Positions 1-47,501 of a stretch of 47,501 nucleotides of DNA are shown piece after piece. The stretch is from an uncultured Ruminococcus sp. (GTDB taxonomy: Bacteria; Bacillota; Clostridia; Oscillospirales; Ruminococcaceae), in contig CACYSH010000002.1 in the NCBI GenBank assembly GCA_902776945.1, positions 10,818 through 58,318 on the forward strand. The letters run 5' to 3'. Position 1 is the first letter of the stretch. Every line of letters begins with the position of its first letter. The notes below the pieces were generated by a model, which saw only the letters and a program-made list of their open reading frames with translations, was not told the origin of the DNA and ran no database searches. Made by a program: the position numbers and the translations under genes.

Positions 1-1763
1 GTAATTATGCAGGTCGTGCCGATGCCTTCGAGTATCAGCTTGTATCTGTCCTCGCGGACGAAATTCTTGTTGAAGCTCTCCTTTAGACCGTCGATAAAGC
101 CGATCTTTTCGGGAGCTTCGCCGGGGGTCTCCTCCTGCGGCTGAACGGCGGGCAGGGCTTCCTTTCTTACTACCGACACGGCTGCGCCGGTATAGTAAAC
201 GTCGGAGAAGTCCACGCTCTTCGCACGTTCTTCGGTTATCATTATATTACCCGAAGCGATGTCGTAGGTGCCGCCGGCGATACCGGGAATAAGTCCCGCG
301 AAGTCGGCGCTGTCTATTTTCAGACCGTAGCCGTATTCCTTGCAGAAGCGTGCCACCAGATCGATCTCCAGTCCGGCGTTCTGACCGTCCTTGATGTAGG
401 AATAGGGCTGCATGGTCGAAGCGGTGATATAGCGGAGAGTGGTCTCAGCGGTGTCAAGACCCGTAAAGTCTACGGTCTTTTTGCTTTCGTCGGTGCCGAA
501 CCATGTATCTACTATCTCGTCGTAGGTGCCGTTGGCGTGTATCTTGGCGAGGTATTCGTTCATCTGGTCGCGCAGTTTGTTTTCGCCGTCCATTTTTTTG
601 AATGCGAATCCGTAGGGAATCTCCATGAATATCTCGTTAAGATAGGTAAGCGAGCTGTCAGCAGCCATGAAGTCCTCCGCCGCCGATTTCGGACAGGTGA
701 AAGCGTCTATTTTGCCCTCGCTAAGTGCAATAGCAAGGTCGGGCTGTGAATTGTACTGCAAAATCTCCGCCTGCGGGTAGCGTTCACGAATCATTATCTC
801 GTAAAGACCGCCCGTGATAGCGCCGATCTTGCCGTTGTCGGCGTAATAGCCGAGAGTTCTGTCCTCGACCGCCTGCGGAGCGGCTGCCGTCTGTCCGCCA
901 AGATCGGAAGCCCTTACCACCAGCGAAATTCCGCCGTCGTAAAAGCTGTCGGAGAAATCCATGCTTTCCTTACGTTCTTCGGTAGCAGAAGCAGCCCCGG
1001 CAAGAATGTCGTATTTTCCCGCAGTCAGTCCGGCTATGCCGGAAGAGAGATTTCCGATTTCAAATCTTATGCTGTATCCGTATTTTCTTGCAAATAATGT
1101 AACAAGCTCAATTGAAATACCCTTGTATTTGCCGTCAGCCATATATGCAAAGGGCTGTAACTCAGGATTTGTCCAGGCAACGATCTCGCCGTTTTCGCCC
1201 GAAAGCTCCGAATCGTCGTATACCTTGACCGATTCGTCCTCGCTGAACCATTTTTCGCATATCCTGTCAAGCTCGCCGCTTGCTTTAAGCTCGCTCAACA
1301 GTTCGTTGAACTCGCTTTGCAGCTTTTGCGAGCGCTCCGTGCCTTTCTGAAAGCCGAAGCAATACTTGTCGTCAACAAGCTCCTTTTTCAGATAGCCTAA
1401 CTCTTTCTGCTGACGGCAGATCATTTTTATTGTCGGTTCGTCCTCCGCGAAAGCGTCTATCTTGCCGCTTAACAGTGCGGCGATCAGGTCGGTCAAATTA
1501 TCGAAATAGAAGTATTCGCTGTCCGGGAATTTTTCAAGCGTTATCGGCTCGAAGCTGGAGCCTGTAAGTATGCCGATCCGTTTTCCGTTGTAATCGGTAT
1601 AATCAGGCTCGGAGAGCGTTTCCGAAACGGCGGTCGGTGTAAGAGCGTTACCGCTTTGCCCGGTCTCATCTTTGCCGCCGTTTACTGCCATAAATGTGAT
1701 AAAAGCTATCAACAGGAGCAGCACTGCGATAATGAAATAGTCTGTTTTTTTCAGTCTGTTCAA
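1..1763 (-). CDS. Amino-acid ABC transporter, permuted double binding protein fused to permease (partial)
   Basis: The gene reads leftward off the window edge. The start is TTG at 1763, preceded by AAAGGGGG about 8 bases upstream. An N-terminal membrane segment (about residues 8-27) is followed by SBP_bac_3 halves in the order lobe 2 (from IGILTGSSFE), lobe 1 (TNPELQPFAYMADGKYKG), lobe 2 (IGAITGGLYE), lobe 1 (STMQPYSYIKDG). The last visible residues (FVREDRYKLILEGIGTT) match the start of a HisM-type permease. Each lobe 1 keeps the family TEER...DFSD signature. The family imports polar amino acids across the membrane with a separate ATPase, which is not in the window. The lobe order means each binding site may form between non-adjacent halves. 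The promoter carries the tandem operator described separately. The transporter class is clear; the substrate is unknown. Confidence 0.85.
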   Translation of the reverse strand, partial: MNRLKKTDYFIIAVLLLLIAFITFMAVNGGKDETGQSGNALTPTAVSETLSEPDYTDYNGKRIGILTGSSFEPITLEKFPDSEYFYFDNLTDLIAALLSGKIDAFAEDEPTIKMICRQQKELGYLKKELVDDKYCFGFQKGTERSQKLQSEFNELLSELKASGELDRICEKWFSEDESVKVYDDSELSGENGEIVAWTNPELQPFAYMADGKYKGISIELVTLFARKYGYSIRFEIGNLSSGIAGLTAGKYDILAGAASATEERKESMDFSDSFYDGGISLVVRASDLGGQTAAAPQAVEDRTLGYYADNGKIGAITGGLYEIMIRERYPQAEILQYNSQPDLAIALSEGKIDAFTCPKSAAEDFMAADSSLTYLNEIFMEIPYGFAFKKMDGENKLRDQMNEYLAKIHANGTYDEIVDTWFGTDESKKTVDFTGLDTAETTLRYITASTMQPYSYIKDGQNAGLEIDLVARFCKEYGYGLKIDSADFAGLIPGIAGGTYDIASGNIMITEERAKSVDFSDVYYTGAAVSVVRKEALPAVQPQEETPGEAPEKIGFIDGLKESFNKNFVREDRYKLILEGIGTTCII

Positions 1764-1826
1764 GAGTATTTCCCCCTTTAACTTATTGAATAAGATCTTT
1801 TGTCGCGTATATCGGTCTTGTTTATC

Positions 1827-1862
1827 ATTATAGCATACCGACCGCAACAAATCCGCAACAAA
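1827..1862 (-). promoter_or_regulatory. Tandem-operator promoter, copy 1 (transporter gene)
   Basis: On the minus strand TTTGTTGCGGATTTGTTGCG (1843-1862) is two 9-base repeats with an 11-base period. It is followed after 10 bases by TATAAT (1827-1832), with an extended TG. There is no good -35 box; the repeats occupy that position. A further conserved block lies 19 bases upstream (1882-1900). Copies 2-4 are at 7551, 9041 and 9154. Confidence 0.7.
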
Positions 1863-2049
1863 TTCAGGGTTTTCTTAAAGAAATACTGTACAAACTTTTT
1901 ATTATAAAATTGTGAATACTGACGATTTTTTTGCAAATGAGCCGCAGTTTGTGAAGTGCGCTTCCGTAAATATTCGGTTGACATTTGCAGAAAGATGTGA
2001 TATTATAGTAAACATCAGAATAAATAAGACGTTGTTTTGCACAAAGCCC

Positions 2050-2185
2050 ACGACCACGCAAATTGAGGGCATATCAAAAGTCTTAGGAAGGGAGTCTGGG
2101 GGCAACCCTTCTTCAGAAGGGTTCCCCCCAGAGACTGAGCGGTTCAAGAATCAAATCAGAGAAAGAAAATTGAACGGACAAAATT
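2050..2185. repeat. Mosaic repeat segment flanking family B copy 1
   Basis: This holds a hairpin-forming stretch (CAACCCTTCTTCAGAAGGGTT) next to AAAAGTCTTAGGAAGGG. Related pieces occur near 34935, 37020, 44570-44640 and 47220-47310. No open reading frame here resembles a protein. Confidence 0.55.
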
Positions 2186-2274
2186 AAAATCGGCAATTTC
2201 AAGAAATACTAACAAAAACAAACAAAGTGAATGATTCTGAAAAATTGAGCGGAAACAAGGAAATTGCCGATTTT
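2186..2274. repeat. Family B inverted-repeat element, copy 1 (uninterrupted)
   Basis: An 89-base unit with perfect 14-base terminal inverted repeats, AAAATCGGCAATTT and AAATTGCCGATTTT, and no coding capacity. It is the intact reference against which the interrupted copies at 22293 and 41499 can be compared. The sequence to its right (to about 2370) is also partly shared with other copies. Confidence 0.85.
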
Positions 2275-2446
2275 AATTTGCAAAAGAGCGAAGCGATTTT
2301 CGCAAAAGATTTGCGCGAATGTCAGAATTTCCGCACGGGAAAATTCACAGGGATTGCTCTCTCATTAGGATTTCTGCTACCCCGCGTTTTGCGTTTTTAT
2401 GAACTTTGCGCATTTTAAACCGCTCATTTTAGAAAGGAAAATTACG

Positions 2447-2917
2447 ATGATTCGTATAATGTTTGTCTGCCACGGCAATATCTGCCGTTCGCCAATGGCT
2501 GAATTTATTATGAAAAAACTCGTCAGCGACGCGGGGCTTTCGGCGGAGTTCGAAATATCCTCAGCCGCCACCAGCACGGAGGAAATAGGCAACCCGGTCT
2601 ATCCGCCCGCCCGCGAGGAACTGCGCCGTCACGGGCTTTCCTGCAAGGGTAAGACCGCCGTGCAGCTGAAAGCCTCCGATTACGATAAATACGACCTTTT
2701 TGTTACAATGGACGACTTCAATATGCTGAACACGCGGTATATTTTCAGCAAAAATCCGTCCTTCACGGAGGACGACGGCAAAGTGCGCAAGCTGCTTATT
2801 TTTGCGGGGCGAAATGAGGACGTAAGCGACCCCTGGTACACCCGCCGCTTCGACATCGCCTACGCCGATATTTACGAGGGCTGCACAGCGCTGCTGAAAA
2901 CGCTTACGGAGCGCTAA
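2447..2917 (+). CDS. Low-molecular-weight protein tyrosine phosphatase
   Basis: A 156-residue cytoplasmic phosphatase that removes phosphate from phosphotyrosine. The P-loop CHGNICRS is at residues 8-15, with Cys8 as the expected nucleophile and Arg14 binding phosphate. The general acid is Asp128 in DPWY. Length and motif positions match the family. The ATG at 2447 follows AGAAAGGAAA; an upstream in-frame ATG at 2399 lacks a binding site and would add unrelated residues. The 3' end overlaps the convergent nucleotidyltransferase gene by 14 bases. In Firmicutes such enzymes act on capsule regulators or arginine/tyrosine phosphoproteins; the target here is unknown. Confidence 0.93.
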   Translation: MIRIMFVCHGNICRSPMAEFIMKKLVSDAGLSAEFEISSAATSTEEIGNPVYPPAREELRRHGLSCKGKTAVQLKASDYDKYDLFVTMDDFNMLNTRYIFSKNPSFTEDDGKVRKLLIFAGRNEDVSDPWYTRRFDIAYADIYEGCTALLKTLTER

Positions 2918-3674
2918 AACCGTTCAGAAGACTTAAAAATACCCTGTCAAGCGGTGTCCAGTCCTTCGAGCCTGTCGGCGTGATACTGTCCGCAATTTCG
3001 GACAGTTCTTCTATGCCGCTTTTCAGATACTCGTCAAGCGCGGCGATATGCGCACACCGCTCCGATTCGGCGGCTTGGGCTTTCAGTTCAAGAAGAGTCC
3101 TTACCTCGTCTGCAAGAGAGCGGTCGAGCATTTCCGCCGCCAGTTCGTCAAACGGCATCGGCGGCGGAGTGCCTTTCTCAACGACCCATTTTGCGCAGAG
3201 CATCGGGCGCAGCGAGTAGAAATATTTTTTGAGCTTCACGCTTTCTTCGGTAAGGTTTTTCTGTAAATTGCCCTTCGCCAGCCCGAGATAGTGTCCGAGA
3301 GCCGCCCTGCGGTTGAAGTACGCGGGGAGAAGCGATGCGATCCGCGCCCATTCGTCCGTTTTTTTGTACACGACAGGTGAGCCGCTCCATTCGAAAACTG
3401 TTGCGTTTGAGGAGTATGTGAGACGTAGATATTTCTGAATATCCCAGCCGCTTATGTCGTAAACATCGTCAAGCTGCCATTCGATAACGTCGCGGGTTTT
3501 GCCGAGTTTCAGGTAGTATTCAGCGGGGCGGACGTAAACGAACCGTGCATCGTAGTCGCTGTCGGGAGAAGCAAATCCCCATGAGCGGCTGCCGGATTCG
3601 GCGCAGAAGAGAACGCGGACGTTTTCGCGGGTCTCTATCTCGCCGAGTTTTTGGATTATTTTATCTTTTATCAT
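2904..3674 (-). CDS. RlaP-type nucleotidyltransferase (PF10127-like)
   Basis: A 256-residue protein with a polymerase-beta-fold nucleotidyltransferase signature: GS at residues 28-29 and DSDYD at 38-42, where Asp40 and Asp42 should bind metal. The pattern GSRSWGF...DSDYD and the helical C-terminal half fit the RlaP/YcgL group, which has been linked by genome context to RNA ligases and RNA repair. The ATG at 3674 follows AAGGTGAT; the longer upstream reading lacks a binding site. Its stop lies inside the end of the phosphatase gene. The gene upstream on the same strand is a DUF2828 protein, itself Ro/vWA-like, which makes an RNA role plausible. Substrate and partner ligase are not visible. Confidence 0.82.
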   Translation of the reverse strand: MIKDKIIQKLGEIETRENVRVLFCAESGSRSWGFASPDSDYDARFVYVRPAEYYLKLGKTRDVIEWQLDDVYDISGWDIQKYLRLTYSSNATVFEWSGSPVVYKKTDEWARIASLLPAYFNRRAALGHYLGLAKGNLQKNLTEESVKLKKYFYSLRPMLCAKWVVEKGTPPPMPFDELAAEMLDRSLADEVRTLLELKAQAAESERCAHIAALDEYLKSGIEELSEIADSITPTGSKDWTPLDRVFLSLLNGFSAP

Positions 3675-3770
3675 AGCTATAATCACCTTCGAACTATAAA
3701 TAAATATTTTGTAAAAAACGCAAAGTGAGGAATGCGCGCCCCTACAATATGTAACCCGCACAAAATCAGG

Positions 3771-3796
3771 TGTAGGGCGGGGGCTTGCTCCCGCCC
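3771..3796. repeat. Family F GC-rich palindrome, copy 1
   Basis: GTAGGGCGGGGGCTTGC followed by TCCCGCCC forms a short GC stem. It is one of eight copies in intergenic DNA of this window. Neighbouring bases (about 3830-3870, TTTTGCATTAGGTTAGTGC) recur inverted near 17698-17735. Confidence 0.75.
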
Positions 3797-3963
3797 GTTG
3801 CGCCCGTGTGACCCCTAAATCACCGTGTTTTCAATGGTTTTGCATTAGGTTAGTGCATATACTGTTTGCGTAAAACAAAAGAAGCCGCAAAGGTCTGACC
3901 GACCCGCGACCCCTTTTATTATATCATACATGGGAGGATATTGTCAAATTTTTGCGGCAGCTG

Positions 3964-5427
3964 TCATTTCACCGCCGCATAGCGCTCACTGTTCAGCACA
4001 CGCTCCATTATCTTTTCGGGAGAGATCTCGCCGCTTGCTACCATGTCGAATATCGCGGGGGAGGCTCCGCTTACCAGCGCCGCGCCGCTTTCCTTCATTG
4101 ACACGGGGATATTCTTCGAGCGGCTGTTGACGTTCCAGAATACCACCTGCGGCAGCGAATAGCCGTTATCACGGAACAGCTTCTTCATCTCATGATACAG
4201 TGTACCGCTGTTGCCGCCGATAACGCAGTAGTCGAACTCCATGTCGGAGATGATGAACAGCTTCGAGGGCATATCCTTCTGCGGCAGATGATTTTTCCGT
4301 GCCGTATTGAGCAGCAGCAGGAATACCGCTTCAAGATCGGTATTCGCACACTCGTTGTAGCTGCTGCAATATCTTACCTTCTCGAAAATATCATCGCCCT
4401 TTATCTCGACCAGCTGAGGACGCTGTGAAAAGGTGATGAAGTGGTTTGCGAAGCCGCCCTTGTTATGCTCCGCGAAATATATCCCGAGCGAAAGCGCCAC
4501 ATCGAGCGGACGGATATTGCCGTTTGCCGCCCATGTCATCGAACCGGAGCCGTCGATCACCGCAAGAGCGTTCTCATCGTTGTTCCCGAACGAGGGCAGC
4601 GAACGCCATGTAGCGTTGAGAACCGCCTTTTCCTCCTCGCCGACCACGCCAAGACAGCTGCGCACGATGTCGTAGGGATAGAGTGTACCAGCATTAAGCG
4701 TCTGTCCGCCGCTGTTGACGTTGCCGATAAACGTCATGTAGCGTTCGCGGTCGTTTTCGTAGAACGCCTTGCGGTATTTCAGCATGGCGCGTGAGGGCTG
4801 CTTTGAGTAGTCAAAGCTGTAATCCGACTCGCGGAGGTGGTTTTCAACGATGTCTATGTAGGCTCTGAGCGCGGAGAGGGTCTTGCGGTATTCCGCCTTT
4901 GTCATGCCGAGCTTTCCCGCGAGCTTTGCGGCGTAAGCCCTTGTTTTCTCCGAGCTGGCGTTTATTGAGGGCAGCCACTTGCCGAGCAGCGAAACCACCT
5001 CGCCCGCCGCCATAGCCGCATTATCGGCGGCAAGCTGACTGCGGATAAGCTCTGACGCTTCGTTTTCAAGAGAAGAGTTCAGCAGCACGAGCAAATCGTC
5101 CCACCTGCCGTATTCGGGGATAAGGTGCATATTGCGCTTTACGGCGGCGGGCGCAAGATCGTTCACGCAGTCAAGCGCTATGCGGAAGAACCGTCTTTCG
5201 CCGAGACCGCCGCGAATGTCGCGGGCGAAAAATATCAGTTTAAGCGCCTTGAGGGGATTTTCGATATATGCCTGCGTTACGGCATCGCGTATCTCATGTT
5301 CATCGGCGTTGCGCATAGCACCCGCACGGAAGAACAGGTCAAGGCAGTGCGTTCCCGAGCTGCGAAGTGTTACAGCGCCGTTCTCGGTCAGACCGTAATC
5401 TGCCTCCTCCTTTAAATAATGTAACAT
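3964..5427 (-). CDS. DUF2828 protein: Ro/TROVE-like helical region plus vWA domain
   Basis: A 487-residue cytoplasmic protein without a signal peptide. The N-terminal half carries the family hallmarks RDIRGGLGERRFF and PEYGRWDDLL. The C-terminal half is a von Willebrand A domain with the metal-site motif DGSGS at residues 292-296, then ANTD and SDMEFD. DUF2828 proteins have the layout of the Ro 60-kDa RNA-binding protein (helical repeats then vWA), but their substrate is unknown. The start was set at ATG 5427; a GTG at 5436 sits only about three bases from the binding site GAAAGGAAA. An RlaP nucleotidyltransferase follows on the same strand after a 289-base repeat-bearing gap, so cotranscription is uncertain. 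The leader may be structured (see 5526-5581). Confidence 0.85.
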   Translation of the reverse strand: MLHYLKEEADYGLTENGAVTLRSSGTHCLDLFFRAGAMRNADEHEIRDAVTQAYIENPLKALKLIFFARDIRGGLGERRFFRIALDCVNDLAPAAVKRNMHLIPEYGRWDDLLVLLNSSLENEASELIRSQLAADNAAMAAGEVVSLLGKWLPSINASSEKTRAYAAKLAGKLGMTKAEYRKTLSALRAYIDIVENHLRESDYSFDYSKQPSRAMLKYRKAFYENDRERYMTFIGNVNSGGQTLNAGTLYPYDIVRSCLGVVGEEEKAVLNATWRSLPSFGNNDENALAVIDGSGSMTWAANGNIRPLDVALSLGIYFAEHNKGGFANHFITFSQRPQLVEIKGDDIFEKVRYCSSYNECANTDLEAVFLLLLNTARKNHLPQKDMPSKLFIISDMEFDYCVIGGNSGTLYHEMKKLFRDNGYSLPQVVFWNVNSRSKNIPVSMKESGAALVSGASPAIFDMVASGEISPEKIMERVLNSERYAAVK

Positions 5428-5525
5428 TTTGCACACTTTCCTTTCTTTTATGGTAGGTTATATCTTTATGAACAAGGCACACTCTTAAAAGGAACATAAG
5501 AAAAAGATTGCTGTTAGTGCCTTTA

Positions 5526-5581
5526 GATGCTCCTGAGACATTGCAGATTTCCATGAAGTGCAGGATCTCACTTTCTGCATC
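5526..5581 (-). ncRNA. Possible structured leader of the DUF2828 gene
   Basis: The likely -10 (TATGAT, complement of 5611-5616) would give a leader of about 177 bases. Within it, GATGC/GCATC close a stem that holds GCAGA/TCTGC and AAGTG/CACTT pairs, a three-level fold. Ro genes often sit beside Y RNA genes, which is why it is noted; no Y RNA consensus was recognised. Confidence 0.3.
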
Positions 5582-5658
5582 TTCTGCCGCAAGCTCTTTT
5601 CGCTGATATAATCATACCACATACTGAAAGAAAAGTCATTCAAATTTTTCTGCGGAGT

Positions 5659-5744
5659 TATACTATTTCACTATCAAATCGTGGACAAGATTGACGAAAT
5701 GCTATCCGCCAATCTTGTCTATGCCTTGATGATTAAATAGTATA
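5659..5744. repeat. 86-base palindromic element downstream of the lipoprotein gene
   Basis: TATACTATTT (5659-5668) pairs perfectly with AAATAGTATA (5735-5744), and inside it GACAAGATTG (5684-5693) pairs perfectly with CAATCTTGTC (5710-5719). The parts between are imperfectly paired. There is no T tract, so it is not a standard terminator. It could be a small mobile element or an RNA structure. Confidence 0.65.
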
Positions 5745-5747
5745 AAT

Positions 5748-6749
5748 TCACTTCACAACAACCGAACGTATATTCGAAAAATCTATCGCGTAAATATCCC
5801 CTGCTTCAAGCGTAAACTCCGTTACCTTTTCGCTGCTATCCGTTATATCGACCGAAACGCTCTCGCTGCCCGCATTCACCAGCAAATCAGCAAGCCCAAT
5901 ATCGACCGATTCACCCTTCGGAACATCATTTACAAACGCGGCGGCAGGCTCAAAGCTATCGGGCGAAAGCATATCCGCCGTCAGCTTTTCAATGCGCACT
6001 CTTACATTGTCATAAATGAATATCTCCTGCTGATGTCTGCCCAGTTCGCCGATCTCCCTTGCGGGGTAGGCATAAGGGGTCTCGCGGTATTCGTATGTAT
6101 CGGATACCCATACAAGATAATCGGTATCGGTGTCGTTCACAAAGGAAATACTTTCGTTTTTAACGGGCGCTTCGTACATCTTGCCCTCTTCAAGCTCCGA
6201 CAGATCTACTTCTCCGTCATAGCTCCATTCGGTCACTTCGTATCTCGCAGCGGGGTCGTATTTCTCAATTATCTCCTTTGCCGACAGCTGCCCGAGACTG
6301 TTTCCTTCCTGATCTACAAGCTCATATTCATCAAGCGTTCCGCCGGAAGCATCGGTCTTTATGGTAAAGAACGAACTGAATCCGCCGAGAGCCTGCGCAA
6401 GCTCGGGATCCTTGACTTTCAGATTGTAGTAATTATCATACGAATCCCCTTCAACGAGATCAATAGAATAATTATTTAAAATATGCCCGAATCCGACAAT
6501 ATGATATTCCCGTACTCCTTCGGGAGCCTTTGTTTCAGCTGTTTTTACTCCTTCGGTAACGTCTGCCGCCGAGACCGTTTCGGCAGAAGCGGTAGTATAC
6601 GCGGTCGTGATGGTTGTTGTCACGGCGGTCGTTTCGGCGGTGGCAGTCGCAGACGCGGTGGTTTCCTTCGGAGTGCTGCTGTCCCCGCCGCAGCCTGCCA
6701 GTCCTATACACAAAACAAATGCCAATGTCATAGCTAATATCTTATTCAT
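5748..6749 (-). CDS. Secreted lipoprotein of unknown function
   Basis: A 333-residue protein with a lipoprotein signal peptide ending in the lipobox LAGC (Cys20). It should be lipidated and held on the outer face of the membrane. Residues 22-70 are a Thr/Ala/Ser-rich linker (TTAVTTTITTAYTTAS), then an acidic globular part of about 260 residues that I do not recognise. The C-terminal segment (NAGSESVSVDITDSS...) looks like a beta-rich domain. The ATG at 6749 follows AAGGAGAG. It appears to be a single-gene unit. A role in signalling or binding at the surface is only a guess. Confidence 0.8.
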   Translation of the reverse strand: MNKILAMTLAFVLCIGLAGCGGDSSTPKETTASATATAETTAVTTTITTAYTTASAETVSAADVTEGVKTAETKAPEGVREYHIVGFGHILNNYSIDLVEGDSYDNYYNLKVKDPELAQALGGFSSFFTIKTDASGGTLDEYELVDQEGNSLGQLSAKEIIEKYDPAARYEVTEWSYDGEVDLSELEEGKMYEAPVKNESISFVNDTDTDYLVWVSDTYEYRETPYAYPAREIGELGRHQQEIFIYDNVRVRIEKLTADMLSPDSFEPAAAFVNDVPKGESVDIGLADLLVNAGSESVSVDITDSSEKVTEFTLEAGDIYAIDFSNIRSVVVK

Positions 6750-6892
6750 TTTTCATCTCTCCTTGAAAAATCAAACATTCTGCAAAGGGATAACCGAACG
6801 CCGATCATCCCCTTTTTTTGCGTAAAGAAACTTGCAGGCTGTTCAATAGCTCCTTGTAAAATACAGTAAACGACATAAACAATTGTTTGTTG

Positions 6893-7037
6893 CTATAAAT
6901 GAGCGTGTTTTGTCAAATTGCATAAATAATCATCGTTAGATAAAGCCTTGCGATAAGAACGGCGGGGGCAAGCCCCCGCCCTACAAGCCTTCTGATATTC
7001 CTGTTTTGTGCAAATTGACGGCAATGCTCATTTATAG
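6893..7037. repeat. Family A inverted-repeat element, copy 1
   Basis: A 145-base unit with 12-base terminal repeats CTATAAATGAGC and GCTCATTTATAG. It contains a family F palindrome (6961-6985) and no coding capacity. The copy at 41543-41686 is nearly the same sequence in the opposite orientation. No clear target duplication is seen here. Confidence 0.85.
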
Positions 7038-7063
7038 TTCCATAATTGAACCTCCTTAAAAAA

Positions 7064-7459
7064 TCACTTCTTGATATGCTGGCAAACGTCGATAATCATT
7101 CCCGAGGGAGAAGCAAGGTAGGTATACTTGCTGCTCGGGGTCTCGTTCTTGCCGAATCCGGGCGGCTCGGTGAAGCCGCGGCTTTTCAGCAGTTCGTAAG
7201 CGGCATCGAAATCGTCAACGTTTATGCGAACGGTGGTAAGGTCGCGGGGGAGACCGTTGGTCGGCGCGGAGATAACGTCAACATGGAAATCCTCGTCTTC
7301 GCTGCCGTCCCTCTTTCTCTCCATGCGTACCGACGAGAACGCAAATTCATCGTCACCCGACTTGCTGTGCGTGCGCACAAAACCGAGCGCCTCAAAAACG
7401 GCAATTACTGCCTCGGGGTCTTTGGTTATTACCTGCGGGTTGAATCCTGTGATCTTCAT
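7064..7459 (-). CDS. VOC-family (glyoxalase/bleomycin-resistance fold) protein
   Basis: A 131-residue cytoplasmic protein with the paired beta-alpha-beta-beta-beta layout of the vicinal oxygen chelate superfamily: KITGFNPQVITKDPEAVIAVFEALGF at the front and INVDDFDAAYELLKSRGF later, ending YLASPSGMIIDVCQ. One possible metal ligand, His in FHVDV, is seen; the usual C-terminal Glu is replaced (IIDV). The function could be metal-dependent catalysis or ligand binding. The ATG at 7459 follows GGAGG at nine bases. The promoter is operator copy 2, which places it with the transporter, methyltransferase-STAS and hydrolase genes. Confidence 0.85.
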   Translation of the reverse strand: MKITGFNPQVITKDPEAVIAVFEALGFVRTHSKSGDDEFAFSSVRMERKRDGSEDEDFHVDVISAPTNGLPRDLTTVRINVDDFDAAYELLKSRGFTEPPGFGKNETPSSKYTYLASPSGMIIDVCQHIKK

Positions 7460-7534
7460 ACTTTTATACCTCCAAAAATAATATATATTTAATGCGTTCG
7501 CCCACATTATTGGCTTGTGTGTTTTTATAAATCT

Positions 7535-7570
7535 ATTATAGCGCACGGGGCGCAACAAATCCGCAACAAA
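7535..7570 (-). promoter_or_regulatory. Tandem-operator promoter, copy 2 (VOC gene)
   Basis: The minus strand has TTTGTTGCGGATTTGTTGCG (7551-7570), 10 bases, then TATAAT (7535-7540). The upstream block at 7590-7608 (AATACTGCACAAACTTTTT on the plus strand) lies 19 bases away, exactly as in copy 1. Confidence 0.7.
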
Positions 7571-7686
7571 TCATGGGTTTTTCTGAAAAAATACTGCACA
7601 AACTTTTTCGGAATCATTTGTGCAAACCAACGATTTTTTAAAAGCACAAGTCTGAAAAACTATTCTGATGTTATAAAAGAACGCTT

Positions 7687-8952
7687 TCAGCAGAAAATTG
7701 TATCAAAGCCCGTCGTTTCGATGATCTCCTTTACGTTGTCGCTTACATTTATCAGGCTGAAACTCTTTTCGTCCTTCACAGCCTTCCTCATTATAAGCAG
7801 CACGCGCAGACCTGCGGAGGAAATGTATTCAAGCTCCTTCATATCAATGGAAATACTTGTGATTTTGCCCTTTGTCTCCGCGTCGCGGTAAGCCGCAAGC
7901 AGTCCGGGCGAGCTTATCGTGTCGAGCCTTCCCGCAAGCGAGATATTCAGCGTATCATCGGTCAGCTTTACATCAGCCTTGAAATTATCCTCGGAGCAGG
8001 CAAATTCCTCGACCGTGCCGGGCTTTGCGGTCATTACCCAGTAATTCACCGAACGCATGATCTCCATTGCCTTTTCCTGTTCTTCGGGGGACATACCCTT
8101 TAAAGAGTTCAGCTCCTTCGGCAGAAATCTGCTCATCGGTACAAGCTCCAGCTCAAAGCCCATATCCGACACGAATTTTTTCGCTTTTTCCGTATCCTTA
8201 TCAAAGAATACAGTATTAGCCAGAGTAGTCTTGGAAATTGCGCCTGCGGCAATATCCTGGATCCTGCCCGAATCGCTGCCGTTCATATCCGCCATTATCG
8301 CCGCTACGATCTTATTGGGTATATCTGTAAGCGCATTATCGAGCGTGACCCACTTGCCGCCAAATTCGAGCAGCAGCTTTCTTATGTTGCCGAAAACGGT
8401 CTCAAGCTCGGACTGGGTGAAGTACATCAGCAGACCCTCTGTCGTGATGTGCAGCTCTCCCTCCGCGCACGAAAGCGCCTTTCTCAGCGAAGCGTAATTG
8501 GTCGCGTCAACCTCGCTGTAAGTGATGTTATTATCGTCGATAAGCTCCTTTACGGCGGGAGATATAGCGTCGATAACGGCAGGAAGATCGAAACCGAAGT
8601 ACCTGATACCGCTCTTTGCGAGCTTTATCCCTCGCGAAGTATAGCCGCAGGGCAGGTCGAGAACCTGCTTAACGCCCGTTTCAGTAATGAAATTATTCGA
8701 GGAAAAAAAGCGAGCCTCAACGATAGAGTTCAGCGCGGGCATCATCTTATATAACAGCCGAAGTGTTTCTTCGGGTATCTCAACCTTTCTTGCCTTTGAA
8801 TCCTCGCCGAATACCGCAAATCCGAGCTTTTTGCGCAGCTCCTCGGAATCCTTGTCGCCGATCTTAGCCACGATCTGCAAGCAAGACTGCGCGGTGCTGT
8901 AAACGGGGTTGACTTCCTCTCTCAGCTTTTCAATGTTGATAGTGTCTGACAT
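7687..8952 (-). CDS. SAM methyltransferase-STAS domain fusion
   Basis: A 421-residue cytoplasmic fusion. Residues about 60-320 resemble leucine-carboxyl-type class I methyltransferases, with SAM motif I VLDLPCGYT at 97-105 and FGFDLPAVI just after. Residues about 325-421 are a STAS domain of the anti-sigma-factor-antagonist type, with the signature YISSAGLRVLL; Ser378/Ser379 are the candidate phosphorylation residues. STAS proteins switch partner proteins in phospho-dependent signalling, so the methyltransferase may be controlled by, or recruited through, a partner switch. No anti-sigma kinase is adjacent. The ATG at 8952 follows GGAGG at nine bases; a TTG at 8967 has no binding site. It is divergent from the hydrolase gene and both have the tandem operator. 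Confidence 0.85.
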   Translation of the reverse strand: MSDTINIEKLREEVNPVYSTAQSCLQIVAKIGDKDSEELRKKLGFAVFGEDSKARKVEIPEETLRLLYKMMPALNSIVEARFFSSNNFITETGVKQVLDLPCGYTSRGIKLAKSGIRYFGFDLPAVIDAISPAVKELIDDNNITYSEVDATNYASLRKALSCAEGELHITTEGLLMYFTQSELETVFGNIRKLLLEFGGKWVTLDNALTDIPNKIVAAIMADMNGSDSGRIQDIAAGAISKTTLANTVFFDKDTEKAKKFVSDMGFELELVPMSRFLPKELNSLKGMSPEEQEKAMEIMRSVNYWVMTAKPGTVEEFACSEDNFKADVKLTDDTLNISLAGRLDTISSPGLLAAYRDAETKGKITSISIDMKELEYISSAGLRVLLIMRKAVKDEKSFSLINVSDNVKEIIETTGFDTIFC

Positions 8953-9024
8953 GATGTTATCCTCCAAATTATGTTTATTCAGCTATAACAGTTGTTTTAC
9001 TAACTGTTCTTAACTGTTGAGAAA

Positions 9025-9060
9025 AGTATAGCATACAAGGCGCAACAAATCCGCAACAAA
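9025..9060 (-). promoter_or_regulatory. Tandem-operator promoter, copy 3 (methyltransferase-STAS gene)
   Basis: The minus strand has TTTGTTGCGGATTTGTTGCG (9041-9060), 10 bases, then TATACT (9025-9030). The upstream block seen in copies 1 and 2 is weak here. It is back to back with copy 4. Confidence 0.68.
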
Positions 9061-9153
9061 TCGCCGCGTTTTTGACGGTTATTCAAAAGTTTGTAGAAAA
9101 TTACATATTTTATGCTAAAAGTTTATGCAATATCACGAAGCAAAATTTTCAGA

Positions 9154-9188
9154 TTTGTTACGGATTTGTTGCACCGATTTGATATAAT
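9154..9188 (+). promoter_or_regulatory. Tandem-operator promoter, copy 4 (hydrolase gene)
   Basis: TTTGTTACGGATTTGTTGCA (9154-9173) is followed after nine bases by TATAAT (9183-9188). The upstream block AAAAGTTTATGCAATAT (9117-9133) lies 20 bases before it and matches the blocks of copies 1 and 2. Confidence 0.7.
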
Positions 9189-9243
9189 AAATGTAAGATG
9201 TATTTGCATCTGTTTCAGCTAAAATTCGGAGGTGCATTGATCT

Positions 9244-10059
9244 ATGTCTGTTATCAGAACGGATTCATTTTCCATGAATTACTTTAAATTCGGAAGGGGA
9301 AAAGAAACGCTTATTATTATCCCGGGACTTAGCGTGCAGAGCGTCATGAGGTTTGCGGACGATGTGGCAAAGGCTTACAGCGTGCTTACGGACGATTTTA
9401 CAATATATCTTATCGAACGCAGAAACGAGCTGCCCGATACCTATTCCGTGCGGGAAATGGCTCATGACACTGCGGCGGCAATTAAAGCGCTGGGGCTTGA
9501 AAACGTAAGTATTTTCGGCGCTTCTCAGGGCGGTATGATTGCTATGGATATAGCGATCGACTATCCCGGGCTTGTGCGCCGACTGGTGTTAGCCTCTGCC
9601 CCGTCGTTTATGTACGAGGAGCGATTTCGGGTTATAGACAGCTGGATAAAGTTAGCAGAGCGTGGCGAAAAGGAAGAGTTATACCTGTCCTTCGGCAAGA
9701 ACGTTTATCCCGAAAAGGTCTTTGAGCAGTCCCGCGAGCTGCTGACCGCTGCCGCAAAGACCCTGACTGATGAAGAACTGGCGCGGTTCACGATCATCGC
9801 GGAGGGCATGAGAAAGCATAACACTCATGATGAGCTTGACAGGATAGCTTGTCCGGTAATGCTTATTGCTTCCGATGATGATAAGGTTTTCGGGACAGAG
9901 TATGCTTTTCAGATAAACGAGCGTATGAAACACCGTTCCGATTTTGAGTTCTTTATGTATAGCGGATTCGGACACGCTGTGTATGATACGGCTCCTGATT
10001 TCAAGGAGCGTATGTTGAAGTTTTTCAATACCCATACCGTAAAAAATGCCGGGATGTAA
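9244..10059 (+). CDS. Alpha/beta hydrolase
   Basis: A 271-residue cytoplasmic hydrolase. The nucleophile elbow GASQGG gives Ser94. An acid lies in ASDDDKVFG (Asp211-213) and the catalytic His is His244 in GFGHAVYD. The oxyanion region is IIPGLSVQS. It looks like a small-molecule esterase or lactonase; the substrate cannot be read from sequence. The ATG at 9244 follows GGAGGTG at about ten bases. It is transcribed from operator copy 4, divergent from the methyltransferase-STAS gene, and ends in its own terminator. Confidence 0.9.
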   Translation: MSVIRTDSFSMNYFKFGRGKETLIIIPGLSVQSVMRFADDVAKAYSVLTDDFTIYLIERRNELPDTYSVREMAHDTAAAIKALGLENVSIFGASQGGMIAMDIAIDYPGLVRRLVLASAPSFMYEERFRVIDSWIKLAERGEKEELYLSFGKNVYPEKVFEQSRELLTAAAKTLTDEELARFTIIAEGMRKHNTHDELDRIACPVMLIASDDDKVFGTEYAFQINERMKHRSDFEFFMYSGFGHAVYDTAPDFKERMLKFFNTHTVKNAGM

Positions 10060-10074
10060 CGCCCCGGTATTTTT
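10046..10074 (+). terminator. Terminator overlapping the hydrolase stop codon
   Basis: ATGCCGGG (10046-10053) pairs with CCCGGTAT (10063-10070), followed by TTTT. The TAA stop of the hydrolase lies in the nine-base loop. Confidence 0.75.
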
Positions 10075-10099
10075 GCGTAATATAAATGCAACCAACTTG

Positions 10100-10170
10100 C
10101 GCAAATCCCAAGACCATGCAAAGTTAAGGCGGACGCGGGCGCTGGATCCCGTGTCCGCCCGCGTTTTGCG
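10100..10170. repeat. Short dispersed GGCGCTGGATCCCGTGTCCG segment
   Basis: GCGCTGGATCCCGTGTCCG and its flanks recur near 27325, 39752 and (inverted) 41345. The other occurrences sit next to CCCCTCGCCAG. The remaining bases up to 10360 show no gene. Confidence 0.5.
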
Positions 10171-10368
10171 TTTTTTGTGGTTTTATTTTCCTCAAAACTC
10201 TCATTTGCTATGTGATATGCACGAAATCGTTTGCTCTTTGCGGGCGATAATACCTGTTAATAAAAATCCGCAGCTCTATAATAAGGAATTTGACTTAATA
10301 TTTTATTAAATCATTTGACCATTTATTGCGAACTACTAACCAAAGATTGCGATATTGATAAATAGTTG

Positions 10369-10397
10369 TTTACTTTCACTATTAAATATTGTATAAT
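10369..10397 (+). promoter_or_regulatory. Promoter of the dockerin esterase gene
   Basis: TTTACT (10369-10374), 17 bases, TATAAT (10392-10397). Transcription should start near 10404, giving a leader of about 180 bases. Confidence 0.7.
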
Positions 10398-10456
10398 TAC
10401 ATAAAGATATTAGACAGATAATGCTATATATTGTATATAACAACAAGTTTTAGCAA

Positions 10457-10562
10457 TTGTAAACGTTTCAAATTATATCGGAAACGAATCCGATATTTGA
10501 CGTAAATGTTAAAATCGAAAAAAATTTGTCCCGCATAAATCACGGAATTATTATTCGGGACG
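10457..10562 (+). promoter_or_regulatory. Esterase leader with GTAAACGTTT site and two hairpins
   Basis: TTGTAAACGTTTCAAA (10457-10472) is a near match to LacI/CcpA-type operators. It is followed by a perfect 8-base hairpin, ATATCGGA/TCCGATAT (10475-10496), and a GTCCCG/CGGGAC stem (from about 10529 to 10562) just before the ribosome binding site. Regulation by carbon source is inferred. Confidence 0.45.
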
Positions 10563-10586
10563 TTATATTTTTAAGGAGTGATAGTA

Positions 10587-13463
10587 GTGCAGCATTCAAA
10601 AATGAAGAAGATCATCAGCGGTATCGTTTCTCTGATGATGATAGCGGCGACCGTTCCGCTTACGGTAAGCGCCGATGGTTGGGATTGGAGCGGCTTTGCG
10701 GGCGGCTTCCCTACCACCGGAAATGAAACCATCGGCTCGGACGCGGGCAACGGCGGCAACGCTGTATCGGGTCTTAACGCCAAGATAAAGAACGATATGC
10801 CGACGACCGTTCCCTACGGCGCTGAAGTGTCGAGTCAGTGCAAGGTCGAGAAAAAGACCTATTACTGCAAGTACACAGGCAAGAACAAACAGTGCAACGT
10901 TATCCTGCCCCCCAACTACAATCCAAGCAAGAAATACCCCGTAATGTTTGTACTGCACGGTATCATGGGCAGCGAGAACGACATGGTGAACGGCATGGGC
11001 GTTCAGGAACTTATGACAGGTCTTATGACCAGCGGTCAGGCGGAGGAGTTCATCGTTGTTACCCCCAATATGTTCACGAGCAAGACCATGAACGGTCCCT
11101 CCGGCATCAATCAGCAGACCTGCGCCGAGTACGATAACTTCCTTTACGACGTTACCGAAAGCCTTCTCCCCTACATCAAGGAAAACTATTCCGTTAAGGA
11201 AGGCAGAGAGAACACCGCTATAACAGGCTTCTCTATGGGCGGTCGTGAAGCTGTCTACTGCGGACTTATGCGCCCCGACGTATTCGGATATGTGGGCGGA
11301 GCTTGCCCTGCGCCCGGAATCACTCCCGGCGTGGACGGTTTCATGACTCATCCCGGCTGTATGCAGGAAAGCGAAATGAAGTTCCGCAGCGTGGATCCCG
11401 AGCCTGAGGTATTCATGATAACAGGCGGTACAAACGACGGTACTGTCGGCACCTTCCCCAAGCAGTACAGCGATATTCTCACCCGCAACGGCGTTAATCA
11501 CGTTTACCAGTCTATCCCGGGCGGCGGTCACGACGCTAACTCCGTCAAGCCCCATTTGTATACGTTCATGCGCTATGCCTTCAAAACCGACGGCAGCAGC
11601 AGCGGCGGCGGCAATGTAACACGCGAAAAGATGAAGCTGTGGGGCGATGCGAACTGCGACGGCAAGGTTGACATCAAGGACTATGTTCTTGTTATGCAGT
11701 CAGTAAATAAACCCTCTAAATACACGCTTACCGAACAGGGCATCGGCAATGCCGACGTTGTAAATACCGGCAACGGCGTTGACAAGGAGGACGGCTATGC
11801 CATTCTTGAGCGTATCACCGGCAGTTCTTCCGGCGGTGACACTCCCCCCGCAAATGTTGCTCTGAGCGATAATTTCGATTCAGGCGCAGGCAACTGGGGA
11901 GGCAGAGGCGCAGTTACCGTTTCCGCGACCGATGCGGCATATTACGGCAAGTCGGGCAAGTCGCTCTATGTTTCGGGCAGGACCTCCGAATGGAACGGCG
12001 CGGCTGTAAATCTCGGCTCCGAATTTAAAGCTGGTCAGACATACAGCGTAAGTGCTGCGGCTCTCCAGACCTCCGGCAGAGACGCTGAGATACAGATCTC
12101 TCTCCAGCAGGGCGGCAATAACGGCACAACCGCCGTATATACTCATATTGCCACTGTTTCCTGCAAGAGCGGCGAGTGGACAAAGATCGAGAACACCTCG
12201 TTCACTATCCCCGACAACGCGGGCGATATAGTGCTTTATGTCGAGACAGTTTCCGGCTCGGGTGATCTTATGGACTTCTATATTGACAATGTTATGATGG
12301 CGGCTGAGGGTACGAAATCTTCGGTAAAGACAGGCGGTACGGGCAAGGTTCCCGGACAGGGCGGCGGTTCCTCCACCCCCTCCGACCCTACCAAGTGGGA
12401 TAATTATCAGGAGACCGCTTCGGCTCAGTATATCGACTTCTACAAAAGCTCGATAAAGAACATGGGCAATACTTACAGACTTTCTCAGAAGCTCAATGCC
12501 GCCGAAAACGGTTCGCCGCTGACGGTAGCTTATCTGGGCGGCTCGATCACCGAAGGCAAGAACTATACCACGCCTTTCTCGAACTACCTCAAAAACACCT
12601 TTGCCAAGGGCAGCTTCAAGGAAATAAACGCGGGTCTTTCGGGTACCTCCTCCGTTGTCGGACTTGTCCGCAGCGAAAAGCAGATAGTTGAGCAGAAGCC
12701 CGACATCATCTTCCTCGAATTTTCGGTAAACGACCATGAGGACATTCTTTACAAGAAGTGTTTCGAGAGCTGCATAAAGAAGTTCCTTGATATGCCGAAC
12801 GCTCCTGCGGTATGCGTACTCATCAACCGTGCGCAGGGCGGCTTCTCCAGTCAGAATCAGATGTATCCTATCGGCAAGAACTTCAATATCCCCGTAATCA
12901 GCATGGACGACGCGCTGACTAAGGCATTCAACAGCGGATTCCTCAAAGCGAGCGACTACTACACCGACGAGTATCACCCGCATGAAAAAGGCGGTCAGCT
13001 TATCGCCGACTGCATGGCTTATTATGTCCGTCAGGCGTTAAAGAGCGCCAACAGCTCCTCCGGCTATACTCAGCCTACAAGCTATGTATACGGTGCGGAG
13101 TACGCAAGCTGCGTAAACGTTGACCCCAAGAATCTGACCAACTTCAACGCGGGTTCGTGGTCTTCGGGTACAGGCTACGGCACGGGCTTAACGTATGGAT
13201 ACACGCTCAACGGCGGCAGCCCGATGACCTTCAAGACGCAGGGCAAGGGTCTTATCATCGTATTCAAGGCGAACAGCAACGGCATGGGCAGCATTGACGT
13301 TACCGTAAACGGCAAGACCACCAAGATAAACGGCAACAAGCTGTACACATGGGGCGGTCCCGACGCAGAGCTGGGCTATTATCAGGATACGACCGGCGAC
13401 CTTAACGTTTCTATCAGCGGCAGCGGTTCGTTCACGATCTGGGGCATGGGTCTCATAAAGTAA
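10587..13463 (+). CDS. Secreted two-esterase cellulosomal protein: CE1-like, dockerin, CBM22-like, SGNH esterase
   Basis: A 958-residue secreted enzyme. In order: signal peptide (1 to about 29); CE1-type alpha/beta hydrolase (about 90-345; Ser216 in GFSMGG, Asp284 candidate, His315); a type I dockerin in the middle (353-412, GDANCDGKVDIKDY and a degenerate second calcium loop); a CBM22-like beta-sandwich (427-575); an SGNH esterase (about 640-820; Ser653 in GGSITEG, Asn715 in SVND, Asp794 and His797 in DEYHPH); and a beta-rich C-terminal module (823-958). Families with these parts remove acetyl or feruloyl groups from xylan. The dockerin should attach it to a cohesin scaffold. The start GTG 10587 lies eight bases after AAGGAG; GTG 10578 is too close. 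Confidence 0.92.
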   Translation: MQHSKMKKIISGIVSLMMIAATVPLTVSADGWDWSGFAGGFPTTGNETIGSDAGNGGNAVSGLNAKIKNDMPTTVPYGAEVSSQCKVEKKTYYCKYTGKNKQCNVILPPNYNPSKKYPVMFVLHGIMGSENDMVNGMGVQELMTGLMTSGQAEEFIVVTPNMFTSKTMNGPSGINQQTCAEYDNFLYDVTESLLPYIKENYSVKEGRENTAITGFSMGGREAVYCGLMRPDVFGYVGGACPAPGITPGVDGFMTHPGCMQESEMKFRSVDPEPEVFMITGGTNDGTVGTFPKQYSDILTRNGVNHVYQSIPGGGHDANSVKPHLYTFMRYAFKTDGSSSGGGNVTREKMKLWGDANCDGKVDIKDYVLVMQSVNKPSKYTLTEQGIGNADVVNTGNGVDKEDGYAILERITGSSSGGDTPPANVALSDNFDSGAGNWGGRGAVTVSATDAAYYGKSGKSLYVSGRTSEWNGAAVNLGSEFKAGQTYSVSAAALQTSGRDAEIQISLQQGGNNGTTAVYTHIATVSCKSGEWTKIENTSFTIPDNAGDIVLYVETVSGSGDLMDFYIDNVMMAAEGTKSSVKTGGTGKVPGQGGGSSTPSDPTKWDNYQETASAQYIDFYKSSIKNMGNTYRLSQKLNAAENGSPLTVAYLGGSITEGKNYTTPFSNYLKNTFAKGSFKEINAGLSGTSSVVGLVRSEKQIVEQKPDIIFLEFSVNDHEDILYKKCFESCIKKFLDMPNAPAVCVLINRAQGGFSSQNQMYPIGKNFNIPVISMDDALTKAFNSGFLKASDYYTDEYHPHEKGGQLIADCMAYYVRQALKSANSSSGYTQPTSYVYGAEYASCVNVDPKNLTNFNAGSWSSGTGYGTGLTYGYTLNGGSPMTFKTQGKGLIIVFKANSNGMGSIDVTVNGKTTKINGNKLYTWGGPDAELGYYQDTTGDLNVSISGSGSFTIWGMGLIK

Positions 13464-13495
13464 AACGTTATTAATTTCGATTAAAAGCAAAAAAG

Positions 13496-13534
13496 AGCAT
13501 AGCCGACCACGAAAAAGGTCGGCTATGCTTTTTA
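13496..13534 (+). terminator. Terminator after the dockerin esterase gene
   Basis: AGCATAGCCGACC (13496-13508) pairs perfectly with GGTCGGCTATGCT (13517-13529), followed by TTTT. A thirteen-base stem with an eight-base loop. Confidence 0.95.
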
Positions 13535-13572
13535 TGTTATACTATCACATACACAACTTAAAGTTGATATGG

Positions 13573-13598
13573 TGCAGGGCGGGAGCCTGCTCCCGCCG
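13573..13598. repeat. Family F GC-rich palindrome, copy 3
   Basis: GCAGGGCGGGAGCCTGC then TCCCGCC, a diverged copy of the palindrome, between the esterase terminator and the GGDEF gene end. Confidence 0.65.
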
Positions 13599-13654
13599 AT
13601 TATCTGCAAATCATGCCTTGTCAGGAGGAATTTTCCTTTTCTGTGCTTTGCAAT

Positions 13655-15070
13655 TCAGCTTGTTGCCGAACCATGCTTTGCCTTCGGGTGAAGCTGATAA
13701 TACTGTTTCTTATCCTTATACATACGTTCATCGGCAAGGTGCAGCGCCGTCCTGATATCGGCAACATATTCCACAAACGCAGTACCTATCGCAAACACGA
13801 GATTCTCATACTCAACCGAGATCTTCCTGAGCTGTTCCGCCTTAAGCTCCAGTTCGTTCTTTGAAATATCTGTTATTATCACAACAAACTCATCGCCGCC
13901 CGCACGGAATATCTCCTGACGATCAAAAATGCGCTGCAATGCGGCTGCCGCATTTCTGAGCAGCCTGTCCCCTGCTGCGTGTCCCTTCGTATCGTTTACA
14001 ACTTTCATTCCGTTAAGATCGGCGAATACCACGCCTGTCGATATGTGCCGGCGATCGGCAGCTAGTTTGTCAACATAAGCGTTCATTTCATTGCGGTTCA
14101 TAACGCCCGTCAGCATATCCTGCGAGCTTAAAATGTGCAGCCTTTCGACAGAACGGTAGCTGTAAAGCTCGGAAGCAAGTATAAACGAGGTCAGCTCCAA
14201 TGTCTCCTTGATCGTGTCCGCGGTATTGTCGCTGAAATTTATCGCCCATATATATCCGAGCAGCTCGCCTTTAAATTCAAGCGGGAAAAGAACGATCTTT
14301 TTGCCGCCCGCGCTGCTGATAGATTCATACCACACGGGATTGCGCTCCTTTACAATATCCCAGTCGTGTTCGTTTTTGGCGATAAGGCAGTTGCTCCCCG
14401 AAATGGTATCCTTCCAAGAATCCGCAATATCATAGAATTTGTCGTCAACATATTTTGCCATTGGCAGGAGCTTGGTATCCTTTGAAAACGCCTCGCAAAG
14501 AATGGAGCAGGTACGCTGTTCGGTGTCCATAAGCAGGATACAGCAATGCTCCGAATCGCAAAGCTCGCGTATATCGGCACAGACCTCGTTCATGGTTTCG
14601 CCGAAATCGTCGGGACTGCGGAGCTTGATACAGGTCTCCAGTACCGACGAAGCTATATCGGCGGAGATAGTAGACATTCTTTTTGCGTCCGGCTTGAAGG
14701 AGAACTCCATAATGTACAAGCAATAGCATATATTGCCGTCATCGGGGAAAAGCGGGATAAACGACAGATCGAACCAAATATCAAATCTGTCGGGGTGAAC
14801 GTAGGCGTGAAGGCATTTTTTCAGCACGGCAGCCTGATAGCAGGAATCCTCGAAATTCATATCCCGCGTAAAGTATTGGGTATACTCGCTGTTCGGGATA
14901 AATTTAGTTGTCAGCATCATTGCACCGCCCATAGGCTTTTCGATAGTGTCGATATACGGGCGGTTGCCTGTCACGATGCGGAATTTCCCGAGCTTTCCGT
15001 TCTCCAGCTTTTCGACCGAAACGACGCAGGCCGCAACGCCTATATGGTCAACGATAGTCTGAAACTCCAT
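13655..15070 (-). CDS. GAF-like sensor plus GGDEF diguanylate cyclase
   Basis: A 471-residue soluble signalling protein. Residues 1-130 look like a PAS-type input (MEFQTIVDHIGVAACVV...). Residues about 140-300 look like a GAF domain. The C-terminal GGDEF domain has an intact active motif GGDEF at 391-395 and DLNGMKVVND upstream, so it should make cyclic di-GMP. The inhibitory RxxD site is not at the normal spacing. There is no membrane segment. The ATG at 15070 follows AAGGAGG at seven bases, with promoter TTGAAA-17-TATAAT. It lies between two dockerin enzymes but faces the other way. No c-di-GMP riboswitch was recognised nearby. Confidence 0.9.
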   Translation of the reverse strand: MEFQTIVDHIGVAACVVSVEKLENGKLGKFRIVTGNRPYIDTIEKPMGGAMMLTTKFIPNSEYTQYFTRDMNFEDSCYQAAVLKKCLHAYVHPDRFDIWFDLSFIPLFPDDGNICYCLYIMEFSFKPDAKRMSTISADIASSVLETCIKLRSPDDFGETMNEVCADIRELCDSEHCCILLMDTEQRTCSILCEAFSKDTKLLPMAKYVDDKFYDIADSWKDTISGSNCLIAKNEHDWDIVKERNPVWYESISSAGGKKIVLFPLEFKGELLGYIWAINFSDNTADTIKETLELTSFILASELYSYRSVERLHILSSQDMLTGVMNRNEMNAYVDKLAADRRHISTGVVFADLNGMKVVNDTKGHAAGDRLLRNAAAALQRIFDRQEIFRAGGDEFVVIITDISKNELELKAEQLRKISVEYENLVFAIGTAFVEYVADIRTALHLADERMYKDKKQYYQLHPKAKHGSATS

Positions 15071-15160
15071 AAGTCAGCCTCCTTCTGATTACGGATATTA
15101 TGGTAAAATAGTCTGTATTTCAACCTGTGAATACAAGCGTTTTTGTTATAACTCAAATCT

Positions 15161-15189
15161 ATTATAACACATTACCAAAAATATTTCAA
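15161..15189 (-). promoter_or_regulatory. Promoter of the GGDEF gene
   Basis: On the minus strand TTGAAA (15184-15189), 17 bases, TATAAT (15161-15166). Confidence 0.75.
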
Positions 15190-15322
15190 GTGATAACGCA
15201 GATTATTTTACACTGTAAATAAGAAATTTCGGCAAATTATACAAAATACGGTTCTGCTCCGTGTGCATTAACTTAAATAAAAGTAATGTAATTATGCGCA
15301 ATGCCTACCCGCACAGACTTTT

Positions 15323-15348
15323 TGTAGGGCGTGGGCTTGCTCCCGCCC
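15323..15348. repeat. Family F GC-rich palindrome, copy 4
   Basis: GTAGGGCGTGGGCTTGC then TCCCGCCC, with the usual palindromic pairing. Confidence 0.7.
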
Positions 15349-15410
15349 TTGCTCCGCAAATCCTGCCCTTTTCGGGAAGAAATTGCCTGCTTTGCGTTTT
15401 TATCGCGTTT

Positions 15411-15426
15411 TTATGTAAACGTTTTT
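15411..15426. promoter_or_regulatory. GTAAACGTTT site upstream of the mannanase
   Basis: ATGTAAACGTTTTT contains the same 10-mer found at 10459 and 40520. It lies about 120 bases before the mannanase promoter. A LacI-family operator is possible; this is not proven. Confidence 0.35.
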
Positions 15427-15545
15427 ATAACTCAAAACCCGCCCTCAAATATCCAAACGCCTTATTTTATTCTCCCATAACAGCAAATTGTAATAAATTT
15501 TACCGAAAATATTGAAAAAATTCATTAATTGTCCGGTTCTGTTTA

Positions 15546-15574
15546 TTGACAAAGGCTTTGTATAATCGTATAAT
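15546..15574 (+). promoter_or_regulatory. Promoter of the GH26 mannanase
   Basis: TTGACA (15546-15551), 17 bases, TATAAT (15569-15574), a perfect consensus. The ATG is 264 bases after the -10 box, so the leader is long. Confidence 0.88.
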
Positions 15575-15599
15575 ATAGATGTAATTGATTTAAATATTT

Positions 15600-15815
15600 T
15601 AATTAGACGTTCGCGGAGAGCGTTTCGGCACCTATCTCCCGAAATGTGCGGAACTCCGTGCTTGCTTTATACTCAGCGTGATGATTTTTATATAAAAGTA
15701 AACTAATATATATAAGAATATTATCATGCACCCAGCGGCTTTCATGCCGGGGAACGAGTTTGTTTGTCTGTCGCGGAACACGGGCGTTTCGCCCGGCGCG
15801 GCTTGTTGTATTGCT
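15600..15815 (+). ncRNA. Long, possibly structured leader of the mannanase mRNA
   Basis: Three GC-rich foldable parts occur: TTTCGG/CCGAAA inside CGGAG/CTCCG (about 15614-15657), CGGC-TTTCAT-GCCG flanked by CCC and GGG (about 15732-15752), and CGGGCG-TTT-CGCCCG (about 15780-15796). I do not recognise a known riboswitch. Confidence 0.4.
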
Positions 15816-15837
15816 ATATTTAGGAGGATGTATCATC

Positions 15838-17661
15838 ATGAAATGCAGATTTAAGAGGTTCATTTCGGCACTGGCGGCTTCTGCGGTATCGTTGACGGCT
15901 TTTTCGGGCGTTATGCCTGTTTCGGCTGCCGGAACGGCGGATTCCTTCCCCTTCGTCATCGAGGGCGAGGACATGGAGGGCGCTTCTCTCTGGACGCAGA
16001 ACTACGGTCCCGCGCCTAAGAACAGCTCGGGCAAAGGCTTCTATTATATGACCGGCGGTTCCGCGTCGTTTACCGTGACCGTGCCGGAAGACGGTATGTA
16101 CACTATCGTCGCAAGGGCGGCGCAAGTCCTCAACACCGGAGGCAGAGACGAGACCGTTTCCGTAAACGGCGTAAAGCGCAGGCTTATCATGCCCTATTCG
16201 GAAGAGTGGGTGGATTTCAGCTTCGGCAGCTTCCGTCTTAACAAGGGCGTGAATACTATCGAATTTGTCAACGAATACGGCTATATGGCTATCGACAAGG
16301 TGACTGTAAGCGCCACCCCCAAGCACGATTATTCCGTTGCTACGTCCGAGCTTACCGACAAGAACGCTACCCCCGAAGCACGCTCGCTTATGGCTTACTT
16401 AAAGAGCGTTTACGGTCAGCACATAATCTCGGGTCAGCAGGAGATCTACGGCGGCGGTCACAAGAACAACTATGAATGGGAAAACGAGTTCCTCGAAGAC
16501 CTCACGGGCAAAGTTCCCGCTATCAAGGGCGTTGACTTCATGAACTACAACCCGCTCTACGGCTGGGACGACGGCACCACCGAGCGCTGCATCGAGTGGG
16601 CGACCAAGAGAAACGGTATCATTACCGCTTCGTGGCATATCAATATCCCGAAGGATTTCGATAACTACACTCTCGGCGAGCCGGTAGGCTGGCAGGAATG
16701 CTCCTACAAGAATTATCAGAGCGGTCAGGGTTCTCTCAGCTTCGACACGCGCAATGTTGTTATAGAAGGTACTAAGGAATACGATTATTTCCAGCTTGCT
16801 ATGGAAGACCTTGCGGAACAGCTGCTGAAATTGCAGGACGCGGGCGTTCCCGTTATCTGGAGACCTCTGCACGAAGCGCAGGGCAACGAGGGCAATTACC
16901 CCGACGGCACGGCGTGGTTCTGGTGGGGCGACAGAGGAGCCGAGACCTACAAAAAGATATGGAAGCTGCTCTATACCACTCTCACCGAAAAGTACGGTCT
17001 GCACAACCTTATTTGGGAATATAACAGCTATGATTATTACAACTCGGCTACATGGTATCCCGGCGATGAGTATGTAGACATAGTGGCTTACGACAAGTAT
17101 AACGTAGAGTACAACAGGGGCGACGGCAAGTCGAGCGGTCCCAATCTGCTTGCGATACCCGCGAAGTTCGATTCGCTGTATGCGCTGACAGGCGGCAAGA
17201 AAATGGTAGCAATGGCAGAGAACGACACTATCCCCGCGCTTGACAATCTGCTCGTTGAGGACGCGGGCTGGCTGTATTTCTGCCCCTGGTACGACGGTGG
17301 CGAGGACGGCGGCACAGCATTTCTCGGCACGAATTATCAGGATCATGATGAGCTGAAAAAGATTTATCAGAGCGAATACTGCATCACTCTTGACGAGCTG
17401 CCTGCCGACCTGTACAAGAACGGCGGCGCGGCTTCCTCTGACGGTGCTGTGCTTTACGGCGATGCTAACTGCGACGGTGTTGTTAATCTTGCCGACGCTG
17501 TGCTTATCAGGAAGTATGTTGCCGCTCCGAAGAAGACCGAGATCACCGCGCAGGGCAAGGCGAACGGAGATGTTACGGGTAACGGCGACGGTCTTACGAA
17601 GGAAGATGCCGAAATGATTCAGAAATATTGCATGGGAATGATACAGCTGCCGAAGAAATAA
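15838..17661 (+). CDS. Secreted GH26 beta-mannanase with CBM35-like module and dockerin
   Basis: A 607-residue secreted enzyme. It has a signal peptide (cleavage near VSA-AG, residue 30); a CBM6/35-like module (about 39-160, FVIEGEDMEG start); a GH26 catalytic domain (about 177-520); and a C-terminal type I dockerin (541-600, GDANCDGVVNLADA and GNGDGLTKEDA). The acid/base should be Glu346 in RPLHE. The nucleophile should be Glu461 in MVAMAEND. GH26 enzymes cut beta-1,4-mannan; the dockerin anchors the enzyme to a scaffold. The ATG at 15838 follows AGGAGG; an upstream in-frame reading runs through the structured leader and was rejected. Together with the esterase it forms a plant-wall-degrading pair. 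Confidence 0.95.
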   Translation: MKCRFKRFISALAASAVSLTAFSGVMPVSAAGTADSFPFVIEGEDMEGASLWTQNYGPAPKNSSGKGFYYMTGGSASFTVTVPEDGMYTIVARAAQVLNTGGRDETVSVNGVKRRLIMPYSEEWVDFSFGSFRLNKGVNTIEFVNEYGYMAIDKVTVSATPKHDYSVATSELTDKNATPEARSLMAYLKSVYGQHIISGQQEIYGGGHKNNYEWENEFLEDLTGKVPAIKGVDFMNYNPLYGWDDGTTERCIEWATKRNGIITASWHINIPKDFDNYTLGEPVGWQECSYKNYQSGQGSLSFDTRNVVIEGTKEYDYFQLAMEDLAEQLLKLQDAGVPVIWRPLHEAQGNEGNYPDGTAWFWWGDRGAETYKKIWKLLYTTLTEKYGLHNLIWEYNSYDYYNSATWYPGDEYVDIVAYDKYNVEYNRGDGKSSGPNLLAIPAKFDSLYALTGGKKMVAMAENDTIPALDNLLVEDAGWLYFCPWYDGGEDGGTAFLGTNYQDHDELKKIYQSEYCITLDELPADLYKNGGAASSDGAVLYGDANCDGVVNLADAVLIRKYVAAPKKTEITAQGKANGDVTGNGDGLTKEDAEMIQKYCMGMIQLPKK

Positions 17662-17697
17662 GACCCGTGTGCTTGTTTTCGGTCGGGCGAACCTCAT

Positions 17698-17740
17698 ACG
17701 CATTAACCTAATGCAAAACTATTGAAAACAATGCTCGCCC
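17698..17740. repeat. Dispersed repeat, inverted match to 3830-3870
   Basis: GCATTAACCTAATGCAAAAC and the following TATTGAAAACA match the reverse complement of the segment near 3830. Nothing else was seen between the mannanase and the terminator. Confidence 0.5.
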
Positions 17741-17802
17741 ACATATAAGAATCGTCTGAATATTTCCATTTTTGTTCAAGAAAAAACGACGTAATCTAAA
17801 AA

Positions 17803-17828
17803 CCCCATATCCGTTATCGGATATGGGG
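17803..17828. terminator. Bidirectional terminator between mannanase and PaaK-like gene
   Basis: CCCCATATCCG (17803-17813) and CGGATATGGGG (17818-17828) form an 11-base perfect stem with a TTAT loop. T-rich tails occur on both strands and the flanking genes converge here. Confidence 0.9.
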
Positions 17829-17859
17829 TAATTTTATGCCGCAAACTTAAAAGCCCGGG

Positions 17860-19200
17860 TCATTGCTCAAACTCCCGGCAAATATGCTTAAATTTCCCGC
17901 TGACCCTGTTCGCCTGCGGCGGCTTTTCCGAATAAACTATCTCAACGCCGCTAACGCCCTTCCTGTCAAAAAACGCTGTAAGCTCCCGCCCCGCCCGCTC
18001 AAACGCACCAGCGATATTCTCCTCCGTCTGCGCCGCCAACCGCAGCTCAAACCGCTCGGGAGCCGTCTGAACCAGCTGGAACCGCCGCACGCCCGGCACT
18101 TCCTCCAGTATTTTATACAGCGACATCGGCGCGATCTTAACGCCGTTCGCAAACGAAATAATGTCGTCCGTCCTGCCCTCGATCTCCAGCCAGCGGGTCT
18201 TTCTGCCGCAGGCGCACGGCTCGTCATGAACAATAACGCGGTCGGTAAGCTCATAGCGGATAAACGGCTGTATGTAATTCGGCAAATTGGTAATAAGCAC
18301 CTTATCGGACTGTACGCCGCAGCCGACCGGGCGGTTTTCGCTGTCAACAGGCTCAACTATCACCCAATCCTCGTTGATGTGCAGATGCTTTTCGCGGCAT
18401 TCGCAGGCGACTTCCCCGCCCTCCGTGCAGGAATAATGCGTCTGCACATAGCAGCCGAATTTCTTTCCGAGCTTTTCGCGAATCTCGTCGGTCAGCAGCT
18501 CACCACCCGTTATCACCACATCGGGCTTGATTTTAAGCTCGTCAAGATCGGCAAGCAGCGCAAGATTCGAGGGATAGCCGCTCAACATCGCGGGCGCGAA
18601 GTCGTTCAGCTCCCTGACGATCTGTTCCTCCGGCGCGTTGACATCGACGGTTATCTTTGTTTTGCGGCGCGGCATTTTAAGCGAAAGATACCGCGACATT
18701 CCGCAGGCAAGGTAAAAGCCGTAATTCGCGAATACCCCCGCCGTCCTTTTGCCGTTCTTCATGAAAGCCTTGTAGTCCTCGCGCCGTGCGAAGGTTCGGA
18801 AGGCAGCCACCGCCGAAGAAACGTCCACCGCGCCCTTGTCATACAGCACGACGGCGGGGTTCCCCGTCGAGCCGGAGGTCTTGAAGATCAGGTATCTGCC
18901 GTCGATCATTTTGCCGATATTGTCAATGTCGGCGGTGTATTCGTCGATCCGCTTCATGGTAATGCGTCTGTCGGTTATGAAGCTGTCGAAATTCTTCATC
19001 ATCTCGGGCTTGCTTGTGGGCGGCAGGTCTGCGAGCGAAAAGTTTTCGGGAATATTTTTGTACAGTTCCCTGTAATACGGACTGTTCTCCCTTGCATAGC
19101 TCACCAGCTTTACGAGCCTTTTCCGCTGTAATTCTCGTATCTCTTCGGCGGAAAGCCCCCCTCCGCGATAGATTTTTATCATCTCGCTTAATAAACTCAT
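17860..19200 (-). CDS. PaaK/CapK-like adenylate-forming enzyme
   Basis: A 446-residue cytoplasmic protein of the ANL superfamily, nearest in pattern to phenylacetate-CoA ligase and CapK. The ATP-binding P-loop is FKTSGSTGNP. A further signature is THYSCTEGGEVACE. The C-terminal subdomain contains IEGRTDDIISFANG. A CxC pair near HDEPCACGRK is typical of the PaaK group. It should activate a carboxylic acid through an acyl-adenylate; the acid is unknown, and CapK-like members often act in surface polysaccharide or siderophore pathways. The ATG at 19200 follows AAAGGAG. No pathway genes adjoin it; the asparagine operon upstream is separated by repeats. Confidence 0.85.
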   Translation of the reverse strand: MSLLSEMIKIYRGGGLSAEEIRELQRKRLVKLVSYARENSPYYRELYKNIPENFSLADLPPTSKPEMMKNFDSFITDRRITMKRIDEYTADIDNIGKMIDGRYLIFKTSGSTGNPAVVLYDKGAVDVSSAVAAFRTFARREDYKAFMKNGKRTAGVFANYGFYLACGMSRYLSLKMPRRKTKITVDVNAPEEQIVRELNDFAPAMLSGYPSNLALLADLDELKIKPDVVITGGELLTDEIREKLGKKFGCYVQTHYSCTEGGEVACECREKHLHINEDWVIVEPVDSENRPVGCGVQSDKVLITNLPNYIQPFIRYELTDRVIVHDEPCACGRKTRWLEIEGRTDDIISFANGVKIAPMSLYKILEEVPGVRRFQLVQTAPERFELRLAAQTEENIAGAFERAGRELTAFFDRKGVSGVEIVYSEKPPQANRVSGKFKHICREFEQ

Positions 19201-19242
19201 ATTTTACTGTCTCCTTTAAACATTTGTTTATATAATGAAAAA

Positions 19243-19267
19243 GGCGGTGGCAAGCCCCCGCCCTACA
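19243..19267. repeat. Family F GC-rich palindrome, copy 5
   Basis: GGCGGTGGCAAGCCCCC then GCCCTACA, reverse orientation. Confidence 0.7.
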
Positions 19268-19297
19268 ATGTATATTATGTAACCTTGCAAAACTTGC

Positions 19298-19370
19298 AGG
19301 GGCACACCTATGTGTACGCCCGTTCAGAGACTATGCGCCTACTTGCGGGCGCTCACATAGGAACGCCCCT
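19298..19370. repeat. 73-base palindromic repeat
   Basis: AGGGGC/GCCCCT ends enclose CCTATGTG/CACATAGG and CGCCCG/GCGGGCG pairs. Pieces such as GTAGGGGCGTACTTACATG near 38753 are related. No coding capacity. Confidence 0.6.
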
Positions 19371-19419
19371 ACATAATACACAAATATCGCCTTGTTTAAT
19401 TGCCGCGTTAATTACGCAC

Positions 19420-20430
19420 TTAAAGCAGCGTAATTCCGTTTTCGGCACATCTGGCTATCATTTCTTCCGTCCATACCGAAGACTGCACCTCGCCGATATG
19501 CGCCTTTTCAAGCAGCAGCATACACAGCCTTGACTGACCGATTCCGCCGCCTATCGTAAGCGGAAGAGTGCCGTCGGCTATCATCTGATGATACTTGTAC
19601 TGCATTCTGTCCTCAGCGCCGCATTCCGCAAGCTGGCTCTTTAAAGAATCCGCGTCAACTCTGATACCCATAGAGGAAATTTCGAGCGAATCGTCAAGAA
19701 CCTCGTCCCAAATGAGAATATCGCCGTTCAGCGCCCAGTCGTCGTAGTCGGGCGCTCTGCCGTCGTGCTTTTTGCCGCTTTTGAGCTTGCCGCCTATCCC
19801 CATGAGGAACACCGTTTTATGCTCCTTTGTGATAAGGCGCTCGCGCTCATGACCCGTCTTGTCGGGGTACATATCTTCAAGCTCCTGCGTGGTGATGAAG
19901 AACGGCTCGTCGCAGATAGCCGCTTTGAGCTGCGGATAACGCAGGCTTACCTTTCTCTTGGTGTAGACGACCGCCTTGACCACGTTCTTCACGGTCTCTT
20001 TGAGAAATTCAAGCGTGCGCTGTTCGCGGGAGATGACCTTTTCCCAGTCCCACTGGTCAACGAAGATCGAGTGGGTGTTGTCGGTGTCGTCGTCGCGGCG
20101 GATAGCGTTCATGTCGGTATAGATGCCCTCGCCCACGCCGTAGCCGTAGCGGTAAAGCGCCATTCTCTTCCACTTAGCAAGCGACTGGACTACCTCCGCC
20201 TTGCCGTCGATCTCCTTGATGTCGAAATCGACCTTTCTTTCAACGCCGTTCAGGTCGTCGTTGATGCCGCTGCCCTGCCTTACGATAAGCGGCGCAGAAA
20301 CGCGGTCAAGGGTCAGCGAGATAGACAGCGCCTGCTGAAATACGTCCTTGATGTACTTAATGGCGTGCTGAGTTTCTCTCAGCGTTAATGAAGACTGGTA
20401 GCCTTCGGGGATATACAGCGATCTTGACAT
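19420..20430 (-). CDS. asnA: Aspartate-ammonia ligase (asparagine synthetase A)
   Basis: A 336-residue enzyme that makes asparagine from aspartate, ammonia and ATP, with a class II aminoacyl-tRNA-synthetase-like fold. Recognised from GSGINDDLNGVERKV, LAKWKRMALYRY, DQWDWEKVI and the C-terminal GGGIGQSRLCMLLL. Length fits the family. The start ATG 20430 follows GAAAGGAATG; an ATG nine bases upstream is too close to the binding site. It begins 26 bases after asnS on the same strand, so both should be controlled by the Asn T-box. This pairs asparagine synthesis with its charging onto tRNA. Confidence 0.97.
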   Translation of the reverse strand: MSRSLYIPEGYQSSLTLRETQHAIKYIKDVFQQALSISLTLDRVSAPLIVRQGSGINDDLNGVERKVDFDIKEIDGKAEVVQSLAKWKRMALYRYGYGVGEGIYTDMNAIRRDDDTDNTHSIFVDQWDWEKVISREQRTLEFLKETVKNVVKAVVYTKRKVSLRYPQLKAAICDEPFFITTQELEDMYPDKTGHERERLITKEHKTVFLMGIGGKLKSGKKHDGRAPDYDDWALNGDILIWDEVLDDSLEISSMGIRVDADSLKSQLAECGAEDRMQYKYHQMIADGTLPLTIGGGIGQSRLCMLLLEKAHIGEVQSSVWTEEMIARCAENGITLL

Positions 20431-20456
20431 AGAGATCATTCCTTTCAAAAAATATT

Positions 20457-21827
20457 TTATCTGATAGAGCCGACCGTTCTCGGGAAGAGTATCACATCGC
20501 GGATATTAGCCATACCGGTGGTGTACATGATAAGTCTTTCAAATCCCAGTCCGAAACCGCCGTGAGGCACGCTGCCGAACTTGCGCAGATCGAGATAATC
20601 GCTGTACAGATCGAGATTCATATTCCTCTCGTTCATAGCGGCAAGCAGCTTTTCAAGATCGTACTCTCTCTCACTGCCGCCGATGATCTCGCCAACACCC
20701 GGCACAAGCAGATCGACCGCCGCAACGGTCTTGCCGTCGGGATTCTGCTTCATATAGAAGGACTTTATCTCCTTCGGATAATCAGTAACGAAAACAGCCT
20801 TCCTGAACACCTTTTCGGAGAGATAGCGCTCATGCTCGGTCTGCAAATCGCAGCCCCACTCAACGGGATAAACGAACTGCTCGCCCGAGTTTTTCAGCAG
20901 CTCGATAGCTTCGGTATAGGTAACTCTGCCGAACTCGTGGGAGATAAGCTCTTCAAGCCTTGCTTTCAGACCCTTTTCGAAATGCGCGTCAAAGAAAGAG
21001 ATCTCGTCGGGGCAGGTCTTTAACAGCTTGCCGATAACAAATTTCAGCATATCCTCAGCCAGCTCGATAACGTCATCAAGCTCCATGAAAGCCACTTCCG
21101 GCTCGATGTGCCAGAACTCGGCAAGGTGCTTGGGCGTATTGGAGTTTTCGGCGCGGAACGAGGGACCAAAGGTGTATATCTTGCCCATAGCCATAGCAGC
21201 CATTTCGCCCTCTAACTGACCCGATACCGAAAGACCCGCCTTTCTGCCAAAGAAATCGTTGGCGTAGTAATCCTCTTCGGACTTGTATTCGCTGCTGTAA
21301 CCGATAGTCGTTACCTGGAACATCTCGCCCGCGCCCTCGCAGTCGCTGCCCGTGATAAGCGGAGTGTTTATATATACATAATGGCGGCTCTGGAAATACT
21401 CATGGATAGCGGCAGCCAGCACCGAACGCACGCGCCAAACGGCGTTAAAGGTGTTCGTTCTGCCCCTTAAATGAGGAATGGTGCGCAGAAATTCGAGGGT
21501 GTGACCCTTTTTCTGGAGCGGGTAATCGGTGGGAGCGTCGCCGAAAACGGTGATATTTTCGGGAACGGCATTTATCTCAATAGTGTTGTTCCTGCCTGCG
21601 ACCGCCTTGCCGGTAACTTTAAGTGACATACCAACTCTCGGCTCCTTGTAATCGCCGTCGCCCTTTTCAACTACCACCTGAACATTTTTGAGCGTAGTGC
21701 CGTCGTTCAGCTCGATAAATGCAACGCTTTTCGAATTGCGCGAAGTGCGTACCCAGCCGCAGACGGTAACTTCCTTTTCAATGTATTCCTGCGAGCCGAT
21801 AAGATCGGCAATATCAATATGCTTCAT
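20457..21827 (-). CDS. asnS: Asparaginyl-tRNA synthetase
   Basis: A 456-residue class IIb synthetase that charges tRNA-Asn. The N-terminal OB-fold anticodon-binding domain (VCGWVRTSRNSKSVAFIELNDG) is followed by the class II core: motif 2 FRAENSNTPKHLAEFWHIE and motif 3 GFGLGFERLIMY near the C-terminus. All expected motifs are present and length is normal. The ATG at 21827 follows a GAAGGGAG site. It is first in the asnS-asnA operon, with a T-box leader directly upstream. Confidence 0.98.
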   Translation of the reverse strand: MKHIDIADLIGSQEYIEKEVTVCGWVRTSRNSKSVAFIELNDGTTLKNVQVVVEKGDGDYKEPRVGMSLKVTGKAVAGRNNTIEINAVPENITVFGDAPTDYPLQKKGHTLEFLRTIPHLRGRTNTFNAVWRVRSVLAAAIHEYFQSRHYVYINTPLITGSDCEGAGEMFQVTTIGYSSEYKSEEDYYANDFFGRKAGLSVSGQLEGEMAAMAMGKIYTFGPSFRAENSNTPKHLAEFWHIEPEVAFMELDDVIELAEDMLKFVIGKLLKTCPDEISFFDAHFEKGLKARLEELISHEFGRVTYTEAIELLKNSGEQFVYPVEWGCDLQTEHERYLSEKVFRKAVFVTDYPKEIKSFYMKQNPDGKTVAAVDLLVPGVGEIIGGSEREYDLEKLLAAMNERNMNLDLYSDYLDLRKFGSVPHGGFGLGFERLIMYTTGMANIRDVILFPRTVGSIR

Positions 21828-21870
21828 TATGAAAAACTCCCTTCAACACTTTAAAAAATTTACGAAAAAC

Positions 21871-22144
21871 CAAAAAGCCCCCGTCCATATACAGGACGGG
21901 AGCGTACTTAACATAAAACCCGTGGTGCCACCTGAATTACCGCAAAAGCGATCACTTTTGGTCCGCTGTAACGTGCGGAACACGTCTTACCTACTAAGCC
22001 ACAGCACATAGTATCTGCTGCCTTTGGGTTCGCCGCTCGGGAGTGTTATTCGCACAGACTCTGATATGCGGCTCACACCGTCCCGCACTCTCTGAAAACG
22101 AAATTCCGTGTTACTTCTCTCCGTCATCGCATTTTTAGTGATTA
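21871..22144 (-). promoter_or_regulatory. T-box riboswitch (tRNA-Asn) upstream of asnS-asnA
   Basis: On the minus strand the T-box core AGGTGGCACCACGGG (21919-21933) precedes a terminator, CCCGTCC/GGACGGG plus T tract (21871-21901). The specifier loop reads GAATAACACTCC; AAC at 22045-22047 fits asparagine. Uncharged tRNA-Asn should favour read-through. Confidence 0.95.
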
Positions 22145-22149
22145 ATGAC

Positions 22150-22178
22150 ATTATAGCACCTTTGCCGCGAATTGTCAA
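22150..22178 (-). promoter_or_regulatory. Promoter of the asnS-asnA operon
   Basis: On the minus strand TTGACA (22173-22178), 17 bases, TATAAT (22150-22155), a full consensus match placed just before the T-box leader. Confidence 0.93.
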
Positions 22179-22292
22179 TAGTGTAAATTTTATAAAATCG
22201 AAGTTGCGTAAAAAGCAATATTTTGTCAAAACGCACAAAGTCTACAAATAAAGCAAAGCCCCGAAAACACGCAGAGATGAGCGGTAAAAAAT

Positions 22293-22480
22293 AAAATCGG
22301 CAATTTCAAGAAAAACTAACAAAAGGGCATCTCTAAAAACCTATCTTTTTGCAGTTTTCATACTTGAAAAAGCACGCAAATACGTTATTATAATTTGAAA
22401 ATCAGGGGTTTTTAGAGATTCCCAAAAACAAAGTGAATGATCCTGCAAAATTGAGCGGAAACAAGTAAATTGCCGATTTT
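22293..22480. repeat. Family B element, copy 2, interrupted by family C
   Basis: Ends AAAATCGGCAATTT (22293-22306) and AAATTGCCGATTTT (22467-22480) enclose a unit whose middle is split by the 99-base family C element. The two halves align with the intact copy at 2186-2274. Confidence 0.85.
22325..22423. repeat. Family C inverted-repeat element, copy 1 (nested)
   Basis: A 99-base unit with ends GGGCATCTCTAAAAACC and GGTTTTTAGAGATTCCC. It is flanked by AAAA on both sides, a possible target duplication. Non-coding. A second copy runs off the window end at 47407. Confidence 0.88.
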
Positions 22481-22680
22481 CACGCAATAATAGCGCGAGT
22501 CGGCAGAATTTCACCGAGTAGGAGCAAGCTCTGCCATGTCGGGAAGAATGTGCCTGTCCCGCGCTTTTGCCCGCACTTTGCGTTTTTTTGTGGGCTTTGC
22601 GCAAATTTACGGCATTGCTCATTAGAATTTTGATATACCCCCTGCTTTGCGTTTTTTGGTTTGGCAAGTTGGCAAAATTT
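22481..22680. repeat. Mosaic repeat segment matching 41745-41830 inverted
   Basis: GCGCGAGTCGGCAGAATTTC, AGCAAGCTCTGCCAT and GGGAAGAATGTGCCTG occur here and, inverted, between the two family B copies near 41.8 kb. Non-coding. Confidence 0.6.
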
Positions 22681-22721
22681 CCATTTAAAGAAATAATTCA
22701 AACATTATTTCTTGTCAAGGG

Positions 22722-22750
22722 TTGCATTTCGAAAGGATATATGTTATAAT
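22722..22750 (+). promoter_or_regulatory. Promoter of the aminotransferase gene
   Basis: TTGCAT (22722-22727), 17 bases, TATAAT (22745-22750), about 50 bases before the start codon. Confidence 0.75.
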
Positions 22751-22801
22751 ATCTTTGTATAAGATTTTTTCATTTACATTATCGAAAGGAAGTACAGACC
22801 T

Positions 22802-24004
22802 ATGGAATTTAAATTTTCCGAAAAAGTGTCTCATTTGCAGGCTTCTGCGATCCGTGAGATACTTAAATATTCCGCCGACCCGGAGGTGATCTCTTTCGCG
22901 GCAGGCTCCCCCGCCCCCGAAGCTCTCCCCGCAAAGGAGCTTGAAGAGCTGTCCAAAGAGATACTCGAAGAGGAACCCTCTATCGCGTTCCAGTACGGCG
23001 TTACCGAAGGCTACACCCCTCTCCGCGAGGAAGTAAAAAAGATATTAGCCGCAAGGGGCGTGTTCGATCCCGAATATGACGACGTTATCATAACAAGCGG
23101 CGCACAGCAGGCAAATGAACTTTCGGCTAAAGTCCTCTGCAACGAAAACGACGTTATGCTCGTTGAAAGCCCCAGCTTCATCGGCTCGCTGAACGCTTTC
23201 AAATCCTACCATGTGGCGCTGAAAGGCGTAAGGCTCGAAAGCGACGGCGTTAATATAGAGGAGCTTGAACAGAAACTCGCCGAAGGCGGCGTTAAGCTCG
23301 TTTATCTTATCCCGAATTTTCAGAACCCTACGGGCAATACTATGTCTTGGGAAAAGCGCGTAAAGGCTTTCGAGCTTTGCAAAAAGTACGACGCTGTTAT
23401 CCTGGAGGACAACCCCTACGGCGATCTGCGCTTCGCGGGCGAGGATATAAAGAGCATAAAGACCCTCGACACCGAAGGCAGAGTTATCTATTCGGGAACG
23501 TTCTCGAAAATACTCTCACCCGGTATCAGAGTGGGCTATGTCTGCGCACATAAGGATATTATTCAGAAGATAGTGGTCTGCAAGCAGGTCGCCGACGTTC
23601 ACACCACCATGTGGTCGCAGATGCTTTGCTGCCGCTTCTTAAAGAAGTACGACCTTGACGAGCATCTTAAAAAGCTCAGAAAGGTATATGAGAAAAAGAC
23701 CACCCTTATGCTTTCGCAGATAGAGAAGAATTTTTCGAGCAAGATCACCTTTACAAGACCGCAGGGCGGACTGTTCATCTACTGCACTCTGCCCGAAGGC
23801 GTTACCACCCAGCAGATGGTCGATTTCTGCACCAAAGCGGTAAAGGAATACAAGATAGCGATAGTTCCCGGAACGGCGTTCGAGATCAGCGAGACCGATG
23901 AGACCCGCTCTTTCAGGCTGAATTTCTCCACACCTACCGACGAAAATATCATCAAGGGTACCGAAATACTCGGCAGACTTTCAAAGGAGATGTTCGGCGA
24001 TTAA
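22802..24004 (+). CDS. PLP-dependent aminotransferase, class I/II (2-aminoadipate/MocR type)
   Basis: A 400-residue cytoplasmic aminotransferase of fold type I. The PLP lysine lies in SGTFSKILSPGIRVGY. Other family marks are YGVTEGYTPLREEV, IPNFQNPTGNTMSWEKR, EDNPYGDLRF and a C-terminal FRLNFS with the substrate-binding Arg. The pattern is that of the 2-aminoadipate/LysN-like group, which often acts on aromatic or branched amino acids; the substrate cannot be fixed. The ATG at 22802 follows AAAGGAAG. Its stop codon overlaps the probable AUU start of the next gene, so the two are likely translated together. Confidence 0.92.
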   Translation: MEFKFSEKVSHLQASAIREILKYSADPEVISFAAGSPAPEALPAKELEELSKEILEEEPSIAFQYGVTEGYTPLREEVKKILAARGVFDPEYDDVIITSGAQQANELSAKVLCNENDVMLVESPSFIGSLNAFKSYHVALKGVRLESDGVNIEELEQKLAEGGVKLVYLIPNFQNPTGNTMSWEKRVKAFELCKKYDAVILEDNPYGDLRFAGEDIKSIKTLDTEGRVIYSGTFSKILSPGIRVGYVCAHKDIIQKIVVCKQVADVHTTMWSQMLCCRFLKKYDLDEHLKKLRKVYEKKTTLMLSQIEKNFSSKITFTRPQGGLFIYCTLPEGVTTQQMVDFCTKAVKEYKIAIVPGTAFEISETDETRSFRLNFSTPTDENIIKGTEILGRLSKEMFGD

Positions 24005-26750
24005 GCCGCTTATCAGGGATTCGCTCAGGGAAATACTGCGCACGCCCGGAAGATTTATCTCGGTCATGCTGATGATAGCGCTCGGCTGCGGGTTCTTCAC
24101 GGGGCTTCGCGCAGTTGCTCCCGCTATGATGGGCGCGGCTTCGGACTATGTTCGGGAAAGCTCGCTTATGGACTTGCGGCTGCGCTCGAATATCGGCGTA
24201 AAGTCGGACGAGATAGCGGCTGTCAGAAACGCGGCGGGCGTTAAAGGCGCTTTCGCCGGCTATACCAAGGAGCTTTGCTATAAAAACGACAAGAGCATAA
24301 TAATCAAGGCTTTTTCGATACCCGAAAACATCTCCCCCGACAGCGTGAATTTCTTGAACCGCCCATACGTCGTGGAGGGCAGGCTCCCGAAAACCAAAAA
24401 CGAATGCGCCGTTGAATTGAAGCTCACCTCTCCGAAAGAGTTTAAAGTAGGCGCAGAGCTTGCACTTACCACAAGCGACCCCGAAAACGACCCGCTTGAA
24501 AATACTTTGGCGCGTGACAGCTTTACGATAGTAGGTGTTGTTATTTCGCCGATGTTTTTAGGCTACGAACGCGATTCGGCTTCAGTAGGCGACGGCGTTG
24601 TAAACAGCAATATCTATATACCCGAATCGGATTTTGTCTGCGATTATTATACTGATATGTTCGTAACGCTCGATATTCCCGAAAGCCTTGACCCGTTTTC
24701 GGAGGAATACAAAACGGCGGTCGCGGAACGCGGCAAAGATGCCGCAAGGGCGTTTGAGGAAAGCGAAACGGCTCGGTACGACAAGCTAAAGGAGAACGCG
24801 CAGAACAAGATAGACAATGCCGAAGGCTCGATCAGCCGCGCAGAAGAAATGCTCGCCGCCGAACCCGCAGAGCTTGAAGAACGTCTTGAAGAAGCGCGGC
24901 AGCTTGCCGAACAGACCCGCAAAAAATACGGCGGCTCAAAAAGCATTATCGCAAAGGCAGCCGTTTCAAGAGCAGAATTGCAGGTAAAAACGCTTGAATC
25001 GCTGCTGAACGACGACAGCGGAGAGTTCAGACAATCATTGGAGGAAGAGCTTGCCGCAGCAAGGACGGAGCTTGAAGAAGGCAGAGCGCAGCTCGCGGCG
25101 GCTCCCGAGCTGAGGATATACAAGGACGACAGGTTCTCGTTCAGCGATTACGAATCGTTCCGCGCCGACACCGAGAAAACCGCCCGTCTGGCGCAGGCGT
25201 TCCCGCCGTTTTTCGCGCTGACGGCGGCTCTTGTCTGCCTTACCGCCATGTCAAGAATGGTCGATGAGCAGCGCGTAACGATAGGCGCATACCGTGCGCT
25301 GGGCTACGGCGGCGGCGCGATACTGGCAAGGTTTCTGATCTACGGAGTATCGGCGGCGCTTATCGGCAGCGCGGGCGGCTCGGCGGCGGGTATGAAGGTT
25401 CTGCCCGCAGTCATGATAAACACCTATAAAGTGCTTTACAATATCCCCATGACGCGCTCGGCTTTCAGGAAGGATTATCTTATCATTTCTGCGGCGGTAT
25501 CGGTAACGCTCGTCAGCGCCGCCGCCGTTTACACCTGCCGAAAGGAGCTTTCAGCGCAGACGGCGGAGCTTTTGCGCCCGAGACCTCCCGTTTCGGGTAA
25601 AAGGACGCTGCTTGAAAGAATAGGCTTCATCTGGCGCAGGCTGGGATTTATTTCAAAAGTGACGGCGAGAAATCTTTTCCGCTACAAAAAACGCGCTCTG
25701 ATGACCATTGTTGGCGTTGCGGGCTGCTCGGCGCTTATAACGGCGGGCTTCGGGCTTCGCGGCTCGGTGCTGTCGATACTCGAAAAACAGTTCGGCGGGA
25801 TACTGACCTACTCGGCTATGGTCTTTTCGGGGAACGAAAGCTGTGCTGAGGAGCTTGCCGAATGCGCGGGCATAGAATCGGCGCTGCCGGTAGAATGGAG
25901 AACCCTGAGCGCGGGAAACAATGACAAAAAATACAGCGCGAATCTTATAGCTTCGGGCGGAGAGCTTGAAGGCTATTTCACGCTGCGCGACCCCAAAAAC
26001 GGACAAAAGCTCTCGCAGACAGGCGGCGCGGTCGTTACGGAAAAGCTGGCGAAGCTCTGCGGGCTGACGGTCGGCGGCGATATTGAGATACGCACCAACG
26101 AGGGCGACCTTGTTTCGTTCTCGATAACGGGCATTGCCGAAAACTACGCCGTGAACTACGTCTTTATCGACCGTGAGATGTTTAAAGAGCGTTTTCCCGG
26201 CAGTCACGAAACAAATCTTGTGCTTGTCAATACCGACGAGAAACTTGACAAGCAGGAGCTTACCCAAAGCATAATGTCTGTAAACGGCGCACTGGGGATA
26301 ATGTGGCTTTCCGACCTGGAATCGAGCTTTTCCGACCGCTCGGGGCTTATGGACAAGATAATCCTGATACTGATTTTCTGCGCGATGCTGCTTGCGGCGA
26401 CGGTGCTTTACAACCTTGCCGACATCAATATCACCGAAAGGCAGAGAGAGCTTGCGTCGCTCAAAGTGCTGGGCTTTTACGATAAAGAAACGGCGGCGTA
26501 TATCTTCCGCGAAACGTTCGCTTTAACGCTTATCGGGCTGATACCCGGCGCAATATTCGGGAAACTTCTGCACAGCTATCTTATCTCGGCGATAGAAATC
26601 GACGTGCTTATGTTCGTCAGAGAGCTTTCGCCGGGCGCGGTGCTGTACGGCTCACTGCTGACAGTCCTTTTCTCGCTTTTGGTGAGCGGAGCGCTTTATT
26701 TCAAGCTGATAAAGATCGACCCGGCGGTATCGCTGAAGTCGGTCGAATAA
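24000..26750 (+). CDS. FtsX-type ABC permease with coiled-coil insert
   Basis: A large membrane permease with FtsX domains before and after a central region, in the MacB/lipoprotein-export-like class. From ATT 24000 it has 916 residues and begins IKPLIRDSLREILRTPGRF, the usual family start (basic helix, then ISVMLMIALGCGFFTGLRA as TM1). The first ATG (24066) would delete that helix. AAAGGAG at 23984-23990 is well spaced for ATT. A long coiled coil rich in Glu/Ala lies at about residues 235-365 and should protrude outside. Further TM segments are near 380-500, 560, and 770-900. No ATPase gene is adjacent, so the partner must be elsewhere. Transported molecule unknown. Confidence 0.85.
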   Translation: MKPLIRDSLREILRTPGRFISVMLMIALGCGFFTGLRAVAPAMMGAASDYVRESSLMDLRLRSNIGVKSDEIAAVRNAAGVKGAFAGYTKELCYKNDKSIIIKAFSIPENISPDSVNFLNRPYVVEGRLPKTKNECAVELKLTSPKEFKVGAELALTTSDPENDPLENTLARDSFTIVGVVISPMFLGYERDSASVGDGVVNSNIYIPESDFVCDYYTDMFVTLDIPESLDPFSEEYKTAVAERGKDAARAFEESETARYDKLKENAQNKIDNAEGSISRAEEMLAAEPAELEERLEEARQLAEQTRKKYGGSKSIIAKAAVSRAELQVKTLESLLNDDSGEFRQSLEEELAAARTELEEGRAQLAAAPELRIYKDDRFSFSDYESFRADTEKTARLAQAFPPFFALTAALVCLTAMSRMVDEQRVTIGAYRALGYGGGAILARFLIYGVSAALIGSAGGSAAGMKVLPAVMINTYKVLYNIPMTRSAFRKDYLIISAAVSVTLVSAAAVYTCRKELSAQTAELLRPRPPVSGKRTLLERIGFIWRRLGFISKVTARNLFRYKKRALMTIVGVAGCSALITAGFGLRGSVLSILEKQFGGILTYSAMVFSGNESCAEELAECAGIESALPVEWRTLSAGNNDKKYSANLIASGGELEGYFTLRDPKNGQKLSQTGGAVVTEKLAKLCGLTVGGDIEIRTNEGDLVSFSITGIAENYAVNYVFIDREMFKERFPGSHETNLVLVNTDEKLDKQELTQSIMSVNGALGIMWLSDLESSFSDRSGLMDKIILILIFCAMLLAATVLYNLADINITERQRELASLKVLGFYDKETAAYIFRETFALTLIGLIPGAIFGKLLHSYLISAIEIDVLMFVRELSPGAVLYGSLLTVLFSLLVSGALYFKLIKIDPAVSLKSVE

Positions 26751-26784
26751 AATTTATATAAACGTATAAACGGAGGTAATCATC

Positions 26785-27051
26785 ATGATGGAAAAATTCG
26801 ACATTAAGGAGCTTCAGGGAAAAATGAACGACGCTCTTTCCTTTGTAAAGAGCAAGATCGAGGGCTTTGTTTCCGAGGACGAGGCTTTTTGGATGGCTGT
26901 TGCCATGTTCCTGCTGGGCGTTATAGTAGGTATGTTCATTTCGCCCAGGAGAAATCTTTCGATAGGCAGCAACAACAGCACCACCACAAACAAATTTGAG
27001 GATCCCACGCTCTGCGGCGAATGCGGCGATTCCGAAGACTGCGAGGACTGA
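26785..27051 (+). CDS. Small single-pass membrane protein with Cys-rich acidic tail
   Basis: An 88-residue protein. Residues 1-35 are charged and helical (MMEKFDIKELQGKM...VKSKIEGF). One membrane segment follows at about 37-56 (FWMAVAMFLLGVIVGMFIS), then a basic stop, PRRN. The tail ends LCGECGDSEDCED, with three Cys. I do not recognise the family. It is 34 bases downstream of the permease and has an excellent binding site (GGAGG), so it may be part of the same unit and might be a small accessory subunit. That role is inference. Confidence 0.75.
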   Translation: MMEKFDIKELQGKMNDALSFVKSKIEGFVSEDEAFWMAVAMFLLGVIVGMFISPRRNLSIGSNNSTTTNKFEDPTLCGECGDSEDCED

Positions 27052-27142
27052 TAAGGTCTTTTCATGTCAGCCGCCGATTTTTGATTTAAAACAGCAGACA
27101 GGCAGTCTTTTGTCTGTCTGTTGATTTAAGTTAAGAATAAAA

Positions 27143-27398
27143 CTATAAATGAGCAGTTTCATTAAAAAGTAAAAATAACAAATAAGGTACGAATGCGTTC
27201 AAGAGGCACAATGTATAGTATATCGCAAATGAGGGCAAATCGAGGTCAAGGGGGCTACTCGCTTAGAGCGAACGGCACGAACGAGTTCGTGCAATCGTGC
27301 GGTTGACCCCTCGCCAGCGCACGGGCGCCGGATCCCGTGTCCGATCCCACTTTGCGCTGTTTGTCAGTTTTGTGCTTTTTACCCAATACTCATTTATA
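27143..27398. repeat. Family A element, copy 3 (long, diverged)
   Basis: Starts CTATAAATGAGC and ends ACTCATTTATA. The 256-base interior includes CGAACGAGTTCG, CCCCTCGCCAGCGC and GCGCCGGATCCCGTGTCCG, shared with the repeat near 41345. No gene was seen in 27052-27436. Confidence 0.7.
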
Positions 27399-27436
27399 AA
27401 ATTCTTTAAACCAATAACCGAAAGGAAGTAAAAAAG

Positions 27437-28531
27437 ATGAAATTAGGAATGGTAGGACTGCCGAATGTCGGCAAATCAACTCTTTTTAACGCACTTACTA
27501 ACGCAGGAGCCGAAAGCGCCAATTACCCGTTCTGCACCATTGAGCCGAACGTGGGTATCGTGAGCGTACCCGACCCCCGCCTTGACAAGCTCGCCGAAAT
27601 GTACGAGCCTGACAAGTTCACCCCCGCCACGCTCGAATTTGTCGATATAGCGGGTCTTGTAAAAGGTGCCTCAAAGGGCGAGGGTCTCGGCAACAAGTTT
27701 CTGGCGAACATACGCGAGGTAGACGCTATCGTTCATGTAGTGCGCTGCTTTGAAAATGACAATATTATCCATGTTGACGGCAGCATAGACCCGAAGCGCG
27801 ATATTGAAACAATAGATTTAGAGCTTATCTTCTCTGATATTGAGCTGCTTGAAAGAAAGCTCGACCGCACCAAAAAGGCGATGAAGGGCGACCGCTCGCT
27901 TGCGGCTGAGGTGGATTTCCTTGAAGCACTCAAAGCCTTCATGGAGGACGGCAAGCCCGCCCGCGCCTATACAATGACCGACGAGCAGCGCGACTGGCTT
28001 AAAGAGACTCCCCTGCTGTCGCTCAAGCCCGTTATATACGCGGCAAACCTCTCCGACGCGGATTTTACCGAAGGCGTGGAAAAGAACGAGAATTACTGCA
28101 AGGTAAAGGCTATCGCCGATGCGGAAGGCTCCGCAGTTTTCCCGATATGCGCACAGCTTGAAGCCGAAATAAGCGATATGACCGAAGAGGAAAAACAGAT
28201 GTTCTTAGCCGATCTCGGGCTGGAGCAGTCGGGTCTTGACAGGATAATCTCGGCGGGTTATTCGCTGCTGGGACTTATCTCCTATCTGACGGCGGGCAAG
28301 CCCGAAGTACGCGCCTGGACGATCAAGCGCGGCACAAAGGCTCCGCAGGCGGCGGGCAAGATACACTCCGACTTTGAAAAGGGCTTTATCCGCGCCGAAG
28401 TCGTTTCGTTTGACGATCTTATGGCTTGCGGCAACATGAACGCCGCCAAAGAAAAGGGTCTTGTGCGTTCCGAAGGCAAGGAGTATGTAATGCAGGACGG
28501 CGACATCGTTCTGTTCAGATTCAATGTATGA
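27437..28531 (+). CDS. ychF: Ribosome-binding ATPase YchF
   Basis: A 364-residue Obg-like P-loop protein. G1 is GLPNVGKSTLFNAL at residues 7-20; the DIAGLVKGASKGEGLGNKFL switch region follows; a coiled-coil region lies near 130-190; a C-terminal TGS domain starts around LISYLTAGKPEVRAW. The altered G4 (usually NxxE) is typical of the group that binds ATP rather than GTP. It is universally conserved and interacts with ribosomes. The ATG at 27437 follows GAAAGGAAG. The upstream region is occupied by a family A repeat. Confidence 0.97.
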   Translation: MKLGMVGLPNVGKSTLFNALTNAGAESANYPFCTIEPNVGIVSVPDPRLDKLAEMYEPDKFTPATLEFVDIAGLVKGASKGEGLGNKFLANIREVDAIVHVVRCFENDNIIHVDGSIDPKRDIETIDLELIFSDIELLERKLDRTKKAMKGDRSLAAEVDFLEALKAFMEDGKPARAYTMTDEQRDWLKETPLLSLKPVIYAANLSDADFTEGVEKNENYCKVKAIADAEGSAVFPICAQLEAEISDMTEEEKQMFLADLGLEQSGLDRIISAGYSLLGLISYLTAGKPEVRAWTIKRGTKAPQAAGKIHSDFEKGFIRAEVVSFDDLMACGNMNAAKEKGLVRSEGKEYVMQDGDIVLFRFNV

Positions 28532-28563
28532 CCGGCAGGCAGGCAGAAAAACCGCACGCCTTT

Positions 28564-28577
28564 CTCCGGTAACGGAG
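28564..28577 (+). promoter_or_regulatory. Hairpin overlapping the GH59 ribosome binding site
   Basis: CTCCG-GTAA-CGGAG is a five-base stem with a GNRA tetraloop; its 3' arm contains the Shine-Dalgarno bases GGAG. It could lower initiation until opened. Confidence 0.4.
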
Positions 28578-28585
28578 GTATCCGT

Positions 28586-31327
28586 ATGATTATCAAAAAA
28601 CTGATCGCGGCTGTGTGTACGCTTTGCCTGGCGGTTTCCATTGTTTCTCCGCAGGCGTTTGCGGAAGCAAAAATACCGGACGAGGAGACCGAATTTATCA
28701 TGAACAAGATCTTCATTGACGGCAGCACCGCAAACCGCTCCGAAAACAGCCGCTGGCGGGGATTCGGATTTATCAGCGCGAACAATTCCTCGCGGCTGCT
28801 GCTTGATTATAAATACGAAAACCCCGATGTCTACCGCCGTCTGCTTGTCAAAATGTTTTCGCCCGACGGTCCCGTAAGAATGAATCATCTTAAAATAGAA
28901 CTGGGCGCGGATATTAATTCTTCCAGCGGCACCGAGCCTTCAACGATGAGGTCGGCTGACGAATCCGCCGATGTCACAAGGGGCATGGGCTTTCAGCTTG
29001 CGGCAGATGCAAAGGCGATAAATCCTTCTCTGACGCTGGAGCTGCTTTCGTGGGGTGCGCCGGGCTTTGTCAACAACGCGGCTACCGACAAGGAGCGCTA
29101 TGAGCTGCGGTATCAGTGGTTCAAGAAGACCCTCGACGCGGCTTATGACACCTACGGACTGAAATTCGACTATATCGACCCGAATTACAACGAACGCTCC
29201 GTTGACGCTCGCTGGATAAAGTATTTTTCCAAAAAACTGAAAAACGAGAAAAAAGCGCCATACGATTACAGCAAAATAAAAATTGTCGCGGCTGACGAAG
29301 ACGCGGTTTACAACACCGCGCAGAATATGCTCGACGACCCCGATCTGCTCGACGCGGTGGACGTTATAGGTATCCACTACACCTCAACGAGCGACGACAA
29401 CACCAGGCGCTGCAAATTTTCATTCGGTAAGGAGCTTTGGTACAGCGAGGGGCTTTCACCCGCAAAATCCGAAAAGTACGCCGTAAACGCGGGCGAATCG
29501 GGTATCAGCGGCATCAATTCGGTGCTTGACGTAGCGGGCAGGATAGTCAATATGTACCCGAACGGCAGTTTTACGATGTATGAATTTCAGCCCGCCGTCG
29601 CGGCGTATTATAACGGAGCGAATTATTTTCCCAAGCAGCTCGTTACCGCGAACGAACCGTGGTCGGGCTATACCGAAACGGGCGCGGGTATGTATATGTG
29701 CGAGCATTTCAGCCTGTTTACCCGTGCGGGGTGGCAGTTTGTGGATAGCGCCTGCTACGGCGACGGCGTGGAATCGCAGCACACGCTTACCGATACGAAA
29801 AACAATTATCTTACGCTTATCGACCCCGAAACGGGCGACTACTCAACGATATTTGTAAATAATACCAATATTCAGCGCAACTATACCATTACGGTGAAAA
29901 ACTTAGCGCAGGCGGATAAGCCCGTTGACGTATGGGAGACACGCGGTCCCGACCCGGGCGAAAGCTATAATTCAAATTACATGAAAAAAATCATCTCTAT
30001 CGAGCCGACCGAAAACGGCGAGGGAGATTACACCTATAAGCTGACCGTCAAGCCGTATTCCATGATAACGTTATCGACGCTTCAGGTCACGGTGCCGGAC
30101 CTTACAACAGAGGAAAAAAGCCGCCGTCTGACGCTTCCCTATACCGACAATTACGAATATGACGACCGCGACGAGAATTATCTCTCCTCGCGTGGATACG
30201 CTCCGAGATACACCACTGATATTGGCGGAGCGTTCGAGGTGGTCAAGGACAATTCCCGCGGACACGTTCTGCGGCAGATGATAACAGCTAATACTAAAGG
30301 CAGGGAGTGGGGAGCCACGCCCGATCCCGTGACGACCTTCGGCGACGACACATGGGCTAATTACGGCATTTCGACAGATATTAAATTCGACAGACCGCTT
30401 GAAAGAAGCTATGAGCCGTCTTCAAACTATGTCGGCGTAGGGCTGAGGTATATAAACGGCTCGGCGGCAGGCTCAAAAAGCGGCTACTGGCTGAAACTGA
30501 GTGCGAACGGCACATGGTCGCTGAATCACATGATGGAAAGCCTTGCAAGCGGAACGATAGAGGATTTCGATGTGAGCATATGGCACAAGCTGTCTGTGAC
30601 CGCATCGGGGGACGTTATCACAGCGGCGATCGACAATAATCAGGTTGCAGTCGCAAAAGTCGAAAAGAACGTCAGCATTTCGGGGCGGGCGGCTTTTTAC
30701 AGCGCCTACTACAAAAACAGCTTTGACGACCTTAACATAATCCCTTTAGAAATGATAAGCAATTATGTCGTAAGGCTCGACGAGCTTGACAGCCGTATAA
30801 TTTACGAGGGCGAATGGGAACACAACACTATGGCTTCCTTCACCAACCACAACCGCACCGTTTCCACGAGCGTAAACAACAGCTCTTTTTCATTCAACTT
30901 TGAGGGAGACAGCCTTGCGCTTATCGGCACGGGTACGGACGGGCGGATAAATGTTGAGATAGACGGCAAGCTGGTCGCCGAGAATGAGCTTGCGCGTTCT
31001 ATCGTTGACAAGGCGGCGCTGTGGTTCCGATATGGTCTCGGCAACGGCGAGCATGAAGCAAAGGTTCGCGTAGTTTCGGGAACGATAAACCTTGACGCGG
31101 TGGAATACGGGAGCAATACGGTACTTAAAAACGGCGATGTTTCGGAGGGATGTATTGAAAATATTGCTTTGAGCGAAGACGAATATCCCGAAGAAGAGAA
31201 AAAAAAGACGACTAAACCGAATATAAAGAATGACCGAAGGCTGTTGGCGGCGGCGGGACTTGCTATTATAGTGCTGCTTATTGCCGGACATTCGGTAATA
31301 ACGAGGATCTCGAGGCGAAGAAAATAA
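28586..31327 (+). CDS. GH59-type (galactocerebrosidase-like) glycosidase with C-terminal membrane anchor
   Basis: A 913-residue surface enzyme. It has a signal peptide (1 to about 26). The GH59 catalytic barrel follows (about 38-370), recognised from RGFGFISANNSSRLLLDY, HHLK-like NHLKIELGAD and SGTEPSTM. The acid/base is Glu203 in NYNERS and the nucleophile is Glu288 in LWYSEG. A beta-sandwich follows (about 375-500), then a LamG/ConA-like domain (about 515-700) and another beta-rich module (about 715-860). An acidic/lysine linker leads to a TM helix (886-905) and a basic tail. Known GH59 members hydrolyse terminal beta-galactosides. It lacks a dockerin and is held in the membrane instead. 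The ATG follows GGAGG. Confidence 0.88.
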   Translation: MIIKKLIAAVCTLCLAVSIVSPQAFAEAKIPDEETEFIMNKIFIDGSTANRSENSRWRGFGFISANNSSRLLLDYKYENPDVYRRLLVKMFSPDGPVRMNHLKIELGADINSSSGTEPSTMRSADESADVTRGMGFQLAADAKAINPSLTLELLSWGAPGFVNNAATDKERYELRYQWFKKTLDAAYDTYGLKFDYIDPNYNERSVDARWIKYFSKKLKNEKKAPYDYSKIKIVAADEDAVYNTAQNMLDDPDLLDAVDVIGIHYTSTSDDNTRRCKFSFGKELWYSEGLSPAKSEKYAVNAGESGISGINSVLDVAGRIVNMYPNGSFTMYEFQPAVAAYYNGANYFPKQLVTANEPWSGYTETGAGMYMCEHFSLFTRAGWQFVDSACYGDGVESQHTLTDTKNNYLTLIDPETGDYSTIFVNNTNIQRNYTITVKNLAQADKPVDVWETRGPDPGESYNSNYMKKIISIEPTENGEGDYTYKLTVKPYSMITLSTLQVTVPDLTTEEKSRRLTLPYTDNYEYDDRDENYLSSRGYAPRYTTDIGGAFEVVKDNSRGHVLRQMITANTKGREWGATPDPVTTFGDDTWANYGISTDIKFDRPLERSYEPSSNYVGVGLRYINGSAAGSKSGYWLKLSANGTWSLNHMMESLASGTIEDFDVSIWHKLSVTASGDVITAAIDNNQVAVAKVEKNVSISGRAAFYSAYYKNSFDDLNIIPLEMISNYVVRLDELDSRIIYEGEWEHNTMASFTNHNRTVSTSVNNSSFSFNFEGDSLALIGTGTDGRINVEIDGKLVAENELARSIVDKAALWFRYGLGNGEHEAKVRVVSGTINLDAVEYGSNTVLKNGDVSEGCIENIALSEDEYPEEEKKKTTKPNIKNDRRLLAAAGLAIIVLLIAGHSVITRISRRRK

Positions 31328-31349
31328 GCGATTTTTTATTTGAGGTCTA

Positions 31350-31378
31350 TTGACAAGCAGAAAGGTTCATGATATAAT
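31350..31378 (+). promoter_or_regulatory. Promoter of the CpsB-like phosphatase gene
   Basis: TTGACA (31350-31355), 17 bases, TATAAT (31373-31378). Confidence 0.9.
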
Positions 31379-31501
31379 TAGTTATATACAGCTAACCTAC
31401 TTAATAAACATCGGAATAAATTTCACATCGCAAAGCCACAGAAACCGTCATTGCGTTTGATACACATACGATACAAACAATTCTATGAAAGGAAAGCATA
31501 A

Positions 31502-32221
31502 ATGAAATTTGATTTTCATTCACATATCCTGCCCGGGATAGACGACGGCGCTAAGGATATTGAGGAATCGGTCAGGCTGCTCGATGATATGGCAGCCGAC
31601 GGAGTTGATCTGGTCGTTGCCACACCGCATTTCTATTGCATGAATATGAGGATAGACAAGTACCTCAGCAACAGAAACCATGCCTTCGAAAAGCTCAGAC
31701 CCTACCTTAAACCCGAACATCCGCATATCCTTCTCGGAGGAGAAATATTATACGACCATTCGCTTGTGGGAAACGAAAAGCTGCCGCTGCTTACCATGCA
31801 GAACACGGGCTTTATCCTGCTTGAAATGCCGTATGCCAAACTGACCGACCAGATTATCCGCGGCGTTGAACAGATAATCGAGGACCGACAGGTAAAGGTC
31901 ATAATCGCGCATATTGAACGCTACCTGAAATTCACAAGCTACAAATCGCTTTGCGAGCTTATGAACTTGGACGTTATAGGACAGATTAACGCCGAATCCC
32001 TCATGCACTTCGGCAGCCGCAGAAATTGCTTCAAGCTGATCGAGGACGGCTATGTACATATCATGGGAACCGATATGCACCGTATCGAACGCGGCTACGC
32101 AAGTCTTGGAAAAGGTATGGAAATACTCCGCAAGAAATACGGTAACAATATACTGGAGGATTTCGAGCGAAACGGAAAAATGCTGCTGAAAAACTTTTCT
32201 TTTGAACAGATAGTCGGTTAA
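31502..32221 (+). CDS. CpsB/YwqE-like PHP-domain protein tyrosine phosphatase
   Basis: A 239-residue PHP-domain metal-dependent phosphatase. Metal ligands are visible in DFHSHILPGIDDGA (residues 4-17), ATPHF, GGEILYD, AHIERY and GTDMHR, the complete CpsB pattern. In Firmicutes these enzymes dephosphorylate tyrosine kinases and chains that control capsule or exopolysaccharide export. No kinase gene adjoins it; another, unrelated tyrosine phosphatase is at 2447. The ATG at 31502 follows GAAAGGAAAG and it has its own consensus promoter. Confidence 0.93.
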   Translation: MKFDFHSHILPGIDDGAKDIEESVRLLDDMAADGVDLVVATPHFYCMNMRIDKYLSNRNHAFEKLRPYLKPEHPHILLGGEILYDHSLVGNEKLPLLTMQNTGFILLEMPYAKLTDQIIRGVEQIIEDRQVKVIIAHIERYLKFTSYKSLCELMNLDVIGQINAESLMHFGSRRNCFKLIEDGYVHIMGTDMHRIERGYASLGKGMEILRKKYGNNILEDFERNGKMLLKNFSFEQIVG

Positions 32222-32281
32222 GCTGACAATTTGATTAACAAAAAATTTACAAAAGTAAACTTATCACTTAATAGAAATATC

Positions 32282-32310
32282 TTGACTTTTTTTGCTGATT
32301 GATGTATAAT
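32282..32310 (+). promoter_or_regulatory. Promoter of the metK unit
   Basis: TTGACT (32282-32287), 17 bases, TATAAT (32305-32310), directly before the SAM-I riboswitch. Confidence 0.88.
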
Positions 32311-32357
32311 TTTCTTTGTTAATATCAGGCGGCTTTTCGAAAGCGAAGGCTGTCTGC

Positions 32358-32520
32358 CTTATCGAGAGCGGCGGAGGGAACAGGCCCCGTGAAGCCCGGC
32401 AACCTATACGGTTAACCGTGAAAAGGTGCTAAATCCTGCGGAGATTTCTCCGAAAGATGAGGAAAAATCCAAGTGTATACTATTTTTTGTGCGCTCCGGA
32501 TTTTTTCGGAGCGTTTTTTA
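32358..32520 (+). promoter_or_regulatory. SAM-I (S-box) riboswitch with terminator, upstream of metK
   Basis: CTTATCGAGAGC, GGCGGAGGGAACAGGCCC, GAAGCCCGGCAACC and AAGGTGCTAAATCC, closing with GATGAG near 32462, is the S-box consensus. A terminator, GCTCCG/CGGAGC plus T tract (32493-32519), follows. SAM binding should end transcription before metK. Confidence 0.97.
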
Positions 32521-32541
32521 TTTTTGAAAGGAGTATGAAAA

Positions 32542-33720
32542 ATGGGAAAGCTGCTGTTTACATCGGAATCGGTGACTGAAGGACACCCCGATAAGATCTG
32601 CGACAAAGTATCTGACGCGGTGCTTGATGCGCTGCTCGAACAGGATCCCTATTCGAGAGTAGCCTGCGAGACTACCGCAACAACGGGCGTTATCACGCTC
32701 ATGGGCGAAATAAGCACAAAGGCAAATGTGGATATACCCTCGGTAGTTCGCAATACAGTCAATGAGATAGGTTATGACAACGACGCTTACGGATTCAACG
32801 GCAATACCTGCGCCGTTTTCATTACGATAGACAAGCAGTCGGCGGACATCGCACAGGGCGTTGACGATTCGCTTGAGGGCAGAAACGAACACAAGGGCGA
32901 TATTGGTGCGGGGGATCAGGGCATGATGTTCGGATACGCCTGCAACGAAACTCCCGAGCTTATGCCGCTGCCGATCTCGCTGGCACATAAACTCGCCAAA
33001 AGGCTTACCGAGGTAAGAAAGAGCGGCGTGCTTGATTATCTCCGCCCCGACGGAAAAACTCAGGTCACTGTCGAATACGGCGAGGACGGCAAGCCGAAGC
33101 GCGTGGATACGATAGTTATTTCCACCCAGCACGACGAGAACGTTTCGCTTGACAAGATACACAGCGATATGATAGAATATGTCGTAAAGCCTGTTATCCC
33201 CGCCGAGCTGCTCGACGGCGGCGTTAAGTATTTCATCAACCCGACCGGGCGTTTTGTTATCGGCGGACCTCACGGCGACGCGGGGCTTACCGGAAGAAAG
33301 ATCATCGTCGATACCTACGGCGGCACAGGCAGACACGGCGGCGGAGCTTTCTCGGGCAAAGACCCGACAAAGGTTGACCGCTCGGGCGCTTACGCCGCAA
33401 GAAAGGTCGCAAAGAACATAGTTGCGGCGGGTCTCGCCGACAAGTGCGAAGTACAGATAGCCTACGCGATAGGCGTTGCTTCGCCCGTATCGGTGCGCGT
33501 TGACACCTTCGGCACAGGAAAGACAAGCGACGCGGCGCTTTCGGAGGCGGTAGAAAAGGTATTCGACCTTCGCCCCGCAGCGATAATCGAGGAGCTTGAC
33601 CTCAGAAAACCGCAGTACAAGGCGCTTGCCGCCTACGGTCACATGGGGCGCGAGGAGCTTGGCGTAAAGTGGGAGCTTACCGACAAGACGGACGCTCTCA
33701 GAAAAGCTCTCGGGCTGTGA
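32542..33720 (+). CDS. metK: S-adenosylmethionine synthetase
   Basis: A 392-residue enzyme that makes SAM from methionine and ATP. The hallmarks are all present: [16 protein letters not shown] at the start, [33 protein letters not shown], and [19 protein letters not shown]. Length is normal. The ATG at 32542 follows GAAAGGAG. It is the first gene of a unit controlled by a SAM-I riboswitch. The ymdB gene starts 19 bases after it and may be cotranscribed, which would place ymdB under SAM control too. Confidence 0.98.
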
Positions 33721-33739
33721 TACCGCGAATTAACAACAG

Positions 33740-34507
33740 ATGAGAATACTATTTATCGGAGATGTGGTCGGAAATTCAGGCATTGAAATACTGGAAAACC
33801 GTCTTTACAAATTAAAGCGAGAATACAAGGTCGATTTTACCATAGTAAACGGAGAAAATTCGGCAGTCGGCAACGGCATCAGCAGAGCTTCATACGAACG
33901 GCTGGTGCGGCTGGGCGCGGACGTTGTTACGGGGGGGAATCATTCCTTCCGCCAGCGCGGCTCGGAGGAGCTTTTCGAGGAGTTTGAAACGCTTCTCCGC
34001 CCCGCCAATTATCCCGAAGGCGTAGCGGGCAGGGGCGTTTACACAGCGGATATTTTTCCGCATAAGCTCGCAGTCGTGAATCTTATGGGAACGGTTGACA
34101 TGGAGCCGATCGAAAACCCATTCTTTTTCGCCGATAAAATAATCAGCGAGCTTGACACGCCCAATATCATCATTGATTTTCATGCCGAAGCTACTTCGGA
34201 GAAAAAGGCGCTGGGGCATTACCTCACGGGCAGAGTAACGGCTGTTCTCGGCACGCATACCCATGTGCAGACCGCCGACGAAACGATTTTGGGCGGGCAT
34301 ACGGCTTACATTACAGACGTTGGTATGTGCGGTCCAGAGCTTTCGGTGCTGGGCGTGGATATTGACATTGCCGTGCGCAAGCTGAAATACCATACTCCCG
34401 TGACCTTCAAGCCGAGCGAAAGCGCTCCTTTCATTAATGCCGTTATCATTGATATTAATGAAAATTTGGGCAAAGCTAACAAAATAGAACGTGTTATTAT
34501 GAGATAA
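33740..34507 (+). CDS. ymdB: YmdB-family metallophosphoesterase
   Basis: A 255-residue calcineurin-type phosphoesterase. Metal-binding motifs: FIGDVVGNSG (residues 5-14), NGENSAVGNGIS, GGNHSF (GNH family motif), DFHAEATSEK and GTHTHVQTAD. In Bacillus subtilis YmdB hydrolyses 2',3'-cyclic nucleotides and affects biofilm and motility. There it lies next to spoVS; the same ymdB-spoVS order occurs here, with metK in front instead of rny. No clear Shine-Dalgarno is seen before ATG 33740, so expression may depend on coupling with metK. Confidence 0.93.
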   Translation: MRILFIGDVVGNSGIEILENRLYKLKREYKVDFTIVNGENSAVGNGISRASYERLVRLGADVVTGGNHSFRQRGSEELFEEFETLLRPANYPEGVAGRGVYTADIFPHKLAVVNLMGTVDMEPIENPFFFADKIISELDTPNIIIDFHAEATSEKKALGHYLTGRVTAVLGTHTHVQTADETILGGHTAYITDVGMCGPELSVLGVDIDIAVRKLKYHTPVTFKPSESAPFINAVIIDINENLGKANKIERVIMR

Positions 34508-34530
34508 TCAACAAAAAAGAAATTACATAC

Positions 34531-34559
34531 TTGAAATAATCCGAGAAATGTTGTATAAT
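34531..34559 (+). promoter_or_regulatory. Promoter of spoVS
   Basis: TTGAAA (34531-34536), 17 bases, TATAAT (34554-34559), just after ymdB. It has a housekeeping form rather than that of a sporulation sigma factor. Confidence 0.8.
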
Positions 34560-34644
34560 TAATTGAGAAAGAACTTCGCGTTTTGTGCGGTCGTATTTTT
34601 TTTCTTTCGGTATTATCATAAACCCTTGTCGGGAGGTCATGCTT

Positions 34645-34905
34645 ATGGAGATATTAAAGGTTTCCTCAAGATCTGTTCCCAATTCGGTAGCGGGAGCAAT
34701 TGCGGGAGTTATCCGTGAAAGCGGGTCTGTTGAGGTGCAGGCGGTAGGCGCAGGCGCAGCAAATCAGGCGATAAAGGCTGTTGCTATCGCAAGAGGTTAT
34801 CTTGCTCCTGTCGGCATAGATATGATATGTATACCCTCCTTTGCAAATGTAGCTATCGACGGCGAGACCAGAACGGCTATCAGGCTTATCTGCGAGGAAA
34901 GGTAA
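34645..34905 (+). CDS. spoVS: Stage V sporulation protein S
   Basis: An 86-residue protein that matches SpoVS along its full length: MEILKVSSRSVPNSVAGAIAG at the start and GETRTAIRLICEER at the end. The ATG at 34645 lies eight bases after GGGAGG; an ATG at 34639 is too close to it. SpoVS is a small Alba-like, probably nucleic-acid-binding protein needed for normal sporulation in Bacillus, but it also occurs in non-sporulating bacteria. It has its own promoter. A family A repeat begins three bases after its stop codon. Confidence 0.97.
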   Translation: MEILKVSSRSVPNSVAGAIAGVIRESGSVEVQAVGAGAANQAIKAVAIARGYLAPVGIDMICIPSFANVAIDGETRTAIRLICEER

Positions 34906-34908
34906 AAA

Positions 34909-35126
34909 CTATAAATGAGCATTTGCGCAAAACGTGGGCAAACCAAAAGCCTTAGAAAGGGTTTCCCCCGGGGTCTGAGCGTTTCAAACATCGTGAGAAA
35001 TAGCAAATTGCCGATTTTAATTTGCAAAAGAGCGCAGCGATTTTTGCAAAGAAACTGCACAAGTCTGCATATTCAGACAGGAGCAGAACCGCATTTTGTA
35101 TAATTACCCGAAAACGCTCATTTATA
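34909..35126. repeat. Family A composite element, copy 4
   Basis: Runs from CTATAAATGAGC to GCTCATTTATA. The interior is the reverse of 36789-37090, but lacks about 110 bases, including one end and the middle of a family B unit. AAATTGCCGATTTT (a lone B end) lies inside, near 35007. Confidence 0.75.
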
Positions 35127-35182
35127 AAGCCAAAAAATCATATCACGATAACCGTAATACTGTATTTATGATTCGATCTCGT

Positions 35183-35219
35183 GCAGGGATACGCTGGCAC
35201 AGCGTTTCCCTGCTTTTTT
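35183..35219 (+). terminator. Strong terminator with no gene directly upstream
   Basis: GCAGGGA-TA-CGCTG pairs with CAGCG-TT-TCCCTGC, then TTTTTT. It lies between the family A repeat and the ABC ATPase gene. It may end spoVS transcripts that read through the repeat, or a short unannotated RNA. Confidence 0.85.
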
Positions 35220-35249
35220 ACATCACATTTATTCAGAGGACTTAACATT

Positions 35250-35939
35250 ATGGAAAAGGTCTTGTCCTGCACGGGACTGTCAAAATATTACGGCGGACTT
35301 CCGGCGCTTTCCGACGTTTCGGTAAATCTTTTTGCCGGAAGGACAACCTACCTGACGGGCGGCAGCGGCTCGGGAAAATCGACCTTTCTGCGCCTTGCCG
35401 CAGGGCTTATCAAGCCTACGGAGGGCAGGATAACCGTATGCGGAATGCGCCCCGGAGCCGATACGAACGAATCGGTAGCTTTCCTGCCCGACAGAGATTT
35501 TCTTCCCAACGATGAAAAGCTGATAGATATTGTCCGCTTTTATTCGGTGTTTTTCAAAAATTACGACACCGACAAGGCTGCCAAAGCTCTTCACACGCTT
35601 AACGCCGATATGACCAAGCGCTTCGGAGCTTTTTCAAGAGGAATGCGTGCCAATATACAAACGGCGATAATTGCGGCAAGGCGGGCGAAGTTGTTCCTGC
35701 TTGACGAACCCTCTCTTGCCTGCGACATCGACTCGCGGGAATTTCTGCTTGAAACGATTTTTGATAAAGTAAGAGAAAATACGGCGATCATAATTTCGTA
35801 TCCCGATCTTTTCGGCGAACGGCTCGGAGTTTATGTTGATGATGTATTAATGCTGAAAAACGGCACCGTGATGTTCTGCGGAAACGCTGACGATTATCTG
35901 AGCGGCAGCTGTTTCCAGAATGACGAGGTAATAACATAA
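35250..35939 (+). CDS. ABC-2 type transporter ATPase
   Basis: A 229-residue ATP-binding subunit. Walker A is GGSGSGKST (residues 38-46), the Q-loop position reads LPDRDF, the signature loop is the degenerate FSRGMRANIQ, and Walker B is LFLLDEPS. The short length and FSRGM signature resemble BcrA/YtrB-type ATPases for small ABC-2 exporters. The ATG at 35250 follows AGAGGA. The stop is two bases before the permease start, so they form a two-gene operon ended by the terminator at 36744. The substrate is unknown; drug or peptide export is typical of the group. Confidence 0.92.
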   Translation: MEKVLSCTGLSKYYGGLPALSDVSVNLFAGRTTYLTGGSGSGKSTFLRLAAGLIKPTEGRITVCGMRPGADTNESVAFLPDRDFLPNDEKLIDIVRFYSVFFKNYDTDKAAKALHTLNADMTKRFGAFSRGMRANIQTAIIAARRAKLFLLDEPSLACDIDSREFLLETIFDKVRENTAIIISYPDLFGERLGVYVDDVLMLKNGTVMFCGNADDYLSGSCFQNDEVIT

Positions 35940-35941
35940 CA

Positions 35942-36688
35942 ATGATAAACTCCCTGAAACTTATTGTATATGAGCTTAAACGTTCGATACGCACAGCCAT
36001 ACCACTTATCACGATACTACTTACAGCAGAAATGCTCTTCTTTTTTGCCGTATCGGTCGCCGGCTCGAAAGGTCTGCTGCTTCCGGGAGGGATGATGTAC
36101 ACTTTCCTGCCCGGACTGTTTTACATGATAGCGCTTGTTGTTCCGCTGACGCTTTTCTTTAAAACGACTATCGGGAATGAAACGCTGCTTATCCGCAGTC
36201 TCCCCGTCTATCCCGATACACCGCTTTCGGCAATGATGATCTCTTCCATAATATGGTCGATAGTCGCCGAGCTTTTCCGCACGACAATATGCGCCTTTGC
36301 CCTGATGATGACGGAATCTGTCACGGGAATCAGCCGCAGCGAAATGTTTGTACTGCTTTTTTCCGTTTACGGAATGAGCGGCTATGTGATGACGGTGACA
36401 AGGAACGTACTTGCTATCGTATGCTTGCAGCTGTTCATATCAATGATAATGCTGCTTGCCGCAATGTCTCACCGTTACAGAAAGCTGCTGGCGATGATCT
36501 ACGGCATGACAGGCGGCGGGATCATATTTTTTGCGTTTGCGGTTCTGTGGTCGGAAACCGCAGAGGATACCTCGTCGGATGCGGCTTTTTTTCATTATCT
36601 GCCGCAGATAATTTGTCTGCTGTGTTTTATTACGCTTTTCGGGATAGTGTCTGCGTTCATTATGAAGCATCGTCACGAAAGCTGCTGA
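35942..36688 (+). CDS. ABC-2 type transporter permease
   Basis: A 248-residue integral membrane protein with six predicted TM segments (about 16-36, 48-72, 96-120, 138-162, 177-198, 216-238). It has no large extracellular domain. The position two bases after the ATPase gene and the hydrophobic pattern support an ABC-2 permease; the sequence itself is poorly conserved. The cytoplasmic N-terminus (MINSLKLIVYELKRSIRT) matches the usual start. Confidence 0.85.
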   Translation: MINSLKLIVYELKRSIRTAIPLITILLTAEMLFFFAVSVAGSKGLLLPGGMMYTFLPGLFYMIALVVPLTLFFKTTIGNETLLIRSLPVYPDTPLSAMMISSIIWSIVAELFRTTICAFALMMTESVTGISRSEMFVLLFSVYGMSGYVMTVTRNVLAIVCLQLFISMIMLLAAMSHRYRKLLAMIYGMTGGGIIFFAFAVLWSETAEDTSSDAAFFHYLPQIICLLCFITLFGIVSAFIMKHRHESC

Positions 36689-36743
36689 AATAGCATAAAA
36701 CCAAAACAGTGCGAAGATCGGGAAAAATCATGGTAATCACATA

Positions 36744-36782
36744 AAAAAGGACTGCTTTCCAAAGGCGGGAGCAGTCCTTTTT
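36744..36782. terminator. Terminator after the ABC-2 operon
   Basis: AAAAGGACTGCT pairs with AGCAGTCCTTTT over twelve bases, followed by a T-rich tract. It could work in both directions. Confidence 0.92.
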
Positions 36783-36788
36783 ATTATG

Positions 36789-37095
36789 CTATAAATGAGC
36801 GTTTTCGTGGGATTGTTCAAAATGCGGTTCTGCTACGGTTGGAGTGTGCTGACTTGTGCAGTTTCTTTGCGAAAATCGCTCCGCTCTTTTGCAAATTAAA
36901 ATCGGCAATTTTTTCGTTTCCGCTCAATTTTGCAGAGCTATTCGATCGTAAGTTTTTGTTAGCCTTTCTTGAAATTGCCGATTTTAATTTTGTACGGACT
37001 GGATTCTTGCTATTTCTCACGAGACTTTGACCGCTCAGACTTTTTGGAAACCCAAGACTTTTGATATGCCCTTACTTTGTGCTTTTTGTGGGTTT
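36789..37095. repeat. Family A composite element, copy 5, containing family B copy 4
   Basis: Begins CTATAAATGAGC and reads as the reverse complement of the copy at 34909, with an intact family B unit (36898-36985). No second CTATAAATGAGC-type end is seen; similarity fades near the phosphofructokinase stop codon. Confidence 0.7.
36898..36985. repeat. Family B element, copy 4
   Basis: An 88-base unit with perfect 14-base ends AAAATCGGCAATTT and AAATTGCCGATTTT, in the opposite orientation to copy 1. Confidence 0.85.
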
Positions 37096-37104
37096 GAGAT
37101 TTAC

Positions 37105-38316
37105 TCACATCTTGAAATGCACAGGCATACCGTTCCTCATTTTTATGTCCACCTCTCCGCGTATCAACGGCAGGAAGTATTTTATCGCTTCATCGGAAAT
37201 ATTATTACCCGCCACGTTTATCCACTCGCGGGGAACGAACTTTTCCTTATTCGCCATAAGCGCAGTATCGGCGCTTTCTATCGTAACGACATAAGGCTTA
37301 TCCGAAATGCGGCGGAACACCATAGTCACGCCCGTTTCGCCGCGCATAGCCGCCTTTACCGCTTCGGCACCGATAGCCTCCGCCTCGTCGATGTCCGTCT
37401 TTGAACAGATATGGCTGGAGCAGCGCTGCATTACATTCAGCTCGATAGAACGCACCTTGCAGCCTATCTCGTCGCGGACAAGCTGTTCAAGCGCCCTGCC
37501 CACGCCCGAAAGATACATATGCCCGAAGTTATCGGAAACGCCGCTCCGCACGCCCGAAATGTCAAGCTCTATGCCCTCCGAGACCGCCACTATTACCGCC
37601 CTGTGCTTTGCGCATTCGGCTCTTACGTCCTCTAAGAAACGTTCGGTGGAAAATTCGCTTTCGGGCAGATATATCAGGTGCGGCGCGACCTCTTCGTTTG
37701 CCCGCAGCAGACAGGAGGACGCAGCAAGCCAGCCCGTGTGCCTTCCCATTACCTCGATTATCGTCACCGAATCAAAGGAATATACCGAGCTGTCGCGGAT
37801 TATCTCCTGAACGCTTGCGCAGACGTATTTGACCGCCGAGCCGAAACCTGGCGTATGGTCGGTAACGGGCAGATCGTTGTCTATCGTTTTGGGTATACCG
37901 ATAAAGCGTATTCCCGAGCCTATTCTCGTCGCGTATTCGGACAGCTTCTGCACGGTGTCCATTGAATCATTGCCGCCGATATAGAAAAGCGCCTCGATGC
38001 GGTGCTTGTCCAGCACCCCGAAGATACGGTCATAGATCTCAGCGCCGTTGTTATCCTCATAGGTACATTCGGGCAGCTTATAACGGCAGGAGCCAAGCAC
38101 GGTAGCGGGAGTCTGCCGCAAAAGCTCCATATCTTCATTAGTTCGTATAACCCGTTTCAGGTCGATAAGGTCGTCGCCTATTATGCCTTCGATACCGCAT
38201 TTCGAGCCGAACACAGCGTCTATCCCCTGTGTTTTGAGCGCTTGTCTGAAAACGCCGACCAGCGATGCGTTGATTGCGCAGGTAGGTCCGCCCGATTGTG
38301 CCACAGCTATATTCAT
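37105..38316 (-). CDS. pfp: 6-phosphofructokinase, pyrophosphate-dependent type
   Basis: A 403-residue glycolytic enzyme that phosphorylates fructose 6-phosphate. Motifs: AQSGGPTCAINASL (5-18), GGNDS (114-118), PKTIDND (142-148), MGRHTGW. Asp117 and Lys143 replace the two glycines used by ATP-dependent enzymes, which marks the PPi-using group and makes the step potentially reversible. The ATG at 38316 follows GAGAGG; an upstream ATG at 38334 lacks a site. The promoter at 38405 gives a leader of about 85 bases with one hairpin (TGCCGC/GCGGCA, about 38367-38389). Confidence 0.9.
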   Translation of the reverse strand: MNIAVAQSGGPTCAINASLVGVFRQALKTQGIDAVFGSKCGIEGIIGDDLIDLKRVIRTNEDMELLRQTPATVLGSCRYKLPECTYEDNNGAEIYDRIFGVLDKHRIEALFYIGGNDSMDTVQKLSEYATRIGSGIRFIGIPKTIDNDLPVTDHTPGFGSAVKYVCASVQEIIRDSSVYSFDSVTIIEVMGRHTGWLAASSCLLRANEEVAPHLIYLPESEFSTERFLEDVRAECAKHRAVIVAVSEGIELDISGVRSGVSDNFGHMYLSGVGRALEQLVRDEIGCKVRSIELNVMQRCSSHICSKTDIDEAEAIGAEAVKAAMRGETGVTMVFRRISDKPYVVTIESADTALMANKEKFVPREWINVAGNNISDEAIKYFLPLIRGEVDIKMRNGMPVHFKM

Positions 38317-38404
38317 TCCGTCCCAACCTCTCATTAATAATATTGGCGATTTATTAAAAGAGCTGCCGCGCAATGATCGTGCGGCATTTTCTCATCGCAA
38401 TAAT

Positions 38405-38433
38405 ATTATAATATAAATCCGAATGAAAGTCAA
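38405..38433 (-). promoter_or_regulatory. Promoter of the phosphofructokinase gene
   Basis: On the minus strand TTGACT (38428-38433), 17 bases, TATAAT (38405-38410). Confidence 0.85.
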
Positions 38434-38517
38434 TGAATAAAGTGATAATTATTGCAAATTTTATCATTTATTGCGATTTTAATTTTCAAACCACTATTCG
38501 CGGCTTACGATCGACAT

Positions 38518-38697
38518 AATAGACTTCCTCGAAAACTAACGCGCACCGCCTGTCGAAATCTTTTGCCATGCTGCTTCGTTGTCCTCCTCACCGTGCGCCA
38601 GCACGGTGGCATTAACGAAGTTAATGCAGTCGTCCGCCTCGCATCATGAAAAAATCTTTCGACATTCGGCACACGTTAGTTTCCGAGGAAGTCTAAT
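38518..38697. repeat. Family D palindromic element
   Basis: A 180-base imperfect palindrome. The 24-base ends (AGACTTCCTCGAAAACTAACG left, CGTTAGTTTCCGAGGAAG right) differ at two positions. Inside are TGTCGAAA pairs and a CACCGTGC/GCACGGTG hairpin. Non-coding. A family F palindrome abuts the right end. Confidence 0.8.
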
Positions 38698-38722
38698 GTA
38701 GGGCGGGGGATTGCTCCCGCCC
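38697..38722. repeat. Family F GC-rich palindrome, copy 6
   Basis: GTAGGGCGGGGGATTGC then TCCCGCCC, directly after family D. The bases to 38846 hold one more repeat fragment (GTAGGGGCGTACTTACATG) and no gene. Confidence 0.75.
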
Positions 38723-38846
38723 GTTGCCATACCCGATGTTTATGCAAATATTGTAGGGGCGTACTTACATGAAACTTGTTCATGCAAGCATCCGTAAGTT
38801 GCCACGCCGTGACGAATCTGCCGAGCTTTGCGCATATAATTGCCTT

Positions 38847-39587
38847 TCACTCCGGCTTGCTGCAAAATACATCGATAGCACCGGCGGCGAATACCGCAGT
38901 TCCATCACCGCCTGCCTTGTCTATGTTCTCCTTAAATTCGCCGTCGGCGGCGTACATCTTCCCGAGCGAGGAAAGCATTTCATTACCGCAATTATAGTAA
39001 TGTTCCGAGATGTAAGCCTTTAGCTTTGCCACAAGCTCCTGAACCTCGCCGTCGTAAACCGACCTGCCGCGAAATCTGCCCAGCTCCGCAAAGATGCTCA
39101 TCAGACCGTCGGCGATACCCTTGTTTTCCTTAGCCGTGCGCCCCGCCGACTTCCCGGAATACTCGGCGTACTCCTTTGTATCGCCCCAACTTTCCTTTGC
39201 GCGTTTAGCGTATTCTTCGAGCTTAGTGTTATCAAATATACCGAACTCCATTTTTATCTCTCCTTTTTGTCTGAGTTTTACTTCACGGGCGAAGGCTATC
39301 ATCTTTTCAAGGCGCTCCTTCTTCATTGTCAGCAGTTCTATCTGCTGGTCGAGCGCTTTCATTCTGTCAAATCCCGGCGCGTCGAGAATATCCCCTATCT
39401 CGGCAAGAGAAAAATCAAGCTCCCTGAACAGCAATATCTGATGCAGCCGCTCCAGCGCCATATCGTCATACAGCCGATAACCCGCCTCCGTGCGCTCCGA
39501 AGGCTTAAGCAGCCCTATCTTGTCGTAGTATTGCAGAGTGCGTATACTCACTCCCGTCAGCCTGCTTACCTCTAACACCGTTTTCAT
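38847..39587 (-). CDS. MerR-family regulator with TipAS-like ligand domain
   Basis: A 246-residue transcription regulator. The N-terminal MerR winged helix-turn-helix is clear (VLEVSRLTGVSIRTLQYYDKIGLLKPSERTEAGYRLY). A dimerisation coiled coil follows (about 75-110). The C-terminal TipAS-like domain (about 125-246, FGIFDNTKLEEYAKRAKESWGDTKEY) is known in this family to bind antibiotics and other bulky ligands. The ATG at 39587 follows GGAGGAGG. Its promoter has a 19-base spacer with a dyad, as expected for autoregulation by a MerR protein. No efflux pump lies next to it, so other targets are elsewhere. Confidence 0.93.
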   Translation of the reverse strand: MKTVLEVSRLTGVSIRTLQYYDKIGLLKPSERTEAGYRLYDDMALERLHQILLFRELDFSLAEIGDILDAPGFDRMKALDQQIELLTMKKERLEKMIAFAREVKLRQKGEIKMEFGIFDNTKLEEYAKRAKESWGDTKEYAEYSGKSAGRTAKENKGIADGLMSIFAELGRFRGRSVYDGEVQELVAKLKAYISEHYYNCGNEMLSSLGKMYAADGEFKENIDKAGGDGTAVFAAGAIDVFCSKPE

Positions 39588-39613
39588 GTGCCTTACCTCC
39601 TCCGTGTGATTAT

Positions 39614-39644
39614 ATTATAAACTATTACGCAGCGTCAGGGTCAA
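39614..39644 (-). promoter_or_regulatory. MerR-type autoregulated promoter
   Basis: On the minus strand TTGACC (39639-39644), 19 bases, TATAAT (39614-39619). The spacer holds an imperfect dyad, ACCCTGACG and CGTAATAGT. A long spacer with a dyad is the MerR-activation layout. Confidence 0.75.
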
Positions 39645-39781
39645 GTGCTTCGGCAGAAGTTTGTAGAAGTGCATAAATATTTTAGTAAATGACATTGATT
39701 TTTGCACTTTAATGTAGCTTTAGCGTTCATGCCGCCCCCTCGCCAGTGCATTGGCGCTGGATCCGGTGTAAGTCCTTTGTT

Positions 39782-39895
39782 ACTGTCAATCACTTAAGCA
39801 CTAAAGAGGAATTTCTCTAATATTAGAATTGCCTTATATTATGCGGAAATGAAATTTGTATCGGCAATACAATAATCCTTAAGTGATTGACAGTG
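39782..39895. repeat. Family E inverted-repeat element with 11-base target duplication
   Basis: Ends ACTGTCAATCACTTAAG (39782-39798) and CTTAAGTGATTGACAGT (39878-39894) are perfect inverted repeats. AGTCCTTTGTT flanks both sides (39771-39781, 39896-39906). The 114-base interior has no gene. It split an older GGATCC-type repeat. Confidence 0.9.
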
Positions 39896-39940
39896 AGTCC
39901 TTTGTTTTGCGGGGGTCGTAGGTTTTGCGATTATAACAAA

Positions 39941-39975
39941 AAAGCGGTTATTGCATTCAGACAACAACCGCTTTT
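39941..39975 (-). terminator. Terminator after the BspA-like gene
   Basis: On the minus strand AAAAGCGGTTGTTG pairs with CAATAACCGCTTT, followed by TTTTTG. Confidence 0.85.
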
Positions 39976-40006
39976 GGTTCTGAAACTGTTTTACTTCATG
40001 ATCGAC

Positions 40007-40579
40007 TTACTTAACAGTAACGGTCACTACTCTCTGGCTGATATTTGAAGTATCCCACTTACCGTTTACCTTAGCCACAACTGCGAGCTTATAGGTCTGT
40101 CCGGCTTTCAGCTTGGGCGAGGTGAATGTAGTGGCAGAGGCGGGAATATTCTTAACCTGAGCCTTCCACTTACCCGAACTGTACACAGCAATACCATAGT
40201 ATTCAGCGCAGTCTGCCGGAGTCCATGTGAGTCTGAATCTATGAGACTTGGTATCGTGAGCAACAGCGACAACAACAGGATAAATGTTCACAGCAGAATA
40301 GCCGTACTCGAACGTTGCGCCTGTCAGAGCTTCGTTGCCCTCGCCGACAGTAATGGCGGCAAACTGCTCCTTAGTGCTGTTATACTTACCCTTCCTCAGA
40401 ACATCGCAGGCACCGAATGCCTTATCGCCAACAGAGGTCAGGCTCTTGGGCAGAGTTATCTTATTGAGCGACTTGCAGGAGTAAAAAGCAACACGGCAAA
40501 ATACAGTAAAATCGTGGCAGTAAACGTTTACTTTTATCTTTGCAAGATTAATTATATCACACGAAATTAGGTATTTCAA
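40007..40579 (-). pseudogene. 5'-truncated BspA-like leucine-rich repeat/fibronectin III protein
   Basis: The coding frame of up to 190 residues begins with about 28 residues of no known type (MKYLISCDIINLAK...) and no signal peptide. It then enters mid-repeat: VAFYSCKSLNKITLPKSLTSVGDKAFGACD is one LRR_5 repeat, followed by the cap TKEQFAAITVGEGNEAL and a fibronectin III-like domain (about 95-190, RLTWTPADCAEYYGIAVY). Intact members are large, secreted and have many repeats. The most likely reading is a remnant of a surface adhesin that lost its front part, though a normal terminator remains. No ribosome binding site was found at 40579. A short functional protein cannot be excluded. Confidence 0.6.
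40519..40532. promoter_or_regulatory. Perfect AGTAAACGTTTACT palindrome
   Basis: A 14-base palindrome that includes the GTAAACGTTT 10-mer also found at 10459 and 15415. It lies at the broken front of the BspA-like remnant, where an operator of the original gene could have ended up. Confidence 0.4.
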
Positions 40580-40750
40580 TTAAAAATATATGATTTATTT
40601 GCAAACATATTATACAAATTAACACGACAAAATATGAATGAGATAAAAAAATATGAATTAGATAATTTTTTAACAATTAAAACAAAGTATGACTGTAATT
40701 ATGGACATTACGGACATCTGATCCGTGCTTTTGTTCAAGCCTTAATTGAC

Positions 40751-40787
40751 AAAAAGACCGCACCGGAACTTTCCCGGCACGGTCTTT
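40751..40787 (-). terminator. Terminator after the coat-type gene pair
   Basis: AAAGACCG (40753-40760) pairs with CGGTCTTT (40780-40787), and CCGG pairs with CCGG inside. The T tract follows on the minus strand. The bases 40580-40750 are AT-rich with no gene seen. Confidence 0.85.
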
Positions 40788-40807
40788 AACGATAATCGGT
40801 TCAGCCG

Positions 40808-41059
40808 TCAGCGCGAGCCAAACTTCTGTCTGAGCTGATCTACCTTGTGCTGTTCGGCATTTTCGGCGCTGTACCAGCCGCGGCTTTCCATTGCGGAATA
40901 TATCTGCGACTGCATACCGAGCGATTCATTCAGAGCGCTGCTGAACACGCCGTGAACATGGTCGGTCGAGGACTCGATAGCGCCGTGCATATAAAGGTCG
41001 CACACGCCCTTTTCAAGTCCCAGAAGATCTTCCATAACATCTCTGTCGTGCATTTCCAT
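40808..41059 (-). CDS. CotF-like spore coat protein
   Basis: An 83-residue protein resembling the short CotF/coat group: MEMHDRDVMEDLLGLEKGVCDLYMHGAIE, then a SALNESLGMQSQIYSAMESRGWYSAE stretch typical of these ferritin-like helical coat proteins. The ATG at 41059 follows AAGGAGG at nine bases; longer readings upstream run through the neighbouring small gene in another frame and were rejected. It is the second gene of a two-gene operon with the 59-residue gene upstream. Localisation to the spore coat is inferred from the family. Confidence 0.85.
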   Translation of the reverse strand: MEMHDRDVMEDLLGLEKGVCDLYMHGAIESSTDHVHGVFSSALNESLGMQSQIYSAMESRGWYSAENAEQHKVDQLRQKFGSR

Positions 41060-41073
41060 GAGCAAAAACCTCC

Positions 41074-41253
41074 TTATCTGCCGAGCAAGCCGTAAAGCTC
41101 GCCGTAGAGCCTGCCGTGACGCTGTGAGAGCTGACAGACAAGCTCTTTGAGCGAGCTGTCGGAAAGCTGTTCGCTTGCTTCGCGGCATTTTGTCTCGAAA
41201 AACTTCTCGTGTCCGAGAGCGTCCCCGATATACAATAATTCTTTGTCAGTCAT
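41074..41253 (-). CDS. Small helical protein next to the CotF-like gene
   Basis: A 59-residue protein starting MTDKELLYIGDALGHEKFF and ending RLYGELYGLLGR. ATG 41253 lies seven bases after GGAGGAG. The stop TAA overlaps the ribosome binding site of the CotF-like gene (TAAGGAGG), 14 bases before its start, which supports translational coupling. The LGHEKFFETKC...QLSQRHGRLYGEL pattern predicts a two-helix hairpin like the small coat-associated proteins often paired with CotF. It is too short for most gene finders' length limits. Function unknown. Confidence 0.8.
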   Translation of the reverse strand: MTDKELLYIGDALGHEKFFETKCREASEQLSDSSLKELVCQLSQRHGRLYGELYGLLGR

Positions 41254-41339
41254 ATCGACTCCTCCTTTTCTGATGTAAGTAGTATTGCACGGAGAAAGTC
41301 GTTTTATTCATGCAAAAACAAAAAAACGCAAAGCAATGA

Positions 41340-41490
41340 ACAGACACGGGATCCAGCACCCGTGCGCTGGCGAGGGGTCAACCGCACGAACAAGTTCGTG
41401 CCAAGGCGAGCAGCCCCATATGCGCCGCAGGCGCACCAAACGCAAAGCTCACATACAAAGCAAATCGTTATTATCCGCAGAATTGACCAT
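41340..41490. repeat. Dispersed repeat segment, inverted match to 27280-27345
   Basis: Contains CACGGGATCCAGC, GCGCTGGCGAGGGGTCAACC and GCACGAACAAGTTCGTGC, matching the inner part of family A copy 3 in reverse. No gene here. Confidence 0.6.
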
Positions 41491-41542
41491 TCAAAATTAA
41501 AATCGGCAATTTCAAGCAAAACCCACAAAAACAAGCAAAATG

Positions 41543-41686
41543 CTATAAATGAGCAGCACCGTCAACTTGCACAAAACCTGACTATCACAAGGCTTGTAGG
41601 GCGGGGCTTGCCCCCGCCGTCCTCGTGAAAAGGCTTTATCTAACGATAGTTATTTATGCAATTTGACAAAACACGCTCATTTATAG
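41543..41686. repeat. Family A element, copy 2 (nested in family B)
   Basis: A 144-base unit with 12-base ends CTATAAATGAGC and GCTCATTTATAG, flanked on both sides by CAAAATG. It is nearly the reverse complement of 6893-7037 and carries family F copy 7 (41595-41618). Confidence 0.92.
41595..41618. repeat. Family F GC-rich palindrome, copy 7
   Basis: GTAGGGCGGGGCTTGC then CCCCGCC, inside family A copy 2. Copy 2 of family F (6961-6985) is inside family A copy 1 at the matching place. Confidence 0.75.
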
Positions 41687-41860
41687 CAAAATGAATAATT
41701 CTGCAAAATTGAGCGGAAACAAAGAAATTGCCGATTTTCGCAAAGAAAACGCGGGGGCAGGCACATTCTTCCCAATATGGCAGAGCTTGCTCTCTCCCGG
41801 TGAGATTTCTGCCGACTCGCGCTTCTTTTGCGTGAAAATCGCTGCGCTCTTTCACGCAAT

Positions 41861-41948
41861 AAAATCGGCAATTTTCTTGTTTCCGTCACATTTTACAGAG
41901 CTATTCAATTGTGCTTTTTTGTGGGCTTTTCTTTAAATTGCCGATTTT
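41861..41948. repeat. Family B element, copy 6
   Basis: An 88-base unit with perfect 14-base ends, inverted relative to copy 5. The segment 41739-41860 between them matches 22481-22570 in reverse. The remaining bases to 42128 include a GC-rich hairpin (GGGGCTCTGCCCC) and no gene. Confidence 0.85.
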
Positions 41949-42128
41949 ATTTTTGAACCGTACAATTTGCGCTGATTACTCGACTTTGCGGTATTTTGGA
42001 GCTTTGCTTAGTTGCGCCTGCGGCGCAAATGGGGCTCTGCCCCATGCCCCGCTTAGGGGGCGCTGCCCCCTTGACCCCATTTTTGCCCTTGTTTTGCGGC
42101 TTTCATGGGTCTTGCGGCTCAAATCTTC

Positions 42129-44411
42129 TTATCTTAATCTTGTGGCTACACCGTCCGTATCGAACGAATACAATCCGTCATCAATCCTCTTCTGAGTATT
42201 CGTAACAGGAACACCACTTGAATCTGTATAATAAAGTCGGTTATTATAACTGATCCAGCCTTCCTTGACATATCCCTCGGCACCGATCACAAACGATTTG
42301 CCTTCGTTATCGTAGAATGTACCCCTAACCACCGAGCCGTGATCGAGGAAATAGTTGTGTCCGTCAATGCTCGTCCAGCCGTTTTTAAGCCTTCCGTCCG
42401 AACCGAAATAATACCACGCATCGTTGATCTGCGTCCACCCCGATACCATACGGGCGTTACTGTCAAAATAATAGGTGCCGTCCGAAAGATTCAGCCAGGA
42501 ATTTTTTAACGCGCCCTCTTCGGTCATATAAATTCTGTCGGAATTGTTCTTCTGCCAGCCCGTCAGTATCTCGCCGTTTGTGCCGAAATAGTACAGTGCG
42601 CCGTTTACCTCGCGCCAGCCCTTGCAGGTATTGCCGCTTTCATCGAAATAGTATAACTTTCCGTCAAGCCGCCCGAAAACGTTCATGCCATAGCGATTAT
42701 CTGCCAGAACATACTTATAGGAGCTGCCTACCTTTGTAACACCCGTAGGCAGATGTCCCTTAGAGCCGAAATCGTACATCTTGCCTTCTACCTTCACCTT
42801 GCCGACCGCGCAAACGCCGAACTCGCCGAAGTAATACTTTTTCCCCGCCAGCGTTTTCCAGCCCGTGACCTTTTCGCCTGTAACAGGGTCAAAGTAGAAC
42901 CTTATTCCGTTGTAGGTCTGCCAGCCTGTCTTGACCGTATGATCGTCGCCGAAGAAATGCTGTCCGAACAGCTTGTCGCCTATCTTGGTGTACGCCATAG
43001 CGTTGAGATATTCGTAGCTGTCGGAGGTCTGATAGGTGTTCCACAGCGTTTCGCAGTATTTAGCCTGCTTTTCGGTATAGCCGAAGTCGATCAGCTTTTT
43101 GATGAACTCGGAGCTTTTTTCGCCGTAATCGCTCGCGGATTCCGGCGGAAGATCGGGCAGACCGAGCGAAGTCTTTACATCGCCGAACTTTGTAAGGTTT
43201 TCCAAATCCTTCTTGAATTTCTTAATGGTCTTTTCCTGCTCTTCGGTAAAATCAATAGTCTTGGTAAGACCGCGTGCAGAACGGTGGGTCGCCTGATCGA
43301 AGAACCACCAGTAGCCCTTGAAATTGTAAAAGCCCTGCCATACCTTGCCGTCCTCGCCGAAATAGTACCAGTCGTCGCCGTCCTGATACCAGTCAACCTG
43401 CAAATCGTTAGTTTCGGGGTCGAAGAAGTAGTAATCATAATCGAGCTTTATAAAGCCCGAAGCCGCCGAGCCGTCCGCCGTAAAGTAATACTTGTTAAGA
43501 TTTTCCTCGTACCAGCAGTCGTGGAGCATTTTGCCGTCCTTGTCGAAACGGTATTTTTTGCCGTCTACCTCAACCCAGCCTGTTTTCATGTAGTAGCTGC
43601 TGTCAAAGAAGTAGGTGTCGTCGCCGATCTTTGTCAGCCCGACCGAAAAAGCGCCTGTTTTCTCGTCGGCATAAAGATAATACTTATCGACCATGCGCCA
43701 GCCCTTGAAAAGGTTTCCTGTCTGTCCGAAATCGTAGGTAACGCCCTTTATCGTATGGATACCGGTGAACATATGTCCGTCAGCGCCGAAATAATAGGTA
43801 TAAGTTTCGCCGTCAACCTCGATGTCCTGCCAGCCTTTTGCCATTTTGCCCTTGTTCTTGCCGTCCTCGAAGAAATAATACTGTATGCCGTTTATGGTCT
43901 GCCAGCCGATAACGCGCTTACCGTCCTTGTCGTAATAGTTTTCGCCGTTTCTGGTAAAGCCGTTGCCGGGCATACCATGCTCGTCGAAGTAGAACTGCTC
44001 GCCGTTCAAGTCCTGCAAGCCCGTTTTGAAAACGCCCGATTCGTCGGCAAAGTAGAAGTCCTCGCCGTCTATCTTTACGATTCCCTTAGCCATTACGCCC
44101 GATTCGTCGAAATAATAGTTATTGCCGTCATACTTCTGCCAGCCTGTTTTCATAATGCCGTTGAGGTCGAACAGATACGAAGCGTTGTCTATCATTTTAA
44201 GCCCGACGGCGCGTTCGCCGTTGGAGCGCAGGATATAGTATGTTCCCGAAACACTTGTATGCCAGCCGGGAGCGCGAGTTTCCTTATAATCAAAATAAGC
44301 CATGAACCCCGCGCCGACACCGACGGTGCAGACTGCCGCGACTGCCGCCGCCGCAAGCCGTCCCTTATGGGTAGGGAGGGTAAAAGCCATCAGATTTTTA
44401 TTAATACTCAT
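42129..44411 (-). CDS. Large cell-wall-binding-repeat surface protein
   Basis: A 760-residue protein. An N-terminal membrane or signal segment (about 18-38, GRLAAAAVAAVCTVGVGAG) is followed by more than 25 repeats of about 20 residues with the pattern GW...G..YYFD..G, the CW_binding_1 (choline/glucan-binding) type. A helical insert (about 385-475, FTEEQEKTIKKFKKDLENL) interrupts the array. No enzyme domain is visible. Such repeats bind choline on teichoic acids or alpha-glucans in other Firmicutes. The ATG at 44411 has only a weak binding site (GGGAAAG); the longer upstream reading enters the promoter and was rejected. Terminator-like sequence after the gene is not obvious. Confidence 0.85.
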   Translation of the reverse strand: MSINKNLMAFTLPTHKGRLAAAAVAAVCTVGVGAGFMAYFDYKETRAPGWHTSVSGTYYILRSNGERAVGLKMIDNASYLFDLNGIMKTGWQKYDGNNYYFDESGVMAKGIVKIDGEDFYFADESGVFKTGLQDLNGEQFYFDEHGMPGNGFTRNGENYYDKDGKRVIGWQTINGIQYYFFEDGKNKGKMAKGWQDIEVDGETYTYYFGADGHMFTGIHTIKGVTYDFGQTGNLFKGWRMVDKYYLYADEKTGAFSVGLTKIGDDTYFFDSSYYMKTGWVEVDGKKYRFDKDGKMLHDCWYEENLNKYYFTADGSAASGFIKLDYDYYFFDPETNDLQVDWYQDGDDWYYFGEDGKVWQGFYNFKGYWWFFDQATHRSARGLTKTIDFTEEQEKTIKKFKKDLENLTKFGDVKTSLGLPDLPPESASDYGEKSSEFIKKLIDFGYTEKQAKYCETLWNTYQTSDSYEYLNAMAYTKIGDKLFGQHFFGDDHTVKTGWQTYNGIRFYFDPVTGEKVTGWKTLAGKKYYFGEFGVCAVGKVKVEGKMYDFGSKGHLPTGVTKVGSSYKYVLADNRYGMNVFGRLDGKLYYFDESGNTCKGWREVNGALYYFGTNGEILTGWQKNNSDRIYMTEEGALKNSWLNLSDGTYYFDSNARMVSGWTQINDAWYYFGSDGRLKNGWTSIDGHNYFLDHGSVVRGTFYDNEGKSFVIGAEGYVKEGWISYNNRLYYTDSSGVPVTNTQKRIDDGLYSFDTDGVATRLR

Positions 44412-44459
44412 TTCATCATCTTTCCCGAAAACAATAAAAATATATAAACGTACCTTGTT

Positions 44460-44488
44460 ATTATACCACATTCCCTGCGAAAAGTCAA
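44460..44488 (-). promoter_or_regulatory. Promoter of the wall-binding-repeat protein
   Basis: On the minus strand TTGACT (44483-44488), 17 bases, TATAAT (44460-44465). Confidence 0.88.
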
Positions 44489-44693
44489 ACCCTTTAAGCG
44501 GCAATCCGTTTGGTTTCACATAATTTTCATTATAACGGCACAGCTTTTTGACCTGACGAAAAAAATATAGTATTAGGAAGGGTGCGGCACGAGCAAGCTC
44601 GTGCAAGGGGAACCCCTTCTTCAGAATGGTTTCCACCACAAAACCGTACCTCCCAAGTCTCATAAAAAACAGCAAGCAGCATTTCCGACCAAA

Positions 44694-44780
44694 AAAATCG
44701 GCAATTCAAGAAAAGCCCACAAAAAGGCGCAGACAAATAATTCAGATAATCTGTATGAGAACAAGTGAATTACCGATTTT
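44694..44780. repeat. Family B element, copy 7 (diverged)
   Basis: AAAATCGGCAATTCAAG at the left and GAATTACCGATTTT at the right, with mutated ends. It is older or decayed. Family F copy 8 follows at 44858-44880. Confidence 0.65.
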
Positions 44781-44857
44781 CGCAAAGAATAGCGCGAAGT
44801 TAGGGATTTCCGCACAATAGAGGGCAGTATATAAAAACAGTACTTGCAAATAAACAG

Positions 44858-44880
44858 CGCGGGCAAGCCCCCACCCTACA
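44858..44880. repeat. Family F GC-rich palindrome, copy 8
   Basis: GCGCGGGCAAGCCCCC then ACCCTACA, a degenerate copy. Confidence 0.6.
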
Positions 44881-44905
44881 AAACCAATAGTTACGAAATA
44901 TTCGA

Positions 44906-44934
44906 TTGACAAAGCAACCCATAAGAATTATAAT
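44906..44934 (+). promoter_or_regulatory. Promoter of the ECF sigma/anti-sigma operon
   Basis: TTGACA (44906-44911), 17 bases, TATAAT (44929-44934). The leader of about 145 bases contains a perfect 8-base hairpin, ATATTTGT/ACAAATAT (44999-45022). Confidence 0.9.
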
Positions 44935-45084
44935 GAAAACGTAGTCTGCAACAAAACGCCTTGAACAAAACGACGATTATTTCGTTTGCAAGAAGCAAAT
45001 ATTTGTGCAACGCTACAAATATCATTCCGATATGTTAGGATTTGAACTTCTCGCGCAATTAGTAGACAGGGAGGTGAGAAAGGC

Positions 45085-45597
45085 TTGACAAACCAAACAT
45101 CAAATACCGACGATCTCACCGCGGTGATCGGTCGGTACAGAGAGCTTGTCTACGGCTTGGCGCTGGCGGAAACAAACTGCCGCGCCGACGCTGACGACGT
45201 TTATCAGGAGGTCTTCCTGCTTTACTATACGAAAGACCTGACCTTCACGGATGAGAAGGCGCGCCGCTCATGGCTTATCCGTGCCTGCATAAACATCTCA
45301 CATACCTATAACAAAAGCTCATGGTACAAAAGGCGCTCCGATGAGGAAATGGACGAGATTCCCGACGAGCGCTCCTACAACACGCCCGCCGAGCAGGAAA
45401 TGTGGCAGGCGGTCAAGTCGCTGAAACCAAAGTACCGTGTGCCTGTGTATATGTACTACTTCGAGGGCATACCTCCCGCAGAGATCGCCGAAACGCTCGG
45501 CATTTCGGCAGGAGCGCTCGGAATGCGGCTTTCCCGCGCAAGAAAGCTGCTTAAAGATAAAATGAGGGAGAGTGGTTATTTTGAAAAAACTGTTTGA
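45085..45597 (+). CDS. ECF-type RNA polymerase sigma factor
   Basis: A 170-residue sigma-70-family factor. Region 2 lies at about 13-80 (YRELVYGLALAETNCRADADDVYQEVFLLYY and the -10-recognition part ending LIRACINISHTY). Region 4 lies at about 105-160 (LKPKYRVPVYMYYFEGIPPAEIAETLGISAGALGMRLSRARKLL, a helix-turn-helix for the -35). No region 3. The start is TTG at 45085, ten bases after GGAGG. It overlaps the anti-sigma gene by 17 bases, so the two are translationally coupled. It should switch on an envelope-stress or surface regulon whose promoters are not obvious in this window. Confidence 0.93.
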   Translation: MTNQTSNTDDLTAVIGRYRELVYGLALAETNCRADADDVYQEVFLLYYTKDLTFTDEKARRSWLIRACINISHTYNKSSWYKRRSDEEMDEIPDERSYNTPAEQEMWQAVKSLKPKYRVPVYMYYFEGIPPAEIAETLGISAGALGMRLSRARKLLKDKMRESGYFEKTV

Positions 45598-47140
45598 AGA
45601 TATTCGCAGACAGAATAAGCCTGACCTCTCGCTCGACAGACAGATACTCGAAAGAGCGAAAACGATGAGGGCAGGCAAAAAAGAAATTCTGTCCGAAAAA
45701 GGAAAGGAACATATCGAGATGAAAGTATCAATGAATAAGGCGGAAAGCACCGAAACCGCCATAGTAAAAAAGAATCACGGTGCGCTTATCGCTGCGGCTG
45801 CCGCGTTTGTACTCGTTATTGGAGGAACTGCCGCCGCCGCGCTCAAAGGCTCAATGCCGATCGAAAAGGTCAGCGAAAGTGCCGCAAGCTCTGTGAGCGA
45901 ATCGTCAGTTGAAAGCAGCTCGCTGAACGAGCCTGCCGTCATCAGAACGCCCGCCGTTACGCCCGTTTCCGACAGCTCAGCGGCTCCGACCGACGAAGTA
46001 ACCGTCGAAACGCTGCAGGTCACAACAGTTACCAAAACAAACGAGGAACCAATGCCGCCTTCGACCGATCCCGTTGCCGGATGGGCAAAGCCGTTTCTTG
46101 CAAGGAACTCCGACATGGTGGGAAATATCCACATCCCAGGCTTTGATAACGACTATGAAGTAATAGATTTCCCGGTCGTTCAGAGAAGCGGCATCGGCTG
46201 GCAGTATTATCTCGACCACGATTTTAGCGGGGACGAATACCGCAGAGGAACGCTCGTTGCACCCGACGTAAACGGCAGAAATACCATCTCCCCGGAGGGT
46301 CAGCCGAGAAATACCGTGATCTACGGCTACAACGCCTTCGACGAGTTCCCCGAGACCGACGAGATCTACGACGAGAAAAATCGCGGGCTGATGTTCACCG
46401 GGCTTACGAGGTATCAGCTGGGTATTGATTTCTACCGCGAACACGCGCTTATCGACTACAAGACCATATACGGGGACGACGGCGAATATGTGATATTCGC
46501 GGTATTCAATCATGAGGGCGGCGAGGAGCAAATTTTCACGGCGAACGCTTTCGGCTACGAGGAACACGGCTTTGACGAATGGCTCGCCGCCGTTAGGGAA
46601 CACAGCTTTTATGAATGCGACATAAACTGCACCGCCGACGACAAGTACCTCACGCTGATAACGCCCGTTCACCCGGAGTACGACACAGACTATTACCGCA
46701 CCGTTATTGCAAAGAAGCTCACACCGCAGGACGACAAGCAGGCGATAATCAACAGCGTGAAGATGAAAAGCACGGACAGCGACGAAAACTCGCAGGAGGA
46801 CACGTTAGACATAAAAGAAACCCGCCTGCCGATACCAATCCCTTCGGAAGCAACAGGAACGTATGTTTTTGATATTTATGTTGACGGCACTCTGTCCTAC
46901 ACCAAAACCGTAACCGATGCCGAGGCTCTCGATGTAAACTTCACATATTTTGATATATCTATGAATGTAGCCGAAGTCAAGTCGGAGAACCTTGCCGTCT
47001 ATGTCAAATCAATGGATCTTGGAGAGGAAAACTATGTATACTACGGAGATTGTACGATAAGCTATGACGAAAACGCAGGCTTTTCTTTGGATTCGAGATT
47101 TGACGAAGAGGCGATACTCAGCATAACGCCCGACGAGTGA
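45581..47140 (+). CDS. Membrane anti-sigma factor with a catalytically dead sortase B-like ectodomain
   Basis: A 519-residue single-pass protein. The cytoplasmic part (1-65, KKLFEDIRRQNKPDLSLDRQ) should bind the sigma factor. One TM segment is at about 66-90. A Ser/Thr/Val-rich linker follows (about 95-170). Residues about 178-380 follow the sortase B fold (NIHIPGFDNDYEVIDFPVVQ, QYYLDHDF, GTLVAPD, NTVIYGYN, YVIFAVFN, FDEWLAAVREHSFYE, YLTLITP, YRTVIAK). The catalytic His of the family's YGHN is Tyr250, and the Cys of TLSTC is Pro362; the Arg position is kept (Arg373). A further beta-rich domain (about 400-510) ends it. The TTG at 45581 follows GGGAG; GTG 45572 is too close. It is probably a sensor, not an enzyme. 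Confidence 0.82.
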   Translation: MKKLFEDIRRQNKPDLSLDRQILERAKTMRAGKKEILSEKGKEHIEMKVSMNKAESTETAIVKKNHGALIAAAAAFVLVIGGTAAAALKGSMPIEKVSESAASSVSESSVESSSLNEPAVIRTPAVTPVSDSSAAPTDEVTVETLQVTTVTKTNEEPMPPSTDPVAGWAKPFLARNSDMVGNIHIPGFDNDYEVIDFPVVQRSGIGWQYYLDHDFSGDEYRRGTLVAPDVNGRNTISPEGQPRNTVIYGYNAFDEFPETDEIYDEKNRGLMFTGLTRYQLGIDFYREHALIDYKTIYGDDGEYVIFAVFNHEGGEEQIFTANAFGYEEHGFDEWLAAVREHSFYECDINCTADDKYLTLITPVHPEYDTDYYRTVIAKKLTPQDDKQAIINSVKMKSTDSDENSQEDTLDIKETRLPIPIPSEATGTYVFDIYVDGTLSYTKTVTDAEALDVNFTYFDISMNVAEVKSENLAVYVKSMDLGEENYVYYGDCTISYDENAGFSLDSRFDEEAILSITPDE

Positions 47141-47167
47141 TCGCAAAAAACCGAAAAACAGTATCAG

Positions 47168-47204
47168 ACCGCCGCCCGGAGATATTTCCGGCGCGGCGGT
47201 TTTT
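47168..47204 (+). terminator. Terminator of the sigma/anti-sigma operon
   Basis: ACCGCCG-C-CCGGA pairs with TCCGG-CG-CGGCGGT around a six-base loop, then TTTT. Confidence 0.92.
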
Positions 47205-47217
47205 CTTGCTGTAAAAT

Positions 47218-47310
47218 GAGGGCAAACCAAAAATTTTAGGAAGGGTTCCCCCTTGCACTAACTTGTTCGTGCCCCATTCCTAAGACTTTTGGTTTGCCTG
47301 CGCTTTGCGT
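47218..47310. repeat. Palindromic mosaic repeat
   Basis: GGGCAAACCAAAAATTTTAGG at the left is answered by CCTAAGACTTTTGGTTTGCC at the right. It shares AAAAGTCTTAGGAAGGG with the segment near 2070. The right part is followed by TGCGCTTTGCG, seen at other repeats too. No gene in 47205-47406. Confidence 0.6.
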
Positions 47311-47406
47311 TTTCTGTGGACTTTATTAACAAAACAGTGAGACTGTTTTTCACTAAAATCTCACTGTGCTATCGTATTCAGCTATTCAACTTTAAACTTA
47401 GTTTAA

Positions 47407-47501
47407 GGGTATCTCTAAAAACCTATCTTTTTGCAGTTTTCATACTTGAAAAAGCACGCAAATACGTTATTATAATTTGAAAATCAGGGGTTTTTAGAGA
47501 T
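47407..47501. repeat. Family C element, copy 2 (cut by window end)
   Basis: Begins GGGTATCTCTAAAAACC and is almost identical to 22325-22423 until the window ends within the right inverted repeat. Confidence 0.9.

Follow-up and report, generated by a model that had tools for sequence, protein, structure and literature searches.

The last two genes of the window, as the analysed stretch of 47,501 nucleotides of Ruminococcus sp. DNA is called here, encode an ECF sigma factor and a membrane protein with a class B sortase fold from which the catalytic His and Cys are gone. It is fairly probable that the two genes form a unit in which the ectodomain of the membrane protein, made up of this pseudosortase and a domain shared with a Ser/Thr kinase, senses a cell wall-derived ligand. 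By analogy with known systems, the membrane protein would probably hold the sigma factor inactive, with the dead sortase serving as the outside sensor.

The end of the window is also the end of the contig, and all features of the gene pair lie on the + strand. The sigma factor gene (45085..45597) has a TTG start and encodes 170 amino acids. Its product matches the sigma70-ECF superfamily model TIGR02937 with an E value of 3.6e-22 (NCBIfam) as well as Sigma70_r2 (3.4e-7) and Sigma70_r4_2 (1.2e-15), both above the Pfam cut-offs, so that the ECF model and the matches to both regions, 2 and 4, place it among the ECF sigma factors. The second gene (45581..47140) encodes 519 amino acids. Its TTG start at position 45581 is preceded, ten bases ahead, by the ribosome-binding-like sequence GAGGGAG (45564-45570), and its stop codon ends at 47140. 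The two reading frames overlap at 45581-45597; both the ECF identity and the 17-base overlap had been read in this way in the initial annotation and are confirmed. The 519-amino acid protein is composed of a short N-terminus (amino acids 1-66, 45581..45778), which is the presumed sigma-binding part, a single hydrophobic, presumably transmembrane segment read from the sequence (approximately amino acids 67-90, 45779..45850), the pseudosortase domain (approximately amino acids 160-385, 46058..46735) and a C-terminal domain of beta strands (approximately amino acids 405-519, 46793..47137).

The pseudosortase domain, which was delimited by TIGR03064, Foldseek and alignments, scores 61.7 bits (6.2e-17) with the SrtB model TIGR03064 of NCBIfam, under the cut-off of 153.75. 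This cut-off does not discriminate here, because the intact SrtB encoded in this genome (P0004) scores below it as well, with 115.1 bits. The best phmmer match in the PDB is the sortase B Lmo2181 (4.4e-6), other SrtBs being weaker. The AlphaFold2 model of the ectodomain, based on a five-row alignment, is of moderate quality (mean pLDDT 69.8, pTM 0.58) and is recognized by Foldseek as a sortase barrel. The best PDB match is sortase B of S. aureus (4lfd, E 3.0e-12), and sortases occupy all of the first 17 PDB rows (E 3.0e-12 to 2.3e-8), 15 under a title of sortase B, class B or similar and two (4ux7 and 5gyj) as C. difficile sortase.

Two of the three catalytic residues are missing from this fold. 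According to sequence and alignment, the position of the catalytic His is occupied by Tyr250 (codon TAC, 46328..46330) and that of the Cys by Pro362 (codon CCC, 46664..46666), while the catalytic Arg is kept as Arg373 (46697..46699), which aligns one column off in the larger tables. Right after the lost His, the protein carries an insertion of about 13 residues, counted by hand on the alignment as the net difference from intact SrtB (46337..46375; pLDDT 34-35); it is also present in the closest orthologue, L021. A sortase B fold with Tyr250 and Pro362 in place of the catalytic pair and with Arg373 retained had been proposed from the sequence in the initial annotation. The structure prediction bears out the fold, the numbering is exact in the TTG-start protein, and, with regard to the misalignment considered at that time, comparison with 103 intact relatives finds neither His nor Cys in or beside the catalytic columns of the window protein. 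The tabulation of homologues that had been suggested as a check extends the loss to a whole family, and the pairing with an ECF sigma gene likewise holds at all of its checkable loci, as described below.

Profile searches covered 66 genomes, namely 13 of the genus, 29 and 16 of two related genera, and one and seven of two more. At least 13 pseudosortase proteins were found in 12 of these genomes, distributed over three genera; the 1 + 7 genomes of the two further genera yielded no member. Beside the window protein, the members are those of the loci L021, L022, L023, L024, L025, L105/L129, L188, L189, L190, L191, L205 and L206, and the named carriers are Ruminococcus sp. RUI065, RUG14273 and YE71. 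Partial matches under the 1e-8 threshold (e.g., L096, L097, and L101) were left out. Of nine other members scanned, eight match TIGR03064 with an E value of 1e-3 or less, L023 being weak and L191 the exception. The table of catalytic residues comprises 118 sortase domains, with L014 and L087, in which the Cys region is missing, set aside; an earlier version contained 77 domains, with L097 set aside in addition to these two. The catalytic Cys is absent from all 13 members and the His from 11 of them (L024 and L189 retain it), as opposed to an intact His/Cys/Arg set in each of the 103 other complete sortase domains. In L022, a Cys directly precedes the Cys column, yet the His column is occupied by Asn. 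The Arg is kept in 12 of 13 members and lost only in L206, if a slip of one column is allowed for the window protein, L021 and L022. In L188, L189, L190, L191, L205 and L206, the members from the two other genera, a long stretch that follows the N-terminal module and precedes the pseudosortase (residues from about 115 to 350) is without family match. In genome G192, an in-frame TGA lies between the N-terminal and membrane segments (L129:5600-5846, - strand), and the pseudosortase gene (L129/L105) is broken or split there.

An ECF sigma gene adjoins 12 of the 13 members, which are all the loci where this can be checked, since L024, the remaining one, begins at the end of a contig. At 79 loci of intact sortases, most of them with 1.5 kb of flank, no sigma gene was found with the sigma profile of this family, a profile that would miss remote kinds of sigma factor. 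On the stretch L084, an ECF pair (L084:4323-6456, - strand) lies approximately 8 kb from an intact sortase; the 79-locus check did not register it because this sortase was represented there by the shorter locus L008. The second protein of that pair has a PASTA match (1e-12), the kinase tail described below and a weak sortase match (1.4e-4); it is possibly a further decayed member and is excluded from the count. Intact SrtB is encoded in all 13 genomes of the genus, the copy in G002 being cut by the contig end.

In trees, the dead domains group together with a support of 99 for seven members and 81 for all 13, and the group sits inside the Ruminococcus-type SrtBs (node support 99 in the smaller and 95 in the larger tree). 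Because the branches are long, a single origin can be called likely but not proven. Among the 24 columns that are conserved across both intact SrtB groups, four drop furthest in the dead rows: His (15% retention), Cys (0%), the Ser located two residues ahead of the Cys (38%), and a Tyr, residue 321 of the window protein (38%). The remaining 20 are retained in 62-100% of the members. When the 66 columns conserved in Ruminococcus-type SrtBs are considered, average retention is 54% in the dead rows, compared with 61% in the other intact group; 20 of the 66 are retained in a quarter or fewer of the dead rows. Between the window and L021, the one measurable pair, dN/dS is 0.31 for the sortase part and 0.18 for the sigma gene, whereas intact SrtB, compared between these genomes, is under much stronger constraint (0.04). 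The C-terminal tail is less constrained than the sortase part (0.47 versus 0.31), with dS values of 1.06 for the tail and 0.45 for the sortase part; most other comparisons of modules were saturated. From these sequence comparisons, the pseudosortase looks like a retained pseudoenzyme and not like decay.

The assignment of the second protein as a membrane anti-sigma factor is presumptive. Pfam and NCBIfam searches of the window protein gave no anti-sigma family at an E value of 1, and the RsgI N-terminal domain likewise gave no match at that value. With neither a recognizable ASDI domain nor an HxxxCxxC zinc motif in its sequence, the protein falls outside the class I (ASDI) anti-sigma factors as usually delimited; ASDI domains can be without the zinc motif, as stated in PMC7406223. 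Since no known anti-sigma domain was detected in the N-terminus, sigma binding is suggested by the gene pairing, which is conserved at the 12 checkable loci. According to profile matches, amino acids 1-66 are common to paralogues that bear other ectodomains. Neither this N-terminal segment nor the C-terminal tail was detected by profile searches in L024 and L105, which therefore represent a second subtype. The sigma factor beside L105 matches the sigma profile of the family at 1e-8 only; together with the architecture of L024 and L105, this suggests that sigma partners were swapped or that more than one fusion event took place. L130, a locus with an intact sortase, matches the N-terminal profile weakly (0.0014).

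The last approximately 115 residues of the window protein show a match to the C-terminal domain of another protein of this genome, 780 residues long, which consists of a Ser/Thr kinase and three PASTA stretches according to Pfam. This kinship was absent from the initial annotation. The window protein itself contains neither kinase nor PASTA domain and is connected to the PASTA kinases by the tail domain alone. The tail is modelled as beta strands with a pLDDT of 89.4. Its second-ranking Foldseek match is the extracellular region of PrkC (3py9); with an E value of 8.9e-3 and no match under 1e-3, the structural comparison is consistent with the kinase kinship and goes no further. Profile searches did not detect the tail in L024, L105 and L191, and it is marginal in L025. 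Ten members were scanned for PASTA domains with Pfam, L021, L022 and L105 being left out, and six of them have a PASTA-like stretch. In L023, a clear PASTA domain (3e-12) lies between sortase and tail; the matches in L188, L189, L190, L205 and L206 range from 6.4e-7 to 6e-4, with L188, L190 and L205 passing the Pfam cut-off and L189 and L206 missing it. At the thresholds used, no match was obtained in the window protein, L024, L025 and L191.

Other ECF pairs bear the kinase tail without a detected sortase. The pair at L098 (L098:6902-8317 with L098:8310-8876, both on the - strand) consists of an ECF-like sigma gene and, following it, a gene whose product combines three PASTA domains with the kinase tail. 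Pfam gives no kinase match in this protein, and it is apparently a PASTA anti-sigma factor. A second ECF/anti-sigma pair with kinase tail is found in the window's own genome (L093:3998-6380, G000:C138); its second protein has a PASTA match below the cut-off and a middle part without assigned kind. The occurrence of the tail in several ECF-paired proteins suggests that the genus has re-used the outward parts of the kinase in several presumed anti-sigma factors.

Upstream of the sigma gene, two elements are shared with relatives. The element TTTGTGCA-N4-TACAAA (45002..45022, + strand) is common to the upstream regions of this gene and of several paralogues. Allowing up to three mismatches, 208 such sites occur in the window's own genome versus 53 for the reversed control. 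On this genome-wide count it was rejected as a sigma-specific regulon marker, and it looks, from its sequence distribution, like a widespread promoter or operator element. No common theme was apparent among the genes behind these sites in the 30 loci inspected, which were read on one strand and, for many, with a weaker site. The second element, GTTAG-N19-ATTAGTA (45034..45064, + strand), is a candidate autoregulatory promoter put forward from comparison: several members and paralogues have GTTA[GC]-N18/19-ATTAGTA, or a sequence close to it, ahead of their sigma genes. The pattern GTTAS-N18/19-ATTAGTA, stricter than the first element, has six sites in four genomes, as compared to six control sites, and none in G001. 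In four of the six cases, the site is located ahead of a sigma gene from the pseudosortase family or its paralogues, a placement that fits autoregulation, which is plausible for the sigma/pseudosortase operon. Searches with this motif gave no further regulon member. Because no regulon was found, the link between anchoring status and transcription drawn in the initial annotation stays an inference.

The neighbourhood of the gene pairs contains genes of fibre degradation. GH9 cellulase genes are located approximately 0.9-2.5 kb from four of the 13 pairs (L023, L025, L188, and L189), and a GH59 gene is near L190. By hand arithmetic, with about 8 GH9 genes per 4 Mb, approximately 0.3 of 13 loci would be expected to have a GH9 gene within 6 kb by chance; the four observed are suggestive, the proximity having been noted post hoc, with L188 and L189 belonging to one genus and several loci being short contigs. 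The genomes of the four pairs have 7 to 11 GH9 matches each, fragments included, within a range of 0 to 11 across the 12 member genomes. At its own locus, the window pair has no adjoining cellulase. Divergent to and upstream of its sigma gene, the window encodes a protein with many cell-wall repeats of the choline-binding type (42129-44675, - strand), and the protein encoded at L021:4646-6928, upstream of the L021 pair, has a nearly identical N-terminus. Likely plant-fibre enzymes elsewhere in the window are an Esterase/CBM_4_9/GDSL protein (10578-13463), a GH26 protein with a match to a cellulosome dockerin (15760-17661), and a GH59 protein whose C-terminus contains a hydrophobic stretch, as read from the sequence (28586-31327). 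A STAS domain fused to a weak methyltransferase match (LCM, below cut-off) is encoded at 7687-8967 (- strand).

Among known systems, class B sortases (SrtB; TIGR03064, Pfam Sortase) share with the window protein the fold, the N-terminal hydrophobic segment and the Arg, in line with its kinship to SrtB of the genus. The window protein differs in being without catalytic His or Cys, in its pairing with an ECF gene, and in the setting of the domain between a presumed sigma-binding segment and the kinase-tail domain. With the PASTA kinases PrkC, Stk1 and PknB, it shares the C-terminal domain, several of its relatives also having PASTA domains, but it is without a kinase domain and its output is presumably the sigma factor. 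RsiV is a lysozyme receptor and differs in this from the window protein with its sortase fold. RsiV is not known to have a sortase fold. The RsiV-SigV system nevertheless follows the same plan, in which an ECF sigma factor is kept by a membrane anti-sigma factor and the latter binds directly to a protein from outside, according to PMC4183432. The closest precedent for an enzyme domain in such a place is RsgI6 of Clostridium thermocellum, described in PMC4711584 as a membrane anti-sigma factor with a near-inactive GH10 domain as sensor. RsgI proteins work with SigI-type sigma factors and have carbohydrate-binding or GH ectodomains, whereas the window pair has an ECF sigma factor, a sortase fold and no RsgI match. 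In the open-licence literature, as far as covered by titles and the starts of abstracts of top-ranked papers, no earlier description of a sortase-fold or PASTA anti-sigma factor was found. The re-use of enzyme folds as anti-sigma sensors is known already; what is new, as far as searched, is a sortase fold in that place.

In the proposed mechanism, the cytoplasmic N-terminus of the product of the overlapping gene would hold the ECF sigma factor at the membrane. The former class B sortase outside would no longer cut or join peptides, with the fold kept and, in most members, the Arg; the domain derived from the PASTA kinase would sit after it. As receptor, this ectodomain would bind peptidoglycan, a lipid-linked precursor or an uncleaved sorting signal, which are the likeliest ligands because a wall-anchoring fold is combined with parts of a kinase of the wall-binding type. 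When the ligand binds or is lost, the conformation or the access of a protease may change, whereupon the sigma factor would be released and would act on its own operon, on surface or wall genes and, in some relatives, perhaps on neighbouring cellulases.

Where in the ectodomain the signal would be read allows several more specific interpretations. A sensor of wall or lipid II, acting through PASTA and kinase-tail modules with the pseudosortase mainly as a spacer or as a surface for binding a partner such as SrtB or the kinase, is possible though by itself rather unlikely; the related ECF pairs at L093 and, with three PASTA domains, at L098 argue for it, while the stronger constraint on the sortase part than on the tail between the window and L021 and the lack of a detectable tail in some members argue against it. 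Somewhat more doubtful is that the dead pocket binds sorting signals, which were among the ligands named in the initial annotation, on secreted proteins still awaiting processing by intact SrtB, a backlog of which would free the sigma factor and raise sortase or anchoring capacity. The fold and kinship shared with the SrtB present throughout the genus, the Arg kept in nearly all members and the sortase-anchored scaffoldins reported for Ruminococcus in PMC11557425 and PMC12484212 are in its favour. It is weakened by the insertion beside the lost His in the window protein and L021, by the frequent loss of the Ser and Tyr mentioned above, and by the result that profile searches detected no second sortase domain in the stretches examined around the 13 members. 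The kinase tail and the PASTA-like stretches in six of ten members make a signal from the wall or its precursors no less probable than a sorting signal, even though activation of PASTA proteins by muropeptides is itself debated, as PMC5786024 indicates.

An RsgI-like sensor of polysaccharides, by which the ectodomain would report plant fibre and the sigma factor would control cellulases, is improbable. The GH9 genes near four pairs would agree with it, as would the statement in PMC11557425 that RsgI sensors are used only by Acetivibrio-type cellulosome makers. The post hoc character of the GH9 observation and the lack of an adjoining cellulase at the window's own locus count against it, as does the finding that the scanned ectodomains contain no carbohydrate-binding family at the Pfam cut-off (NPCBM stays below it with 0.05 in L190 and 0.09 in L098). 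Moreover, member genome G335 has no GH9 gene at all, three others have one each, and the shared upstream element was not found ahead of the GH9 genes. A chance fusion, in which a copy of a sortase is rotting behind an unrelated sigma gene, is very unlikely: long branches, the catalytic loss, the depletion of 20 of 66 other conserved columns and the in-frame TGA in L129/L105 are what decay would produce, but the frames of the other members are open, dN/dS is 0.31, the pan-SrtB core columns are kept, and in each of three genera the arrangement comes with a neighbour of the same type.

Returning to the receptor for a wall-derived ligand, a more far-reaching proposal, advanced tentatively, is that in fibre-degrading ruminococci the pseudosortase and kinase tail read the supply of wall precursors or the load of unanchored surface proteins and set the expression of the surface or fibre-degrading machinery via the ECF sigma factor. 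A role in this machinery is attractive but unproven; its attraction derives from the GH9, GH59 and wall-repeat neighbours combined with the published picture of Ruminococcus as sortase-anchoring and of RsgI sensors as confined to Acetivibrio-type cellulosome makers.

Sortases have been studied as enzymes and drug targets. A family in which a non-catalytic sortase fold has been retained in the presumed role of an anti-sigma sensor would reveal which ligands the fold can bind once it no longer cuts. If the proposed reading is true, this would be the first regulatory pseudosortase, as far as literature searches show, and a Ruminococcus counterpart to the RsgI sensors of Acetivibrio. The gene pair is also a candidate system through which cells could monitor protein anchoring or the state of wall precursors, and through which surface machinery may be controlled in those cellulosome makers that anchor by sortase and that reportedly (PMC11557425) are without RsgI sensors.
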